A stretch of DNA of 64,000 nucleotides, taken from NCBI RefSeq assembly GCF_008632955.1, contig NZ_CP043959.1, forward strand, positions 5,642,001 to 5,706,000. Direction: 5' to 3'. Numbering within the stretch: position 1 is the first letter of the stretch; the number at the start of each line of letters is the position of its first letter. Below the pieces are notes generated by a model. The model saw nothing but the letters and a program-made list of their open reading frames with translations. It was not told the DNA's origin and did not search any database. Both the position numbers and the translations under genes were made by a program. This document shows positions 1-64,000 of the stretch, piece after piece. Source of the stretch: Streptomyces tendae. Its GTDB lineage: Bacteria; Actinomycetota; Actinomycetes; Streptomycetales; Streptomycetaceae.

Positions 1-174
1 CCGCTCGAGAAGCGGGCGTGCGCAGACGCCGTCGTGACGCTGGCCGGCCGTGAGCATGACGGCCAGCGGCCGTCCCCGGCCGTCGCAGGCGAGGTGGATC
101 TTGGTTGTCAGTCCGCCTCGGGATCCGCCGAGGGCGTGATCATCCGGTTCGTCCTGCCGGAGGCTCCCCCTTTT
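1..174 (-). CDS. IS5-family transposase, OrfB (catalytic half, -1 frame), partial
   Basis: In the frame -1 to OrfA the minus strand reads DEPDDHALGGSRGGLTTKIH and then LACDGRGRPLAVMLTAG, the conserved second DDE block of IS5 transposases. It stays open to the window edge. It has no start of its own. The overlap contains the run A-AAA-GGG-GG (plus-strand 166-174), a plausible slippage site, so OrfB is most likely made as an OrfA-OrfB fusion. The C-terminal catalytic glutamate region lies beyond position 1. The alternative is a single-base mutation that killed the transposase. Confidence 0.7.
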
Positions 175-512
175 CGCCCCGTGGCCGCGGCGTGCTGATG
201 GGCGCGGATGATGGTGGAGTCGATCTGGACCAGCCAGTCGATGTCTCCGGCCGCATCCGCCCGGGTCTGCATCTGCTGCAGGGCCCGGGTGAAAATGCCG
301 GTGAGGGCGTAGCGGCGGAAGCGGGTGTAGACCGTCTTCCACGGTCCGTAGCGTTCGGGCAGGTCACGCCAGGAGATCCCGGTCCGGATCTTGTAGACCA
401 TGCCGTTGATCACCCGGCGGTCCTCCCCCAGCGGTCGTCCCGTTTTGGCCCGCGGTATGAGTGGAGCGAGTAACTCCCACTCCTGGTCGGTGAGTTCATG
501 ACGGCGTACCAC
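108..512 (-). CDS. IS5-family transposase, OrfA (N-terminal half)
   Basis: 134-aa product beginning VVRRHELTDQEWELLAPLIP, the typical N-terminus of IS5/IS427 transposases (helix-turn-helix type DUF4096 region). It continues through the RTGISWRDLPERYGPWKTVY block to the first catalytic aspartate region DWLVQIDSTIIRAHQHA. It then leaves the conserved frame after the RKGG stretch and stops at 108. The conserved continuation EPDDHALGGSRGGLTTK is found in the -1 frame. This is the usual arrangement for IS5-group elements that make full transposase by frameshifting. The GTG at 512 is the natural start; no clear Shine-Dalgarno sequence precedes it. Confidence 0.85.
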   Translation of the reverse strand: MVRRHELTDQEWELLAPLIPRAKTGRPLGEDRRVINGMVYKIRTGISWRDLPERYGPWKTVYTRFRRYALTGIFTRALQQMQTRADAAGDIDWLVQIDSTIIRAHQHAAATGRKGGASGRTNRMITPSADPEAD

Positions 513-520
513 TGGAAGTG

Positions 521-735
521 GCTCGGGCCGCCGTGGCCGACGCGGCGACCCCCGACGCCCCGGGCCCGGTCACCACCGCCGTCCTCATCACAGAGACCGC
601 AGACTAGCCAGATGTCGAACGGCCGCTCGACGCGCTGGGCCCGTTCCGCTCCCATTCCTCGCGCCTTGCCCTCGGCGCGGTCCATACCGCGGCCACCGCC
701 CGGCCCGAGCTCACAGACACCCGCCTCGGCCTTGA
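521..735 (+). pseudogene. Coding remnant next to the IS end, in-frame stop, identity unknown
   Basis: Read from 521 the plus strand gives ARAAVADAATPDAPGPVTTA followed by VLITETAD and a TAG at 605. The same frame then continues with typical Streptomyces codon use (PDVERPLDALGPFRSHSSRL, then LALGAVHTAATARPELTDTR) to about 735. Third positions are strongly G/C throughout, as in real genes. The most economical reading is the C-terminal part of a gene interrupted by the IS and then hit by a nonsense mutation. I do not recognise the family. It could also be chance coding bias in GC-rich DNA. Confidence 0.35.
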
Positions 736-897
736 CTACTGTCGGCGTCTCAGCGCTCTCCGGATCAGCAGGAAGGCCCCAACGGCGATCAGTGCAATCC
801 CCACGAGGATCACGATTGCCCCGATGACGACCAGGGACGTCCCCAGCAGGATCAAGAGTGTCCCGATGACGATTAGAAAGATCGCGAGGACGGTCAC
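736..897 (-). CDS. Small two-helix membrane protein, 53 aa
   Basis: The GTG at 897 is preceded by a perfect AGGAGG five bases upstream, which fixes the start. The product is almost entirely two hydrophobic segments, roughly residues 2-23 and 25-46 (MTVLAIFLIVIGTLLILLG, then VVIGAIVILVGIALIAVGAF), ending in a basic tail RRALRRRQ. This predicts a two-pass inner-membrane peptide with a positively charged cytoplasmic end. No family is recognised. It could be a stand-alone small membrane protein or a leftover of the accessory patch. It runs convergently with the remnant at 521-735 and has no operon partner. Bases 898-1149 upstream show nothing I can name. Confidence 0.6.
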   Translation of the reverse strand: MTVLAIFLIVIGTLLILLGTSLVVIGAIVILVGIALIAVGAFLLIRRALRRRQ

Positions 898-1149
898 GGT
901 CGCCTCCTGCCCCTCCCCGACTCCGGTTCCCCCTGTCCCGTATCGCAAACTTTCCGGATAAGTTCACCAGCCTAATGCGGCCCTGCCGCGCAGCCATGTG
1001 TTCTGTGTCCCCATGCAAGCGCGCGGACCGCTCCAGAGCATGAGTCTTCCGGTCGGACCTGCTGGAAGCGCGCCGGCCTGACGCAAAGGGTCACAGGGCA
1101 GCCCGTTGTATCGCCCAACGCAACGGCGATCCCGCGTCTGCGGAGGGAA

Positions 1150-1551
1150 TTACCCCGCGGTGTGGGAGGGGCCGATTTCCAGGCGGGTGCCTGCACCAAG
1201 CGCGCGGCGAGCGGCCGGGGGACGCGCAGCGCGGGGTCCGAGCACGCCCTTGGCGCGTAGTTCGGCCAGGTCGGACAGGCGGACGCCGGGAAGATCCTCG
1301 AGCAGATCGGCCTGAGCGGCTCCGATGGACGCGGGGCTGGCAGGGCCGGAGCCCAGGATGCGGCGGGCGGTCACGTGATCATCGTACGGGCCGAGCCTGG
1401 CCCGCCACGCAGATCGTTGAGCCTGGCCGAGGAGTCAGGTCAGCGCCGTATCACCGCGTGCGGTGAGGACCTCGATGTAGGGCCGGTGCGGCAACAGGTG
1501 AGCGGGGTTCAACGCAGCACGAGAACGTTCCTTCAGCTGGGACGCACAGGT
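1150..1551 (-). pseudogene. Degraded unidentified gene, two segments in one frame
   Basis: Just past the stop of the polymerase remnant, the same minus-strand frame reads SQLKERSRAALNPAHLLPHR, PYIEVLTARGDTALT, a TGA near 1440, then SAWRARLGPYDDHVTARRIL and AQADLLEDLPGVRLSDLAEL, ending at 1150. The amino-acid composition and codon choice look like a real protein broken by one stop. A GTG at 1374 could start the second piece as a 74-aa ORF with no good ribosome-binding site. I do not recognise the family. The region may be one decayed gene, or a short gene plus a remnant. Confidence 0.35.
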
Positions 1552-2138
1552 TCAGGAGGCGCGGCGGGTGGCGGCCGGGCCGATGGCGCCGGGCCCGTAC
1601 TTGTCGCGGATGCGGTCCGTGGCGGCTTCGGTAATCAGGCGGGCTTCGCGGGCGGTGTCCAGGCTGATCTGCTGGGCGACCTGATCGGCGTCGACGAGGT
1701 CGTCGCCTTTCAGGGCGATGCCGGTGAGGCGGCCGCGTTGCAGGCCGGCGGCGTCCATCAGCTGGTAGGCGAGGGTGCGCAGGTCGTCGTCGTGAGCGGA
1801 CGGCTCGGTCAGGCGGCGGGTTTTCTCCCAGGTGGTGCCGCCGGCGAAGCGCAGGGTGAGGGTCAGGGCGCGGGCGGCCTGGCCGCGGCGGCGCAGCCCT
1901 CGTCCCAGGTGCACGATCAGGTCGAGGAGGGTTGCGCGGACGGTGGCGCCGTCCAGGGTGTGGCGGTCGAAGGTGTGCCGGGCGGTCGCGGAGGAGGGCA
2001 GGGCTCGGGGCACGACGGGGCGTGGGTCGATGCCGCGGGCCCGGTCGGCGGCCGTCCGGCCGGCCTTGCCGCCGAGCAGGCGCTGAATGGTGGCGGGCGA
2101 AGAGGGCGGCGAGCCGCCGGGACCGCAGGGACACGCCG
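1552..2138 (-). pseudogene. Y-family DNA polymerase (DinB/Pol IV-like), C-terminal remnant
   Basis: About 180 residues match what I know of the end of Streptomyces Y-family polymerases: TIQRLLGGKAGRTAADRARG with IDPRPVVP (helix-hairpin-helix/thumb end), then the little-finger domain with LTLTLRFAGGTTWEKTRRL, HDDDLRTLAYQLMDAAGLQ and QISLDTAREARL, ending GPAATRRAS. The N-terminal fingers and palm domains with the catalytic acidic residues are absent. The preceding LAAL segment lies in another frame, and the neighbouring gene stops immediately upstream. The piece therefore lacks its catalytic half and a start. It is a truncated translesion polymerase gene rather than a functional one. Confidence 0.7.
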
Positions 2139-2354
2139 TCAGGTGAGTTCCCCGCGGCTGCGGGCGTTGACGTAGGCGGTGCTCGCGCGCAGGCGCTCGG
2201 CCGGGGTCGCGCACCGCACGGCGCCGGGGTCGGCGTCCCACTCCCGGCCGCCGCCGTACGGTCTCAGCTGCACGTAGGGACCCTCGTGCCCCATGACGAT
2301 GCCGATCCGCCCGGTCCTGGCGTCCACGACGTGCGCACCCACGGGCGGCTTCAC
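2139..2354 (-). CDS. Small conserved actinobacterial protein, 71 aa
   Basis: The protein begins VKPPVGAHVVDARTGRIGIV and continues MGHEGPYVQLRPYGGGREWD, with a C-terminal SRGELT. This pattern is familiar from short conserved Streptomyces hypothetical proteins with a small beta-rich, KOW-like feel. Its function is unknown. The GTG at 2354 is supported by GGAGG nine bases upstream. The stop abuts the first trace of the truncated polymerase gene, so the polymerase N-terminus was probably lost at this point. No promoter is obvious in 2355-2683, which it shares with the divergent hydrolase gene. Confidence 0.7.
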   Translation of the reverse strand: MKPPVGAHVVDARTGRIGIVMGHEGPYVQLRPYGGGREWDADPGAVRCATPAERLRASTAYVNARSRGELT

Positions 2355-2683
2355 CGGGCCCGGCCTCCGTGCCGCGGGGACCCCCCGTGACGCAGGGACA
2401 TTCCGGCTGTCGCGAGTGCCGCCCGCAATTCCGTCACCACACCTTCCGTTCCGTCGGCGCGGAGCGCCGCATGCCGTGCCGTCACCGTGCTTCCCCGGCC
2501 TTCCTTCTTTCACTCCTCGTATTTCGGCGGTGACGGTACGTACCTGTACTCCTGAGGCGCGTGTGTCCCACGACCGCGCGTCCGCGCAGGGGGTGCGACA
2601 GCGGCGCGTCTGGGGTAAACCCCCGTGGTTTTCCGGTTGTTGGCCGGATGGGATGGACACGGGCACTCCGCGAGGCTCGTCCC

Positions 2684-4183
2684 ATGACGCAGCGCGAACG
2701 CACCAGCCGCATCCGCAACGCCGCCGTCGTCGGCGTGTCCGCCACCCTCCTCGGTGCCACCGCACCCATGACCGCCTCCGCGACGAGCGAGAACCCGCCC
2801 AGGGCTCTCACCTGGTCGGCCTGCGAGGGCACCGGCCTCGACCCCCGGCAGGAATGCGCCACCCTCGACGTGCCGATGGACCACGCCCGTCCCGGCGGTC
2901 CCCGCATCGAGGTGGCCGTCTCCCGCATCCCCGCCGAGAAGCCCGCCTCGCGGCGCGGCGTGCTCTTCCTCATCCCCGGCGGACCGGGCGGCTCCAGCCT
3001 CGGTGACCCCTCCGGCAAGGGGCAGAAGCTGCCCCAGGACGTCCGCGACCGGTACGACCTGATCGGCTTCGCGCCGCGCGGACTCGCCCCGTCCACCCCG
3101 GTCGACTGCGGGGTCGGCCACGCCGACCTCGCCACCGTCAGGCTGCGCCCCTGGCCCGCCCCCGACGGCTCGGTCGACGAGAACCTCGCCACCGCCGAGC
3201 GCCTCTCGACCGCCTGCGCGCGCAACGGCGGTGAGCTGATCCGCCACATCAGCACGCGCGACAACGCCCGCGACCTCGACCGCCTGCGCGCCGCGCTCGG
3301 CGAGCGGAAGATCTCCGCGTGGGGCGTCTCGTACGGGACGTACGTCGGAGCCGTCTACAGCCAGATGTTCCCGCACCGCACGGACCGCGTCGTGCTGGAC
3401 AGCAACGACGACCCCGACCCCGCCCGGGTGGCCCGGGCCTGGCTCGCCGGCCACGAGCAGGGGGTCGAGGACACGTTCCCGCACTTCGCGGCGTGGGCGT
3501 CCGCGCCCGGCAACCCGGACCGGGTCGCGGCCACGGCCGCCGAGGTGCGTCCGCTGTTCCTGCGGCTCGCCGCCCGCCTCGACCGCGCACCGATCCCCTG
3601 GCCCGGCGCCAACCCCGAGGAGCTGAACGGCAACGTCCTGCGCCAGGCCATGCTGGACGGCCTCTACCGGCCCAGCCGTTACCCGGCTCTCGCCCAGCTG
3701 GTACGGGCCGCCCGGCAGGGCACCGTGCCGCCCGCGCCGGCCGCCCCGCCGGAGCCGGTCCTGCAGAACGTGACCGCCGTCGGCGCGGGGACGCTCTGCA
3801 ACGACGTGGCCTGGCCCACCTCGCCCGCCCTGTACCGGAAGGACGTCGCCGAGAGCCGGGCGAAGTTCCCGCTCACGGCCGGCATGCCCCGCAACGCGAT
3901 GCCGTGCGCGGCCTGGCCCCATCCGCCGCGCGAGGCACCGGTGCGGATCACCGGGCGGGGGCCGTCCAACGTCCTCCTCGTGCAGAACGAACGGGATGTC
4001 GCGACCCCGCTGAGCGGTGCGCTGAAGCTGCGGCAGGCGTTCGGCGGGCGGGCGGTCATGGTCACCGTGAACTCCACCGGACACGACGCCTACCTCGCCA
4101 ACGGCAACGCGTGCGGTGACCGCACGGTCTCCCGCTTCCTCGCCACCGGCGTGCGGCCCGCCCGGGACGTGTACTGCCGCTGA
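2684..4183 (+). CDS. Secreted alpha/beta-hydrolase, tripeptidyl aminopeptidase-like
   Basis: 499-aa serine hydrolase related to Streptomyces Tap and mycelial Slp peptidases, which remove N-terminal tripeptides outside the cell. The N-terminus (RIRNAAVVGVSATLLGATA, then AS/AT) is a plausible Sec signal peptide. An oxyanion-hole region LIPGGPGGSS lies near residue 105. The nucleophile elbow GVSYGTYVG is near residue 216. The TAP-like C-terminal domain carries the aspartate in NERDVATPL and the histidine in TGHDAYLA. The ATG at 2684 places the signal peptide correctly; longer upstream readings do not. The gene is monocistronic, with a small hairpin (CGGCAG/CTGCCG, 4192-4216) just after the stop. 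Confidence 0.85.
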   Translation: MTQRERTSRIRNAAVVGVSATLLGATAPMTASATSENPPRALTWSACEGTGLDPRQECATLDVPMDHARPGGPRIEVAVSRIPAEKPASRRGVLFLIPGGPGGSSLGDPSGKGQKLPQDVRDRYDLIGFAPRGLAPSTPVDCGVGHADLATVRLRPWPAPDGSVDENLATAERLSTACARNGGELIRHISTRDNARDLDRLRAALGERKISAWGVSYGTYVGAVYSQMFPHRTDRVVLDSNDDPDPARVARAWLAGHEQGVEDTFPHFAAWASAPGNPDRVAATAAEVRPLFLRLAARLDRAPIPWPGANPEELNGNVLRQAMLDGLYRPSRYPALAQLVRAARQGTVPPAPAAPPEPVLQNVTAVGAGTLCNDVAWPTSPALYRKDVAESRAKFPLTAGMPRNAMPCAAWPHPPREAPVRITGRGPSNVLLVQNERDVATPLSGALKLRQAFGGRAVMVTVNSTGHDAYLANGNACGDRTVSRFLATGVRPARDVYCR

Positions 4184-4315
4184 GGGGAGTTCGGCAGCTA
4201 AGGCGATGAACTGCCGATGACGCCGTCGGCGTGACGTTTCGCCCCGTGCGCAACCGGGGCGCCCGCGGCCGGCCTCCTGTCCTGCAGTAGCGACACCTCT
4301 GGTGAGGAGACCGAC

Positions 4316-4552
4316 ATGACCGCGACCGCGTTCACACGCGAGGGCGACTTCCTGCTCCCTCCCCCGCGCCCGGCCGACCGCGACGGCGCCGGTATCGACC
4401 CCCGCGACCGCCGCCGCCTCGACCTGCACGCCGCGCTGACGGCGGCCGGCATCCCGCCGCGTCCCGAGGACCGCGAGGCCATCGAGCACCTGAGCGCCCT
4501 GTCGGCCGGCATCAACAGCACCATCCAGCGCTGGCTGCACCACACCCTGTGA
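4316..4552 (+). CDS. Small hypothetical protein, 78 aa
   Basis: The start ATG is preceded by GAGGAG at an ideal distance, and codon use is typical of the genome. The product is a hydrophilic, proline- and arginine-rich N-terminus (FLLPPPRPADRDGAGIDPRD) followed by a helical C-terminus EHLSALSAGINSTIQRWLHH. It has no signal peptide and no membrane segment. It resembles short conserved Streptomyces proteins of unknown function, but I cannot name the family. It runs convergently toward the response regulator, with 13 bases between the stops. Confidence 0.6.
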   Translation: MTATAFTREGDFLLPPPRPADRDGAGIDPRDRRRLDLHAALTAAGIPPRPEDREAIEHLSALSAGINSTIQRWLHHTL

Positions 4553-4565
4553 CCCGGCCCGCCGG

Positions 4566-5228
4566 TCACACCCCGCCCGCTGCGACCAGTCCCGACTCGT
4601 AAGCCACGATGACGAGTTGGGCCCGGTCGCGGGCGCCGAGCTTGCCCATCGTCCGGCTCACGTGAGTCTTGGCGGTGAGCGGGCTGAGCCCCAGCGCCTC
4701 GGCGATCTCCGTGTTGTTGAGGCCGCGCGCGACCAGCGCCAGGACCTCCCGCTCACGTTCGGACAGGCAGTCGGGCCCCGCGGTCACGGGCAGCGCGGGG
4801 CTGCTCAGGAACCGTGCGATCAGGCGGGCCGTGGGCCCGGGCGACAGGAGCGCGTCGCCGGCCGCCACCGTGCGGATGGCGGCGAGGAGTTCGGCGGGCC
4901 GGGTGTCCTTCACCAGGAAGCCGGAGGCCCCGGCCCGCAGCGCGTCCACGATGTTCTCGTCCGTGTCGTAGGTGGTGAGGACGAGCACCCTGACCCCGGC
5001 GAGGTCGTCGTCCTCGGCGATCAGGCGGGTCGCCTCGATGCCGTCGAGGTCCGGCATCCGGATGTCCATGACGACGAGGTCGGCCCGCTCGCTGCGGGCG
5101 AGTTCCACCGCCTGCCGGCCGGTGGCGGCCTGGCCGACGACCTCCATCCCGGGCGCCGACTCGACGAGCATCGCGAACGCCTCACGCACGAGGGTCTGGT
5201 CGTCGGCGAGCAGGACGCGGACGGTCAT
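4566..5228 (-). CDS. NarL/FixJ-family response regulator
   Basis: 220 aa. The receiver domain (about 1-120) has the acidic pair D9/D10, phospho-acceptor D55 in VVMDIRMPDLDG and the conserved lysine in LVKDTRP. A LuxR-type helix-turn-helix follows at about 150-212 (LSEREREVLALVARGLNNTE, then TAKTHVSRTMGKL). It is expected to bind DNA when phosphorylated by the kinase encoded immediately upstream. Its ATG overlaps the kinase stop in an ATGA junction, so the pair is translationally coupled. The target is probably the same operon, including the MMPL exporter, but no operator was identified. Confidence 0.92.
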   Translation of the reverse strand: MTVRVLLADDQTLVREAFAMLVESAPGMEVVGQAATGRQAVELARSERADLVVMDIRMPDLDGIEATRLIAEDDDLAGVRVLVLTTYDTDENIVDALRAGASGFLVKDTRPAELLAAIRTVAAGDALLSPGPTARLIARFLSSPALPVTAGPDCLSEREREVLALVARGLNNTEIAEALGLSPLTAKTHVSRTMGKLGARDRAQLVIVAYESGLVAAGGV

Positions 5229-6643
5229 CCGGTGGCCCCTTCCCGGGTCGTGGTGGTCAGCGGCAGCGTCGCGGTCACCTGGAAGCCCCCGCCCGCCCGT
5301 GGTCCGGCCTCCAGCGTGCCGCCCACGCTGCGGGCCCGCTCCCGCATGCCGAGGAGCCCGAAGCCGGGGGTGCCGCCCGGGACGGGGCCCGTGCCGTCGT
5401 CGGTGACGGTCAGCCGCAGCACTCCGTCCCCGCCGCTCAGGTCGACGCGCACGGCGGGCTCCGGTCCGGCGTGGCGCACCGCGTTGGTCAGCGCCTCCTG
5501 CACCACGCGGTAGGCGGCGGCGCCGACCGCGGGCGGCACCGGCTCCGTGACCCGCACGTCGTGCTCCACCCGGGCGCCGGCCAGCCGCGCGCCCTCCACC
5601 AGGTCGGGCAGCCCGTCGAGCCCCGCGAGCGGCCCCCGGGCGTCATCGGGGCCGGTGTTGTCGCGCAACACCTCCAGGGTGGCGCGCAGTTCACCGCGTG
5701 CGGTGCGGCAGGTGCCGGCGATGTCGTCGAGGGCCTTGGCCACGGCCGTCCGGTCGAGACGCCCGGGGTCGGCGGTCAGGACGTGCGCGGCGACCGACGT
5801 CTGCACCCCGATGAGGGTGATGCTGTGGGCGAGCAGGTCGTGCAGGTCGCGTGCCACGCGCAGGCGTTCCTCGGCGACCCGGCGGCGTGCCTCCTCCTCG
5901 CGGGTGCGTTCCGCCCGCTCCGCGCGTTCGACGATCGCGGCGACGTAGCGCCGGTAGTGGCGGACGTCGAGGCCCAGGAAGAGGACGGCGACGACCCAGC
6001 CGGTGATGCGGACGAGTTCCGTGAACCCGTCTGGGTTGGTGAGGGCGTTCACGGTGAGGGTGGTGCCGATGACGACGGTGCCGATCAGCAGCGTCCGGCG
6101 CGGGGTGCCGGTCGCGGCGACCGTGTAGAGGGCCACCACGGTCGCGGCCACGGGCGCCCCGTGGTGGTTGTCCAAAGCGTGGTACGGCACGACCGGGGCC
6201 AGCGCCGCCAGGAGCGCCGGCAGCGGCCGTTTCCGCCGCCAGGCCAGCGGCACATGGGCGGCGAGCAGCAGGACCCAGCCGAGCGCGTCGGGCCGGCGGC
6301 CGTCGTCGGTCAGCAGCGCCAGCGTGACGCCCAGGGCGGCGGTGCACGCGGCGAGCACCGCGTCGTTGCGGAAGGCGTGCGGGCGGGTCAGGGGGTCACG
6401 GCTGAGCGCGGTGATGACGCCGTCCCTGGTACGGGAGTCCGCGGTGCGTGACGTCCGGGGCTCCGTGCGCCTCGGTTCCGTACGCCCGGGGTGCGGGGTG
6501 ACGGAGTTCCGGTCACGGGAGTTCCCGGTCCGGGCTGGCTCGGCTGCCTGTGCTGTCGTCGGGTGCACGGGGTCCATCCTCGGGGAGGAGCGCGCCCCTC
6601 CGCGAGGGAGGGGCGCGCTGTCACGGTCGTACGGGCGGATCAC
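5225..6643 (-). CDS. HisKA_3-type sensor histidine kinase
   Basis: Membrane sensor kinase of the NarX/DesK-like class. About four hydrophobic helices occupy the middle (AVLAACTAALGVTLALL, LGWVLLLAAHVPLAW and following). They are followed by the dimerisation/phospho-acceptor box ARDLHDLLAHSITLIGVQTS and an HATPase domain with YRVVQEALTNAVRHAG, LTVTDDGTGP and GFGLLGMRERA. The GTG at 6643 overlaps the transporter stop (GTGA). An internal ATG at 6577 is an alternative start and would remove 22 residues. The very polar, TP/R-rich N-terminus is probably unstructured. The gene lies between the MMPL exporter and its cognate regulator, which suggests the kinase senses a substrate of the exporter or membrane stress. 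Confidence 0.9.
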   Translation of the reverse strand: MIRPYDRDSAPLPRGGARSSPRMDPVHPTTAQAAEPARTGNSRDRNSVTPHPGRTEPRRTEPRTSRTADSRTRDGVITALSRDPLTRPHAFRNDAVLAACTAALGVTLALLTDDGRRPDALGWVLLLAAHVPLAWRRKRPLPALLAALAPVVPYHALDNHHGAPVAATVVALYTVAATGTPRRTLLIGTVVIGTTLTVNALTNPDGFTELVRITGWVVAVLFLGLDVRHYRRYVAAIVERAERAERTREEEARRRVAEERLRVARDLHDLLAHSITLIGVQTSVAAHVLTADPGRLDRTAVAKALDDIAGTCRTARGELRATLEVLRDNTGPDDARGPLAGLDGLPDLVEGARLAGARVEHDVRVTEPVPPAVGAAAYRVVQEALTNAVRHAGPEPAVRVDLSGGDGVLRLTVTDDGTGPVPGGTPGFGLLGMRERARSVGGTLEAGPRAGGGFQVTATLPLTTTTREGATG

Positions 6644-8718
6644 ACCGGCTCCGGCTGCCGCTCACCGCGTTCCGGCTCGGGCGTGCGGGACAGCGGGCCC
6701 GGCCACCACATCCGGCGTCCCAGCAGCACACTCGCCGTGGTGACCAGGTAGGTGCGGACCAGGAAGGTGTCGAGAAGGACGCCGACGGCGATGACGAAGC
6801 CGAGTTCGACCATCGCGACCAGGGGGAGGGTGGTGAGCACCGCGAACGTCGCGGCGAGCACGACGCCCGCGGAGGCGATGACCCCGCCCGTGGTGCGCAG
6901 CGCGGTGAGGGCGGCCGCCTCGGGTTCGGCACCGTTCAGGGACTCCTCCCGCATGCGGTGCATGAGGAAGATGCCGTAGTCGACGCCGAGGGCCACCAGG
7001 AACACGAAGGACAGCAGCCCGATCCCGGGGTCGGTGCCGGCGAAGCCCAGCAGCGGCCCGAACACCAGCCCGCCGATGCCGAGCGCCGCGCCCCAGACGG
7101 CGACCACCGCGCCGAGCAGCAGCAGCGGGGCGACGAGGCTGCGCAGCAGCAGGACGAGGATCAGGAACACGGCGCCGAGCACCAGCGGCACGATCACCGC
7201 GCGGTCCCGCGCCTCGCTGCGGGCGAGGTCGAGCTGCTCCGCGCTGGGCCCGCCGACATGGGCGCCGGTGCCGTCGAGCGTGTCGCGCAGGGCCCCGATG
7301 GTGCGGGTCTCCCCCGCCGACTCCGGCGGCGCGGTGGCGAACACGGTGATCTCGGCCCAGGTGCCGCCGGCCCGTCCCGCGGCGGCCTCGGCGACACCCT
7401 CCGTCTTCCGGACCCGCTCCACGACCTCGTCGGCGTCCCCGGCGGGCGCGATCACGGTGATCGGCTGGGCGCCGCGTTCCGGGTACTCCTCCGCCAGCGT
7501 GCGCATCGCGCTGACGGACTCGGGCCGGTCGGTGAAGCCGTCCTCCTGACGGAGGTCGCCGCCCAGGTTGAGCGTGCCCAGGGCGAGCGCGCCGAGGAGC
7601 ACCGCGCCACCGGTCAGCACGGCCGCGGGCCGGCGGGTGGCGGACGTGCCCATGGCGGCGAACAGCGACCGCCGTGCTTTCGGCGCGCTGCCGTAGGCCG
7701 GGATCAGCGGCCAGAACACGCGCCGCCCGAGCAGCACCAGGACGGCGGGCAGCAGCGTCGTCATCGCGACCAGCGCGGCGAGCACCCCGACCATGCCGAC
7801 GGGACCCATGCCGCTGCTGCTGTTGAGGTCGGCGGCGAGCAGGCACAGCAGTCCGGCGGCGACCGTGCCCGAGGAGGCGAGCACGGCGGGACCGCAGCCG
7901 CGCAGGGCGGCCCGCATGGCGTCGTACGGCCGCTCGTGGCGGCGGAGTTCCTCGCGGTAACGGGAGACCAGCAGCAGCGCGTAGTCGGTCCCGGCGCCGA
8001 GCACGAGGACGGTCATGATGCCGCCGCTCTGTCCGGTGATCGTGATGCCGAACAGCTCGTGCGTGCCGTACGCGGCGGCCATCGCCAGGACGGTCGCGGC
8101 GCCCGCCACGGCGAGCGGCACCAGCCACAGGAACGGGCTGCGGTAGATCAGCACCAGCAGCACGGTGACCACGCCGAGCGTGGCTGTCAGCAGCGTGCCG
8201 TCGATGGTGTCGAACACCTCGTCCATGTCGGAGCCGACCGCCCCGGACCCGCCGACCTCGGCGCTCAGTCCGCCCGTCCCCCCGACGGCCTCCCGCACCC
8301 CGTCGACGAAGGCGAGCTGCGCCTCCTCGTCCTGCCCGGGCCGCGTGCTGGAGACCGGGTACATCAGCGTGCTGCCGTCCGCGGAGGGAACGCCCCGCGG
8401 CACCTCCGACAGCTCGTACGCCCGTTCCACCTCGGCGATCTGCCCGGCGGCCGTCCTCCGGTCGGCGGCGGTCAGCCCGCCGTCGCGGTGGTAGACCACC
8501 ACGAGATCGGTGGACTCGCCGCCGGGCAGCTCGTCCTGGACGCGCGCCACCTGCGTCGAATCGGCGCTGTCGGGCAGGTAGTCGACCGCCCGGTTCTGCT
8601 GCACGTCGGCGAACTTGCCGGCGAGCGGCCAGAGCAGCACCAGCGCCGCCACCCACAGCCCCGCCACCGCCCAGGGCACGGCCCGCCGCCCCCGTGTGCC
8701 CGTCCTGACTGGCCCCAT
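6640..8718 (-). CDS. MMPL/RND-family membrane exporter
   Basis: 692 aa, the usual length for actinobacterial MMPL proteins that export lipids, siderophores or small hydrophobic molecules. The architecture is a first helix (VAGLWVAALVLLWPLAG), a periplasmic domain of about 150 residues, five clustered helices (including VVTVLLVLIYRSPFLWLVPL), the motif GAGTDYALLLVSRYREEL, a second periplasmic domain and a second helix bundle with VALGVDYGIFLMHRMREE. The paired GxxxDYxLFL-type motifs are diagnostic of the family. It is the first gene of an overlapping three-gene operon with a two-component system. A promoter probably lies in 8719-8881, where no clear element was found. Confidence 0.9.
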   Translation of the reverse strand: MGPVRTGTRGRRAVPWAVAGLWVAALVLLWPLAGKFADVQQNRAVDYLPDSADSTQVARVQDELPGGESTDLVVVYHRDGGLTAADRRTAAGQIAEVERAYELSEVPRGVPSADGSTLMYPVSSTRPGQDEEAQLAFVDGVREAVGGTGGLSAEVGGSGAVGSDMDEVFDTIDGTLLTATLGVVTVLLVLIYRSPFLWLVPLAVAGAATVLAMAAAYGTHELFGITITGQSGGIMTVLVLGAGTDYALLLVSRYREELRRHERPYDAMRAALRGCGPAVLASSGTVAAGLLCLLAADLNSSSGMGPVGMVGVLAALVAMTTLLPAVLVLLGRRVFWPLIPAYGSAPKARRSLFAAMGTSATRRPAAVLTGGAVLLGALALGTLNLGGDLRQEDGFTDRPESVSAMRTLAEEYPERGAQPITVIAPAGDADEVVERVRKTEGVAEAAAGRAGGTWAEITVFATAPPESAGETRTIGALRDTLDGTGAHVGGPSAEQLDLARSEARDRAVIVPLVLGAVFLILVLLLRSLVAPLLLLGAVVAVWGAALGIGGLVFGPLLGFAGTDPGIGLLSFVFLVALGVDYGIFLMHRMREESLNGAEPEAAALTALRTTGGVIASAGVVLAATFAVLTTLPLVAMVELGFVIAVGVLLDTFLVRTYLVTTASVLLGRRMWWPGPLSRTPEPERGERQPEPV

Positions 8719-8881
8719 GGCCTCGGCTCCCCTCCGGTCCGGTCGTCTGGATACGCTGTCCAGCCTTCCGGCGGCGAGGAGCCGGGACGTCCGGCGTGAG
8801 ACCGAGACGGCGGGTACTGCGGCGGGCGGCCGGAGCGCGGCCGTTACTCCCCCGGGAGTACCGGGGGGGTACTGCGGGAGG

Positions 8882-10075
8882 TCAGCCCCGGTCGACCATC
8901 CAGGTGCCGTCCTCCTCGTCGTCGACCCGCACCTCCAGCTCGCGCAGGCTCATGCCGGCCTCCCAGAGTTCCCGGAAACGCTTCATCCGGTCGTGCACAT
9001 GGTCCTGACGGGCGATCAGCCGGGTCCGGATGTTGACGTCGCGCAGGTCCTGGTCGATCTCGAAGGACACCGCCTCGTCGTAGACGATGAAGTCGTTGGT
9101 GGTGCCGCGCAGCAGATGCGGCGGCAGCTCCGGCAGGACGGCCACGCGCACCTCGATGTGCAGCACCTCCTGCTCCTCGCACAGCCGCAGCAGCCGGTCG
9201 TCCAGCTCCCGCGCGCTCTCCAGCAGGAACAGCCGCCGCACCGGCACACCGTGCTCGATGGCCTCCTTCTGGGCGTGCAGATAGCGGCTGGCGGGCTCGC
9301 TGTTCCAGAACTGCCGGTCGACGGAGGTGCTGGTGGCGCTGATCGACTTCTCCGCGGCCCGGGTGAGGGTGAGCATCCAGTCGTGGTTCTCGCCCGGGCA
9401 CTCCGCGGTGAGGGTGGTGAGGTCGGTCATGTGCCCGATCACCCGCTGCATCTCCAGCCGGACGAAGGTGGAGAGGATCGGCAGGCCGGGGGCGAGGACC
9501 TCCGCGAAGTTGGTGGCGAGGTCGGACACGGAGTCGATGCGCACCACGGCCGGTGACGGCGGTTCGGGCTCGGCCGGCCGGGCCGGCGGCACCAGGCGTG
9601 TCTCGACGAGCTGTTTCATGTCCTCGGTGTGCCGGTTCAGGCCGTGCCGCAGTTCGTCGTAGCGCCGTAAGCCGCCGCGTACGGAGTCGGCGGTCTCGGC
9701 CAGCAGGCTCTCCGCCCGCCGGGCCCGCTCCTCGGCCGCCCGGTCCGGGACCAGGACGAGGTGCTGGACGACGACGGCGGCCACGGCGCACAGCGCGGCG
9801 GCGCCGAGCTGCCGGGCGGCACCGTCCTCCGGGCCGAGCAGCGCGGCGACGCCCCAGGCGAGCAGTCCGACCACCAGGCCGACCAGCAGCCGGCGCGGCC
9901 AGGGAGTGGGCTCGGGGTGCCGGTCCGGTCCGTCGGCCCCGGTGCCGTCCGGGGTGCGGGGCGGTGTGTCGCGGCCGGGCGGTGCCGGTGCGCGGCCGTC
10001 GGGGTGTTCGGGTGTGCCCACCGTGCCCGGCGGGCCGGTCGCGTTGTCGGGCTGGGGTGACTGTGCCGTGCTCAT
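8882..10075 (-). CDS. Two-TM membrane protein with large C-terminal cytosolic domain, unknown function
   Basis: 397 aa from the ATG at 10075, chosen because GGGGGAG precedes it; the longer in-frame reading to 10153 lacks such a site. Residues 1-58 are a Pro/Gly/Asp-rich disordered tail. Two TM helices lie near 62-80 and 90-108, then a charged coiled-coil-like stretch (AAEERARRAESLLAETADSV). A C-terminal domain of about 190 residues contains AEKSISATSTSVDRQFWNSE, IEHGVPVRRLFLLESARELD and TTNDFIVYDEAV. That domain resembles phospholipase-D-like sensor folds (the 'NDFIVYDE..' strand) but has no HKD catalytic motif. It lies 105 bases downstream of the SCO2521-family gene on the same strand and may belong to that system. 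Confidence 0.75.
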   Translation of the reverse strand: MSTAQSPQPDNATGPPGTVGTPEHPDGRAPAPPGRDTPPRTPDGTGADGPDRHPEPTPWPRRLLVGLVVGLLAWGVAALLGPEDGAARQLGAAALCAVAAVVVQHLVLVPDRAAEERARRAESLLAETADSVRGGLRRYDELRHGLNRHTEDMKQLVETRLVPPARPAEPEPPSPAVVRIDSVSDLATNFAEVLAPGLPILSTFVRLEMQRVIGHMTDLTTLTAECPGENHDWMLTLTRAAEKSISATSTSVDRQFWNSEPASRYLHAQKEAIEHGVPVRRLFLLESARELDDRLLRLCEEQEVLHIEVRVAVLPELPPHLLRGTTNDFIVYDEAVSFEIDQDLRDVNIRTRLIARQDHVHDRMKRFRELWEAGMSLRELEVRVDDEEDGTWMVDRG

Positions 10076-10114
10076 CTCGCTTCTCCCCCCGTTGGGAAAC
10101 ACGTCGGTTCGGGA

Positions 10115-10143
10115 TGCGTACTTGTGCGTGGGGGTCCGGTCGA
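10115..10143 (-). promoter_or_regulatory. Weak candidate promoter for the two-TM protein gene
   Basis: On the minus strand TCGACC and TACGCA are separated by 17 bases, ending 39 bases before the ATG at 10075. The match to a Streptomyces vegetative promoter is modest. It would allow expression independent of the upstream SCO2525-2521 genes. Confidence 0.25.
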
Positions 10144-10180
10144 GTCCGCTCACGGCTGGTGGGCGTCTCGTGGGCGGGGA

Positions 10181-11215
10181 TCAGGGGGCGGGTTCCACCT
10201 CCCGGTGCGCCGGCGGGATCGCGTGCAGGGTGAGCTGGTCGCGGACGCGCTGCACCAGGGCGAGCCATTGCCGGGTGAACCCGGGCCGCTCCTCCAGCGC
10301 CTCCCACAGCGGGGCCAGTTCCCCGGACACCCGGGCCCGCGGCATCCACAGGTGCAGCAGATGGTCGACGGCGGGCCGCAACGCCCGCACCGCCGGCGGC
10401 AGATCACCGTCCGGGCCGGTGCGGGGCCAGGACCGGGATCCGGCGGGGCCCAGGCGGATGCCGTCGAGGACACGGACCAGGGTGGTCAGCAGCCAGTCGT
10501 GCAGGGCGAGGTCGTCGCAGAGCCCGGCCAGGTCCGCGGCCGGGGTGCCCTCGGGGACCCGCAGCCGTACGGTGCGCAGCTCGTCCTCGGCGAGGGTGAA
10601 CCGCTCCAGGGCGGGCGGCTCGCCCTGCGGCGCGGTCAGCGCCACCCAGCGCAGCCGGGTGGGCCGGGACCTGAGGGGCGGCCGCTGGTCGAGCAGCGGG
10701 TGCCGCAGCAGCCGGGTGAGCAGCCCGCCGGCGATCAGTCCGACGTCGAGGTCGCCGTGGCGTCCGCCGTCGAGGAGGCCGTCGGCGACCGCGTCGCGGG
10801 GCAGCTTCCCCAGCGGCTCGACCAGTCCGGGCCGCACCAGGTAGTCGCCCCAGGGGCGGCGGTGGTCGGGCCCGGAGGCGGTGAGGCGGAAGGAGGCGGA
10901 GGTCTGCAGCACCCGGCCCTCGGTGAGCGCGGCCCGCGCGGCGACCGTGCCGACCGCGCGGACCCGGGCGCCGTTGGCGCTGGGCAGCGGGCAGTCGACG
11001 CCGGTCAGGGTGTCCGGGGAGCGTCCGTAGAGGTTGGGGCGCTCGGACACCAGGACCCGCTCGTCGGCGCGCAGCCGCAGCAGCTGGGCGGCGGCGCGGC
11101 TGTCGAGGGCCTGCGCGGCCGGCAGCAGACAGGTGCGGACCTCGCCGCAGGCGAGCACGGCGCCCGGTGCGGCCGTCTCCGGCCGCACGCCGGGTCCCCC
11201 CGCCGACGCCCGCAC
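10181..11215 (-). CDS. SCO2521-family protein, unknown function
   Basis: 344 aa, last of the tight five-gene run. It starts at GTG 11215, one base after the stop of the SCO2522-family gene. No catalytic motif, signal peptide or TM segment is seen. Notable segments are ACGEVRTCLLPAAQALDSRA near the N-terminus, RPNLYGRSPDTLTGVDCPLP, and a leucine/arginine-rich helical C-terminal half (RALRPAVDHLLHLWMPRARV). The body looks like a mixed alpha/beta cytosolic protein. Family assignment rests on remembered actinobacterial family names and the matching gene order. Its constant association with the altered P-loop ATPase gene suggests a partner or substrate role in the same complex. Confidence 0.75.
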   Translation of the reverse strand: MRASAGGPGVRPETAAPGAVLACGEVRTCLLPAAQALDSRAAAQLLRLRADERVLVSERPNLYGRSPDTLTGVDCPLPSANGARVRAVGTVAARAALTEGRVLQTSASFRLTASGPDHRRPWGDYLVRPGLVEPLGKLPRDAVADGLLDGGRHGDLDVGLIAGGLLTRLLRHPLLDQRPPLRSRPTRLRWVALTAPQGEPPALERFTLAEDELRTVRLRVPEGTPAADLAGLCDDLALHDWLLTTLVRVLDGIRLGPAGSRSWPRTGPDGDLPPAVRALRPAVDHLLHLWMPRARVSGELAPLWEALEERPGFTRQWLALVQRVRDQLTLHAIPPAHREVEPAP

Positions 11216-11216
11216 C

Positions 11217-12182
11217 TCAGGCCCCCTCGTAGTAGACGTAGGAGACGCGGTCGGTCACCGGGCCGGGGACGGGCACGCCCTCGCGCCCGGAGCGTTCGGC
11301 GACCTGGGCCAGCGCCTCGCGGTCCACGTCGGTCTGGTCGAGGATCACCCGCACGGCGTGCTCGACGGGCAGGAAGCGGTTGGGGAGCACGGAGCAGGTC
11401 CGGTAGGCGGCGAAGGGGTCCGCCCGGGGGTTGAGCCGCACCAGCGGGGGGAGGTCGTCCCAGTCGTCGGGGAACGCGGCACCGGTGTGCGGCTCCGCGG
11501 CGAAGACGGCCTCGCCCTGGTGGCGGAGCAGCCCGAGGCGGGCGAGCTGCCACACGGCGGCCAGGAAGGGGCAGGACCACAGGCGCGCCCCGTCGGCACC
11601 GTCGTTCCACAGCTCGACGTCCAGGAACACGGAGTGGCGGCGGGCGGCGGTCTCGGTGGGCGGCTGCCAGGCGGTGGCCTTGCGCATCGCCTGGGGGGCG
11701 CGGGCGGTGGGGCTGCGCACCCCGTTGGCCAGCCAGCCGGTCCGCGCGGTCGGCGGCCGGTGGCCGTAGCTGCCGGGCGGCGGTTCCTCGACGATGCGGG
11801 CGGCCACCGCCTCGGCGACCGGCACCTTTCCGGTGACGGCGCAGCCGGACTCGCGGGCCAGGTAGTCGACGGTCAGCCCGGCGCGCTCGGCCTCCGCCAG
11901 CAGCAGGGGCACGACGTCGGCGGGGCCGGCGAAGCGGGCGAAGTAGTCGTCGACGAGGAAGCAGGTGCTGACACGGGGGCGCTTCCCGCCGGCCCGGTCG
12001 CGCGCGTCGGCGCGGGCGGCCTCCACCCAGGGCCGCACCCGGGCGAAGTGCCGGCGCAGGTGGCCCGCCCCGGCCTCGAAGTCCTCCATGTACAGGTGGC
12101 CCAGCTCCAGGGAGAGGTGGGACAGCGGCACCGCCTGGGTGCGCGGTTCGGCGGTGGTCTCACGGAACACCGCTTCGGTCAT
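11217..12182 (-). CDS. SCO2522-family protein, unknown function
   Basis: 321 aa from the ATG at 12182, which overlaps the upstream gene's TGA (ATGA), so translation is coupled. Visible blocks are LSHLSLELGHLYMEDFEAGA, RVSTCFLVDDYFARFAGPAD, YLARESGCAVTG, LDVELWNDG and a C-terminal RFLPVEHAVRVILDQTDVDR. The VSTCFLVDDYF plus ESGCAVTG pattern gives two conserved-looking cysteines and a DDYF acidic patch, which could form a small active site. This is inference only. There is no signal peptide and no membrane segment. Function cannot be assigned; context places it between the ATPase and the SCO2521-family gene. Confidence 0.8.
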   Translation of the reverse strand: MTEAVFRETTAEPRTQAVPLSHLSLELGHLYMEDFEAGAGHLRRHFARVRPWVEAARADARDRAGGKRPRVSTCFLVDDYFARFAGPADVVPLLLAEAERAGLTVDYLARESGCAVTGKVPVAEAVAARIVEEPPPGSYGHRPPTARTGWLANGVRSPTARAPQAMRKATAWQPPTETAARRHSVFLDVELWNDGADGARLWSCPFLAAVWQLARLGLLRHQGEAVFAAEPHTGAAFPDDWDDLPPLVRLNPRADPFAAYRTCSVLPNRFLPVEHAVRVILDQTDVDREALAQVAERSGREGVPVPGPVTDRVSYVYYEGA

Positions 12183-13096
12183 GGCAGCCCCCAGTGCGCG
12201 TCGTCGGTGAGCCGCCGGGCGATCTCCTCGAGCGCCTCCAGCGTCTCCTTGTTGGCGATCTGGGTGGCGAGCACGTCGTCCTCGGTGATCAGCTGCTCGC
12301 GCCACTGCAGGATCGGCTCCAGCGGTACGGTGCCGAGCACCACGCTGTCGCCGATGTGCTGGTCGGAGGCGAGCCGGCGCAGCGCCTTGTTGCAGGACTG
12401 CATCCACGCCGCCTGGGCGGGCGAGCCCTGCGCCCACATGGCCGACTCGGGGTCGGGCACGGCGGCCCGGACGAAGCGGATGTTGCCCCGCAGGGCCGCC
12501 TCGTCGTGCCCGCGGTCGACGCCGCCGCGCAGGATGCCGTTCTCCTTGTGGACCAGCCCGGCGGCGGCGATGACGTGCTGCCGGGTCCAGCGGTGGAAGA
12601 CCAGCCAGCGGTAGGCGACATGGCGCATCCGGAGGTGGGCCGTGGCCGCCAGGACCAGGTCGACGGCGTAGCTGCGGCCGGCGCTGAGGTCGACCATGAC
12701 GAGGTCGAACTCGCTGTTGAGCCGCAGCAGCAGGTCGATGCAGCGCTCCAGCGCGTCCTCGCCGGTGGCGAACTCGCCGCCGCCCGCGTCGCCGGGGTAG
12801 AGCACCAGCCGCCCGGCCTGGTTCTGCCGGGCGCGCAGCACGGTGTGCTCGGTCTGCCGCCAGATGTCGATGCTGGCCGGTTCGGTGACCTCGCCCTCCA
12901 GGTAGGAGTGCAGGCCCCGTTCCTCGGTGCCGCGCAGCGCGCTGGGCACGTCGAAGACGGCGGCGGCGGTGGGCGAGCCGAAGTCGAAGTCCACGTAGGC
13001 GACGTGGTCGCCGACGAGGGCGCGCTGGTAGGCCAGGTTGGCGCTCGTGACCGAGCGGCCCGTGCCTCCCTTGTCGGAGGCCGCGAAGACGAGCAC
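12179..13096 (-). CDS. SCO2523-family ParA/MinD-like ATPase with variant P-loop
   Basis: 305 aa. The N-terminus MLVFAASDKGGTGRSVTSAN is a deviant Walker A of the ParA/MinD/Mrp class. The signature lysine K9 and GG are present, but the usual second lysine is arginine (R14). The VDFDFGSP strand (D36/D38) matches the Walker A' switch, and VMVDLSAGRS (D136) the Walker B. Such ATPases dimerise on nucleotide and position or assemble partners. Whether hydrolysis survives the Lys-to-Arg change is unknown. No membrane-targeting helix is obvious at the C-terminus. It sits third in the five-gene run, 3 bases after the SCO2524-family gene and overlapping the SCO2522-family start by four bases. Confidence 0.85.
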   Translation of the reverse strand: MLVFAASDKGGTGRSVTSANLAYQRALVGDHVAYVDFDFGSPTAAAVFDVPSALRGTEERGLHSYLEGEVTEPASIDIWRQTEHTVLRARQNQAGRLVLYPGDAGGGEFATGEDALERCIDLLLRLNSEFDLVMVDLSAGRSYAVDLVLAATAHLRMRHVAYRWLVFHRWTRQHVIAAAGLVHKENGILRGGVDRGHDEAALRGNIRFVRAAVPDPESAMWAQGSPAQAAWMQSCNKALRRLASDQHIGDSVVLGTVPLEPILQWREQLITEDDVLATQIANKETLEALEEIARRLTDDAHWGLP

Positions 13097-13099
13097 GGC

Positions 13100-14944
13100 T
13101 CAGCCCTCCTGCGCTGCGGCGTCCCGGGCCTGGGCCAGGGTGTCGAGTTCCTGGAGCACGGGCAGGGCGAGCGCGAAGGCGGTGGCGGGCCGGTCGTCGA
13201 CCAGGCTGCGGGCGTGGTCGAGCCGGCTCTCTATGCTCCGCATCGCCCGGCCGCGGCTGCCGTCGGCGGTGGTGGACGCCTCCAGCTGTTCCTTGCCGAA
13301 CAGGTGGGTCGCCTCGCTGAGCAGGTCCCGGGCCAGCTCGGCGAGTTCCGGGCTGCGGATGGGCTGCTGCTCGTACATGTTGCGGGCGGCCACCAGGCAC
13401 TCGGTGACGCGCTCGGTGACGCTCCAGGACAGGCGGCGGTTGACGTCGCGGGCGTCCGGGAAGACGGCCCGTACGTCGTCCCAGAGGCCGGCGCCGTGGC
13501 CGTCCTCGATCCTGCGGTTCCACAGGTGTTCGAAGGTCTGTTCGGCCAGGCGCAGCAGCCGGTCCTGGGCGTCGATGTTCCGCGACAGCTCGGCGAGCTG
13601 GACGGTCCGCTTCAGCAGCTGGGCGGAGAAGTCGGTCATCCGCCACTGGAGCAGCGACCCGGACCGCTCGGACCCGGCGAGCGGCATCAGCACGCCCGGG
13701 TCGTGCAGCCGGACGACGGGGTCGTTCCTGGTCATCCGGCTGGTGACGCGGCCGCGGTCGGCGAGGCGCTCCATGATGGCGACGGTGCGGGTGAGGTCGT
13801 CGTCGGTGGCCTTCCGGCGCACCAGGTCGTGGACCAGGATGGCCGCGACGGTGAGGGAGAAGTACTCCGACTCCAGGCGCAGTCCGGTGGTCTGCCAGGG
13901 CAGGTCCTCCAGGGGCCAGCGCTCGGAGCCGAAGCGGGCGACGGCCGACCAGTACTGCTGGCTCAGTTCCCAGCGCAGCCGCAGTGCCTCGGCGAGTTTC
14001 TGCTGGTCGGCGTCGAGCAGCCCGAGGGTGAGGGTGCGCTCGGAGAACAGGTCCTGGATGCCGTCGAGGGCGACGACGGTGAAGTACACGTACGGCAGCC
14101 GGTCGGCGATGCCGTCGGGCTGGCCGGCCACCTGGAGGTCCAGGTCGGTGATCCGGGGGGCGTCCTTGACCACGCCCCAGGCCCAGCCGCACTCGAAGAG
14201 CTGGCTCTCGTCGCGGATGGACTCGTCGACCTGGATGCCGCGGCTGAGGCTCTCGATGATGGTGGCGCGCAGCGGGCGGAAGCGGCGGGAGAACTGCTGG
14301 AGCACCGCCCGGTCGGAGTGCCGGTTCTGGCCGATGACCTGGATCAGCCGTCGGCCCTGTTCGGACTCGGCGTCGAACACGTTCACCGTGAAGGAGCGCA
14401 GCAGGCTGATCATCGCGGCGGTCAGCCGCGTGTTGGTGGCGTCCCGGAGTTCGCCGAGCGCCCGGCGCACTTCGGGGCGGGTGGTGCTGCTCTCGTAGAC
14501 CTTGAGGAAGCCGAGGGTGGCCAGGCACAGGGTGACCGACATGGAGTAGGAGTCGACGACGCCTAACTTGCCCTGCTCATAGGTGAGTTCGTCGCCCGGG
14601 TCGACCGGTTTGAAGTACGGTCCGCCGGCGAAGGTGGGGCTGTCGTCGGGCCCGGTGTGGGTGCGCATGAACTGGGTCAGCGCGGTGATCAGGTTCGGCG
14701 GGATCTCCAGCCGGCTGCCGACGCGCTCCAGTGCTTGGAGCACGTCCCGCTCGGTGGTGTCCGGCTGGTCCAGGCGGAAGGCGGGGATCTCGGTGGCGGG
14801 GTAGAGCAGGCAGAGCAGCCGTTCGGCGTCCGCGACACTGCTCAGCCCGTCGGTGTCCCCCCAGACGAGCTTGCCGTCGTCGAACGAGTGGCGGGCCGCG
14901 GCTCGCCAGATGTCCAGCAAATGCTGGCGCGGCTTGATCTGCAT
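13100..14944 (-). CDS. SCO2524-family protein, large, unknown function
   Basis: 614 aa, largely alpha-helical by composition, with no TM segment or signal peptide. It begins MQIKPRQHLLDIWRAAARHS. Later blocks include LGVVDSYSMSVTLCLATLGF, FECGWAWGVVKDAPRI, YVYFTVVALDGIQDLFSERT and WPLEDLPWQTTGLRLESEYF. The length and helical, leucine-rich character suggest a scaffold or sensor subunit. The start ATG is preceded by GAGGGGTAGGGGG, a strong ribosome-binding site that also overlaps a possible 12-codon ORF. It is the second gene of the run, between the methyltransferase and the ATPase. Assignment is by remembered family name and gene order; no enzymatic role can be read from the sequence. Confidence 0.8.
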   Translation of the reverse strand: MQIKPRQHLLDIWRAAARHSFDDGKLVWGDTDGLSSVADAERLLCLLYPATEIPAFRLDQPDTTERDVLQALERVGSRLEIPPNLITALTQFMRTHTGPDDSPTFAGGPYFKPVDPGDELTYEQGKLGVVDSYSMSVTLCLATLGFLKVYESSTTRPEVRRALGELRDATNTRLTAAMISLLRSFTVNVFDAESEQGRRLIQVIGQNRHSDRAVLQQFSRRFRPLRATIIESLSRGIQVDESIRDESQLFECGWAWGVVKDAPRITDLDLQVAGQPDGIADRLPYVYFTVVALDGIQDLFSERTLTLGLLDADQQKLAEALRLRWELSQQYWSAVARFGSERWPLEDLPWQTTGLRLESEYFSLTVAAILVHDLVRRKATDDDLTRTVAIMERLADRGRVTSRMTRNDPVVRLHDPGVLMPLAGSERSGSLLQWRMTDFSAQLLKRTVQLAELSRNIDAQDRLLRLAEQTFEHLWNRRIEDGHGAGLWDDVRAVFPDARDVNRRLSWSVTERVTECLVAARNMYEQQPIRSPELAELARDLLSEATHLFGKEQLEASTTADGSRGRAMRSIESRLDHARSLVDDRPATAFALALPVLQELDTLAQARDAAAQEG

Positions 14945-14948
14945 CCCC

Positions 14949-14987
14949 CTACCCCTCGTACAGATCCGGTTGCCCGTGTGCAGACAT
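14949..14987 (-). other. Possible 12-codon micro-ORF between the SCO2525- and SCO2524-family genes
   Basis: An ATG at 14987 opens MSAHGQPDLYEG and stops at 14949, four bases before the next ATG. It starts 11 bases after the methyltransferase stop. The stop codon is embedded in the next gene's ribosome-binding region, so it could couple translation, or it may be chance. No recognised peptide family. Confidence 0.2.
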
Positions 14988-14998
14988 GGTCCCCGTTC

Positions 14999-15769
14999 CT
15001 ACGTGTCGGCAATCGCCGAATTCCGCCGTCCCAGGGCGAGGATGATGCCCTCGTGTCCCGTCCGGACCATGTGGTGCAGATCGTGGATCTCCAGGTCGTC
15101 GGCCCAGTCCCGCAGGGAGTCGCGTACCCCCTGCTCGTCCACCCGGTAGGCCGGATACCGGTGGTCGCCGACCTGGTAACCGACCGACTCCTTCATGAAG
15201 GCGGTGGCGAACGGGGCGCCCTCGTTCAGCGCGCCCATGAAGCAGGTCACGCCGCGGCGGAACTCGTCGGGGCACTCCGACATGGAGTCGGCGACGAAGA
15301 ACATGGTCCCGATGTCCCAGCGGCGCTGGCCGTCGAGGTCCAGGAGGTTGGCCCGCTCCACGCGCACGATCTCGCCGAAGCGTCCCCTCGGCTCGACGTC
15401 CGCGTAGGCGGGGTGCTTGCCCAGCTGGTCCCAGAAGGGGTCCCAGACCACGTCGTACCCCGCGGGGGACGCCTGCTTCTCCAGGTACTCCACGTTGGGC
15501 CGGGCGTACTCCAGCAGCAGGACCTTCTCGCACCAGGGCAGCATCGACAGCGCCGGGTAGAGGTTCGCACCGGCACCCACGTCGACGCCGCGCACCGAGT
15601 CCGGGACGCCGTCCGCGAAGCACTTCCCGAAGTAGTCGCGCATCAGCCGCACGATCAGCAGATCGACCTCGAGGGGGTTGCGGTAGTTGGCGTCGACATA
15701 GGCCTCAGGATCGAACTTCGACCACGGGGCGTCGGCGTTTCGGTCCATCATCACCCTGCCGCGTTCCAT
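14999..15769 (-). CDS. SCO2525-family SAM-dependent methyltransferase (NNMT/PNMT-like)
   Basis: 256 aa from ATG 15769. An internal ATG at 15751 is an alternative, and neither has a strong ribosome-binding site. Motif I is GVDVGAGANLYPALSMLPW (residues 61-79). Together with LLLEYARPNVEYLEK it resembles the SAM site of the nicotinamide/phenylethanolamine/thioether N-methyltransferase fold rather than the common UbiE type. Later blocks are DIGTMFFVADSMSECPDEF and a C-terminal HHMVRTGHEGIILALGRR. The likely reaction is methyl transfer to a small amine or a peptide side chain; the substrate is unknown. It is the first gene of the co-directional run and so probably sits next to the shared promoter. 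Confidence 0.85.
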   Translation of the reverse strand: MERGRVMMDRNADAPWSKFDPEAYVDANYRNPLEVDLLIVRLMRDYFGKCFADGVPDSVRGVDVGAGANLYPALSMLPWCEKVLLLEYARPNVEYLEKQASPAGYDVVWDPFWDQLGKHPAYADVEPRGRFGEIVRVERANLLDLDGQRRWDIGTMFFVADSMSECPDEFRRGVTCFMGALNEGAPFATAFMKESVGYQVGDHRYPAYRVDEQGVRDSLRDWADDLEIHDLHHMVRTGHEGIILALGRRNSAIADT

Positions 15770-15965
15770 TCAGTGTCGGACAAGACCGTGTGCCCTGACT
15801 GCGCGTTCCGGCGAACGTCGGCAGGTGAAGCAGCATCTCCGGTTCTCGCACGGTAGGCCGAAGTGGCACGCGGAGACAGCCAGGAACACGCCAGTCCTCT
15901 ATGACGGGCGCACGGCAGGCGCACGTCAGCATCTCCGTGCACACCCGAACTCGCCCTTGCACGCG

Positions 15966-15986
15966 GTGAGTTGACGGCTCACTCTA
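15966..15986 (-). promoter_or_regulatory. Candidate operator/-10 element upstream of the SCO2525-2521 run
   Basis: The palindrome GTGAG-ttgacgg-CTCAC (15966-15982) overlaps a minus-strand TAGAGT (15981-15986) that fits a Streptomyces -10 box. No convincing -35 is seen. The 317-base gap 15770-16086 holds nothing else recognisable and separates the cluster from the divergent GNAT gene. Confidence 0.3.
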
Positions 15987-16086
15987 GCCAGAAGACGCCA
16001 CCGGCCGCCACCGGGAGCCGCAATCCTCCCGGGTGAACGCGCCGGTGCGTTCGCGTTGACGTCCGCACGTCCCGACTGGGGGTGGC

Positions 16087-16626
16087 ATGACCGCCGAACC
16101 GCTGGAGCGCACGCTGGACCGGCACGGGCACCTCGGGGACCCCGGCGGGTCACCCGGACCGGGTGCCCCGGTCCTGCGGGGGGCCCGGGAGTCCGATCTG
16201 CCCGAGCTGCGCCGGCTCGACGAGGAGGTGTTCCAGGAGGTCGCGTATCCGGCCTTCCTGCTGCGCCAGCTGTTCGACGTGTACTCCGAGCACTTCCTGG
16301 TCCTGGACGACGGCACGGGCGGACTGCGCGGCTACGTCCTGGCCGCGACCACGGCGTTCAGCCGGGACAGCTGGATCCTCGGCCTGTGCGTGACCGAGGG
16401 GCACCGCCGGCACGGGCTGGGCCGGGAGCTGATGACGGAGATCCTGGCGCGGCTGCGTGAGGACGGCATCGAGCAGGTGCGCCTGACGGTCGAGCCCGCC
16501 AACCGCGCCGCGATCCTCCTCTACCGCTCCCTGGGCTTCCGCCCCGAGGAACCGGACGGGGGCCTGCGCCGTGACTACTTCGGCTCGGGCGAACACCGCA
16601 GGATCATGCACCTGGAGCTGCGCTGA
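16087..16626 (+). CDS. GNAT-family N-acetyltransferase
   Basis: 179 aa with a full GNAT core after a disordered 30-residue N-terminus. RESDLPELRRLDEEVFQEVA is the first strand/helix. LGLCVTEGHRRHGLGRELM supplies the acetyl-CoA pyrophosphate loop (Q/RxxGxG type, RRHGLG). VRLTVEPANRAAILLYRSLG with FRPEE is motif B, as in RimI-like enzymes. It probably acetylates a protein N-terminus, amino acid or small amine; the specificity cannot be told. Only a weak G-rich site precedes the ATG. It is divergent from the SCO2525-2521 run and convergent with the TerB-like gene, so no operon is evident. Confidence 0.85.
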   Translation: MTAEPLERTLDRHGHLGDPGGSPGPGAPVLRGARESDLPELRRLDEEVFQEVAYPAFLLRQLFDVYSEHFLVLDDGTGGLRGYVLAATTAFSRDSWILGLCVTEGHRRHGLGRELMTEILARLREDGIEQVRLTVEPANRAAILLYRSLGFRPEEPDGGLRRDYFGSGEHRRIMHLELR

Positions 16627-16647
16627 GGGCGCGAGTCGCCCCAGGGT

Positions 16648-17343
16648 TCAGGACGGCGTGCGGGCCGCCGCCAGGAGGCGGCCGACGTCGTCCGAGCAGA
16701 TGGTGAGGGCCGCGCCCACCGTGGCGAGGGCGTCGCGTTCGGCGGGGGTGTACGGGCCGTCGGCGAGGGCGATCCGGGCGCCCTGGAGCAGGATCGCCTC
16801 GCGGCCCGGGCCGGCCAGATGGGGCGCCAGCGGGTCCAGCGCCTCGTGCAGCTCGATGGACAGGCCCGCCACACACGGCTCACCGGTGAAACGTCCGGTG
16901 TCCGCCTCCAGCGCCTCGACCAGCGCGGCGAGCTGCTCCTCCGTGCAGTCCTCGATGCCGGCCGCGCGCACTCCGGCCGCGGCGGTCTCCAGGGCGGCGC
17001 GGGAGCAGGCGCCGCCCGCGGCGAGCACGGCGAGGGCGACGGTGTGGACGGCGTCCCGCAGCATCGCGGAGAAGCGGGTGGTGGTGGGGTGGTCCAGCAC
17101 GTCGGTGCCGAAGTGGCGGCGGCAGGCGGCGCACTCGACGGTCGGCGCGCAGGCCCCGCGCGGCAGCACGGGCACACCCAGCACGGTGAAGCGGCGGCGG
17201 CCGGTCAGCCGCTGGTAGTTGCGGTCCCCGCCGCAGCCGGGGCAGAAGAACTCCCCGTCGCCGACGGCGGTCCAGGCGGCGCGGGTGCCGAACAGGCGCG
17301 CGCGTGCGGAGGTACGGCCGTCGGGTCCCCGTTCTGGCAGCAC
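16648..17343 (-). CDS. Zinc-ribbon plus TerB-like protein
   Basis: 231 aa. The first 90 residues carry two CxxC knuckles, EFFCPGCGGDRNYQRL and VECAACRRHFG, spaced for one zinc ribbon. The rest is all-helical and ends in a TerB-like segment (EAILLQGARIALADGPYTPA, ERDALATVGAALTI). TerB domains occur in tellurite and stress systems and in phage-defence contexts. In Streptomyces this protein is usually a stand-alone gene beside leuA, as here. It likely serves as a small metal-binding adaptor; no enzymatic residues are seen. Bases 17344-17460 upstream show no clear promoter. Confidence 0.75.
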   Translation of the reverse strand: MLPERGPDGRTSARARLFGTRAAWTAVGDGEFFCPGCGGDRNYQRLTGRRRFTVLGVPVLPRGACAPTVECAACRRHFGTDVLDHPTTTRFSAMLRDAVHTVALAVLAAGGACSRAALETAAAGVRAAGIEDCTEEQLAALVEALEADTGRFTGEPCVAGLSIELHEALDPLAPHLAGPGREAILLQGARIALADGPYTPAERDALATVGAALTICSDDVGRLLAAARTPS

Positions 17344-17471
17344 GTCGCACCTCCATCAACGCCACAGCACCGTCGCCGCGTCTGCGTGATGTTAGCCACA
17401 TCCGGGAGGTGGAGTCAGTACCCGGGACGAGACCTTTCCGTGACCTCCACAGTGATTGGCCGGTAACCGAC

Positions 17472-17511
17472 GCCGGGCCCCGCCCGCCGCTGACGGCGGA
17501 CCGGGCCCGGC
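17472..17511 (-). terminator. Two-tier hairpin after leuA
   Basis: The outer stem GCCGGGCCC/GGGCCCGGC (17472-17480 with 17503-17511) encloses the inner stem CCGCCG-ctga-CGGCGG. It lies 20 bases past the leuA stop at 17531. It has no U-run, as is common for Streptomyces terminators. Confidence 0.65.
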
Positions 17512-17530
17512 AGTGACCTCTACCGGCTGA

Positions 17531-19339
<1,809 letters not shown>

Positions 19340-19390
19340 CTAACGCAGACCCTCACCGCGGCAGCTAAGGAGAAGCAGCCCGAAGTACAT
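19340..19390 (-). CDS. leuA leader peptide with four consecutive leucines
   Basis: A 16-codon ORF, MYFGLLLLSCRGEGLR, opens at ATG 19390 behind GGAG and ends at TAG 19340. The Leu codons are CTG CTT CTC CTT, plus one CTG near the end. CTT is rare in this genome, which should sharpen ribosome stalling when charged tRNA-Leu is scarce. Position, size and content match leader peptides of leucine operons. Control of S. coelicolor leuA through a similar leader has been discussed in the literature. The peptide itself is expected to have no function beyond translation. Confidence 0.75.
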   Translation of the reverse strand: MYFGLLLLSCRGEGLR

Positions 19391-19580
19391 GATGCTCCGC
19401 AGCTTAACCGAGTCGCCCACCGTGCGGGGTTCCGTATCAGTATGCGGGATCCGGCGGACGAACAGGACAAAGAGTGCCGTATACCACTCCCGCGGCACGG
19501 GACAGACGGGATGGCACGGAATTTCATCCGTCATTGTTGCGGGTAGTGACAGCACCGTCACACAGTGCGATGGTGCCGAC

Positions 19581-20648
19581 ATGACGACGAACGGGGGCCT
19601 CCGGCCCGTCTTCTGCACCATCGTCCCGCCGCACGTCCTCGACCGGCTCTCCAGGCCGAGGACCCCTGCTCCACGGCCCGCGCGCCGCACCCTGCGCCGC
19701 GACGCCTACGAACGCACCCAACGCCGGCTGACCACGGTGGTCGGCGCACCGGCCGTCGCCACGCTCGCCGGGGCCGAGCCCGGCACACCGCAGCGCACCG
19801 TGTACGACGCCGGGCACGGCACCGAGCTGCCCGGCGAGAAGGCGCGCGGCGAGGGCGAGGAACCCGGCCAGGACGCCACCGTCAACCGTGCCTACGCCGG
19901 TCTCGGCGCCACCTTCGACCTGTTCCTCAAGGAGTTCGGCCGGGACTCCATCGACGGCAGCGGACTGCCGCTGGACGCCACCGTCCACTACGACCGCGAG
20001 TACAACAACGCCTTCTGGAACGGCGAGCAGATGGTCTTCGGCGACGGGGACGGCGAGATCTTCCTCGACTTCACCATCGCCGTCGACGTCATCGGCCACG
20101 AACTCGCCCACGGCGTCACGCAGTACACGGCGAACCTGGACTACTTCGGCCAGTCGGGCGCGCTCAACGAGTCGGTGTCGGACGTCTTCGGCGCGCTCAT
20201 CAAGCAGTACACGCTCGGCCAGACCGCCGGGGAGGCCGACTGGCTGATCGGCGCCGGGCTGCTCGCCCCCCGCGTCACCGGCGTGGCGCTGCGCTCGATG
20301 AAGGAACCCGGCACGGCGTACGACGACGACGTGCTCGGCAAGGACCCGCAGCCGGCGACGATGGACGACTACGTGCACACCGGCCGGGACAACGGCGGCG
20401 TGCACATCAACTCGGGCATCCCCAACCACGCGTTCTACCTGGCGGCCACCACCCTGGGCGGCAACGCCTGGGAGCGCGCCGGGCAGGTCTGGTACGACGT
20501 GCTGACCGGCGGGGAACTGGACCAGGACGCGCAGTTCACCGACTTCGCGACGCTCACCGTGAAGGCGGCGCGCGCCCGGTTCGGGGAGGGCGAGGAACTG
20601 GTGGCGGTGACCAAGGCGTGGGAGCGGGTGGGGGTGCGCACGCTGTAG
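19581..20648 (+). CDS. M4-family (thermolysin/protealysin-type) zinc metalloprotease
   Basis: 355 aa from ATG 19581. The zinc site is HELAH (about residues 173-177) with the third ligand in ALNESVSDVFGA about 20 residues on, and the catalytic histidine region is DNGGVHINSGIPNHAFY. A short N-terminal part (PRTPAPRPARRTLRRDAYER) replaces the long FTP/PepSY propeptide of secreted thermolysins. No signal peptide is seen. This is the protealysin-like arrangement, in which the enzyme may act inside the cell or leave by a non-classical route. It is followed 20 bases later by an emfourin-like inhibitor gene, a pairing known from protealysin operons. Confidence 0.92.
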   Translation: MTTNGGLRPVFCTIVPPHVLDRLSRPRTPAPRPARRTLRRDAYERTQRRLTTVVGAPAVATLAGAEPGTPQRTVYDAGHGTELPGEKARGEGEEPGQDATVNRAYAGLGATFDLFLKEFGRDSIDGSGLPLDATVHYDREYNNAFWNGEQMVFGDGDGEIFLDFTIAVDVIGHELAHGVTQYTANLDYFGQSGALNESVSDVFGALIKQYTLGQTAGEADWLIGAGLLAPRVTGVALRSMKEPGTAYDDDVLGKDPQPATMDDYVHTGRDNGGVHINSGIPNHAFYLAATTLGGNAWERAGQVWYDVLTGGELDQDAQFTDFATLTVKAARARFGEGEELVAVTKAWERVGVRTL

Positions 20649-20668
20649 TTCCGTACTAGACACGGACC

Positions 20669-20935
20669 ATGCGTATTCAGGTGCGGCGCACGGGCGGCTT
20701 CGCGGGGATCGAGCGGCAGGCCGAGGTGGACACCTCGGGACGGGCCGACGCCCACGAGTGGCACGCGCTGGCGGAACGGGCCGTGGCGGCCGGCGGAACG
20801 ACCCCGCCGGCCGGCGTCCCGGACGGTTTCAGCTACCGGATCACGGTGGACGGCAGAACGGTGTACTGCGCGGACCCCCGGCTGACGGAGGAACAGCGGA
20901 CGCTGGTCAGGAGGGTGCTGAAGGAAGGCGCCTGA
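20669..20935 (+). CDS. Emfourin-like protealysin inhibitor
   Basis: 88 aa. The pattern MRIQVRRTGGFAGIERQAEV, then GFSYRITVDGRTVYCADPRL and the C-terminal LRRVLKEGA-type helix, matches the emfourin fold. Emfourin is a small cystatin-like protein that blocks protealysin by binding its active-site cleft. It lies directly downstream of the M4 protease gene on the same strand, so co-transcription and a dedicated enzyme/inhibitor pair are expected. The ATG at 20669 has only a weak G-rich upstream site (ACACGGACC). No signal peptide is present, in keeping with the signal-less protease. Confidence 0.8.
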   Translation: MRIQVRRTGGFAGIERQAEVDTSGRADAHEWHALAERAVAAGGTTPPAGVPDGFSYRITVDGRTVYCADPRLTEEQRTLVRRVLKEGA

Positions 20936-20950
20936 CAGGCTTGTGGCGCG

Positions 20951-20966
20951 GGGGCGTTGACGCCCC
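20951..20966 (+). terminator. Hairpin after the protease/inhibitor genes
   Basis: A perfect GGGGCG-ttga-CGCCCC stem-loop starts 16 bases after the inhibitor stop and lies before the GH1 start. It is short and has no U-run, so it may only partly separate the two units. Confidence 0.4.
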
Positions 20967-20993
20967 GTGGTGGCGGTGCGGATGATCCGGGGC

Positions 20994-22304
20994 ATGGCGA
21001 CGACGAACCCGATGCCCCGTTTCCCGGCCGGCTTCCTGTGGGGTGTGTCGACCTCGGCGCACCAGATCGAGGGGGCAGCCGACGAGCGCGAGAGGTCGGT
21101 ATGGGACGTGTTCACGGCCGAGCCCGGGAAGGTGCGGGACGGCTCCACGGCGGCGGTGGCCTGCGACCACGTCCACCGCCACCGCGAGGACGTGACGCTG
21201 CTCGCGGACCTGGGCGTGGACGCGTACCGCTTCTCGGTGTCCTGGCCGCGGGTGCGGGCCGAGGGCGGCCTGGACTTCTACGACCGGCTGGTCGACGACC
21301 TGCTGGCGGCGGGCGTACGGCCGGTGCCGACGCTGTTCCACTGGGACCTGCCGGCGGACCTGGACTGGCTGGAGCGGGACACGGCGGAGCGGTTCGCGGA
21401 GTACGTGGCGCGGGTCGCCGCGCGCCTGGGCGACCGGGTGAAGAAGTGGATCACGCTGAACGAGCCCGCCGAGCACACCCTGCTGGGGCACGCGCTCGGG
21501 GTGCACGCGCCCGGCCGGACGCTGCTGTTCGACGCGCTGCCGGTGGCCCACCACCAGCTGCTGGCGCACGGCCTGGCGGTACGGGCGCTGCGCGCGGCCG
21601 GGGCCGGCGACGTCGGCATCGCGAACTCCCACGGCCCGGCCTGGGCCGCCTCGGGGGACGAGGCGGACGTGGCGGCGGCGGACTTCTACGACGTCCTGCT
21701 GAACCGCCTGTTCGCCGACCCGCTGCTGCTCGGCCGCTATCCCGAGGGCATCGGCGAGCTGATGCCGGGCGACGTCGAGGCGGACCTGAAGGTCATCGCC
21801 GAACCACTCGACTGGTACGGGATCAACTACTACGCGCCGACGCGGGTGGGGGCGCCGCAGGGAGCCGAGATCGAGTTCGGCGGTGTCCGGATGCCGGCCG
21901 AACTTCCCTTCTCCGTACGGGAGATCGAGGGGTACCCGGCGACGGACTTCGGCTGGCCGGTGGTCCCGGACGGGCTGACGGAACTGCTCACCACGTTCCG
22001 TGCGCGGTACGGCGACCGGCTCCCCCCGGTCGTCGTCACGGAGAACGGCTGCGCGTACGAGGGCCTGGACGACACCGACCGCATCGCCTACCTCGACGGC
22101 CACGTCCGCGCCCTGCACCAGGCGGTGGAGGCGGGCGTGGACGTACGCGGCTACTTCGTGTGGTCCCTCATGGACAACTTCGAGTGGGCGGAAGGGTACG
22201 GGCGCCGCTTCGGCCTGGTCCACGTGGACTTCACGACCCAGCGGCGCACCCCAAAAGCCTCGTACGGCTGGTACAAGGAGATGCTGCGCGAACAGCGCGG
22301 CTGA
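20994..22304 (+). CDS. Glycoside hydrolase family 1 (beta-glucosidase-like)
   Basis: 436 aa from ATG 20994 (an in-frame ATG at 20982 is possible). The N-terminal GH1 signature FPAGFLWGVSTSAHQIEGAA is intact. The acid/base glutamate is in WITLNEPAEHTLLGHALG and the nucleophile in VVVTENGCAYEG. The substrate-site C-terminal motif GYFVWSLMDNFEWAEGYGRR is complete. It is cytosolic, with no signal peptide, so it probably cleaves imported beta-linked di- or oligosaccharides. No sugar transporter or regulator gene is adjacent, so the substrate cannot be narrowed. It runs convergently into era with 15 bases between the stops. Confidence 0.93.
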   Translation: MATTNPMPRFPAGFLWGVSTSAHQIEGAADERERSVWDVFTAEPGKVRDGSTAAVACDHVHRHREDVTLLADLGVDAYRFSVSWPRVRAEGGLDFYDRLVDDLLAAGVRPVPTLFHWDLPADLDWLERDTAERFAEYVARVAARLGDRVKKWITLNEPAEHTLLGHALGVHAPGRTLLFDALPVAHHQLLAHGLAVRALRAAGAGDVGIANSHGPAWAASGDEADVAAADFYDVLLNRLFADPLLLGRYPEGIGELMPGDVEADLKVIAEPLDWYGINYYAPTRVGAPQGAEIEFGGVRMPAELPFSVREIEGYPATDFGWPVVPDGLTELLTTFRARYGDRLPPVVVTENGCAYEGLDDTDRIAYLDGHVRALHQAVEAGVDVRGYFVWSLMDNFEWAEGYGRRFGLVHVDFTTQRRTPKASYGWYKEMLREQRG

Positions 22305-22319
22305 CGGAGCCGGTGCCGC

Positions 22320-23273
22320 TCAGAACCCGAGGCGGCGCAGCTGCTTGGGGTCCCGCTGCCAGTCCTTGGCGACCTTCACGTGCAGGTCGAGGAAGACGGG
22401 CGTACCGAGGAGCGCCTCGATCTGCTTGCGGGACTTGATGCCGACGTCCTTCAGGCGCTTGCCCTTGGGGCCGATGACGATGCCCTTCTGGCTGGAGCGC
22501 TCGATGTAGAGGTTGGCGTGGATGTCGAGCAGCGGCTTGTCGGCGGGGCGGTCCTCGCGCGGCAGCATCTCCTCGACGACCACCGCGATGGAGTGCGGGA
22601 GCTCGTCGCGGACGCCTTCCAGGGCGGCCTCGCGGATGAGCTCGGCGACCATGACCTGCTCGGGCTCGTCGGTGAGGTCGCCCTCCGGGTACAGCGCGGG
22701 GCCCTCGGGCATCAGCGGGATCAGCAGGTCCGCCAGCAGCTCGACCTGCTTGCCCGCGGTGGCCGACACCGGGACGATCTCCGCCCAGGTGATGCCCAGC
22801 TCCTTGCCGAGCTGGTCGACGGCGATCAGCTGCTCGGCCAGCGCCTTGCTGTCCACCAGGTCGGTCTTGGTGACGACGGCGACCTTCGGGGTCTTCTTGA
22901 TCCCGGCCAGTTCCTTGGCGATGAAGCGGTCGCCGGGCCCGATCTTCTGGTCGGCGGGCAGGCAGAACCCGATCGCGTCGACCTCGGCCCAGGTGGTGCG
23001 CACGACATCGTTCAGCCGCTCGCCGAGCAGGGTGCGCGGCTTGTGCAGCCCGGGGGTGTCCACCAGGATCAGCTGCGCCTCCGGCCGGTGCACGATGCCC
23101 CGCACGGTGTGCCGGGTGGTCTGCGGCCGGTTGGAGGTGATCGCCACCTTCTGCCCGACCAGAGCGTTCGTGAGGGTGGACTTGCCCGCGTTGGGACGGC
23201 CCACGAAGCAGGCGAAACCGGCCCGGTGGACGGCGTCGGCCGGCTGCTCGGATGACTGGGTACGAACACTCAT
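22320..23273 (-). CDS. era: GTPase Era, ribosome assembly factor
   Basis: About 317 aa from ATG 23273 (MSVRTQSSEQ); an ATG 9 bases upstream is less likely. The G motifs are GRPNAGKSTLTNALVG (G1), TTRHT (G2), LVDTPGLHKPRTLLGE (G3), TKTD (G4) and VSATAG (G5). The C-terminal KH domain shows KGIVIGPKGKRLKDVGIKSR. Era binds 16S rRNA and helps mature the 30S subunit at the membrane or cytosol. In many bacteria it follows the ybeY/CorC-like genes. Here the same strand carries those genes just upstream, with the CDA-like and MmcQ-like genes between. The 260-base gap 23274-23532 upstream holds no recognised gene. Confidence 0.97.
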   Translation of the reverse strand: MSVRTQSSEQPADAVHRAGFACFVGRPNAGKSTLTNALVGQKVAITSNRPQTTRHTVRGIVHRPEAQLILVDTPGLHKPRTLLGERLNDVVRTTWAEVDAIGFCLPADQKIGPGDRFIAKELAGIKKTPKVAVVTKTDLVDSKALAEQLIAVDQLGKELGITWAEIVPVSATAGKQVELLADLLIPLMPEGPALYPEGDLTDEPEQVMVAELIREAALEGVRDELPHSIAVVVEEMLPREDRPADKPLLDIHANLYIERSSQKGIVIGPKGKRLKDVGIKSRKQIEALLGTPVFLDLHVKVAKDWQRDPKQLRRLGF

Positions 23274-23532
23274 GCCGCCCATTCTCCCTGATCCCCGGAC
23301 CCGCTCGGACCATTCAGGGCGCTCGGCACCGGGCGGAGGCCGTCCGGGACGACGTCGCGGACGTCACCGGCGCTGCGGGGCCGGCTCGGCGAAGCCCGGC
23401 GTGAACGGGCCCCGGACCGCGCCCGCCGCCGGGGACAGACCCGTTCCGCATCGCTTGCCTCCGGGGGGATTCCGGCTCCCCATCGGGCATGACCACCTGC
23501 GGTAGCACCGCGATGGCGTGACCGGGTCCCGA

Positions 23533-23886
23533 TCAGCCCGCCGTGACCGTCTCCCGCACCGTGCCGTCCGGCCCGGCCACCAGCACCGGCGTGTCCGCCC
23601 CGCCCAGGTCCCGTACGGCCGCGCGGTCCTCGGCGGAGGCCGACTCCGCCTCCGTCACCACCGCCGCCGCCTCCAGCGAGGTCGCGCCGGACGCCACCGC
23701 CATCGCCACCGCCGTGCGCAGCGCGCTGAGCTGGAGCGAGTCCAGGGCGACCGTACCGGCGACGTACGTGCGGCCGGTCTCGTCACGTACGGCCGCGCCC
23801 TCGGGCACGCCGTTGCGGGCGCGGACGGAGCGGGCCAGGGTGACGATCTTGCGGTCCTCGGGGTCGAGGTCGGGAGTCTCGGTCAT
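23533..23886 (-). CDS. Cytidine-deaminase-like protein lacking zinc ligands
   Basis: 117 aa, positioned where Streptomyces genomes carry a gene usually called 'cytidine deaminase'. The fold-like pattern is visible: GVPEGAAVRDETGRTYVAGT as the first strands, LSALRTAVAMAVASGATSLE as the helix. However, the catalytic HAE/CAE and the PCxxC zinc-binding residues are missing; the corresponding stretch reads SLQLSALRTAV. Enzyme activity is therefore unlikely, and a binding or structural role is more probable. It lies 20 bases downstream of the MmcQ-like gene on the same strand, and its ATG at 23886 has a weak upstream site. Confidence 0.7.
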   Translation of the reverse strand: MTETPDLDPEDRKIVTLARSVRARNGVPEGAAVRDETGRTYVAGTVALDSLQLSALRTAVAMAVASGATSLEAAAVVTEAESASAEDRAAVRDLGGADTPVLVAGPDGTVRETVTAG

Positions 23887-23906
23887 GATCCGAGCATAAG
23901 GGGGCG

Positions 23907-24278
23907 CTACGGGCGGTCGAGGCGCAGGCGGGCGGCTCGGGGGAGGCCCGCCACAACCAGGTCGTAGGAGTCCTCCACCAGCTCCCTGACCAGGCGGTCC
24001 GGGAGCTCGCCGGGGGGTCCGCCGGACACCGTCACCGTGTTCCAGTGCCGTTTGTTCATGTGCCAGCCCGGGACGATCAGGTCCGGGTGCTCGGCGCGCA
24101 GCCGGATCGCGTCCTGCGGGTCGCACTTGAGGTTGACCTTCAGCGGGCGCGCGCCCAGGTCCGTCAGGGCGAACATCTTTCCCAGCACCTTGAAGACCGA
24201 GGTCTCCGGGTTGAAGGGGAATTCCTCCACCGCCGCGTTGAAGGACAGGCAGAGCGTGCGCAGCCGCGCCGGGGTCAC
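23907..24278 (-). CDS. MmcQ/YjbR-family protein
   Basis: 123 aa. LRTLCLSFNAAVEEFPFN opens the YjbR-like domain. FKVLGKMFALTDLGARPLKV with NLKCDP, and VPGWHMNKRHWNTVTV, are characteristic blocks of the family. The fold resembles double-wing DNA-binding proteins, and some members are called DNA-binding, but no biochemical role is established. The GTG at 24278 overlaps the stop of the CorC-like gene (GTGA), so it is translated as part of the phoH-ybeY-CorC operon. No signal peptide or membrane segment is present. Confidence 0.88.
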   Translation of the reverse strand: MTPARLRTLCLSFNAAVEEFPFNPETSVFKVLGKMFALTDLGARPLKVNLKCDPQDAIRLRAEHPDLIVPGWHMNKRHWNTVTVSGGPPGELPDRLVRELVEDSYDLVVAGLPRAARLRLDRP

Positions 24279-25585
24279 TCCTCCCCCGCCTCCTCGCCGG
24301 CCGGGGGCTTCGCCGGGCCCACCGGCTCCACCAGCACCGTCACGATCTTGTTGCGGCGGCCGGCGGAGGACTCCGCGGTGAGCCGCAGCTCCCGCCCGTC
24401 CGGCAGCTCCATGACGGCCGAGGCGTCCGCGATCGGCACCCTGCCCAGGCGCTTGGCGAGCAGGCCGCCGACGGTCTCGACGTCCTCGTCGTCGAACTCC
24501 TCCAGCCCGTACAGCTCACCCAGGTCGGTGATGTCGAGGCGGGCGGTGACCCGGTAACGGTCCTCGCCCAGCTCCTCGACGGGGGGCAGTTCGCGGTCGT
24601 ACTCGTCGGTGATCTCGCCGACGATCTCCTCGAGGATGTCCTCAATGGTGACGATGCCCGCCGTGCCGCCGTACTCGTCGACCGCGACGGCGACGTGGTT
24701 GCGTTCCTTCTGCATCTCGCGCAGCAGGTCGCCGGCGTTCTTCGTGTCGGGCACGAAGAAGGCCGGGCGCATCGCCGTGGAGACGAGTTCGTTCTCCGCG
24801 TCCCGGCTGATGTGCGTCTTGCGGGCCAGGTCCTTGAGGTAGACGATCCCGACGATGTCGTCCTCGCTCTCGCCGGTCACCGGGATGCGGGAGAAACCCG
24901 AGCGCAGGGCGAGGGTGAGGGCCTGGCGGATGGTCTTGTACCGCTCGATGACCACCAGGTCGGTGCGCGGCACCATCACCTCGCGCACCAGGGTGTCGCC
25001 CAGCTCGAAGACGGAGTGCACCATGCGGCGCTCCTCGTCCTCGATCAGCGACTCCGCCTCGGCGAGGTCCACCAGCGCGCGCAGCTCCGCCTCGGAGGCG
25101 AACGGGCCGTGCCGGAAGCCCTTGCCGGGCGTGAGGGCGTTGCCGATGAGGATCAGCAGCGAGGGGATGGGGCCCATGATCCGCGCCAGCGGCACCAGCA
25201 CGTATGCGGCGGCCGTGCCGGTGCTCAGCGGGTGCTGCCGGCCGATGGTGCGCGGGGAGACCCCGACGGCGACGTAGGAGACGAGCACCATGATGGCGAT
25301 GGCGATCAGCAGCGCCTCGGCCGTCCCGTCGAACTCGCGCACGCTGCCGTAGGTGATCAGCGAGGCGGCGGACATCTCACAGATGATGCGGACCAGCAGC
25401 GCCACGTTGAGGTAGCGGGTGGGGTCCGCGGCGATCTGGGCGAGTTTGGCGCTGCCCCGGCGGCCGGAGCGTACGGCTTCCTCGGCGCGGAAGCTGGAGA
25501 CGCGCGCGATGCCGGCCTCCGCGCAGGCGGCGAGCCAGGCGACGACGACCAGCGCGAGGGCCCCCAGGACGAGTTGCGCGCTCAT
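24275..25585 (-). CDS. CNNM/CorC-HlyC-type membrane protein with CBS domains
   Basis: 436 aa. The CNNM transmembrane domain occupies about residues 1-150 ([54 protein letters not shown]). Paired CBS domains follow from about 195 to 320, starting at [20 protein letters not shown] and including [22 protein letters not shown]-terminal CorC_HlyC domain ([20 protein letters not shown] onward) completes the family architecture. Proteins of this type are linked to magnesium/cobalt efflux and to ribosome-associated operons with ybeY. The ATG at 25585 overlaps the ybeY stop, and the end overlaps the MmcQ-like start. Confidence 0.93.
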
Positions 25586-26079
25586 GACACGGTCGGGGCC
25601 GGAGACGGGCCGGTGAGGCCCTTCTCCGCGCGCCAGCCGTCCACGATGGCCGCCTGAAGGCCGAACATCTCGGCCTTCTCGTCCGGTTCCTCGTGGTCGT
25701 AGCCGAGCAGGTGCAGCACACCGTGGACGGTGAGCAGCTGCAGCTCCTCGTCCATGGTGTGCCGCGTCGGTGCTTCCTCGCCCTGCTTGGCGGCGACCTC
25801 GGGGCAGAGCACGATGTCGCCGAGCAGCCCCTGCGGCGGCTCGTCGTCGTCCTTCGACGGGGGCCGCAGCTCGTCCATGGGGAACGACATGACGTCCGTG
25901 GGCCCGGGCAGGTCCATCCACTGGATGTGCAGCTGCTCCATGGCGCCGGCGTCCACCACGATCACCGAGAGCTCGGAGAGCGGGTGGATCCGCATCCGCG
26001 CGAGGGCGTAGCGGGCGATGTCGAGGATCGCCTGCTCGTCGACCTCGGTTCCGGACTCGTTGTTGACGTCGATCGACAT
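25582..26079 (-). CDS. ybeY: Endoribonuclease YbeY, rRNA maturation
   Basis: 165 aa. The zinc motif [13 protein letters not shown] (H119, H123, H129) is intact, preceded by the family strand [10 protein letters not shown] and [18 protein letters not shown]. YbeY acts in 16S rRNA 3'-end maturation and 70S quality control. It is 12 bases downstream of phoH and overlaps the CorC-like start by four bases (ATGA), giving the usual phoH-ybeY-CorC operon order. The start ATG at 26079 is the only one consistent with family length. Confidence 0.96.
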
Positions 26080-26091
26080 CTGGTGCTCGGT

Positions 26092-27162
<1,071 letters not shown>

Positions 27163-27319
27163 GGGCCGGCTCTGAGGCCTGCGGTTCCTCCTCGTCACGG
27201 CCGCGCAGCTGTGGGCGGCCTCGCGACTCCCAGGGTACGACGCGGGGGTGACAAGCCCGTAGACCTTTTATCCGACCGGGCGATCGACCCCGTTCGCACT
27301 CTTCCCCGAGGACGCCGTC

Positions 27320-28474
27320 TCAGGCCGACCGGCGGAACCCGATCGTCGGCACCGCCCGCCGCAGCGGCCAGGGTCGCACCGCCTCCTCCGGGACCAGCCC
27401 GGCCAGGAAGCCGTAGCGCCGCAGCGCGGAGGGGTCCTGGCCCTCGACCGACTGCACCCTGCGCCACCACCCGGCGATCTCCGCCCAGCCAGGCGCGGAC
27501 AGCGAGCCGCCGAACTCCTGGACGGACAGCGCGGCCGTCAGTCCCGCGAAGGCCAGCCGGTCGGCCAGCGGCCAGCCCGCCAGCGTGCCGGTGACGAAGC
27601 CGGCGACGAACACGTCCCCCGCGCCCGTCGGGTCCAGCGCCTCCACCTCGATGGCCGGCACCGACGCGGTCTCCCCCGTCCGCCGGTCCACCGCGTACGC
27701 GCCCTCCGCGCCCAGCGTGACCACGGCGACCGGGACGTGCTCGGTGAGAGCGTGGGCGGCGGCGTGCGGGGTGGCGGTGCCGGTGTAGCGCATGGCCTCC
27801 TCGGCGTTCGGCAGGAACGCCTCGCAGTACCTGAGGTCGTCCAGGCCCGCCAGGTCCCACGCCCCCGTGTCGTCCCAGCCGACGTCGCCGAAGATGCGGG
27901 TGCCCTTGCGGGCGGCCTGCGCGATCCAGGGGGCGCTGCGGCCGGGGGTGAGGGAGCGACGGCGGCCCGTGCGCGGGCGGGCAGTCGGGGCGGGCTCCTC
28001 GGGGGGCGGTTCGTGGCCGTGCGAGACCATCGTGCGCTCGCCCTCGTACGCCATGGAGACGGTGACCGGGGAGTGCCAGCCGGGGACCGTGCGGGACGGG
28101 GAGAGGTCGATACCCTCGCCCTGCTCCAGCGCGTCCCAGCAGTACTCGCCGTAGTGGTCGTCGCCGAAGGCGGCCGCGAGGGAGGTGCGCAGGCCGAGCC
28201 GGGCCAGGGCGGTGGCCATGTTGGCCACGCCGCCCGGGCTCGACCCCATGCCGCGCGCCCAGGACTCGGTCCCGCGCACGGGGGCGGAGCCGAGCCCGGT
28301 GAAGACGATGTCCAGGAAGACGGTGCCGGTGAGGTAGACGTCCCAGGCGGGCCCGTCCGGGCCGCGCAGGGCGGCGAGGGGGTCGACGTGGGGCGGGCAG
28401 GGTCCCGCGGCCGGTGCCTGCCCGGCTCTCTTGCCGGTCCTCTTCCCGTTCCTCTTCCCGGTGGACGCCATCAC
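27320..28474 (-). CDS. PfkB-family carbohydrate kinase
   Basis: 384 aa. PfkB signature 1 is SSPGGVANMATALARLGLRT and signature 2 is ALDPTGAGDVFVAGFVTG, with the catalytic aspartate in GAGD. An N-terminal basic tail (GKRNGKRTGKRAG) precedes the Rossmann-like core that starts at YLTGTVFLDIVFTGLG. A P/R-rich loop (EEPAPTARPRTGRRRSLTPG) interrupts the middle. The enzyme phosphorylates a sugar or sugar acid. A glucarate-dehydratase-like gene 128 bases upstream hints at 2-keto-3-deoxy sugar-acid catabolism, but that is inference. The start at 28474 is one codon before a second ATG. Confidence 0.88.
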   Translation of the reverse strand: MMASTGKRNGKRTGKRAGQAPAAGPCPPHVDPLAALRGPDGPAWDVYLTGTVFLDIVFTGLGSAPVRGTESWARGMGSSPGGVANMATALARLGLRTSLAAAFGDDHYGEYCWDALEQGEGIDLSPSRTVPGWHSPVTVSMAYEGERTMVSHGHEPPPEEPAPTARPRTGRRRSLTPGRSAPWIAQAARKGTRIFGDVGWDDTGAWDLAGLDDLRYCEAFLPNAEEAMRYTGTATPHAAAHALTEHVPVAVVTLGAEGAYAVDRRTGETASVPAIEVEALDPTGAGDVFVAGFVTGTLAGWPLADRLAFAGLTAALSVQEFGGSLSAPGWAEIAGWWRRVQSVEGQDPSALRRYGFLAGLVPEEAVRPWPLRRAVPTIGFRRSA

Positions 28475-28602
28475 GGTGCGCTCCCTGACGTGGTGCGGTT
28501 TCAGCCAGTGTGCACCACACCGCCGACAGGCCGGCCGCCGTCACGCCGGGACGCCCCGGGGACCGTGCCGTCCGCCGTCGCCGGGGCCGGCTCCGGGACC
28601 CG

Positions 28603-29913
28603 TCACCAGCGGGGCACGGTGGGCCGGGTCCAGCCCGGTTCGGCGGTCCGCATGGCCGCCGCGTCGTCGCGGTCGCGCAGCGCGCCGTCGTCGTCCAGCC
28701 ACCGCCGGTGCAGGGAGGCCAGCCGGTCCCGGTCGAGTTCGACGCCGAGGCCGGGCGCGTCCGGGACCCGTACGGTGCCGCCCTCGAAGGTGAGCCGCTC
28801 GGTGAGGACGTCCTCGGACTGCCAGGGGTAGTGGGAGTCGCACGCGTGGTGCAGGTTGGGCACGGTGGCCGCCACGTGGGTCATGGCGGCGAGGCTGATG
28901 CCCAGGTGCGTGTTGGAGTGCATGGAGACGCCCACGCCGAAGGTGCGGCAGATCGCCGCGAGGTGCTGGGTGTTGCGCAGGCCGCCCCAGTAGTGGTGGT
29001 CGGAGAGGACCACCTGGACGGCGTCCCGGGTGAACGCCTCCTTGATCTCGGCGAACGTCGTCACGCACATGTTGGTGGCGAGCGGCACTCCGGTCCGGGC
29101 GGCCACCTCGGCCATGGCGGGTGTACCGAGGGTGGGGTCCTCCAGGTACTCCAGGACGTCCCCGAGTTCCTCGGCGACCTTGAGCGAGGTCTCCACGGAC
29201 CAGGCGCCGTTGGGGTCGAGACGCAGCGGGTGCCCGGGGAACGCGGCGGCGAGCGCGCGGACGGCGGCGATCTCCTCGTCCGGCGGGAAGACGCCGCCCT
29301 TCAGCTTGAACGACGTGAAGCCGTACACCTCCTTGAACCGGCGTGCCTGCTCGACGACGCCCGCCGGGTCCACGGCGGCGCCCCAGTCGTCCTTCTCCGC
29401 CGGCACGCCCTCGGGGTGGTCGGCCCACTTGTAGAACAGGTACGCGCTGTACTCGACGGCGTCGCGCACCTTGCCGCCGAGCAGGGCGTGCACGGGCAGG
29501 CCGAGGCTCTTGCCGAGGGCGTCGAGGCAGGCGACCTCCAGGGCGGAGAGCACGGACAGCCGCAGCTTGTCGGCGGTCTGCACGCCGCGCAGTCCGCCGA
29601 CGTCGACCTGGCCGGAGACCCGGGCGGCATCGACGGCTATGTCGTCGGCCTCGGCGAACAGCCGGTTCAGGTCGCCGGCCGGGTGTCCGACGAGCTTGTC
29701 GGCGAGCGGCCGGGCCAGTTCCAGGTACTTGGTGTCGCCGTAGGTCTCGCCGAGGCCGGTGGTCCCGCCCGCGGTCACCACCTCCACGATCAGCCGGGGG
29801 GTGTACGGCTGGTGCACGCCCTGGGTGTTGAGCAGGGGCGGGTCGGCGACCAGCACCGGGGTGAGGCGGACCTCGGTGACGGTCAGGTCGTCCCGGGAGG
29901 TGGGTGGGGTCAC
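28603..29913 (-). CDS. Enolase-superfamily sugar-acid dehydratase (glucarate dehydratase-like)
   Basis: 436 aa from GTG 29913, fixed by AGGAG seven bases upstream; the reading to 29964 lacks a site. The KxK catalytic base is in YGFTSFKLKGG. The three metal ligands fit LRLDPNGAW, YLEDPTLG and TNMCVT. The second-half histidine pair is in LSDHHYWGGLRN and VSMHSNTHLGISL. The motif set fits GlucD-type enzymes that dehydrate D-glucarate/L-idarate to 5-keto-4-deoxyglucarate. It lies upstream of a PfkB kinase on the same strand and divergent from an MFS gene. A 21-bp palindrome upstream suggests control by a dedicated repressor. Confidence 0.88.
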   Translation of the reverse strand: MTPPTSRDDLTVTEVRLTPVLVADPPLLNTQGVHQPYTPRLIVEVVTAGGTTGLGETYGDTKYLELARPLADKLVGHPAGDLNRLFAEADDIAVDAARVSGQVDVGGLRGVQTADKLRLSVLSALEVACLDALGKSLGLPVHALLGGKVRDAVEYSAYLFYKWADHPEGVPAEKDDWGAAVDPAGVVEQARRFKEVYGFTSFKLKGGVFPPDEEIAAVRALAAAFPGHPLRLDPNGAWSVETSLKVAEELGDVLEYLEDPTLGTPAMAEVAARTGVPLATNMCVTTFAEIKEAFTRDAVQVVLSDHHYWGGLRNTQHLAAICRTFGVGVSMHSNTHLGISLAAMTHVAATVPNLHHACDSHYPWQSEDVLTERLTFEGGTVRVPDAPGLGVELDRDRLASLHRRWLDDDGALRDRDDAAAMRTAEPGWTRPTVPRW

Positions 29914-29969
29914 AGGGCGGCTCCTACGAGGTGGGTCCGGCGTCGTGCGGGGTCCTGAGGTCATCTCCC

Positions 29970-29990
29970 TACGTAGACGGCGTCCACGTA
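29970..29990. promoter_or_regulatory. 21-bp palindrome, putative operator for the dehydratase gene
   Basis: TACGTaGACG-g-CGTCcACGTA has one mismatched pair and lies 57 bases upstream of the GTG start, where a repressor would block transcription. No regulator gene is adjacent. The 349-base gap 29914-30262 shows no other clear element; -10/-35 boxes for either direction were not found. Confidence 0.5.
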
Positions 29991-30262
29991 TGAGAACGAA
30001 GGTTAGAGGGGTGAATCAGGGGCGTCAATGGGGCGGCCGACCGTCGGGCAGCGGTCGCGCAGCGCCCGCCGGAGCGCGAAAAGCGCGCTGATACCCAGAC
30101 CCCCGAACACCCAAACAGAAGAGTGGCCTAGATCACATCAACCTCGCTGCCGTTGCGCCGCTCCCGCTTGATACAAATTGCCCGCGCGTTCTCGTCCGTC
30201 GACGGTCGTCGCCCCCCATCTCCTTTTTCGCACCGTCCCTTTCGCACGCCCTGGGAACGCCC

Positions 30263-31609
30263 GTGTTCGCCCCTCGCACCACCCCCTGGCCCCTCGTCGC
30301 CCTTTTCACGGCCGGGTACCTCGCGCCGTATCTGCTGCCCACCACGGTCGGCCGGCTGGAACGCGGCCTCGCGCTGTCGGCCACCCAGGCGGGGGCCGTC
30401 GGCAGTCTGCTGCTGCTCAGCTCCGCCACGGCCGGGTTCCTGCTGGCCTCGCACGTCGAGCGGACCGGGCCGCGGACCCTGGCCCGCCTCGGGCTGCTCC
30501 TCGCCGTCGTCGGCTACGGCGGGGCCGCCCTGACCACCGCCGTCCCCGCCGTGGTCGCCGGTGCCGTGATCGGCGGCTTCGGCTCGGGCACGGCCACCAC
30601 GGTCGCCGCCACCCGGATCGCCGCCGAGAAGGACCCACACCGGGCCTCCACCCTGGGACTGCTCAGCGTGTCCGCGCTGGCGGGCGCGGTCTACCTGACG
30701 GTGCCGCACCTGCCCGGGCACGGGCTGACCCTCGCCGCCATCGCCCTCACCGCGCTCGCGGTGTGGCCGCTGACCTCCCGGCTGCCCGGCGGCACGACCG
30801 TCCCGCTCCCGGCGGAGCCGGACACCGACGCCTACGGCACCGGCACCGACCGCCTGCCGCACCGGCGTTCGGGCATGGTGCTGGCCGGGGCGATGCTGCT
30901 GTGGTCCATGGCGCAGAACGCGCTGTGGGGTGTCAGCGGACGCATCGGCGTCGACCAGGCGCACCTGTCCGAACCGACCGTGGGCGTGGTCTTCGCGCTG
31001 GCCCTGGGCGCGGGCCTGCTGGGTGTGCTGGGCGCGGGCGCGCTCGGCTCACGGCTCGGGCGCGCGCTGCCCATCGGCGGCGGCACGGTCGTCATCGCCG
31101 GCTGCATCGCGCTGAGCGCCTCGGCCGACGGGCTGGGGAGCTTCGCCTCCGGTGAGATCGCCTGGAACACGTTCTATCCGGTGGTGCTGTCGTACCTGAT
31201 CGGGCTGGCCGCCTCGCTGGACCCGAAGGGCCGCTGGGCGGTGCTGGTCGGCTCCGCGTCCGCCCTCGGCACGGCGGCCGGACCGATCACCGGCAGCGTG
31301 CTGTCCGCGCTGGCCGGCTTCCCGGTGATGGGCGCGGTGCTCGCGGCGGGTCTGCTGCTGGTCGCGGTGCCGATGACCGGCGTCGCCCTGCACACCGGCG
31401 GGCGTCCGCTGCTGCCGGGTGCGGTGCGGCGGCGTGGCGGTCACGCGGCGGCACTGCTCGCGGCCACCACGGGTACGCCCACGGGGCCGGTACCGGAGGT
31501 CGGGGCGCCGGAGCAGCCGGTGGTCGAGATTCCCCTCGACGGAACGCCTGCGGCGGCGCGGGGCGCCTACGACACGGCGGCGGCCACGCGGGGGCCGGGC
31601 GGGGTGTGA
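30263..31609 (+). CDS. Major facilitator superfamily transporter
   Basis: 448 aa from GTG 30263, with 12 predicted hydrophobic segments. The first half starts VALFTAGYLAPYLLPTTVG and has the GFGSGTATTVAATRIAAEKD loop. A central polar linker (AEPDTDAYGTGTDRLPHRRS) separates the halves, and the second half includes ILLWSMAQNALWG-like and VVLSYLIGLAASLDPKGRWA. The C-terminal tail of about 50 residues is polar. The substrate is unknown. Divergence from the sugar-acid dehydratase suggests possible uptake of its substrate, but the intergenic region shows no shared operator overlapping both starts. It is convergent with rnz. Confidence 0.85.
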   Translation: MFAPRTTPWPLVALFTAGYLAPYLLPTTVGRLERGLALSATQAGAVGSLLLLSSATAGFLLASHVERTGPRTLARLGLLLAVVGYGGAALTTAVPAVVAGAVIGGFGSGTATTVAATRIAAEKDPHRASTLGLLSVSALAGAVYLTVPHLPGHGLTLAAIALTALAVWPLTSRLPGGTTVPLPAEPDTDAYGTGTDRLPHRRSGMVLAGAMLLWSMAQNALWGVSGRIGVDQAHLSEPTVGVVFALALGAGLLGVLGAGALGSRLGRALPIGGGTVVIAGCIALSASADGLGSFASGEIAWNTFYPVVLSYLIGLAASLDPKGRWAVLVGSASALGTAAGPITGSVLSALAGFPVMGAVLAAGLLLVAVPMTGVALHTGGRPLLPGAVRRRGGHAAALLAATTGTPTGPVPEVGAPEQPVVEIPLDGTPAAARGAYDTAAATRGPGGV

Positions 31610-31757
31610 GCTCCCGTGGACCGCGCCCGCCTGCCCTCCCCGAGGACGGTGGGCCCGCGTCCGGCTGCGGGGGCCGCCGCGCCCACCCGTGCCGCCCGGG
31701 GCACCTCCCACGCCCGAGGCACTGGACGAGGCACGACTGCCCGCGGCTCCGACGGGG

Positions 31758-32663
31758 TCACCGGCGTTTGGGCAGAGCGACGCGTTGGAGGTCTCGGGCC
31801 ACGGTCAGGTCGGCGTCGTAGCCCGTGGCGCGGGCCTGGCGTTCGAACTCGTCCGGGTCCGCGTAGCGCTGGCTGAAGTGCGTGAGCACCAGATGCCGTA
31901 CGCCCGCGTCGCGGGCCACGCGGGCCGCCTGGCCGGCGGTCAGGTGGCCGAACTCCACGGCGAGTTCCTCGTCCTCGTCGAGGAACGTCGACTCGATGAC
32001 CAGCATGTCGCAGCCCTCGGCGAGCGCGTACACCCCGTCGCACAGCCGGGTGTCCATGACGAACGCGAACCGCTGCCCGCGCCGCACCTCGCTGACGTCC
32101 TCCAGGGCGACCCCGTCCAGGGAGCCCTCGCGCTGGAGGCGGCCGACGTCCGGTCCCTCGATGCCGTACGCGGCGAGCCGGTCGGGCAGCATCCGGCGGC
32201 CGTCCGGTTCGACGAGCCGGTAGCCGTACGCCTCGACGGGATGGGAGAGCCGGCGCGCCTCCAGCGTGTAGCCGAGGGTGCGGGCGAGCGGGCCGTCGGT
32301 GTCGACGGGGTCCTCGGCGAGGTCGACGGTCTCGCGGTAGGCGGTCGCGTACCGCAGCCGGTCGAAGAACCGCTGCCCGGAGCGCGGGTAGTGCGCGGTG
32401 ACCGGGTGCGGCACCTTGTCGAGGTTGATCCGCTGGATCACCCCGGCGAGCCCCAGGGAGTGGTCGCCGTGGAAGTGGGTGACGCAGATCCGGTTCACGT
32501 CATGGGCGGCGATCCCGGCGCGCAGCATCTGGCGCTGGGTGCCCTCGCCGGGGTCGAACAGGATGCCCTCGCCGTCCCAGCGCAGCAGGTAGCCGTTGTG
32601 GTTGCGGTGCCGGGTGGGGACCTGGCTGGCGGTGCCGAGCACCACCAGTTCACGGACGGACAC
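31758..32663 (-). CDS. rnz: Ribonuclease Z, tRNA 3' maturation
   Basis: 301 aa. The metallo-beta-lactamase motif is [13 protein letters not shown], with [18 protein letters not shown] upstream and the later metal ligands in VMDTRLCDG and [10 protein letters not shown] flexible-arm/exosite region lies around [13 protein letters not shown]. RNase Z removes the 3' trailer of tRNA precursors endonucleolytically. The GTG at 32663 starts three bases after the HIT gene stop, so the two are one transcription unit. The 148-base gap to the MFS stop is convergent and holds only short GC hairpins. Confidence 0.94.
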
Positions 32664-32666
32664 GGC

Positions 32667-33020
32667 TTATCCGGGGGGCCATTCGAGACCGCGCCCGCCC
32701 AGGACGTGGGCGTGCGCGTGCCACACGGTCTGGCCGGCGCCGCTGCCGGTGTTGAAGACGATGCGGTAGCTCTCCAGCTTCTCGTCGTCCGCGACGGCCT
32801 GCGTCTCGCGCAGCACGTCCGCGGCGAGCTCGGGCGCCGCGGCGGCGAGCGCCGCGGCGTCCCGGTGGTGCGCCTTCGGGATCACCAGGACATGGGTGGG
32901 CGCCTGGGGGTTGATGTCACGGAACGCGACGGTCGTGTCCGTCTCGCGCACGATCGTCGCCGGGATGCTGCCCGCGACGATCTTGCAGAACAGACAGTCG
33001 TCCTGAGGTTCCCCAGCCAT
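32667..33020 (-). CDS. HIT-domain nucleotide hydrolase (HinT-like)
   Basis: 117 aa, standard for HINT-type proteins. The zinc/structure motif DDCLFCKIVAGSIPA opens the protein, PQAPTHVLVIPKAHHRD follows, and the histidine triad GQTVWHAHAHVLGG closes it. Such enzymes cleave adenosine phosphoramidates and related P-N bonds in the cytosol. It is followed immediately by rnz. The gene is about 80 bases downstream of the tricorn-like protease gene on the same strand. Confidence 0.94.
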   Translation of the reverse strand: MAGEPQDDCLFCKIVAGSIPATIVRETDTTVAFRDINPQAPTHVLVIPKAHHRDAAALAAAAPELAADVLRETQAVADDEKLESYRIVFNTGSGAGQTVWHAHAHVLGGRGLEWPPG

Positions 33021-33098
33021 ACGCCCTCCTCGACCCGACGATCACTACAGGGGCATGCTACCGATCCGGCCCCGGGCCGTCGTGCCGCACGGGTGCGG

Positions 33099-36000
33099 TC
33101 ACGACAGCTCCGGCGCCACCTTCGCGGGCGTCTCCTCCAGCGCCTCCAGCGCCAGCCGCACCGCCTCGTCCAGCTGGACGTCCCGCCCGGCGGCGTAATC
33201 CTGCGGCCGCTGGACGACCTCTACGTCCGGGTCGACGCCGTGGTTCTCCACGTCCCAGCCGTACCCCTCCAGCCAGAAGGCGTACTTGGGCTGGGTGACC
33301 AGCGTGCCGTCGACCAGCCGGTAGCGGCTGTCGATGCCGATGACGCCGCCCCAGGTGCGGGTGCCGACGACAGGGCCGATGCCGAGTGCCTTGATCGCCG
33401 CGTTGACGATGTCCCCGTCGGAGCCGGAGAACTCGTTGGCGACGGCGACGACCGGCCCCCGGGGCGCGTCGCGCGGGTAGCTCTCCGCGCGCATCCCGCG
33501 CGGCAGGTCCCAGCCGACGATCCGCCGGGCCAGCTTCTCCACCACGAGCTGCGAGGTGTGGCCGCCGCGGTTCTCCCGCACGTCCACGACCAGACCCTCG
33601 CGCAGCACCTCCACCCGCAGGTCGCGGTGGATCTGCGCCCACCCGGGCGCCTGCATGTCGGGGACGTGGATGTAGCCGAGCCGGCCGCCGGACTTCTCCA
33701 GCACGTAGGCCCGCCGGTCGGCGACCCAGGCGTGGTAGCGCAGCGGCTCCTCGTCGGCGAGCGGGACGACGACCGCGTGCCGGGGCTCTCCCCCGCCGGC
33801 CGGTGACACGGTCAGTTCGACGGGCTTGCCGGCCGTGCCGACCAGCAGCGGCGCCGGTCCGGTCACCGGGTCGACCGGCTGTCCGGCGACGGCGACGATC
33901 GCGTCCCCCGGCCGGATCGCCACGCCGGGCGCGGCGAGCGGAGAGCGGGCCTCCGGGTCGGAGGTCTCGGCGGGCAGGACGCGGTCCACCCGCCAGCTGC
34001 CGTCCTCGTGCCGGGAGACGTCCGCGCCGAGCAGTCCCTGCCGGGCGCCGCCGCCGAAGCCGCCGCGCGGGGTGATGTAGGCGTGCGAGGTGCCGAGTTC
34101 GCCGTGCACCTCCCACAGGAGGTCCACCAGGTCGTCGTGGGTGGCCAGCCGGCCGAGCACGGGACGGTAGCGGTCCAGGACCCCGTCCCAGTCGACACCG
34201 CTCATGTCGGGACGCCAGAAGTTGTCCCGCATGATGCGGCCGTTCTCGTCGAACATCTGCCGCCACTCGGCGGCCGGGTCGACGAACTGGCGGACCCGGG
34301 CGAGGTCCACGGTGATGTTGGTGTCGCTGTCCTCGTCGCCGGAGGCACGCCGGTCGCTGGGTACGACCTTCAGCCGTCCGTCGGTCCACAGCAGCACCCG
34401 CTTGCCGTCCCCGCTGACCTCGAAGTGGTCGGCGTCGACGGCGAGATGCTCGATGCGCTGCTGGGCGAGGTCGTAGCGCTCCAGGTCGGTCTTGGGGTCC
34501 GGGTCGTCGGGCGTGGCCCGGGACGCGCCGAGCACGCCGCGCACCGGGTGCCGCAGCCACAGCACGCCGTCCTTGGCGGCGCGCAGGTTGCTGTAGCGGG
34601 AGGCCTCGACCGGGAAGGGCACGATGCGGTCGGCCAGCCCGTCGAGGTCGATGCGCGTGGTGGGCGTGCCCTCGCTGTCGGGGGTCTCGTCCCGGTCCGG
34701 GGTCTCGAACGGCCGGCCGTGCCGCTGCGGCCCGAACGGCGACGGGGTGGTCGCCGCCAGCGCGATCAGGTACGGCCGTACGCCCTCGACGAAGGCCAGG
34801 TCGAAGACGTGCTCGTCGTAGACCGGGTCGAAGGAGCGTGTGGACAGGAACGCGAGGTGCTTGCCGTCGAGGGTGAAGGCGGGCGCGTAGTCCTGGAAGC
34901 GCAGCGGGGTCGCCTCGGTGACCGACAGGTCGGTGGTGTTGGCGAGCTTGATCTGGCTGAGCGGACGCGGGCCGGGGTGGGACCAGGCGAGCCAGGTGGA
35001 GTCGGGCGAGAACACCAGCCCGGAGACGTCGCCGTCCTCGCTGCGGTCCACCTCGCGGACCTCGCCGGTCTCCCGCTCGACGAACAGGACCCGGCCGTCG
35101 TGCGAGGCGATCGCGGCGCGGCTGCCGTCGGGTGCCATCGCCAGCTCCACGACCCTGCCGAGCTGTCCTGCCGCCAGGCGGCGCGGGGTGGCGCCGGGGG
35201 CCGGTCCGGTGGCGGGGGCGAACTCCAGGGCGTCGTCGCCCTCGGCGTCCGTCACCCACACCACCCATTCCTCGCCGTCCGCGCGGAAGGTGCGCGGCCG
35301 GCGGGCCCGTACGCCCGGGGTCGCGGCGAGCGCGCGGGCGGGGCCGGAGCGGTGGGTGACCCAGTGGACGGTGCCACGCACGCAGACGGCGCTGCCGCGC
35401 GCGGTGTGGTCGGGGGACGCGGAGCCGAACCAGCGGGCCGCGTTCACCGGGAACGGCTGGAGGTCGACGCGCTGCCCGCCGAGCCGGACGTCGAGGCGGC
35501 GCGGCTCGGCCCCGTCGAGGTCGTCGAGGATCCACAGCTCGCCGGCGCCGGACCAGACGACCCGGCTGCCGTCGGTGGCCGCGTGACGGGCGTAGAAACC
35601 GTCCAGCGGGGTGTGACGGCGCAGGTCGGAGCCGTCGGCGAGGGAGGAGTACAGCGCGCCCGTGCCCTCGTGGTCGGAGAGGAACGCGATCTTCTCCCCC
35701 ACCCACAGCGGGTACTCGATGTTCCCGTCGAGATCCTCGTGCAGCCGGACGAACTCGCCGTCGCCGTCGCGGTCGATCCACAGCTTGCCGGCGGTGCCGC
35801 CCCGGTAGCGCTTCCAACTGGCCGCCTCACGGCCCATCGTGGCGGAGAGCAGCACGGTGTGCGGACCCGCCGCGACATCACCGACCGGCCCGTACGGCAG
35901 GGTCTCGGCGGGGCCGCCGTCGAGCGGCACGGCGCGCGCCCAGGTACGGCGCACGCCGGCCTGGCCGTACGTGCTCAGCGCGAGGACGCGGCCGTCGGCG

Positions 36001-36305
36001 GTCCAGCCGCGGACCTGGGTCTTCAGACTGCCCCAGTGGGTCAGCCGCCGGGCGGGGCCGCCGTCGACGGGGGCGATGTGCACCTCGGGCGCGCCGTCGC
36101 GGGTGGAGGTCCAGGCGACGGTGGTGCCGTCCGGGGAGATCCGTGGATGGTTCACCGGCACGTTGTCCGCGCTGACCCGCCAGGCGCGGCCGCCGTCGAG
36201 CGGGGCGAGCCACACGTCGTCCTCGGCGGTGAAGGCGACCAACTCGCCGTGCGGATGCGGGAACCGGAGGTATGCGGTGGATGCGACCGATGCAGGCTGT
36301 GTCAC
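33099..36305 (-). CDS. Tricorn-like serine protease
   Basis: 1068 aa from GTG 36305 (TQPASVASTAYLRFPHPHGE). The order is two beta-propeller regions (to about 650) with WDxP/DG-type repeats such as SPDGTTVAWTSTRDGAPEVH, a helical domain, a PDZ domain near 770-850 (GVAIRPGDAIVAVAGQPVDP), and the C-terminal alpha/beta catalytic domain. The nucleophile is in ANEFSGSDGDIVNAA and the supporting region is VVDVRENRGGHTSQLV. Tricorn proteases degrade oligopeptides released by the proteasome into 2-4-residue pieces. Streptomyces has several paralogues, so the exact one is not named. No signal peptide. Monocistronic or read through into the HIT/rnz genes. Confidence 0.93.
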   Translation of the reverse strand: MTQPASVASTAYLRFPHPHGELVAFTAEDDVWLAPLDGGRAWRVSADNVPVNHPRISPDGTTVAWTSTRDGAPEVHIAPVDGGPARRLTHWGSLKTQVRGWTADGRVLALSTYGQAGVRRTWARAVPLDGGPAETLPYGPVGDVAAGPHTVLLSATMGREAASWKRYRGGTAGKLWIDRDGDGEFVRLHEDLDGNIEYPLWVGEKIAFLSDHEGTGALYSSLADGSDLRRHTPLDGFYARHAATDGSRVVWSGAGELWILDDLDGAEPRRLDVRLGGQRVDLQPFPVNAARWFGSASPDHTARGSAVCVRGTVHWVTHRSGPARALAATPGVRARRPRTFRADGEEWVVWVTDAEGDDALEFAPATGPAPGATPRRLAAGQLGRVVELAMAPDGSRAAIASHDGRVLFVERETGEVREVDRSEDGDVSGLVFSPDSTWLAWSHPGPRPLSQIKLANTTDLSVTEATPLRFQDYAPAFTLDGKHLAFLSTRSFDPVYDEHVFDLAFVEGVRPYLIALAATTPSPFGPQRHGRPFETPDRDETPDSEGTPTTRIDLDGLADRIVPFPVEASRYSNLRAAKDGVLWLRHPVRGVLGASRATPDDPDPKTDLERYDLAQQRIEHLAVDADHFEVSGDGKRVLLWTDGRLKVVPSDRRASGDEDSDTNITVDLARVRQFVDPAAEWRQMFDENGRIMRDNFWRPDMSGVDWDGVLDRYRPVLGRLATHDDLVDLLWEVHGELGTSHAYITPRGGFGGGARQGLLGADVSRHEDGSWRVDRVLPAETSDPEARSPLAAPGVAIRPGDAIVAVAGQPVDPVTGPAPLLVGTAGKPVELTVSPAGGGEPRHAVVVPLADEEPLRYHAWVADRRAYVLEKSGGRLGYIHVPDMQAPGWAQIHRDLRVEVLREGLVVDVRENRGGHTSQLVVEKLARRIVGWDLPRGMRAESYPRDAPRGPVVAVANEFSGSDGDIVNAAIKALGIGPVVGTRTWGGVIGIDSRYRLVDGTLVTQPKYAFWLEGYGWDVENHGVDPDVEVVQRPQDYAAGRDVQLDEAVRLALEALEETPAKVAPELS

Positions 36306-36351
36306 CTGATCACCCTATGGGGGCCGCGCCCGGTCGGGCCAGGGGTTCGGA

Positions 36352-36885
36352 TCACTTGCCCTCGACGGGGCGACAGGAGGGGTACTGGTCGCACCACACC
36401 GTCGTCGTGACGGTCACGGTGACGGTGGGCTCGGGGCCGCGCTGCGTGGGATCGCCCACCCGGGGCGGGTTCTTGGAGTCGCAGTCGCCCAGTCCCTGGA
36501 CGTGGAACACCTGCCGGCCGTCCACCTTGGCGGTGAGGTCCCCGCGCACACAGGCGCCGTTGACGGCGTGGGTGACCCTGCCGGTGACGGTGATCTCCTT
36601 GCCGGCCTCGGTCTCGCCCTCGCAGTCGACCGAGGCGGCGGTCTCCTGCGACGCCGGTGAGGCGGAGCCGCCGCGGTCGCCGAAGGACGCGTTGCAGGTG
36701 AGCCAGCGCACCTTGTCCTTCTGCCGGTTGAGCTCCTTCGTCACCGTGCCGTCGGTGGTGAGCGCGACGGCGGCGGAGCTGACGCTGCCGCCCTCACAGG
36801 CCGTGACACCGACGACGGCGGCCACGGCGAACACGACGGCGGCGGCGCGCCGCCGCCCGCGCGGCCCTCCTCGGACCCACTTCAT
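36352..36885 (-). CDS. Putative secreted lipoprotein
   Basis: 177 aa from ATG 36885 (an ATG at 36894 is possible). A twin-Arg-rich n-region ([12 protein letters not shown]) precedes the hydrophobic core VVFAVAAVVGVTAC, with the lipobox V-T-A-C at the end, so a diacylglyceryl-modified protein is predicted. The mature part has a DUF4333-like domain (VTKELNRQKDKVRWLTCNAS, GKEITVTGRVTHAVNGACVR). It ends in a PTVTVTVTTTVWCDQYPSCR tail with two cysteines. The role is unknown; similar actinobacterial lipoproteins are extracytoplasmic. It lies between the tricorn-like gene and rsmE on the same strand, with a terminator-like repeat upstream. Confidence 0.72.
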   Translation of the reverse strand: MKWVRGGPRGRRRAAAVVFAVAAVVGVTACEGGSVSSAAVALTTDGTVTKELNRQKDKVRWLTCNASFGDRGGSASPASQETAASVDCEGETEAGKEITVTGRVTHAVNGACVRGDLTAKVDGRQVFHVQGLGDCDSKNPPRVGDPTQRGPEPTVTVTVTTTVWCDQYPSCRPVEGK

Positions 36886-36950
36886 CGCCCCCATGCACGG
36901 CAGCGTGCCACCGCCGCTCGCGCGGCGGTAGGGCGCATTGGGCCACGTGT

Positions 36951-37028
36951 GGCGCCCCCTCACCGGGGACTCCGGGGAGACAGCCCCTCCGGCGTTCGAG
37001 GGGCGGGGTCCGGGGGCGGCGCCCCGCG
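36951..37028. repeat. Terminator-like intergenic repeat of the Streptomyces 'GCCGGCGTT' type
   Basis: The segment contains CCCCTCCGGCGTTCGAGGGG and CGGGGTCCGGGGGCGGCGCC, a degenerate copy of the element at 42932-43060. It lies between rsmE (stop 37032) and the lipoprotein gene and is rich in GC inverted repeats. It probably acts as a transcription terminator for rsmE. Confidence 0.5.
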
Positions 37029-37031
37029 AGG

Positions 37032-37772
37032 TCAGGACCAGCGTCCGGTGCGTCCCAGCAGCAGCGCCGCCGCCGCCGTCCCCGCCGTGGAGGTACGGAG
37101 CACACTCCGGCCCAGCCGGTACGCCCGCGCCCCCACGCTCTCGAACAGCGCCAACTCCTCGGGCGACACCCCGCCTTCGGGCCCGACGACCAGCACGATG
37201 TCGCCGGAGGCGGGCAGCGGAACCGTGGCCAACGGCTCCGTCCCACTCTCGTGCAGCACCGCCGCGAACTGCGCTTCGGCGAGAAGTGAGGCAACCCCCT
37301 TGCTCGTCGCCGCGTCCGCGACCTCCGGGAACCGCACCCGGCGCGACTGCTTGCCGGCCTCCCGGGCCGTCGCCCGCCACTTGGCGAGCGCCTTCGCGCC
37401 CCGCTCGCCCTTCCACTGGGTGATGCAGCGCGAGGCCGACCACGGCACGATCGCGTCGACGCCGACCTCGGTCATGGTCTCCACGGCCAGCTCGCCCCGG
37501 TCGCCCTTGGGCAGCGCCTGCACGACGGTCAGCCGGGGTGTCTCCACGGGCTCCTCGGCGATCTCGCCGAGCCGCACGATCAGCCGGTCCTTGCCCTCGG
37601 TGCCCTCCACCTCACCCGCGGCCCAGCGGCCCGCCCCGTCGGTGAGGACGACCTCCTCACCGGCGCGCAGCCGCTTCACGGAGACGGCGTGCCGTCCCTC
37701 GGGGCCGTCGAGCACATGGCGGCCGGTGCCACCGGTGCCGAAGTGGTCGACGACGAAGACGGGCGCGGTCAT
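37032..37772 (-). CDS. rsmE: 16S rRNA m3U1498 methyltransferase RsmE
   Basis: 246 aa. The N-terminal PUA-like domain contains GRHVLDGPEGRHAVSVKRLR. The SPOUT catalytic domain has QALPKGDRGELAVETMTEVG, the substrate strip WSASRCITQWKGER, and the knot IVLVVGPEGGVSPEELALF with the terminal RLGRSVLRTSTAGTAA SAM-binding loop. It methylates U1498 in 16S rRNA. The ATG at 37772 overlaps the stop of the upstream nitronate-monooxygenase-like gene (ATGA), so the two are translated together. Confidence 0.95.
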   Translation of the reverse strand: MTAPVFVVDHFGTGGTGRHVLDGPEGRHAVSVKRLRAGEEVVLTDGAGRWAAGEVEGTEGKDRLIVRLGEIAEEPVETPRLTVVQALPKGDRGELAVETMTEVGVDAIVPWSASRCITQWKGERGAKALAKWRATAREAGKQSRRVRFPEVADAATSKGVASLLAEAQFAAVLHESGTEPLATVPLPASGDIVLVVGPEGGVSPEELALFESVGARAYRLGRSVLRTSTAGTAAAALLLGRTGRWS

Positions 37773-38884
37773 CGGGCGCCTCCCGCCGACAACGCTGTCC
37801 GGGCGGTGGCCAGTTCGGCGGCCAGCACCTCCACCAGCTGTCCGGCGGGCAGCTCACGGGCCATCCGGTGGCCCTGTCCCGCCCACAGCGCCAGGCCCTG
37901 CGCGTCGCCGGCCTTCGCGGCGGCCTTGCGCAGCGGCGCGGTCAGGTGGTGGACCTCCGGGTAGGCGGCGGGGGCGTACGGGCCGTGCTCGCGCAGGAAG
38001 CGGTTGACCAGGGCGCGCGCCGGGCGGCCGGTGAAGGCGCGGGTCAGCTCGGTGCGGACGTAGAGGGGGTTGGTCAGGGCCTGCTTGTGCAGGGCGTGCG
38101 CGCCGGACTCGTGGGCGGCGACGAAGGCGGTGCCGAGCTGGGCTGCGCAGGCCCCGGCGGCGCACACGGCGGCGATCTGTGAGCCGCGCATGATGCCGCC
38201 GGCGGCGACGACCGGGATGCCGACGGAGTCGCGGACCTGGGCGACCAGGGACAGCAGTCCGATGCCGCCGCCGTCCGCCTCCGGGGCGTCGCGGTGGGTG
38301 CCCTGGTGGCCGCCGGCCTCGACGCCCTGGGCGATCACCGCGTCGGCGCCGGCCCGTTCCACGGCGCGCGCCTCCTCGGGGGTGGTGGCGGTGACCAGCG
38401 TGACCGTGCCGACGCGGCGCAGCGCGTCGACGACCTCGCGGGCCGGCACGCCGAAGTGGAACGACACGGCCGGCACGGGGTTGTCGAGCAGCACGGCGAG
38501 CTTGGCGTCGTAGCCGTCGTCGCGGCCGCTGTCGGGGTCGCCCAGCGCGGTCTCGTACCAGGAGGCCTCACCGGCCAGCTGGTGGGAGTAGACGTCGACG
38601 GCGGCGTTGGAGGGCGCGGCGTCAGCCGCTCCGGTGGAGCCGGTGCTCGCGCCGGGCGTCTCCGGCTGGGGCAGGAAGAGGTTGACGCCGAAGGGGCGGG
38701 AGGTCAGTCCCCGCAACTGCTTGATCTCCTGGTACATCCCGTCCGCGGTCTTGTACCCGGCGGCGAGGAACCCGAGCCCGCCGGCCTCGGACACGGCGGC
38801 GGCGAGCTGCGGCACCGAGACACCGCCCGCCATGGGCGCCTGCACGATCGGGTGCCGGAAGAGATCGGTCAGTACGGAGGACAT
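37769..38884 (-). CDS. Nitronate monooxygenase-like FMN enzyme
   Basis: 371 aa TIM-barrel flavoprotein. RHPIVQAPMAGGVSVPQLAA and SEAGGLGFLAAGY form the N-terminal FMN contacts. DAVIAQGVEAGGHQGTHRD carries the proposed catalytic histidine of the family, and PVVAAGGIMRGSQIAAVCAA with AAQLGTAFVAAHES binds the FMN phosphate. Members oxidise propionate-3-nitronate or related alkyl nitronates; the close relative FabK is an enoyl reductase, so 'NMO-like' is safer. A small low-complexity insert (ASTGSTGAADAAP) follows NLFLPQPETPG. It overlaps rsmE at its end. The 112-base gap before dnaJ shows nothing clear. Confidence 0.85.
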   Translation of the reverse strand: MSSVLTDLFRHPIVQAPMAGGVSVPQLAAAVSEAGGLGFLAAGYKTADGMYQEIKQLRGLTSRPFGVNLFLPQPETPGASTGSTGAADAAPSNAAVDVYSHQLAGEASWYETALGDPDSGRDDGYDAKLAVLLDNPVPAVSFHFGVPAREVVDALRRVGTVTLVTATTPEEARAVERAGADAVIAQGVEAGGHQGTHRDAPEADGGGIGLLSLVAQVRDSVGIPVVAAGGIMRGSQIAAVCAAGACAAQLGTAFVAAHESGAHALHKQALTNPLYVRTELTRAFTGRPARALVNRFLREHGPYAPAAYPEVHHLTAPLRKAAAKAGDAQGLALWAGQGHRMARELPAGQLVEVLAAELATARTALSAGGAR

Positions 38885-38996
38885 GACCGCATGTTGTCAC
38901 GTCCCCCGACCGACTCCGCATGGACCCTTCCCGTTGGCATACGCCACTTTCCGGCGGGCCGCCGAACACACCGGCGACCCTCCGCGGGAAAGCCGG

Positions 38997-40133
38997 TCAG
39001 CGCCCGTTGAAGGCGTCCTTCAGCCGGGAGAACAGCCCCTGCTGCCCCGGTTGGAACTGGCCCTGGGGCCGTTCCTCGCCGCGCAGCTTGGCCAGCTCCC
39101 GCAGCAGGCGCTCCTGCTCCGGGTCCAGCTTGGTCGGGGTCTGCACCTCGACGTGGACGATGAGGTCACCGCGACCGCCGCCCCGCAGATGGGTGACGCC
39201 CCGGCCGTGCAGCGGGATCGACTGGCCGGACTGGGTGCCGGGCCGGATGTCGACCTCCTCCAGGCCGTCCAGCGTCTCCAGCGGCACCTTGGTGCCGAGC
39301 GACGCCGCGGTCATCGGCAGCGTGACCGTGCAGTGCAGGTCGTCGCCGCGCCGCTGGAACTGCGAGTGCGGCAGTTCGTGGATCTCGACGTACAGGTCAC
39401 CGGCGGGACCGCCGCCCGGGCCGACCTCGCCCTCGCCGGCCAGCTGGATCCGGGTGCCGTTGTCGACACCGGCCGGGATCTTGACCGTGAGCGTGCGGCG
39501 GGAGCGGATCCGGCCGTCGCCCGCGCACTCCGGGCAGGGCGTGGGCACGACGGTGCCGAAGCCCTGGCACTGCGGGCACGGGCGGGACGTCATGACCTGG
39601 CCCAGGAAGGACCGGGTCACCTGCGAGACCTCACCGCGGCCGCGGCACATGTCACACGTCTGCGCGCTGGTGCCGGGCGCGGCACCCTCACCGCTGCAGG
39701 TGGTGCAGACGACCGCCGTGTCGACCTGGATGTCCTTGGTCGTGCCGAACGCGGCCTCGTCCAGCTCCACCTCGATGCGGATCATGGCGTCCTGGCCCCG
39801 GCGGGTGCGCGAGCGCGGCCCGCGCTGCGACGCCGTGCCGAAGAACGCGTCCATGATGTCGGAGAAGTTGCCGAAGCCGCCGGCCCCGAAGCCGCCCGCG
39901 CCGCCGGCGCCGGACTGGGACAACGGGTCGCCGCCGAGGTCGTAGACCTGCTTCTTCTGCGGGTCCGACAGCACCTCGTAGGCGGCGTTGATCTCCTTGA
40001 ACCGCTCCTGGGTCTTCGGATCCGGATTGACGTCCGGATGCAGCTCGCGGGCGAGCCGCCGGAAGGCCTTCTTGATCTCTTCCTGCGACGCGTCGCGGCG
40101 TACGCCGAGTACGGCGTAGTAGTCCGTGGCCAC
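38997..40133 (-). CDS. dnaJ: Chaperone DnaJ (second actinobacterial DnaJ)
   Basis: 378 aa from GTG 40133, immediately after the hrcA stop (no gap). J domain residues 1-68 include the HPD motif in [12 protein letters not shown]-rich linker ([19 protein letters not shown]) follows. Four zinc-finger repeats, [24 protein letters not shown] and CPECAGDG, and the C-terminal peptide-binding domains complete a full type I DnaJ. It stimulates DnaK ATPase and holds unfolded protein. In Streptomyces this copy is separate from the dnaK operon and is co-transcribed with hrcA under CIRCE control. Confidence 0.96.
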
Positions 40134-41150
40134 CTATGACTCCGCCAGGATCTGTCCGACGTACCGTGCCACTGCGCGTACCGCTCCCATCGTTCCGGGG
40201 TAGTCCATGCGGGTCGGTCCGACCACGCCGAGCTTGGCGACAGCCTCGCCGCCCGAACCGTAGCCGACCGACACGACGGACGTGGAGTTGAGTCCTTCGT
40301 GGGCGTTCTCGTGACCGATCCGTACGGTCACACCCGGATCCTGCGCCTCGCCGAGCAGCTTGAGGAGCACGACCTGCTCCTCCAGCGCCTCAAGGACGGG
40401 CCGGATCGTGAGGGGGAAGTCGTGTCCGAAGCGGGTGAGGTTGGCGGTACCGCCGATCATCAGCCGCTCCTCGTTCTCCTCGACGAGCGTCTCCAGGAGA
40501 GTGGAGAGCACCGTGGAGACCGTACCGCGGTCGTCGGCCTCGAATGCCTCCGGGAGGTCCTCCACCAGACTCGGCACATCGGTGAACCGGCGGCCCGCGA
40601 CCCGGCTGTTGAGCCGTGCCCGCAGGTCGGCCAGGGACGCCTCGCCGAACGGCGCCGGGCAGTCGACCATGCGCTGCTCGACCCGGCCGGTGTCGGTGAT
40701 GAGCACCAGCATCAGCCGCGCCGGGGCGAGGGACAGCAGCTCCACGTGCCGCACCGTCGAGCGGGTCAGCGAGGGGTACTGCACCACGGCGACCTGGCGG
40801 GTGAGCTGCGCCAGCAGCCGCACCGTCCGGGCCACGACGTCGTCGAGGTCGACGGCGCCCTCGAGGAAGTTCTGGATGGCCCGCCGCTCGGGTGGGCTCA
40901 TCGGCTTGACGCCGGCCAGCTTGTCGACGAACAGCCGGTAGCCCTTGTCGGTGGGGATGCGCCCGGCACTGGTGTGCGGCTGGGCGATGAAGCCCTCGTC
41001 CTCCAGGGCCGCCATGTCGTTGCGCACGGTGGCCGGGGAGACGCCGAGGTTGTGCCGTTCGGTGAGCGCCTTGGAGCCGACGGGCTCCTCGGTGCCCACG
41101 TAGTCCTGGACGATCGCGCGCAACACCTGGAGCCTGCGTTCACTGAGCAT
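40134..41150 (-). CDS. hrcA: Heat-inducible transcription repressor HrcA
   Basis: 338 aa. The winged-helix N-terminus ([40 protein letters not shown]) is followed by the GAF-like dimerisation domain with an inserted segment ([14 protein letters not shown] region) and a C-terminal [20 protein letters not shown]. HrcA binds CIRCE to repress chaperone genes, with GroEL as co-regulator. The ATG at 41150 has GGAGG eight bases upstream. A CIRCE sits in its own leader, so it is autoregulated together with the abutting dnaJ. Confidence 0.97.
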
Positions 41151-41186
41151 CGCGCACACCTCCAGCTGGCTTCCGCCGGTAACGGC

Positions 41187-41215
41187 TCTGGCACTCTTCG
41201 CACGCGAGTGCCAGA
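41187..41215 (-). promoter_or_regulatory. CIRCE operator
   Basis: CTGGCACTC-N9-GAGTGCCAG, a perfect inverted repeat with the canonical nine-base spacer, 37 bases before the hrcA ATG; the flanking T/A extends it by one pair. It differs from the consensus TTAGCACTC/GAGTGCTAA only in the outer bases, as usual in high-GC genomes. It should be bound by the HrcA encoded just downstream. Confidence 0.92.
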
Positions 41216-41227
41216 CTTCCCCGGCCC

Positions 41228-41258
41228 AGTGTACGGCCGGGAGGTACGCCCCCGGCAA
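41228..41258 (-). promoter_or_regulatory. Candidate hrcA-dnaJ promoter
   Basis: Minus-strand TTGCCG (41253-41258) and TACACT (41228-41233) are 19 bases apart. The predicted start of transcription falls just before the CIRCE, so HrcA would block initiation or early elongation. Spacing is slightly long. Confidence 0.4.
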
Positions 41259-41312
41259 GGCCGGTCCGTGCCCGCGTGCCCGGCGTCGTCGTCCCCCGCT
41301 AGCGTCCCGGTC

Positions 41313-42041
41313 ATGACCGTGACTTGGGAAGAGTCGGGATGGGAACAACTGGCGCCGGGGGTCGGGCGGTGCCGGCTGCCGGTGTGGGACTGCACGGCGG
41401 GGCTCGTGGTGGGCGCCGACGGCGTCCTGGCCGTCGACGCGGGCTCCGCTCCGGCCGAAGGCGCGCGGTTGCGGACCGCGGCGCGGGAGCTGACCGGTCG
41501 CCGTGTGACGCATCTCGCGCTCACCCATCCCCACTTCGACCATGTCCTCGGGGCGCCGGCGTTCGCGGACGCCGAGGTGTACGGCGCGGTCGGACTGGAC
41601 GCGGCGCTCGCCGGGCGGGGGCGCGAGGAGCTGCGCGCGGACGCGGTGCGCTGGGGACTGGACCCGCGGGTGGCGGACGAGGCGGTGGACGCGCTGACGC
41701 CGCCCCGGCACGCGGTGTCCGGGGAGCGGACGCTCGACCTGGGCGGCGGCCGGCAGGTGCTGCTGGCGAACGTGGGCCCCGGCCACACCGCCCACGACCT
41801 CGCCGTCCTGGTGCCCGGCGACCCGGGGGTCGTCTTCTGCGGCGACCTGGTCGAGGAGTCGGGCGAACCGCAGGCCGGACCCGACGCCGTACCGTCCCGC
41901 TGGCCGGCCGCGCTGGACCGGCTGCTCCGGCTGGGCGGCGAGGACGCGGTGTACGTGCCCGGTCACGGAGCGGTGGTCGGCGCGGCGTTCGTCCGGGCCC
42001 AACGGGACGCGCTGGCGGCCCGGTTCGGCGTGTCGGACTGA
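41313..42041 (+). CDS. Metallo-beta-lactamase-fold hydrolase
   Basis: 242 aa from ATG 41313. The hallmark [13 protein letters not shown] (a variant HxHxDH with HPHFDH), [14 protein letters not shown], the bridging aspartate in [10 protein letters not shown] and the last histidine in [10 protein letters not shown] define the zinc-binding core. The length is typical of small glyoxalase-II/lactonase-like members. The substrate is unknown. It is divergent from hrcA and followed 34 bases later by the DUF3097 gene on the same strand, so co-transcription is likely. A single-domain protein without signal peptide; cytosolic. Confidence 0.9.
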
Positions 42042-42075
42042 TCGCCCCCGGCACGATCCTCGTATCGTCGGCGGA

Positions 42076-42882
42076 ATGCGCCAGTACTCCGCCGATCTGA
42101 CCCCTCCGTGGAAGAAGTCGCAGCCCGCCCCCGAGGTCGCCGCCGAGCCGGGCCTCGTGGTGGAGGAGCCCGGCACCGGCTTCTGCGGCGCCGTGATCCG
42201 CTGCGAGGCCGGCACGGTCACCCTGGAGGACCGCTTCGGCAAGCACCGGGTGTTCCCGCTGCAGCCGCGCGGGTTCCTGCTGGAGGGGCGCGTCGTCACG
42301 CTGGTCCGGCCCGCGTCCGGTCCGGCGCGGCCCACCCGCACGGCGTCCGGCTCGGTGGCCGTCCCCGGCGCACGGGCGCGCGTCGCCCGCGCGGGGCGCA
42401 TCTACGTCGAGGGCCGGCACGACGCCGAGCTGGTCGAGAAGGTGTGGGGCGACGACCTGCGCATCGAGGGCGTGGTGGTGGAGTACCTGGAGGGCGTGGA
42501 CGACCTGCCGTCGATCGTCGAGTCCTTCGGCCCGGGGCCGGACGCGCGGCTGGGGGTGCTGGTGGACCACCTGGTGCCGGGCTCCAAGGAGTGGCGGATC
42601 GCCCAGGCGGTGACGAGCGAGCACGCGCTGGTGGTGGGGCATCCGTACATCGACATCTGGGAGGCGGTGAAGCCGGCGTCGGTGGGGATCGAGGCGTGGC
42701 CTCGGGTGCCGCGGGGGGTGGACTGGAAGACGGGGGTGTGTGAGGCGCTGGGTTGGCGGGTGGCCCACACGGGTGAGGCGTGGAAACGGATCCTGGACTC
42801 CGTCCACTCGTACAAGGACCTCGAGCCCCAGCTCTTGGGCCGGGTCGAGGAACTGATCGACTTCGTCACGGCACCGTCGTGA
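42076..42882 (+). CDS. DUF3097-family protein (Toprim-like segment)
   Basis: 268 aa. An SH3-like N-terminal region ([20 protein letters not shown]) is followed by [20 protein letters not shown] and [20 protein letters not shown]. This reads like the start of a Toprim-type nuclease/primase fold, with the acidic residues at [10 protein letters not shown]. Later [20 protein letters not shown] and the C-terminal helix complete a family I know only as DUF3097 in actinobacteria. Biochemical activity is not established. It ends 50 bases before a strong bidirectional terminator and converges with hemW. Confidence 0.85.
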
Positions 42883-42931
42883 CACCCGGGTTCTTCGCCC
42901 CCGCCGCCCCTTCCCGTCCCGTCCCTGGGGG

Positions 42932-43060
42932 CTACGCCCCCAGACCCCCTTGTCGGCCCTGGCGGGCCCTCGTCCTCAAACGCCGGACGGGCTGAAATCA
43001 GCCCTCCGGCGTTTGAGGAGCGGGGTCCGGGGCGGAGCCCGGGGTCGGGTACGGGAAGGG
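42932..43060. terminator. Large bidirectional terminator repeat between the DUF3097 gene and hemW
   Basis: The arms TCAAACGCCGGACGGGCTGA and TCAGCCCTCCGGCGTTTGA (within 42972-43018) form a near-perfect stem, extended by TCC/GGA. They are flanked by GGGGGCTACGCCCCC and by a CGGGGTCCGGGGCGGAGCCC hairpin. The motif set is a familiar Streptomyces intergenic repeat lying where two genes converge. Confidence 0.8.
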
Positions 43061-43083
43061 GCGGCGGGGGCGAAACCCTCTGG

Positions 43084-44320
43084 TCAGTCGACCAGGTCGC
43101 GGACCACCGCGTCCGCCAGCAGCCGCCCCCGCAGGGTGAGGGCCGCGCGGCCCTCCGCGAAGGGCTCGGGACGGAGCAGACCGTCCGACAGCGCGCGCCG
43201 CGCAGCGGCGAGCCCCTCCTCCCGGAGAAGATCCAGCGGCACCCCGTCCAGCAGCCGAAGCTCCAGCAGGATCCGCTCGACCCGCTGATCCTCGGAGGAC
43301 AGCACCTCCCGCCCCCCCCGGCGACCCACCGCGGCCAGCGCCCCCGCATACGCCCCGGATGCTTCACGTTCCACCACCGCACCCGCCCACGTGCGAGTGC
43401 GCCCCGGGCCCGGCCCCCCACCAGTCGGCCCCCCGCCAGTACAGCTCGTTGTGCAGGCAACGCCCCGCCTCCGAGGTCGCCCAGTTCGACACCTCGTACC
43501 AGGAGAACCCCGCCTCCGACAGCCGCTCCTCGGCGATCAGATACCGGTCCGCGTGGACGTCGTCGTCCGTCATGGGCACCTCGCCCCGCCGGATCCGGCG
43601 GGCCAGCTGCGTACCCTCCTCGACGATCAGCGCGTACGCGGACACGTGGTCCGGTCCTGCGCCGATCGCCGCGTCCAGCGACGCCCGCCAGTCGTCGTCG
43701 GACTCCCCCGGCGTGCCGTAGATCAGGTCGAGGTTGACGTGTTCGAACCCGGCCGCGCGCGCCTCGGCGACGCACGCCTCGGGCCGGCCGGGGGTGTGCG
43801 TGCGGTCGAGGACCTTCAGCACGTGCTGCCGGGCGCTCTGCATGCCGAAGGAGACGCGGTTGAACCCGCCGGCCCGCAGCTCCGCCAGGTAGGCGGGGTC
43901 GACCGACTCGGGGTTCGCCTCCGTCGTGATCTCGGCGTCCGGCGCCAGCCCGAACTCCTCACGGATCGCGCCCAGCATCCGTACCAGGTCGCCGGCGGCG
44001 AGCAGCGTGGGCGTGCCCCCGCCGACGAACACCGTGCGCACCGGCCGCGGGTCGTCGCCGAGCACCTTGCGGGCCAGGCGGACCTCGTCGACGAGGGTCC
44101 CGGCGTAGTTGTCGCGGGAGGCCAGCACGCCGCCGCTGCCGCGCAGCTCGGTCGCGGTGTAGGTGTTGAAGTCGCAGTAGCCGCAGCGGGTCGCGCAGTA
44201 GGGGACGTGCAGGTAGAACCCGAGGGGACGGTCGGCCGCGCCCGCGAGCGCGGACGCGGGCAGCGCGCCGTCGGCGGGGACGGGCTCGCCGTCGGGGAGT
44301 GCGGAAGGCATGTGCTCCAT
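43084..44320 (-). pseudogene. hemW: Radical-SAM heme chaperone HemW (coproporphyrinogen oxidase-like), frameshifted
   Basis: The gene is complete in content but split over three frames. The first part (ATG 44320, or 44311, to about 43386) has the radical-SAM cluster YCATRCGYCDFN, VFVGGGTPTLL and FGMQSARQHVLKVLDRTHTP, ending WGAGPGAHSHVGG. The expected VRWWNVKHPG is in a second frame, and AYAGALAAVG through LLADAVVRDLVD in a third. Each switch lies at a G-run that is one G short: GGGCGGG-TGCGG near 43388, CCGGGG-CGTATG near 43357. Summed length is the usual roughly 410 aa. HemW transfers heme to respiratory enzymes. Either a recently broken gene or two homopolymer sequencing errors. Confidence 0.85.
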
Positions 44321-44385
44321 TGTCCCGCACCCCGCCCGCTCCCCTTCCGCGCCGCCTGCGCCGGGGCCCGTGCGCCCCGGCGCGC

Positions 44386-46875
44386 TCACTCCGCCTGGAG
44401 CACCAGCAGGGCGAGGTCGTCCGCCGGGGGCCGCGCCCCGAAGTCGTGCACCAGCCGGGTGATCCGTTCCGCTATGGCCCCGGCCTCCATGCCGGCGCAG
44501 CCCGCCAGCGCCGTGGCCAGTCCGTCGCCGTCGTCGAACTGCCGTGACCCGGAGCGCCGCTCGGTGACCCCGTCGGTGACGCACAGCAGGCTGTCGCCGG
44601 AGTACATCTCGAAGGTCTCGCTGGTGTATGTGGCGTCTTCGACGACCCCGAGCAGCGTCTGCGGCTGGGCGACGGTACGGACGGCGCCCTCGGGGTCGAG
44701 CAGGAGGGGCAGGGGGTGCCCGGCGGAGGCGAGGGTGCAGCGCACGCCCCCGTCGAAGGGGACGAGCTCGCCGTAGAGGAGGGAGAGGAAACGGGTCTGG
44801 GGGCCGTCGCCGGGGGCGGTCGGGCGGGCCCCGGCGGCCACCAACGCGCGGGCGGCGGCGTCGGCGGCCTCGGTGGCGTCGTCGAGGAGGAGCTGGTTGA
44901 GCCGGTCGAGGACGTCGGCGACGCGGTAGCCCTCGCGGGCGAGCAGCCGCAGCCAGGGCCGGACCAGTCCGATGACGACGGCCGCCTCGGGTCCCTTGCC
45001 CTGGACGTCGCCGACGGCGAAGCACCAGCGTCCGCGGCCGGCCGGGAAGAGGTCGTAGAAGTCGCCGCTGGGGCCGCCCTTGTCGCACGGTTCGTGGACG
45101 AGGGCGCTGCGCACGCCGGGGATCTCGGCCACGGCGCCGGGCAGCAGGCCGCGCTGCAGCACGGCGCTGATGGTGGCCTGGCGGGCGTACTGCCGGGCGG
45201 CGCCGATGGCGAGCGCGACCCGTCGCCCGAGGTCCTCGACCAGCCCGGTGATCTCGTCGGGGAAGCGGTCGATGCGGCCGCGGCCGATGACCAGGGTGCC
45301 GAGCGGGCGCCCTCCCGCGACGAGCCGGTAGGCGAGCGCGGTCCCGGGCGGCGCGGAGGCCGGCCCCTCCGCAGCGCGCCCACCGGCCCCACCGGCGCCC
45401 TCCCCCGGCCCGAGGCCCGCACCCACCGAACCGGGTCCCGCGTCCGCCGGGCCGGGATCGTCGTACGCCGGGCCGGAGCCCACGCCCACCGGGCCGGAAT
45501 CCGCGGTCACCGGGCCAAGATCCGGGCCCACCCCGCCCGGATCCCTGCCCACCGAGCCGAAGCCCGCATCCACCGAACCGGATCTCGCGTCCACCGAGCC
45601 GGTTCTCGCGTCCGCCGGGCCGGATGTCGAACTCACCGATCCGGGGCTCGCGTAGGCCCGCCCGGGACCCGCATCCACCGACCCGGAACCCTCGTACGCC
45701 GGCCCGGGACCCACGCCCACCGAGCCGGGACCCGCGTACGCCGGCCCGGGACCCACGCCCACCGAGCCGGGACCCGCGTACGGTCCGGAGCCCGCACCCA
45801 CCGGCCCGGGATCGGCGCCCGGCGACCCGGGATCGCCCCCCACCGCGTCAAGGTCCGCGTCCGCCACGGCGGCGGGCGCGGGCCACGGATACGGCACGGG
45901 ACCCGTGCCGAGCGGGTCGTCGGGGTACGGCGGCGGGTTCCCCTCCAGCGCCCGGCTCAGCTCCTCGACGTACTGCTCGCCGGCGTGCCAGACGCGGGCG
46001 AGCCGACCGCCGGTGCGGATGCCGCCGGGCCGGCCGCCGAGGGCCGTGGTCTCGTCCTCCAGCCAGACCGCGCACCAGTCGGCGAGCCGCGGCACGATCA
46101 GCTGCCCGGTGAGGGAGGCGACCAGGTCCTCGTCGAGCTGTCCGGCGAGCAGGTCGGAGGCCTCGGCCAGGAAGGAGAGGGCGCCCCGGCCCAGCCAGGC
46201 GCCGTCCCGGCCAGGGCGGCGGGCCAGCCAGTCGTCGCCGTAGGAGGCGGCCCGCCAGGCGTCCCGGGTGCCGTCGCGCGGGCCGGTCCCTCCCCGGGGT
46301 GCGAGGTGGCCGGAGGCCAGCTGGGCGGCGGCCCGCAGGTCCCGCGCCGGGTCGCGCTCCCCGGCGTACGTCGCGGCGGGGTCGCCCGCCGCGTCGTCGT
46401 GGTTCGCCAGCCGCGCCCACACGGTCTTGGTGCCGGGGCGGTAGGTGATGCCCCAGGACTCGGCGAGCGCGGCGACCAGGCGCAGGCCGCGCCCGTACTC
46501 GGGGGTGTCGTGCGCCGGTGCCTCCGGCGCGCCGTCCTGCGGGGCGCGCGCGGGGTGGTGGTCGGCGACCTCGACGACGAGTGCGCCGGTCTCCTCCTCC
46601 AGCCGGCAGGTCAGGTGCACCTCGGTGCCGGCGTGGACGACGGCGTTGGTGACGAGTTCGCTGGCGACGAGGGCGGCGTCGTCGCCGACCCGGCCGGTGA
46701 GGAGGTCGGCGCCGGGCGGCGCGAGCTGCGCCCATTCGGTGAGCGCCTTGCGCAGCAGGGCGCGTGCGGAACCGGGGGCGAGGGGACTTCCGGGCAGCGT
46801 CGCCTCCACCCGCGTGCACCCCCGCACGTCGGGGGCGCACGAGGTGGTCTCCCGTTGGGTCGGAATGGCCCGCAT
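44386..46875 (-). CDS. HATPase plus SpoIIE/RsbU-type PP2C phosphatase with repetitive insert
   Basis: 829 aa from ATG 46875, after GGGGAG. Residues about 35-160 form an anti-sigma-like HATPase (ASELVTNAVVHAG, VVEVADHHPA, GRGLRLVAALAESWG). A GAF-like region follows, split by a Gly/Pro/Ser/Val-rich insert (about 345-490) of repeats such as AYAGPGSVGVGPGP. The C-terminal PP2C domain has SGDFYDLFPAG, FAVGDVQGKGPEAA, TDGVTERR and PADDLALLVLQA. It probably acts in sigma-factor partner switching, dephosphorylating an anti-anti-sigma factor while its own kinase-like domain phosphorylates one. No such partner is adjacent. The insert's in-frame repeats are likely length-variable between strains. Confidence 0.88.
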   Translation of the reverse strand: MRAIPTQRETTSCAPDVRGCTRVEATLPGSPLAPGSARALLRKALTEWAQLAPPGADLLTGRVGDDAALVASELVTNAVVHAGTEVHLTCRLEEETGALVVEVADHHPARAPQDGAPEAPAHDTPEYGRGLRLVAALAESWGITYRPGTKTVWARLANHDDAAGDPAATYAGERDPARDLRAAAQLASGHLAPRGGTGPRDGTRDAWRAASYGDDWLARRPGRDGAWLGRGALSFLAEASDLLAGQLDEDLVASLTGQLIVPRLADWCAVWLEDETTALGGRPGGIRTGGRLARVWHAGEQYVEELSRALEGNPPPYPDDPLGTGPVPYPWPAPAAVADADLDAVGGDPGSPGADPGPVGAGSGPYAGPGSVGVGPGPAYAGPGSVGVGPGPAYEGSGSVDAGPGRAYASPGSVSSTSGPADARTGSVDARSGSVDAGFGSVGRDPGGVGPDLGPVTADSGPVGVGSGPAYDDPGPADAGPGSVGAGLGPGEGAGGAGGRAAEGPASAPPGTALAYRLVAGGRPLGTLVIGRGRIDRFPDEITGLVEDLGRRVALAIGAARQYARQATISAVLQRGLLPGAVAEIPGVRSALVHEPCDKGGPSGDFYDLFPAGRGRWCFAVGDVQGKGPEAAVVIGLVRPWLRLLAREGYRVADVLDRLNQLLLDDATEAADAAARALVAAGARPTAPGDGPQTRFLSLLYGELVPFDGGVRCTLASAGHPLPLLLDPEGAVRTVAQPQTLLGVVEDATYTSETFEMYSGDSLLCVTDGVTERRSGSRQFDDGDGLATALAGCAGMEAGAIAERITRLVHDFGARPPADDLALLVLQAE
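45420..45850 (-). repeat. Tandem-repeat tract inside the PP2C phosphatase gene
   Basis: The tract is a run of degenerate GC-rich units encoding P-G-S-V/x-G-x-G-x-G-P. Two adjacent 42-base units (45695-45736 and 45737-45778) are identical. All units keep the reading frame, giving a flexible linker. The rest of the tract is made of related 21- to 42-base variants. Confidence 0.85.
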
Positions 46876-46995
46876 GGGCAGCTCCCCGGGCAGTTCGTAC
46901 GAATAGAACCTCGTCGCTGCCGACAGGGTGACAGAAAGGACCCGCCCATAAGCGTGGAGTCACGAAAGTGGATCGCTTGCCAGGGGGACAGTGTT

Positions 46996-47015
46996 CCGTT
47001 TTCGTTCAAGAACGG
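46996..47015. promoter_or_regulatory. Nested palindrome upstream of the phosphatase gene
   Basis: CCGTTttcgttcaagAACGG encloses CGTTC-aa-GAACG. It lies 120 bases before the ATG in the only A/T-enriched part of the 46876-47120 gap. It could be a regulator site; no promoter boxes were placed. Confidence 0.25.
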
Positions 47016-47120
47016 AGACGTAACCGCTCGTTCTCGGTCATCGGGGAACGCGGAGGCACACAGCCCGCGCCGACCGGGAAGAGCGGCGCGGGCGTGTCCC
47101 TCAGGAGTCCTCAGAAGCCC

Positions 47121-48047
47121 TCAGGAGAAGTCGAGGACCACGCGGCCGCGCAGTCCGCCGGCTTCGAGCAAGCGGTGCGCCTCGGCCGCGTCGGACGCCG
47201 GAAGCACCTTGGCGACGTGCAGGGACAGCACGCCCTTCTCGGCCTGCCGGCGCAGGGTGTTCAGCAGGGCGGTGTCGGTGGCGACGCTCGCGACGAAGAC
47301 CGGGGTCACCGTGATGCCGTGCTCGTCCGGCCCCTGCCATCCCCTCAGCTCGACGAGGGTGCCGCCGTCCGCCACGGCCGGGACGACCTCCTCCCGCTGG
47401 TCGGAACCGTCCACCAGCCCCGGCACGCCGTCCGGCAGCAGCGCCCTGATGCGCTCGGCCACGTCCGTGCCCCGGTCGACCAGATGGTCGGCGCCGAAGC
47501 CGCGGACCAGGTCGCGGTCGTGCGGGGCGGCGTCCGCGACGACCGTCAGGCCGTCGGCCTTGGCCAGTTCGACCGTGTACGCGCCGGTCACGGCGACGGT
47601 CGCGCCGGCCGGGAGGGCGAGGGTGTCCAGGGCCAGCCGCGCGGTGGCCGCGTTCATCAGCAGGGTGGAGGCCTCGGGGTGGTCGGACCCGGCGGGCGCG
47701 GGGACGACCGACGCGGCGGGCACGACGATCTGCTCGGCGTACGCGCCGCCCTCCGGACGGGTGGGCAGCACCAGGGCGACGACCCGCTGCCCCACGGCGA
47801 GCCGGTCGTCCACGCCGGGACCGAGCTTCTCGATCACGCCCGCCGCGTCCATGCCGGGCAGGAACGGCGGCGGAACGTCCCGCATCCGGGCGGCGTGGCC
47901 GCCGGTGCGCATCATGACGTCGGTGGGGTTCACGGCGGCCGCGTGCACCCTGATCCGGACCTCGCCGGGTCCCGCTTCAGGCACGGGCAGCTCCACCTCG
48001 CGCAGGACGTCCGGGCCGCCGTAGGTGCTTAATCCGATTGCCTTCAT
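47121..48047 (-). CDS. Quinone-oxidoreductase-like MDR protein lacking the NADPH glycine motif
   Basis: 308 aa from ATG 48047 (MKAIGLSTYGGPDVLREVEL). The GroES-like domain is typical: HAAAVNPTDVMMRTGG, PFLPGMDAAGVIEKLGPGVD, GAYAEQIVVPA. In the Rossmann domain the usual A-x-x-G-x-x-G loop is missing: GATVAVTGA is joined directly to YTVELAKADGLTVVADA, an in-frame loss of roughly six to seven residues. The rest (GFGADHLVDRG, LHVAKVLPASDAAEAHRLLE, GRVVLDFS) is normal. NADPH binding is therefore doubtful. It is co-directional with the phosphatase gene, about 245 bases upstream of it. The 143-base gap to fadD is filled with hairpins. Confidence 0.85.
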   Translation of the reverse strand: MKAIGLSTYGGPDVLREVELPVPEAGPGEVRIRVHAAAVNPTDVMMRTGGHAARMRDVPPPFLPGMDAAGVIEKLGPGVDDRLAVGQRVVALVLPTRPEGGAYAEQIVVPAASVVPAPAGSDHPEASTLLMNAATARLALDTLALPAGATVAVTGAYTVELAKADGLTVVADAAPHDRDLVRGFGADHLVDRGTDVAERIRALLPDGVPGLVDGSDQREEVVPAVADGGTLVELRGWQGPDEHGITVTPVFVASVATDTALLNTLRRQAEKGVLSLHVAKVLPASDAAEAHRLLEAGGLRGRVVLDFS

Positions 48048-48103
48048 GGCGTTGGGCAACCGCACCTGCCCCCGATCGATTCCCGGCGCGGCGCGGACGT
48101 CGG

Positions 48104-48184
48104 CGGCGGGGCCCGGACCGCACCGGTCCGGGCCCCGCCGTCACCGCTCCGAGGTCGGCCGGAAGAACGCGTCTCCCGGCCGAC
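48104..48184 (-). terminator. Double hairpin after fadD
   Basis: CGGCGGGGCCCGGACC-gcacc-GGTCCGGGCCCCGCCG (48104-48140) is a perfect 16-bp stem. A second stem, GTCGGCCGG/CCGGCCGAC (48154-48184), starts seven bases after the fadD stop. Together they form a strong terminator for the minus strand and insulate the oxidoreductase-like gene. Confidence 0.85.
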
Positions 48185-48190
48185 GGGGCG

Positions 48191-50065
<1,875 letters not shown>

Positions 50066-50134
50066 GACATCCTCCGGGGCCCGCGACGGTGCGGCTGGCT
50101 CAGTGCGGCTGGGGTTTCCTCGCGTCGTTGTTTA

Positions 50135-50144
50135 ACTCGCGAGT
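50135..50144. promoter_or_regulatory. Palindrome upstream of the acyl-CoA ligase gene
   Basis: ACTCGCGAGT is a perfect 10-bp palindrome in the wider TTAACTCGCGAGTAAC context, 70 bases upstream of the start and within an A/T-richer stretch. Similar TTACTCG-CGAGTAA-like sites are typical TetR-family operators of fatty-acid genes; the regulator is not in this window. Confidence 0.4.
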
Positions 50145-50239
50145 AACTATCGAGCACGGACAGAGTAAAGGTCGACCGGCCACTGCGTAAGGGGCCACGG
50201 CCTGTAACTTCACACAGACAGCCACGTGACCGACACACA

Positions 50240-50269
50240 GGGCCCGCCGCACGTGCGCGCGGCGGGCCC
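50240..50269. terminator. Hairpin after lepA
   Basis: GGGCCCGCCGC-N8-GCGGCGGGCCC is an 11-bp perfect stem 42 bases past the lepA stop, in the space between lepA and the fadD promoter region. Confidence 0.8.
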
Positions 50270-50311
50270 CCGTTTCGCCCGGTTTGCGGAGTGACCCGCG
50301 GTAACAGGCGG

Positions 50312-52180
50312 TTACTTCTTGCCCTTGCCCGATCCGGCGTTCTCGTCGCTGGACAGGACGGCGATGAAGGCCTCCTGCGGGACCTCCACGGAACCCACCA
50401 TCTTCATCCGCTTCTTGCCTTCCTTCTGCTTCTCCAGCAGCTTCCGCTTACGCGAGATGTCACCGCCGTAGCACTTGGCCAGCACGTCCTTGCGGATGGC
50501 GCGGATGGTCTCGCGGGCGATGACCCGCGAGCCGATGGCCGCCTGCACGGGCACCTCGAACGCCTGCCGCGGGATCAGCTCCTTCAGCTTGGCGACGAGC
50601 CGCACGCCGTACGCGTACGCCTGGTCCTTGTGGGTGATCGCGGAGAACGCGTCCACCTTGTCGCCGTGCAGCAGGATGTCCACCTTGACCAGGCTGGAGG
50701 TCTGCTCGCCGGTGGGCTCGTAGTCGAGGGAGGCGTAGCCGCGGGTCTTGGACTTCAGCTGGTCGAAGAAGTCGAAGACGATCTCGGCGAGCGGCAGGGT
50801 GTAGCGGATCTCGACGCGGTCCTCGGAGAGGTAGTCCATCCCCAGCAGCACACCGCGCCGGGTCTGGCACAGCTCCATGATCGCGCCGATGAACTCGCTG
50901 GGCGCGAGGATCGTGGCGCGCACGACCGGCTCGTAGACCTCGTCGATCTTCCCCTCGGGGAACTCGCTCGGGTTGGTGACGGTGTGCTCGCTGCCGTCCT
51001 CCATGACCACGCGGTAGACCACGTTGGGCGCGGTGGCGATCAGGTCCAGGCCGAACTCGCGCTCCAGCCGCTCGCGGATCACGTCCAGGTGCAGCAGGCC
51101 GAGGAAGCCGACGCGGAAGCCGAAGCCGAGGGCGGCGGAGGTCTCCGGCTCGTAGACCAGGGCGGCGTCGTTGAGCTGGAGCTTGTCCAGGGCCTCGCGC
51201 AGCTCCGGGTAGTCCGAGCCGTCCAGGGGGTAGAGGCCCGAGAACACCATCGGCTTGGGGTCCTTGTAGCCGCCGAGCGCCTCCACGGCGCCCTTGTGCT
51301 GGCTGGTGACGGTGTCACCGACCTTGGACTGGCGGACGTCCTTCACACCGGTGATCAGGTAACCCACCTCGCCGACGCCGAGGCCGTCGGCCGGCAGCAT
51401 CTCGGGTGAGTTGGTGCCGATCTCCAGCAGCTCGTGGGTGGCGCCGGTGGACATCATCCGGATGCGCTCGCGCTTGTTGAGCTGGCCGTCGATGACACGG
51501 ACATAGGTGACGACACCACGGTAGGAGTCGTAGACCGAGTCGAAGATCATCGCGCGGGCGGGGGCGTCCGCGACGCCGACCGGCGCGGGCACGTCGGCGA
51601 CCACGCGGTCCAGCAGCGCCTCGACGCCGAGACCGGTCTTCGCGGAGACCTTCAGCACGTCGTCCGGGTCGCAGCCGACCAGGTTCGCCAGCTCCTCGGC
51701 GAACTTCTCCGGCTGCGCGGCCGGCAGGTCGATCTTGTTCAGGACCGGGATGATCTGGAGGTCGTTCTCCATCGCCAGGTACAGGTTGGCGAGGGTCTGC
51801 GCCTCGATGCCCTGGGCCGCGTCGACGAGGAGGATGGTCCCCTCGCAGGCCGCGAGCGAACGGGAGACCTCGTACGTGAAGTCGACGTGCCCCGGGGTGT
51901 CGATCATGTTGAGGATGTGCGTGTTGCCCTTGTCGTGGGTCGGGGCCCACGGCAACCGCACCGCCTGGGACTTGATCGTGATGCCGCGCTCACGCTCGAT
52001 GTCCATGCGGTCGAGGTACTGAGCGCGCATCTGCCGCTGCTCGACCACACCGGTCAGCTGGAGCATCCGGTCGGCGAGCGTGGACTTGCCGTGGTCGATA
52101 TGGGCGATGATGCAGAAATTGCGGATCAGCGCCGGGTCGGTACGGCTCGGCTCGGGCACATGGCTGGGGATCGCGGGCAC
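50312..52180 (-). CDS. lepA: Elongation factor 4 (LepA)
   Basis: 622 aa from GTG 52180 ([20 protein letters not shown]), with AGGA at the right distance; the reading to 52360 is out of family length. G1 is [16 protein letters not shown]2 [17 protein letters not shown]3 [21 protein letters not shown]4 [16 protein letters not shown]. The C-terminal domain ends [20 protein letters not shown] and [20 protein letters not shown], as in LepA. It back-translocates or rescues stalled ribosomes and aids initiation-complex or 30S maturation. It is divergent from rpsT, a common arrangement in actinobacteria. Confidence 0.97.
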
Positions 52181-52291
52181 GCAGGGTCCTGATTCTTGAG
52201 GCGTCCGCATACGTGTGCTTGTCCGTCTGCGGTCTCGGGTCGGATCGATACGTAGCCTCCATGGTCCCACGCGTGGGGACCGGGGACGGGT

Positions 52292-52321
52292 TTGGGCCAC
52301 CGAATCGGCCGCTGGTAGTGT
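52292..52321 (+). promoter_or_regulatory. Candidate rpsT promoter
   Basis: TTGGGC (52292-52297) and TAGTGT (52316-52321) are 18 bases apart, a good Streptomyces vegetative-type pair. The predicted leader is about 105 bases before the rpsT GTG. Confidence 0.55.
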
Positions 52322-52432
52322 GGGGGGCTGTGTCTCATGCCCTCTCAGCGCGAGGCACACCCCAAGAAATCACCCGGCACGGAATCCGTGCGGCCCCGTA
52401 CGGCCCGTGCCAGAACCTGTAGAGGCTCATTC

Positions 52433-52699
52433 GTGGCGAACATCAAGTCCCAGATCAAGCGGAACAAGACCAACGAGAAGGCGCGGCTGCGCAACAAGGC
52501 CGTCAAGTCCTCGCTGAAGACCGCGATCCGCAAGGCCCGCGAGGCCGCTGCCGCGGGTGACGTCGAGAAGGCCACCGAGTACCAGCGCGCTGCCGCGCGT
52601 CAGCTCGACAAGGCCGTCTCCAAGGGCGTCATCCACAAGAACCAGGCCGCCAACAAGAAGTCGGCGCTGGCTCAGAAGGTCGCGGCCGTCAAGGCCTGA
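52433..52699 (+). CDS. rpsT: 30S ribosomal protein S20
   Basis: 88 aa from GTG 52433 ([20 protein letters not shown]), with an AGAGG site upstream. The protein is lysine/arginine/alanine-rich and all-helical ([40 protein letters not shown]), the standard S20 pattern and length. It binds 16S rRNA helices 9 and 44 early in 30S assembly. The long leader would allow the known type of translational autoregulation, though no specific structure was identified. It is followed by a strong hairpin and a tandem-repeat intergenic region. Confidence 0.97.
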
Positions 52700-52820
52700 A
52701 TCACCCTGATCTGATCGCCGGCGGGACCCGGGCGGGCCCTCTCTCATCCGCCCCCGGCCGGCACCACGAGCTCGTACGCGGCCTGCGTTCGCCACGCGGG
52801 TACGAGTTCATCGGCTTCAT

Positions 52821-52871
52821 CCGAAGGCCCCGTCTCCTCACCCTTCCCCAGGGTGGGAGCGGGGCCTTCGG
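52821..52871 (+). terminator. Strong hairpin downstream of rpsT
   Basis: CCGAAGGCCCCG and CGGGGCCTTCGG (52821-52832 and 52860-52871) form a perfect 12-bp stem with an inner CACCC/GGGTG stem. It lies 121 bases past the rpsT stop. Bases 52700-52820 hold no recognised gene. Confidence 0.75.
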
Positions 52872-52954
52872 CGTTGCCGCCGCGCGGGAGCGGGCTGCCA
52901 TGGCCCCTCCAGGACCGGGGCCCGCCCCGCCCCGCCCTGCTCACGGCCGGAGGG

Positions 52955-53170
52955 GGCGCTCGTCAGCGGGGGGCGGCGGGGGCGTGCGCCTGTGAGGCTG
53001 GCGGGCGCGTTCGTCAGTGAGGCCGGCGGGGGCGCCCGCCTGTGAGACCGGCGGGGGCGTCCGCCCGTGAGGCTGGCAGGCGCGTTCACCGGTGAGGTCG
53101 GCGGGGCTGTCCGTCAGTTAGGCCCGGGGGCGTCCGCCCGTGAGGCCGGCGGGCGCGTTCGTCTGTGGGG
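52955..53170. repeat. Degenerate tandem repeat, about 24-bp unit, between rpsT and holA
   Basis: Roughly nine copies of a unit like cgcgttcgtcagtgaggccg plus cgggg, each 23-27 bases, run up to the holA stop. Conserved cores are GTGAGGCYGGCGGG and CGTCCGCCCGTGAGG. No ORF with a start spans them convincingly on either strand. The stretch 52872-52954 before it is GC-rich without a recognised feature. Confidence 0.8.
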
Positions 53171-53175
53171 CTCTG

Positions 53176-54165
53176 TCACGCCCGGCCGCGGGAGCGGGCC
53201 GCGCGGGCGATGGTGACGACCGCCTTCTCCAGGGCGTACTCCGGGTCGTCCCCGCCGCCCTTGACGCCCGCGTCCGCCTCGGCGACCGCGCGCAGCGCCA
53301 CGGACACCCCGTCCGGGGTCCAGCCGCGCATCTGCTGCCGCACCCGGTCGATCTTCCACGGCGGCATGCCCAGCTCGCGCGCCAGGTCCGCGGGCCGGCC
53401 ACCGCGCGCCGAGGACAGCTTGCCGATGGCCCGTACGCCCTGGGCCAGCGCGCTGGTGATCAGCACCGGGGCCACGCCGGTCGACAGCGACCAGCGCAGC
53501 GCCTCCAGGGCCTCCGCCGTGCGCCCCTCGACCGCCCGGTCCGCGACCGTGAAGCTCGACGCCTCGGCCCGCCCGGTGTAGTACCGGCCGACGACGGCCT
53601 CGTCGATCGTGCCCTCGACGTCCGCGACCAGCTGCGTCACCGCGGAGGCCAGCTCACGCAGATCGCTGCCGATGGCGTCGACCAGGGCCTGGCACGCCTC
53701 GGGCGTCGCCGACCGCCCGGTGGTACGGAACTCGCCCCGCACGAAGGCCAGCCGGTCCGCCGGCTTGGTCATCTTCGGGCAGGCCACCTCCCGCGCGCCC
53801 ACCTTGCGGGCCGCGTCGAGCAGCCCCTTGCCCTTCGCGCCGCCCGCGTGCAGCAGGACGAGGGTGATCTCCTCTGCGGGTGACGCCAGGTACGCCTTGA
53901 CGTCCTTGACGGTGTCGGCCGACAGGTCCTGCGCGCCCCGCACGACCACGACCTTGCGCTCCGCGAACAGCGAGGGGCTGACCAGCTCGGCGAGGGTGCC
54001 CGGCTGGAGCTGGTCCGGGGTCAGGTCGCGTACGTCCGTGTCGGGGTCGGTGGCCTTCGCTGCGGCCACCACCTCCCGCACGGCGCGGTCGAGCAGCAGC
54101 TCCTCCTGGCCCACGGCGAGCGTCACGGGGGCGAGGGGGTCGTCGGATGCGTTCTTCCTGGCCAT
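53176..54165 (-). CDS. holA: DNA polymerase III, delta subunit
   Basis: 329 aa from ATG 54165 (MARKNASDDPLAPVTLAVGQ). The N-terminal AAA+-like domain begins TLAVGQEELLLDRAVREVV and keeps the beta-clamp-binding region PSLFAERKVVVVRGAQDL. The middle and collar domains carry SDLRELASAVTQLVADVEGT, LRWSLSTGVAPVLITSALAQ and GMPPWKIDRVRQQMRGW. HolA opens the sliding clamp in the clamp loader. Its C-terminal end abuts the tandem-repeat region. It is on the same strand as, and downstream of, the comEA-comEC genes, a frequent bacterial neighbourhood. Confidence 0.94.
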   Translation of the reverse strand: MARKNASDDPLAPVTLAVGQEELLLDRAVREVVAAAKATDPDTDVRDLTPDQLQPGTLAELVSPSLFAERKVVVVRGAQDLSADTVKDVKAYLASPAEEITLVLLHAGGAKGKGLLDAARKVGAREVACPKMTKPADRLAFVRGEFRTTGRSATPEACQALVDAIGSDLRELASAVTQLVADVEGTIDEAVVGRYYTGRAEASSFTVADRAVEGRTAEALEALRWSLSTGVAPVLITSALAQGVRAIGKLSSARGGRPADLARELGMPPWKIDRVRQQMRGWTPDGVSVALRAVAEADAGVKGGGDDPEYALEKAVVTIARAARSRGRA

Positions 54166-54250
54166 CGCCGACAAGCATCCCACGGGCCACCGACATCCCC
54201 GCCCGGCCGGGCGGGCGGGGACTCGGCACGCGGTCGCCGCGCCCCGGTGG

Positions 54251-54505
54251 CTACGGCTCCTCGCGCCAGCCGTCCCACCGGGCCACGAACTCGTTCAGCT
54301 CGCCGGCGTCCAGCCGCCCCGCCTCGTCCCGCAGGACGACGAGCCACTGCGCGTCCTCCGCGTCGTCCTCACCCGCGAGGGCGTCCCGCACGAGCCGCGG
54401 CTCCTCGTCGACGCCGAAGCGCTCCTCCAGCGCCTCGGCCACCTCCTCGGCCGCGTCCCGGTCGGGCAGCACCAGCACATGTCGCACATCACTCACACGG
54501 GTCAT
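54251..54505 (-). CDS. Conserved hypothetical protein, 84 aa
   Basis: Begins MTRVSDVRHVLVLPDRDAAE and continues EVAEALEERFGVDEEPRLVR, with a C-terminal LNEFVARWDGWREEP. It looks like a small alpha/beta, strongly acidic protein with the beta strand HVLVLPD first. No motif for catalysis or metal binding. It sits between the arylamine acetyltransferase (14 bases upstream) and holA on the same strand, so it is probably co-transcribed. Family not recognised; similar short proteins occur beside holA in streptomycetes, as I recall. Confidence 0.7.
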   Translation of the reverse strand: MTRVSDVRHVLVLPDRDAAEEVAEALEERFGVDEEPRLVRDALAGEDDAEDAQWLVVLRDEAGRLDAGELNEFVARWDGWREEP

Positions 54506-54519
54506 TGTCCGGTACGGGG

Positions 54520-55371
54520 TCAGCCGCCCGTCCCGGCACCCCGCACCGTCGGCACCGCGTCCAGGGTGATCCCGAACTCCTCCCGGTAGATCTCCAGCAC
54601 CTCCTCGTCCGCCCCGATCTCCCGCACCTGCCGCGTCCCGTCCGGCGCCGTGGCCGTCAGCCGCCGCCCGCCGAGCGTGATCCGGCCACCGTCGGCGGTG
54701 ACCCGCGAACACACCAGCGACCGCGGGAAGTGGGACGCCGGTGAGGTGCTGTGCCACCACGCCCCGGCCGCGAAGTCGCCGAGCACCCTCGGCCGCACCT
54801 CCAGCCGGTACACGGGCCGGCCGTCGTGCAGCACGTCCAGGTCCGCCGCCTCGCCCGTGCCGTGCCCGCCGCGCACCCCGGCCGCGTCCGCACCGGCCTC
54901 CACGATCCGGAACACGCCCGCCGGGTCCTGCTGCTCCCGCCGCTCCCCGAAGGCGAGCGGCAGATGGAAGTGCGCCCCGAACCCGACATCCACCAGCCGG
55001 TCTCCGCCGTCCACCGTCCGCACCCGCAACGCGAGATGGTCGTACGGGATGCCCAACCGGCCCTCCTCGCCGTGGACGCGCGCGGAGAGCAGGGCGACGT
55101 CGTAGCCGAGCGCCGTCAGCAACGCCCCGAAGGCGCCGTTGAGTTCGTAGCAGAAGCCGCCACGCCCGGCCTCCACCACCTTGTCCAGCAGCCGCTTCTC
55201 CTCCAGCACGATCTCCTCGCCGAGATGCACGGAGAGGTTCTCGAACGGCACGGTCCGCAGATGGCTCAGGTGCAGCTCGCGCAGGGCGTCCAGGGTGGGC
55301 CGGGCCGGCTGCTCCACCCCCAGGCGGCGCAGATAGGCGTCGGTCGTCGCGGTGTTCATCCCCTCGGTCAT
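54520..55371 (-). CDS. Arylamine N-acetyltransferase
   Basis: 283 aa from ATG 55371; ATG 55359 is an alternative. The catalytic triad is complete: Cys in GRGGFCYELNGAFGALL, His in YDHLALRV, Asp in LVDVGFGAHFHLPLAF. The family's N-terminal helical part contains LHLSHLRTVPFENLSVHLGE. It transfers acetyl from acetyl-CoA to arylamines, hydrazines or related intermediates. In actinomycetes related enzymes also act in ansamycin and other pathways, but here no biosynthetic cluster is present. It begins four bases after the comEC stop, so it is read from the com transcript. Confidence 0.92.
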   Translation of the reverse strand: MTEGMNTATTDAYLRRLGVEQPARPTLDALRELHLSHLRTVPFENLSVHLGEEIVLEEKRLLDKVVEAGRGGFCYELNGAFGALLTALGYDVALLSARVHGEEGRLGIPYDHLALRVRTVDGGDRLVDVGFGAHFHLPLAFGERREQQDPAGVFRIVEAGADAAGVRGGHGTGEAADLDVLHDGRPVYRLEVRPRVLGDFAAGAWWHSTSPASHFPRSLVCSRVTADGGRITLGGRRLTATAPDGTRQVREIGADEEVLEIYREEFGITLDAVPTVRGAGTGG

Positions 55372-55375
55372 GGTC

Positions 55376-57955
55376 TCAGTGTCGCGCCACCCCCAGCTCT
55401 CCGCTCGCATCCGTACCGACGGTGACCGCCAGCGCCCCGTCCCGGTCCGTGCGCAGCACCACCGCTCCCCCGGCGCGCAGCGCGTCGAGCGTCCCCGGGG
55501 CGGGGTGGCCGTAGGAGTTGTCCTCGCCGGTGCTGATCAGCGCCAGCCGCGGGGAGGCAAGGCTCACGAGGCCCGGATCCTGGTACGCCGAGCCGTGGTG
55601 GGCGACCTTGAGGACGTCGACGCGGGTCAGATCCCGTGCCGCCGGTGACCGGGCCAGGGCCCGCTGGGCCGGGGGTTCCAGGTCGCCGAGGAGCAGCAGG
55701 CGCAGGCCCCCGGTGCGCACCAGCATGGCCACGCTGGCGTCGTTGGGGCCTTCCACCGCCGGGTGGGCGCCGGGCGGGGGCCACACCACCTCCCAGGACA
55801 GGTCGCCTGCCCGCCGCCGCTCCCCCGCGACGACCCGCGTCACCGGGACCCCGGCGCCGGCCGCGGCTCTCCGGACGAACGCCGCCTGGTCGGCGGGTTC
55901 CTCGAGGGCCGTCGTCCCGATGGCGCCCACCTCGCGTCCGCGCAGCACCCCCGTCAGACCGGCCACGTGGTCGGCGTGGAAGTGGGTCAGCACGACCAGG
56001 GGGACGCGGGTGACGCCCAGGGAGTCCAGACAGCGGTCGACGAGGACCGGGTCGGGGCCGGCGTCCACCACCACCCCGGTGCCCTCACCCGCTGCCAGCA
56101 CCAGCGCGTCGCCCTGTCCCACGTCGCACATCACCAACCGCCAGTCCGGCGGCGGCCAGCCCGTGATCGTGCGCACGAGCGGCCGGGGCTGCACCACCAG
56201 CAGCGCCAGCAGCAGCGCGCACGCCGCGCACCACCAGGGGTGCCGCAGCAGGCGCCGCCCCACGAGCAACGCGGCCAGGGTGACGGCGCCGAGGGCCGCC
56301 GCCCCGGCCCAGCTGCCGGGCCAGTCCACCCCCGCGCCGGGCATGGCCGCCCCGGTGCGGGCGACCTTCGCGATCCACCCGGCGGGCCAGCCCGCGCACC
56401 AGGCCACCGCCTCGGCCAACGGCATCGCGACCGGCGCGGTGGCCAGGGCCAGGAAGCCCAGCACCGTGGCCGGCGCGAGCGCGGCCTCGACGAGCAGGTT
56501 GCACGGGACGGCCACCAGACTCACCCGCGCGGACAGCACGGCGACCACCGGGGCGCAGAGCGCCTGGGCCGCGCCCGCCGCGGCCAGGGCCTCCGCGACG
56601 CGGGGCGGCACCCCGTGGCGGCGCAGTCCCTCGCTCCAGCGCGGCGCAAGGGTGAGCAGCGCGCCGGTGGCCAGCACCGAGAGCAGGAAGCCGTAACTGC
56701 GGGCCAGCCAGGGGTCGTGGAGCACCAGCAGCAGGACGGCCGTCGCCAGGGCCGGGACCAGGGATCTGCGGCGGCCGGTGGCGAGCGCGAGCAGGGCGAC
56801 CGATCCGCAGGCGGCGGCGCGCAGCACGCTGGGATCGGGCCGGCACACGACGACGAACGCGAGGGAGAGCACGGCGCCCAGCACCGCCGTGGTCCGCAGG
56901 GAGATGCCGAGGCGGGGCGCGAGTCCGCGTCGTTCGGCCTGCTGCGCCAGCCCGGGCGGGCCGAGGAGCAGGGCGAGCAGGATGGTGAAGTTGGCGCCGG
57001 ACACGGCGAGGGTGTGCGTGAGGTCGGTCTCCCGGAACGCCTGGTCCAGTTCGGGGGTCACCCGCGCGGTGTCGCCGACGACCAGACCCGGCAGCAGCGC
57101 CCGGGCGTCCGCCGGCAGGTCCTCGGTCGCCTCACGCAGTCCGGCCCGCAGCCGTCCCGCCAGCCGCTGCGGGCCCGACGGTCCGTCCACGGTCTGTGGA
57201 CCGTCGCGGCCCCGCACCCGCAGCACCGCCGCGAACCGGTCGCCGCCCTCCCGCGCGGGTGCCAGACCTCCCTCCACCTTCAGCCGGGTGGAGGGCAGCA
57301 GGCCCAGCCACGGCGAGCGCCCCCCGTCCGTCGCGGGATCGGCTCCCCCGGCCTCACCGCCCCGGCCGGTCCCGCCCGTGCCGACGATCAGCAGGACGGG
57401 TGCGCGAGTCGTCCGCGCCGCCGTGCCGGCCCGCTCCACCCGCCGCACGTCGGCCTCGATCAGCACGGACGTCGGGGCCATGTGGTTGCCGCTGACCCGG
57501 GGCCGGGTGAGCCGGGGGTCCGCGGTGACTTCCACCTCCGCGACGACGCGGGCGTACTCCCGGGCCAGCTCCGGGACGGGACCCCGCCGGACGTCCGCGC
57601 CGTGAAGGCCCGCCGAGCCGGCGGCGGCCCCGACGCACAGCAGCACGGCCGCGACGGCGTGGACGGTGCCCCGGGCCCGCTCCGTCAGACGGCTGCGCGC
57701 CGGCAGGAGGAGGGCGGCGGTCAGGACCGAGCCGACCACGGTGGCCACGGTCCAGCCGGGCGGGGCATGCAGCATGACCGCCGCCGTGGCCCAGGCGGCG
57801 AGCGCGGGCGGGACCAGCCGGAGGTCGGCCGGCCCCTCCTGACGCGGATGCGAGGCGCCGAGCCGCTTGCCGGAGGCCACATGTACGGAGGGACGCGGGG
57901 TGGGCGCCGGGGCCTCCGGTGCCCCGGGCGCAGCGGCGGGCGTCCGGGTGCTCAT
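55376..57955 (-). CDS. comEC: ComEC/Rec2-family DNA-uptake channel-like protein
   Basis: 859 aa. An N-terminal membrane/OB-fold part (DUF4131-like) leads to the competence domain with FRETDLTHTLAVSGANFTIL. Multiple TM helices follow (LAFVVVCRPDPSVLRAAACG, LARSYGFLLSVLATGALLTL). A C-terminal metallo-beta-lactamase domain has MCDVGQGDALVLAAGEGTGV, VLTHFHADHVAGLTG, LLLLGDLEPPAQRAL and VAHHGSAYQDPGL. The lactamase metal ligands look intact. In competent bacteria it carries single-stranded DNA across the membrane; natural competence is not established in streptomycetes. Its ATG overlaps the comEA stop (ATGA). Confidence 0.94.
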   Translation of the reverse strand: MSTRTPAAAPGAPEAPAPTPRPSVHVASGKRLGASHPRQEGPADLRLVPPALAAWATAAVMLHAPPGWTVATVVGSVLTAALLLPARSRLTERARGTVHAVAAVLLCVGAAAGSAGLHGADVRRGPVPELAREYARVVAEVEVTADPRLTRPRVSGNHMAPTSVLIEADVRRVERAGTAARTTRAPVLLIVGTGGTGRGGEAGGADPATDGGRSPWLGLLPSTRLKVEGGLAPAREGGDRFAAVLRVRGRDGPQTVDGPSGPQRLAGRLRAGLREATEDLPADARALLPGLVVGDTARVTPELDQAFRETDLTHTLAVSGANFTILLALLLGPPGLAQQAERRGLAPRLGISLRTTAVLGAVLSLAFVVVCRPDPSVLRAAACGSVALLALATGRRRSLVPALATAVLLLVLHDPWLARSYGFLLSVLATGALLTLAPRWSEGLRRHGVPPRVAEALAAAGAAQALCAPVVAVLSARVSLVAVPCNLLVEAALAPATVLGFLALATAPVAMPLAEAVAWCAGWPAGWIAKVARTGAAMPGAGVDWPGSWAGAAALGAVTLAALLVGRRLLRHPWWCAACALLLALLVVQPRPLVRTITGWPPPDWRLVMCDVGQGDALVLAAGEGTGVVVDAGPDPVLVDRCLDSLGVTRVPLVVLTHFHADHVAGLTGVLRGREVGAIGTTALEEPADQAAFVRRAAAGAGVPVTRVVAGERRRAGDLSWEVVWPPPGAHPAVEGPNDASVAMLVRTGGLRLLLLGDLEPPAQRALARSPAARDLTRVDVLKVAHHGSAYQDPGLVSLASPRLALISTGEDNSYGHPAPGTLDALRAGGAVVLRTDRDGALAVTVGTDASGELGVARH

Positions 57956-59589
57956 GGGCGTACGAGGTCGCGCAGGTCCGCGAAACGGCGGTCGCCGATG
58001 CCGTTGACCTCGCGCAGTTCGTCCACCGAGCGGAAACCGCCGCTGCGGGTGCGGTAGTCGACGATGTGCTGGGCCAGCACGGGACCGACGCCGGGCAGGG
58101 TGTCGAGCTGGTCGACGGTGGCGGTGTTGAGGGAGACCGGTGCGGTGGGGCCGGCCGCCGCACCCGGGCCGGGCGGAGCAGCGGGGACCGCGGCGCCGGT
58201 GGGTGCCGTGCCGCCGACGACCAACTGCTCGCCGTCCACGAGGAAACGGGCGCGGTTGAGGCTGCCGGTCTTCGTACCGGGACGTACTCCTCCGGCCGCC
58301 TTCAGGGCGTCCTCGACGCGTGAGCCGGCGGGCAGGCGGTGGACGCCGGGGTCGCGTACCTTGCCGCTGACGTCGATCACGATCTGGGGAGCCGCTGAGC
58401 CTTCGACCCCCGCCGCGAAGCCGGGTGCGCCCGACGGACTCGCTCCGCCGTCCGTCACCTCCTCGCGCGAGGTCTGCGAGGCGGCCCCGGCCCGCACCAC
58501 CTCCGGTGCCCGCACCGGCTGGGTGCGCCCCGTCCAGAAGTGCTGCACGGCGAACACCACGGCCAGGACGAGCAGTGCGGAGAGCGCCACCACGCTGCGC
58601 CGCTCCAGCCCGCACCGGACCTGCACCCACAGCGGCAGCCGCTCCCGCAATGCCGGTCCCCACCGCCCCGGCGGAGGCCCCGGCTCGGGCACCCCCTCCG
58701 GCGTTTCCCGGTCGACCAGGTCCGGACGGCCGGAGGTGGTGCCGCCGCCCCCGTCGCCCCAGCCGGTCGGCGCGAGGGAGTGCCGGCCGGCCGAGTCCGC
58801 AGGGCCGACCGCGTCAGCCACCCCCGTGTGAAGCCGCGACGGCTCAGGCGCCCCCTGGACCTGCTCCGTCCGGACCTGCGCCGTCCAGCCCTGCTCCGTC
58901 CGGACCTGCTCCATCCGGCGCGGCGTAGGCAGCCGCACCGCATATGTGGCTGGCCCGCCCTCCGGCCCGGCGCCGAGGAACCGCCCCGGACGCGTGGCGT
59001 GCGCACCGGCCGACGGGGGCTCGGGCGACGAGCCCGGCCTTCCCCGACGTGCCGTACCCGGACGGCCCGCGTGGTCCGGGAACCGCCGCAGTTCCAGGGT
59101 CTGGTCGGCACGTGCCGTACGGTCCACGGCTGCCGGACGCCTCGCGCCCGCCTGGGGCCTGGTCAGCAGCGCATGACCCGCGCCGCCCTGACGGTCCACC
59201 ACCACGGCCCGCCGCCGCGCCGCCGGCGCATCGTTCACGCCCGCTAACGCGCCGGCCGTCCCCGCACCGTCCTCGCCCGGTCGCGCCCAGCTCGGCGCCC
59301 GCCTCGCCACACGTCCTTCACCGGCGCCCGTGGGACGTAGCGCGCCGCCGCTCCCGATGGACTGCCCTCCCCCGCCCCCCACCCCGAACAAGGTCTCGGC
59401 GCGACGCCGGATGTCGTCCGCCGGTGCCTGGCCGTCGCCGTCACCGTCCCCCTGCCGTGGCCAGGAACGGGGCCAGGTCCGGGTCCTGCCCGGCCGGCGG
59501 TGCCGGTTGCGGGTGCGGCTGTCGGACAAGGGGCCGCGCCCCGGGCCGCTCGTCGGAGTCGCGGTGCGTGTGCGTGATCGAAGTGTCAT
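57952..59589 (-). CDS. comEA: ComEA-like DNA-binding protein with long N-terminal extension
   Basis: 545 aa from ATG 59589. Residues 1-330 are a disordered Arg/Pro/Gly-rich cytoplasmic extension. A TM helix near 332-351 (SVVALSALLVLAVVFAVQHF) is followed outside the membrane by an SLBB domain (IVIDVSGKVRDPGVHRLPAG), a Pro/Ala linker, and two helix-hairpin-helix motifs, VDQLDTLPGVGPVLAQHIVD and ELREVNGIGDRRFADLRDL. It should hold incoming double-stranded DNA at the membrane for ComEC. The N-terminal extension is unusual in length. A short direct repeat (VRTEQ units near residues 225-245) lies within it. Translationally coupled to comEC. Confidence 0.85.
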   Translation of the reverse strand: MTLRSRTRTATPTSGPGRGPLSDSRTRNRHRRPGRTRTWPRSWPRQGDGDGDGQAPADDIRRRAETLFGVGGGGGQSIGSGGALRPTGAGEGRVARRAPSWARPGEDGAGTAGALAGVNDAPAARRRAVVVDRQGGAGHALLTRPQAGARRPAAVDRTARADQTLELRRFPDHAGRPGTARRGRPGSSPEPPSAGAHATRPGRFLGAGPEGGPATYAVRLPTPRRMEQVRTEQGWTAQVRTEQVQGAPEPSRLHTGVADAVGPADSAGRHSLAPTGWGDGGGGTTSGRPDLVDRETPEGVPEPGPPPGRWGPALRERLPLWVQVRCGLERRSVVALSALLVLAVVFAVQHFWTGRTQPVRAPEVVRAGAASQTSREEVTDGGASPSGAPGFAAGVEGSAAPQIVIDVSGKVRDPGVHRLPAGSRVEDALKAAGGVRPGTKTGSLNRARFLVDGEQLVVGGTAPTGAAVPAAPPGPGAAAGPTAPVSLNTATVDQLDTLPGVGPVLAQHIVDYRTRSGGFRSVDELREVNGIGDRRFADLRDLVRP

Positions 59590-59763
59590 GCGACGAGGGT
59601 CCGGCACCACCGCCCCACCGCGATGATCTTGCTCGGATTCCGTGGACGAACGCCTCGTTGTGCACAACGGCGTCACCCGATCGGGGACAGAAGCGGGCGC
59701 CGCCGCCCCCGAGCCCTTTCCCGGATGCCTGCCCCGGAGCCCACCCGGGTCCGCGCCTCGGCC

Positions 59764-60609
59764 TCAGCGCGCGGAGACCACGACCCCCAGCAGGCCGGGC
59801 CCGGTGTGCGCGCCGATCACCGCTCCGACCTCGCTGACATGCAGTTCACCCAGCCCCTGGAGCCGGGACCGCAGCCGGTCGGCCAGCGCCGAGGCCCGTT
59901 CCTGCGCGGCGAGATGGTGGACGGCGACGTCCACCTCCGCGCCCCCTGCCCGGTCGGCCGCGATCTCCTCCAGCCGGGCGATCGCCTTGGACGCCGTCCG
60001 CACCTTCTCCAGCGGTTCGATCCGCCCGCCCGCCAGCTGCAGCAGCGGCTTCACCGCGAGGGCGGAACCCAGCAGGGCCTGCGCGGCGCCGATCCGGCCG
60101 CCCCGGCGCAGATAGTCGAGCGTGTCGACGTAGAAGTAGGCCGAGGTGCCCGCCGCCCGCTTCTCCGACGCGGTGACCGCCTCGTCCACGGTGCCGCCCG
60201 CCTCCGCGGTCTCCGCGGCCGCCAGCGCGCAGAACCCCAGCGCCATCGCGATCATGCCGGTGTCCACCACCCGCACCGGCACCGGGGCCTCGCGCGCCGC
60301 GAGGACCGCCGCGTCGTAGGTGCCGGACAGCTCGGCCGAGAGATGGAGGGAGACGATGCCGGTCGCACCGGACTCGGCGACCCTTCGGTAGGTCTCCGCG
60401 AAGACCTCCGGGCTGGGCCGGGACGTCGTGACGGGACGCCGCTTCTGCAAAGCCTGTGCCAGGGAGCGGGTGGAGATCTCGGTGCCCTCCTCCAGGGCAC
60501 GGTCGCCCAGCACCACGGTCAGCGGTACCGCCGTGATGTCGTGCCGCTCCATCGTCCGGGCCGGAAGGTAGGCCGTTGAATCGGTGACGATCGCGACATG
60601 GCGGGACAT
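59764..60609 (-). CDS. DegV-family fatty-acid-binding protein
   Basis: 281 aa. The DegV fold is clear: HVAIVTDSTAYLPARTMERH (DST loop), VPLTVVLGDRALEEGTEIST, VTTSRPSPEVFAETYRRVAE with IVSLHLSAELSGTYDAAVLA, VVDTGMIAMALGF and YVDTLDYLRRGGRIGAAQAL. DegV/FakB proteins bind a fatty acid and present it to a FakA-type kinase; the kinase gene is not in this window. It lies 174 bases upstream of comEA on the same strand, the usual neighbour order in actinobacteria. Cytosolic. Confidence 0.93.
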   Translation of the reverse strand: MSRHVAIVTDSTAYLPARTMERHDITAVPLTVVLGDRALEEGTEISTRSLAQALQKRRPVTTSRPSPEVFAETYRRVAESGATGIVSLHLSAELSGTYDAAVLAAREAPVPVRVVDTGMIAMALGFCALAAAETAEAGGTVDEAVTASEKRAAGTSAYFYVDTLDYLRRGGRIGAAQALLGSALAVKPLLQLAGGRIEPLEKVRTASKAIARLEEIAADRAGGAEVDVAVHHLAAQERASALADRLRSRLQGLGELHVSEVGAVIGAHTGPGLLGVVVSAR

Positions 60610-60703
60610 GAGCTGGAGGTTACCTGCCGTGGTGGCCGTAGGGCAGCCCGGGCCCGCGGGGCGTCCTGGACGGTGGCGTGATCACGCGGGGATCAGACGG
60701 TCC

Positions 60704-61459
60704 TCACGTGGTGCTTTCGGGGCGCGGCTTCTTCTGCCAGGGGTAGGTGGGGCGCGGGGCGGCCGGCGCGATCGCGGGCCGGTCCGGGTCCTGGCCCTGG
60801 TCCCGTGCCGCCTCGGGCCGCTGGGTCTCCGGCCAGGTCTGGCCGGGTGCCGTCGCGGCGTCGGCGGCGGGCGCCTCGGGCCAGGGCGGGGGCGCGGGCG
60901 TGCCCGGCTGTTCGGTGGTGGTCCAGTGCCGCAGGGCCCCGGCCTCCATGTCGATCTGCTCGCTCAGGGAGTCGAGGTCGTCGTCGGCGAAGCGGCGGGC
61001 GCGGTCACGGGTGGCCCAGCGCAGGGAGTCCGCGGACTTGATGATGCGCTCCGTGCGCTCGCGCAGCTCGGGCAGGCGCGCGGACAGCGTGGCGCGGTCC
61101 GGTTCGCCCTCCAGGCGGCGCAGTTCGGCGTCCAGCTCGTGGCCGTGGGCGCTGAGCCGCTGGAAGAGGGAGAGGGACTCCTTGACGGAGCCGTCCTCGG
61201 CGGCGACCGCTTCCAGGGCGTCCTGGGTGGCGCGCATCGAGGTGCGCAGCTTCAGGCGGAGCTGGGCGATCTCGCCGGCCGGGCCGGTCTGTGCGAAGGC
61301 CTTGGCCCGCAGCGTGTGTTCCTCGACCGTGCGCCGGGCCTGGTGGATGTGACGGTCCGCGCTGCGCTTGGCGGCGCCCACGACCTTCACCGTGACGAAC
61401 ACGCCCAGCGCCACGAAGAGCACGAAAAGCAGGGCGATCACTGCGAACACCGCTTCCAC
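60704..61459 (-). CDS. Membrane-anchored helical protein, unknown function
   Basis: 251 aa from GTG 61459, chosen for the perfect AGGAGGAG six bases upstream. One N-terminal TM helix (VEAVFAVIALLFVLFVALGV) is followed by a long charged helical region likely to form coiled coil (DRHIHQARRTVEEHTLRAKA, LRERTERIIKSADSLRWATR) and a Pro-rich C-terminal tail ending YPWQKKPRPE. The topology suggests a short outside N-terminus and a cytosolic coiled coil. It is a common actinobacterial gene beside leuS without assigned function. The 277-base gap to leuS (61460-61736) contains short imperfect direct repeats (GGCTACCCGT twice, CCCATCAGGC three times). Confidence 0.75.
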   Translation of the reverse strand: MEAVFAVIALLFVLFVALGVFVTVKVVGAAKRSADRHIHQARRTVEEHTLRAKAFAQTGPAGEIAQLRLKLRTSMRATQDALEAVAAEDGSVKESLSLFQRLSAHGHELDAELRRLEGEPDRATLSARLPELRERTERIIKSADSLRWATRDRARRFADDDLDSLSEQIDMEAGALRHWTTTEQPGTPAPPPWPEAPAADAATAPGQTWPETQRPEAARDQGQDPDRPAIAPAAPRPTYPWQKKPRPESTT

Positions 61460-61736
61460 GAGGCTCCTCCTCCGGGCGCTTCGGCCTGTTCCGGCACACG
61501 TCGTGCCGCTCTTCCACGGTAAACGCAACGGGCAGGCCCGGAGTTCCGCTGGAACCCCGAACCTGCCCGCAGACGACGCGGCGGCTACCCGTAAGGGTCG
61601 GCCGACACCACGTCGGCTACCCGTGAGGATCAGCCGGCACGTCAGGCCGACCGGACCCGACGGGCTCCACGAGCCCATCCTGCCGATCCGGCCCATCAGG
61701 CTCAACAGGCCCATCAGGCCAGGCCCCTCGACCCCA

Positions 61737-64000
61737 TCAGGCCGGAACGATGTTCACCAGCTTCGGCGCCCGCACGATCACCTTGCGGATCCCGGCGCCG
61801 TCCAGTGCCGCGACCACCCGCTCGTCGGCCAGCGCGACCTTCTCCAGCTCGTCCTCGGCGATCCCTGGGGCGACCTCCAGCCGCGCCTTGACCTTGCCCT
61901 TGATCTGCACCACGCAGGTCACCGTCTCGTCGACCACGTAGGCCGGATCGGCGACCGGGAAGTCGCGGTGCACCACGGAGTCGGTGTGGCCCAGCTTGCG
62001 CCACAGCTCCTCGGCGATGTGCGGGGCCAGCGGCGCGACCAGCAGCACCAGGGACTCCGCGACCGGGCGCGGCAGCGCGCCTCCCCGCTTGGTCAGGTGG
62101 TTGTTCAGCTCGGTGACCTTGGCGATGGCGGTGTTGAACCGCATGCCCTCCAGGTCGCCGCGGACGCCGTCGATCGCCTTGTGCAGGGCGCGCAGGGTGT
62201 CCTCGTCGACGTCGTCGGTGTCGACGACGGTCACCTCGCCGGTCGCCTCGTCGACGATGTTGCGCCACAGCCGCTGCAGCAGGCGGAACTGGCCGACGAC
62301 CGCGCGGGTGTCCCAGGGGCGGGACACGTCCAGCGGGCCCATGGCCATCTCGTACAGGCGCAGGGTGTCGGCGCCGTACTCGGCGCAGATCTCGTCCGGG
62401 GTGACCGCGTTCTTCAGGGACTTGCCCATCTTGCCCAGCAGCCGGGTGACGCGCTCGCCCTGGTACCAGTAGCCGCCGTCGCGCTCCTCCACCTCGGCGG
62501 CCGGCACGGCGATGCCCCGGCTGTCGCGGTAGACGTAGGCCTGGATCATGCCCTGGTTGAACAGCTTGTGGAACGGCTCGGCCGAGGACACGTACCCCAG
62601 GTCGTACAGCACCTTGGACCAGAAGCGGGCGTACAGCAGGTGCAGCACGGCGTGTTCGGCGCCGCCGACGTACAGGTCGACGCCGCCGTGCGGCATGCCC
62701 TCGCGCGGGCCCATCCAGTACTGCTCGATCTCCGGGTCGACCAGCTTCTCGGAGTTGTGCGGGTCCAGGTAGCGCAGCTCGTACCAGCAAGAACCGGCCC
62801 AGTTGGGCATGGTGTTGGTCTCGCGCCGGTACTTCCTCGGCCCGTCGCCCAGGTCCAGGGTGACGTTCACCCAGTCCTCGTTGCGCGACAGCGGCGTCTC
62901 GGGCTGGGTGTCGGCGTCGTCCGGGTCGAAAGTGCGGGGGCTGTAGTCCTCGACCTCGGGCAGCTCCAGCGGCAGCATCGACTCGGGCAGCGCGTGGGCG
63001 ATGCCGTCCTCGTCGTAGACGATCGGGAAGGGTTCGCCCCAGTAGCGCTGGCGGCTGAACAGCCAGTCGCGCAGGCGGAAGTTGACGGTGCCCTCGCCGT
63101 GGCCCTCGCGCTCCAGCCACTCGGTGATGCGCGCCTTGGCCTCGACGACGCCCAGGCCGTCCAGGGAGATGTGCTCGCCGGCGGAGTTGACGATCTTCGC
63201 GTCGTAGGACACGAAGGCGTCGTCCCACGTCGACGGGTCGGTGCCGCGGCCGTCGGTCGGCTCGACCACGCAGACGACGGGCAGTTCGAAGGCGCGCGCG
63301 AAGGCGAAGTCGCGGGAGTCGTGGCCGGGGACGGCCATGATCGCGCCGGTGCCGTAGCCCATCAGGACGTAGTCGGCGATGAAGACGGGGACCTTCTGCC
63401 CGTTGACCGGGTTGGTCGCGTAGGCGCCGGTGAAGACACCGGTCTTGTCCTTGGCCTCGGCCTGCCGCTCGACGTCGGACTTCGAGGCGGCCTGGGCGCG
63501 GTAGGCGGCGACGGCCTCCGCGGGCGTCGCGTGGCCGCCGGTCCACACCTCGTGGGTGCCCTCGGGCCAGGCGGCGGGGGTGAACTTCTCGACCAGCGGG
63601 TGCTCGGGCGCCAGCACCATGTAGGTGGCGCCGAACAGGGTGTCGGGGCGCGTGGTGAAGACGGTGACGCTCTCGCCGTCGATGGGGAAGTCGACGCGGG
63701 CGCCCTCGGAGCGGCCGATCCAGTTGCGCTGCTGCAGCTTGATCGCCTCGGGCCAGTCCAGGGCGTCCAGGTCGTCCAGCAGACGGTCGGCGTAGGCGGT
63801 GATGCGCATGTTCCACTGGCGCAGCTTGGCCTTGAAGACGGGGAAGTTGCCGCGCTCGGACCGGCCGTCGGCGGTGACCTCCTCGTTGGCCAGCACGGTG
63901 CCCAGCCCGGGGCACCAGTTGACCGGCGCGTCGGAGGCGTAGGCCAGGCGGAACTCGCCCAGGACGTCGGCGCGCTCGGCCTCGGTCAGCTCGCTCCACG
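61737..64000 (-). CDS. leuS: Leucyl-tRNA synthetase, C-terminal part (cut by window end)
   Basis: About 754 of the expected 960 or so residues are visible; the N-terminus with the HIGH motif is beyond 64000. The frame is open to the edge ([20 protein letters not shown]). The editing domain shows [20 protein letters not shown] and [20 protein letters not shown]. The catalytic part has [40 protein letters not shown] and the KMSKS-type loop [17 protein letters not shown] (here KMGKS). The anticodon-binding domain ends [15 protein letters not shown]. It charges tRNA-Leu, whose level also sets the leuA leader response earlier in the window. Confidence 0.97.

Follow-up and report, generated by a model that had tools for sequence, protein, structure and literature searches.

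The nearest described counterparts of the locus analyzed here are five NCBIfam families, NF040564 to NF040568 (SCO2521 to SCO2525), of which five of its genes are members and which occur together. The model names denote families only, and the GNAT gene, the two membrane protein types, and the toroid described below are absent from them. Conservons (cvn operons) are likewise Streptomyces operons that join an NTPase to a membrane partner; however, none of their domains (histidine-kinase-like, roadblock, DUF742, and Ras-like) was found in the cluster proteins, which do not form the defining CvnA-to-CvnD set. Besides, the actinobacterial VMAP/FxSxx systems of conflict and peptide processing, described mainly from multicellular prokaryotes, also have a variant or inactive MinD/ParA-like component (PMC7159879), but none of their hallmarks (vWA, MoxR, radical-SAM, and metallopeptidase domains and the FxSxx family) was detected in the six cluster proteins scanned. 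PADLOC models identified no known anti-phage system among the five NCBIfam-family proteins and the two-TM protein, beyond one weak match for SCO2523.

The window, i.e., the whole 64,000-nucleotide stretch of Streptomyces tendae DNA that was analyzed, contains five minus-strand genes from 15769 down to 10181, placed there by a first-pass annotation, and all five belong to the SCO2525 to SCO2521 families with scores over the NCBIfam cut-offs. The two-TM protein annotated after this run indeed has two hydrophobic segments. The gene set was nevertheless incomplete, as a divergent RimI-like acetyltransferase gene had been missed. The features are as follows.

16087 to 16626, plus strand: RimI-like GNAT N-acetyltransferase, divergent from the operon (Pfam Acetyltransf_1, 1.5e-16)
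15770 to 16086, no strand: divergent intergenic control region (MAFFT alignment of 19 upstream regions)
14999 to 15769, minus strand: SCO2525-family SAM methyltransferase, NNMT/PNMT/TEMT-like (NF040568, 310 bits, cut-off 240; PF01234, 4.2e-10)
13100 to 14944, minus strand: SCO2524-family protein, predicted (alpha/alpha)6 toroid (NF040567, 946 bits, cut-off 300; AF2 model)
12179 to 13096, minus strand: SCO2523-family MinD/ParA-like protein with variant P-loop KGGTGRS (NF040564, 502 bits, cut-off 200)
11217 to 12182, minus strand: SCO2522-family protein, probably alpha/beta, with many invariant His/Asp/Glu/Cys residues (NF040566, 487 bits, cut-off 200)
10181 to 11215, minus strand: SCO2521-family protein (NF040565, 408 bits, cut-off 150)
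8882 to 10075, minus strand: membrane protein (TM2) with two N-terminal hydrophobic segments, a linker, and a DUF6879-like C-terminal domain (DUF6879 matches among relatives; hydropathy)

From SCO2525 down to SCO2521, the genes are separated by 54 nt, 3 nt, a 4-nt overlap, and 1 nt. By gene count, the acetyltransferase gene (counting up to leuA) would be SCO2526 and the two-TM gene SCO2520. The neighbors of the cluster are ordinary chromosomal genes, namely, leuA and, named by eye, uppS and recO.

Among 140 Streptomyces genomes, SCO2524, SCO2523, SCO2522, and SCO2521 exceeded their cut-offs in an identical set of 26, and SCO2525 did so in 25, the 26th (G359) carrying broken remnants of it; a SCO2521 remnant was found in genome G314. 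Independent occurrence, which the first-pass annotation had named as counting against its proposal, was thus not observed for any core family in these genomes. Weaker SCO2525-like methyltransferases are present elsewhere. We further surveyed 115 loci of four actinobacterial families, f1 (Streptomyces; 83 loci), f85 (14 loci), f3 (13 loci), and f84 (5 loci), with locus counts that draw on the closest 80 of 259 confirmed SCO2524 loci. The positive genomes read were 14 of 19 in f85, 5 of 5 in f84, and 13 of 13 in f3, and the f1 loci include at least one duplicate, since L015 and L059 are the same genome place. The core SCO2524-SCO2523-SCO2522-SCO2521 was invariant and its order constant in the surveyed loci. 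Co-occurrence is strict in the 140 Streptomyces genomes, and the core order is fixed across the four families.

The methyltransferase and the acetyltransferase are common yet optional parts. SCO2525, the NNMT-like enzyme, is missing in f3 (0 of 13 loci) and f84 (0 of 5 loci) and does not belong to the core, and the GNAT gene is present in 81 of 83 f1, 13 of 13 f3, 10 of 14 f85, and 0 of 5 f84 loci. Because the core is always found together, and nearly always with one membrane protein, the four core genes, the membrane protein, and the optional enzymes very probably build one machine. In a HupS study, sco2521 to sco2526 are reported to respond jointly in the hupS mutant and in the hupA-hupS double mutant (PMC11472566). 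This joint response, the strict co-occurrence, and the constant core order favor the earlier idea of one machine, though not any one of the types suggested there (modification/export, signalling, or conflict).

Distances between the cluster proteins correlate with LeuA distances (r, 0.64 to 0.77), and inheritance therefore looks mostly vertical. We found no match to SCO2524 in the plasmid collection, no match to SCO2522 in the phage collection, and no relative of SCO2524 among viral contigs, and we dropped a mobile or phage origin on these searches (one protein or profile per collection). No conserved small ORF was recognized in the gaps of the cluster or in the 1 kb that follows it; by eye, the many raw matches looked like shadow ORFs in GC-rich genes or like conserved stretches of intergenic DNA. 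A RiPP pathway with a small precursor was likewise set aside.

The membrane slot was filled by the DUF6879-like two-TM protein in 96 of the 115 loci and by another C-terminal two-TM protein in 15, never by both; three of the four loci with neither type end at a contig edge, the exception being L160. In L154, L156, L158, and L162, TM2 has been relocated inside the cluster yet kept, and in L121, one membrane protein serves two clusters. TM2 thus belongs to the cluster, in agreement with its earlier assignment, as it is retained when moved and, apart from L160 and the loci cut by contig ends, replaced by another two-TM protein when missing. Its start is likelier to be ATG 10075, about 105 nt past SCO2521, than the listed GTG 10153, which is probably too long, because a ribosome-binding-like sequence lies upstream of the ATG and many relatives align from there. 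Hydropathy analysis (threshold 1.3) gave two segments in 67 of 70 TM2 proteins, one in 2, and three in 1. DUF6879 (PF21806) matched the TM2 of the window at 14.1 bits (E, 0.034; gathering score, 23.9) and was found at an E of ≤1 in 30 of 34 aligned TM2 members (best, 2.9e-9) and at an E of ≤0.01 in 8 of 10 f84/f85 relatives (best, L148 with 42.3 bits). A DUF6879 search across this genome returned zero matches and, since it likewise missed the TM2 of the window, was uninformative. The DUF6879 fold may be phospholipase D-like; HxK4D occurs in 2 of 72 TM2 proteins. The second membrane type has two hydrophobic segments in 7 of 10 proteins and three in 3 of 10, and these, together with a weak Ion_trans_2 match in 1 of 10 (E, 0.29), suggest that it may be ion-channel-like. 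Sequence profiles of both membrane types gave nothing significant against the PDB.

Canonical MinD/ParA ATPases carry the deviant Walker A motif KGGxGK[S/T] with both lysines. SCO2523 shares with them the fold, the signature lysine, and the Walker aspartates but has arginine at the P-loop lysine: the motif is KGGTGRS in 79 of 80 Streptomyces relatives among the loci listed and KGGAGRT in the other, confirming the altered P-loop of the first-pass annotation. Residues D8, K9, G10, G11, T12, G13, R14, S15, D36, D38, and D136 were each conserved in 94 or more of 95 proteins from Streptomyces and f3. SCO2523 also matched the NCBIfam KGGVGR ATPase model at 1.3e-10, below its cut-off; as this model has matches in 14 of 14 control genomes, the match shows only general MinD/ParA family membership, and we rejected a special link to conflict-system KGGVGR ATPases.

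For SCO2524, an (alpha/alpha)6 toroid is predicted by its AF2 model (pLDDT, 71.9; pTM, 0.73), which aligned with toroid structures at VIA-align Z scores of 13 to 16.6 and 6 to 12% identity among the 50 matches listed. Foldseek support was weak (best, Nro1 with an E of 0.0088; cellobiose 2-epimerase, 0.029), and no PDB sequence matched at an E below 0.7. In the model, invariant positions make up 44 of 106 residues on the presumed inner helices versus 37 of 229 on the outer ones. N-acylglucosamine 2-epimerases, GH76, and class II terpene cyclases, which are toroids, would share this fold, the comparison at 6 to 12% identity being one of fold alone. We dropped the reading of a DDD in SCO2524 as the class II terpene cyclase motif, as it opens a presumed outer helix of the model and only D383 is invariant. 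SCO2522 is probably an alpha/beta protein; its AF2 model is poor (pLDDT, 48.8), and a fold search with it gave no match at an E below 0.4. SCO2524, SCO2522, and SCO2521 had no over-cut-off match outside their own families in either Pfam or NCBIfam, nor any significant PDB sequence match, including with profiles of SCO2522 and SCO2521. A weak NCBIfam match of SCO2521 to an ABC transporter family (E, 0.0066; 15.4 bits) was taken as chance.

SCO2525 matched PF01234 (NNMT_PNMT_TEMT) at 39.7 bits (gathering score, 25; E, 4.2e-10) and thus falls in the NNMT/PNMT/TEMT family of small-molecule amine methyltransferases. Its glycine-rich motif DVGAGANLYPA is presumably the SAM site, and judging from the upstream-region alignment, the true start may lie a few codons downstream. 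The acetyltransferase of the window reached 51.6 bits (9.8e-14) and that of L121 77.2 bits against the rimI model TIGR01575, both below the cut-off of 86.4.

We consider, at a probability of roughly 40%, that the cluster encodes a nucleotide-switched complex of several proteins that is coupled to the membrane and acts as a regulator or effector in growth and development. SCO2523, whose MinD/ParA fold would bind ATP or GTP, might with its P-loop arginine serve as a switch that hydrolyses slowly or not at all and that controls assembly of the complex. A ligand would be bound or converted by SCO2522, with its many invariant His/Asp/Glu/Cys residues, and by the predicted SCO2524 toroid, whose presumed inner helices carry conserved residues; the state of the core would be relayed between core and membrane protein in one direction or the other. 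The acetyltransferase and methyltransferase could adjust the complex by acting on one of its components or on the ligand, a role that fits their optional presence. This reading draws on the strict co-occurrence, the single membrane slot with its two exchangeable types, the retention of TM2 after relocation and its rapid divergence, the conserved P-loop arginine alongside intact nucleotide-site residues, the share of invariant positions on the presumed inner helices of SCO2524, the joint response of sco2521 to sco2526, and the morphogenetic role reported for SCO2525. The only mutant phenotype that we found in the literature for the cluster genes concerns SCO2525, reported to affect growth of Streptomyces coelicolor and, with reference to earlier work, to have a morphogenetic role (PMC6344877). 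Several observations count against such a complex: enzyme-like folds suit a biosynthetic pathway equally, the sole phenotype lies on an optional gene, the HupS-study group of sco2521 to sco2526 does not include the membrane gene (PMC11472566), L160 has neither membrane type, and L121 shares one protein between two clusters.

The main rival, possible but doubtful, is a tailoring or biosynthetic pathway. In it, a sugar, lipid, or small amine would be produced or processed by SCO2524 and SCO2522, methylated by SCO2525, and acetylated by the GNAT, and the enzymes would be brought to the membrane by SCO2523 and the membrane protein. Sugar epimerases, glycosidases, and class II terpene cyclases have the fold predicted for SCO2524, SCO2525 falls in a small-molecule amine methyltransferase family, a GNAT is present, invariant polar residues lie on the presumed inner helices of SCO2524, and the growth and development effect reported for SCO2525 (PMC11472566, PMC6344877) fits a metabolite. 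However, Pfam showed no transporter domain in the six proteins, carrier and ligase domains were also absent from the proteins scanned, no conserved small ORF was recognized around the cluster, each of the two tailoring enzymes is absent from some clusters, Foldseek support for the toroid is weak (best E, 0.0088), and a common fold says nothing of function.

Alternatively, the core might sense invasion while the exchangeable membrane protein damages the membrane and the two enzymes restrain it. Such an anti-phage or inter-bacterial conflict system would account for the scattered occurrence (26 of 140 Streptomyces genomes), the decayed copies in G359 and G314, and the exchangeable membrane part, which is also the fastest evolving: in 70 complete clusters, incomplete ones being excluded, core identity between clades A and B was 64 to 70% versus 32% for TM2. 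We defined these clades by SCO2524 identity to the window (A, about 83% or more, 42 clusters; B, about 64 to 71%, 26 clusters; L063 and L064 set aside). Published conflict systems, too, include inactive MinD/ParA-like domains (PMC7159879). We nevertheless regard this as unlikely: five of the six proteins scanned matched no PADLOC family and SCO2523 gave one weak match (PDC-M28B, residues 7 to 44, 18.2 bits), the plasmid, phage, and viral-contig searches were negative for the protein used in each, the flanks (leuA; uppS and recO) are ordinary, the distances track LeuA, and the KGGVGR link is unspecific. A MinD/ParA-type device positioning a membrane complex at hyphal tips or septa, which the SCO2523 fold, the membrane partner, and the reported developmental effect of SCO2525 (PMC11472566, PMC6344877) would fit, is very unlikely, since the P-loop lysine is replaced in 80 of 80 Streptomyces relatives among the loci listed and the hydrolysis cycle of such devices should be impaired. 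That unrelated genes merely adjoin is hardly credible; each can be read as a separate family, but strict co-occurrence and constant core order in four families contradict it.

More ambitiously, the nucleotide-switched complex might be a previously unrecognized kind of machine, in which an ATP switch controls a toroid enzyme complex with interchangeable membrane outputs (DUF6879 or channel-like two-TM), tuned by acetylation and methylation and built mostly from proteins that lack known relatives, that controls growth or death decisions in multicellular actinobacteria; we regard this as rather unlikely. Three of the core families are without curated relatives, yet the core co-occurs strictly in Streptomyces, and an attached gene, SCO2525, is reported to affect growth and development. 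The exchangeable membrane part and the predicted toroid offer testable handles on genes labelled only by locus number in NCBIfam. In the HupS study, cvn12 falls in the same group as sco2521 to sco2526 (PMC11472566). Upstream of the operon, sequence blocks are conserved among clade A species, and only a CAAG block is common to all 19 rows upstream of coding ends.

The operon and its surroundings in the window were laid out as follows.

8882-15769, minus strand: homologues of SCO2525, SCO2524, SCO2523, SCO2522, and SCO2521 and a two-TM protein (TM2)
16087-16626, plus strand: RimI-like GNAT acetyltransferase, divergent from the operon
16648-17343, minus strand: probable TerB-like zinc-ribbon protein (identified by eye), flanking the cluster
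17531-19252, minus strand: leuA (2-isopropylmalate synthase), flanking the cluster

The spacing from SCO2525 down to SCO2521 (54 nt, 3 nt, a 4-nt overlap, and 1 nt) bore out that of the first-pass annotation, whose six minus-strand genes stand, although it had left out the divergent GNAT gene at 16087-16626. ATG 10075, approximately 105 nt past SCO2521, is most likely the start of the two-TM gene. In the divergent intergenic region (15770-16086), blocks around CTTCTGGCTAGAGTGAGC and TGCAAGGGCGAGTT were conserved among clade A species (SCO2524 at least ~83% identical to that of the window; clade B, ~64 to 71%), and these are possibly a promoter or operator.

The core families SCO2524, SCO2522, SCO2521, and SCO2523 were found over the cut-off in an identical set of 26 of 140 Streptomyces genomes, as matched up by eye, including one (G355) with SCO2524 divided over two contigs. 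The earlier proposal that these genes form one machine was upheld insofar as independent occurrence was not seen: no core family was present over the cut-off without the other three in any of the 140 genomes. Matches below the cut-off comprised one short SCO2524 match (G340), an SCO2521 remnant carrying a stop (G314), generic ParA matches, and other methyltransferases scoring 116 to 164 bits. SCO2525 was over the cut-off in 25 of the 26 core-bearing genomes; the 26th (G359) has two broken SCO2525 remnants at C1:4078617-4079115 next to an intact core, indicating that the methyltransferase can be lost. In wider searches, SCO2524 was present in 5/296 genomes (phylum-wide) and SCO2522 in 37/394 genomes (class-wide; 7/137 genera in four families); a separate search of family f3 gave SCO2522 in 13/251 genomes, all of one genus.

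An HMM survey covered 115 loci of four actinobacterial families (83 of f1, i.e., Streptomyces, 13 of f3, 5 of f84, and 14 of f85). The core was complete in all but L031, in which SCO2521 falls past the contig end. DUF6879-like TM2 was encoded in 96 loci and a second type of membrane protein in 15, never both together; of the four loci with neither, three (L024, L031, and L037) are cut by a contig edge, which does not explain L160. The acetyltransferase was found in 81/83, 13/13, 0/5, and 10/14 loci of f1, f3, f84, and f85, respectively, and SCO2525 in 82/83, 0/13, 0/5, and 9/14; the misses in f1 (L044 and L045), as well as L151, are situated at contig ends. The side of the core on which the acetyltransferase gene lies differs from family to family, and in f85 the TM2 gene is placed between SCO2523 and SCO2522 (L156, L158, and L162) or, in L154, sits in reverse orientation between SCO2525 and SCO2524. 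Since both genes relocate and are nevertheless kept, they are likely components of the system. A different, second GNAT-like gene, recognized by eye, was near the cluster in 8/14 f85 loci (L151, L152, L153, L154, L155, L157, L160, and L162).

The second membrane protein (~280 aa) has hydrophobic segments close to its C terminus, where RWFR or KWFR is followed by a single last residue, and its family gave no significant Pfam match. Its gene is convergent to SCO2521 in L112 to L123 and L017. One f3 locus (L121:4224-16481, genome G583) carries two complete divergent core copies and two acetyltransferase genes, with the second membrane protein beside just one copy.

In SCO2523, the residues of D8-K-G-G-T-G-R14-S and D36, D38, and D136 were each conserved in 94 or more of 95 Streptomyces and f3 sequences; judging from sequence, the nucleotide site looks complete save for the P-loop lysine. 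The SCO2524 structure model (pLDDT, 71.9; pTM, 0.73) gave Z scores of 13 to 16.6 among the 50 VIA-align matches listed. These matches included complement thioester domains, N-acylglucosamine and cellobiose 2-epimerases, GH76, and terpene cyclases, which we take to be alpha/alpha toroids. Foldseek E values were weak (0.0088 for Nro1, a helical import adaptor, and then 0.029 for a cellobiose 2-epimerase), and the tool cautions that high scores come easily to helical models. Invariant positions made up 44/106 of the presumed inner helices versus 37/229 of the outer ones, in a split made by eye and itself presumptive. SCO2522 was modeled poorly (pLDDT, 48.8), and a fold search with this model returned no match; H22, E26, H29, D78, D79, D106, E111, C114, H183, D188, and C204 were each conserved in 93 or more of the 94 sequences compared. 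For SCO2521, the domain/family and structure-sequence searches gave no significant relative, the lone weak NCBIfam match having an E value of 0.0066.

The reading that fits best is a membrane-coupled regulatory or effector complex, given the strict core, the single membrane protein of each cluster (with two exchangeable types), the putative nucleotide switch lacking the P-loop lysine, and the optional acetyl- and methyltransferases. The main rival is a tailoring pathway, to which the enzyme-like predicted toroid of SCO2524 and the small-molecule type of the SCO2525 methyltransferase would both be suited. The cluster may instead serve in phage defense, as its patchy distribution, decayed copies, and changing membrane part would allow, but beyond these three features we saw no positive sign of such a role.

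SCO2525 reportedly influences colony growth and development, as ascribed to Gehring in 2004. Our literature search found SCO2520 to SCO2525 mentioned only in PMC11472566 (a HupS study), PMC6344877, and PMC3017869, and SCO2526 only in PMC11472566. The HupS study reports that sco2521 to sco2526 change jointly in hupS and hupA-hupS mutants. In the other two, SCO2525 is described as having a part in morphogenesis and as a putative methyltransferase (PMC6344877) and is named within a hypothesis on SAM levels (PMC3017869). Conflict systems containing inactive MinD/ParA-like domains are described in PMC7159879, in whose main text the string SCO25 is absent. The cluster as such is not new, since all five families have names already and one mutant's effect is cited in print; this analysis adds its composition, exchangeable membrane part, and predicted toroid.

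Among 70 complete Streptomyces clusters, mean identities between the clades (42 versus 26 clusters) were 70% for SCO2523, 69% for SCO2522, 65% for SCO2524, and 64% for SCO2521, and 51% for GNAT, 49% for SCO2525, and 32% for TM2. Relative to LeuA, mean distances were 2.3- to 3.4-fold for the core, 4.2-fold for the two enzymes, and 5.5-fold for TM2 (46 to 52 loci by gene), with correlations of 0.64 to 0.77. This pattern is consistent with inheritance that was mainly vertical, accompanied by losses, and with rapid evolution of the membrane part. TM2 of L045 is only 28% identical to that of the window, far below its core genes (71 to 88%), which suggests an exchange. Among 80 Streptomyces loci, the closest of 259 confirmed SCO2524 loci, leuA lay inside the stretch read in 52, only three of them of clade B (L077, L084, and L085). 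Downstream genes taken by eye for uppS and recO were found in 14 and 11 of 29 loci, mostly of clade B, and the site looks like ordinary chromosome. The minus-strand genes at 5225-8718, identified by eye as encoding a sensor histidine kinase and an MMPL-family transporter, follow the two-TM gene in just part of the close relatives, and MMPL relatives (37 to 38%) also lie, perhaps by chance, a few kilobases off the core in 4/13 f3 loci (L113, L114, L116, and L117).
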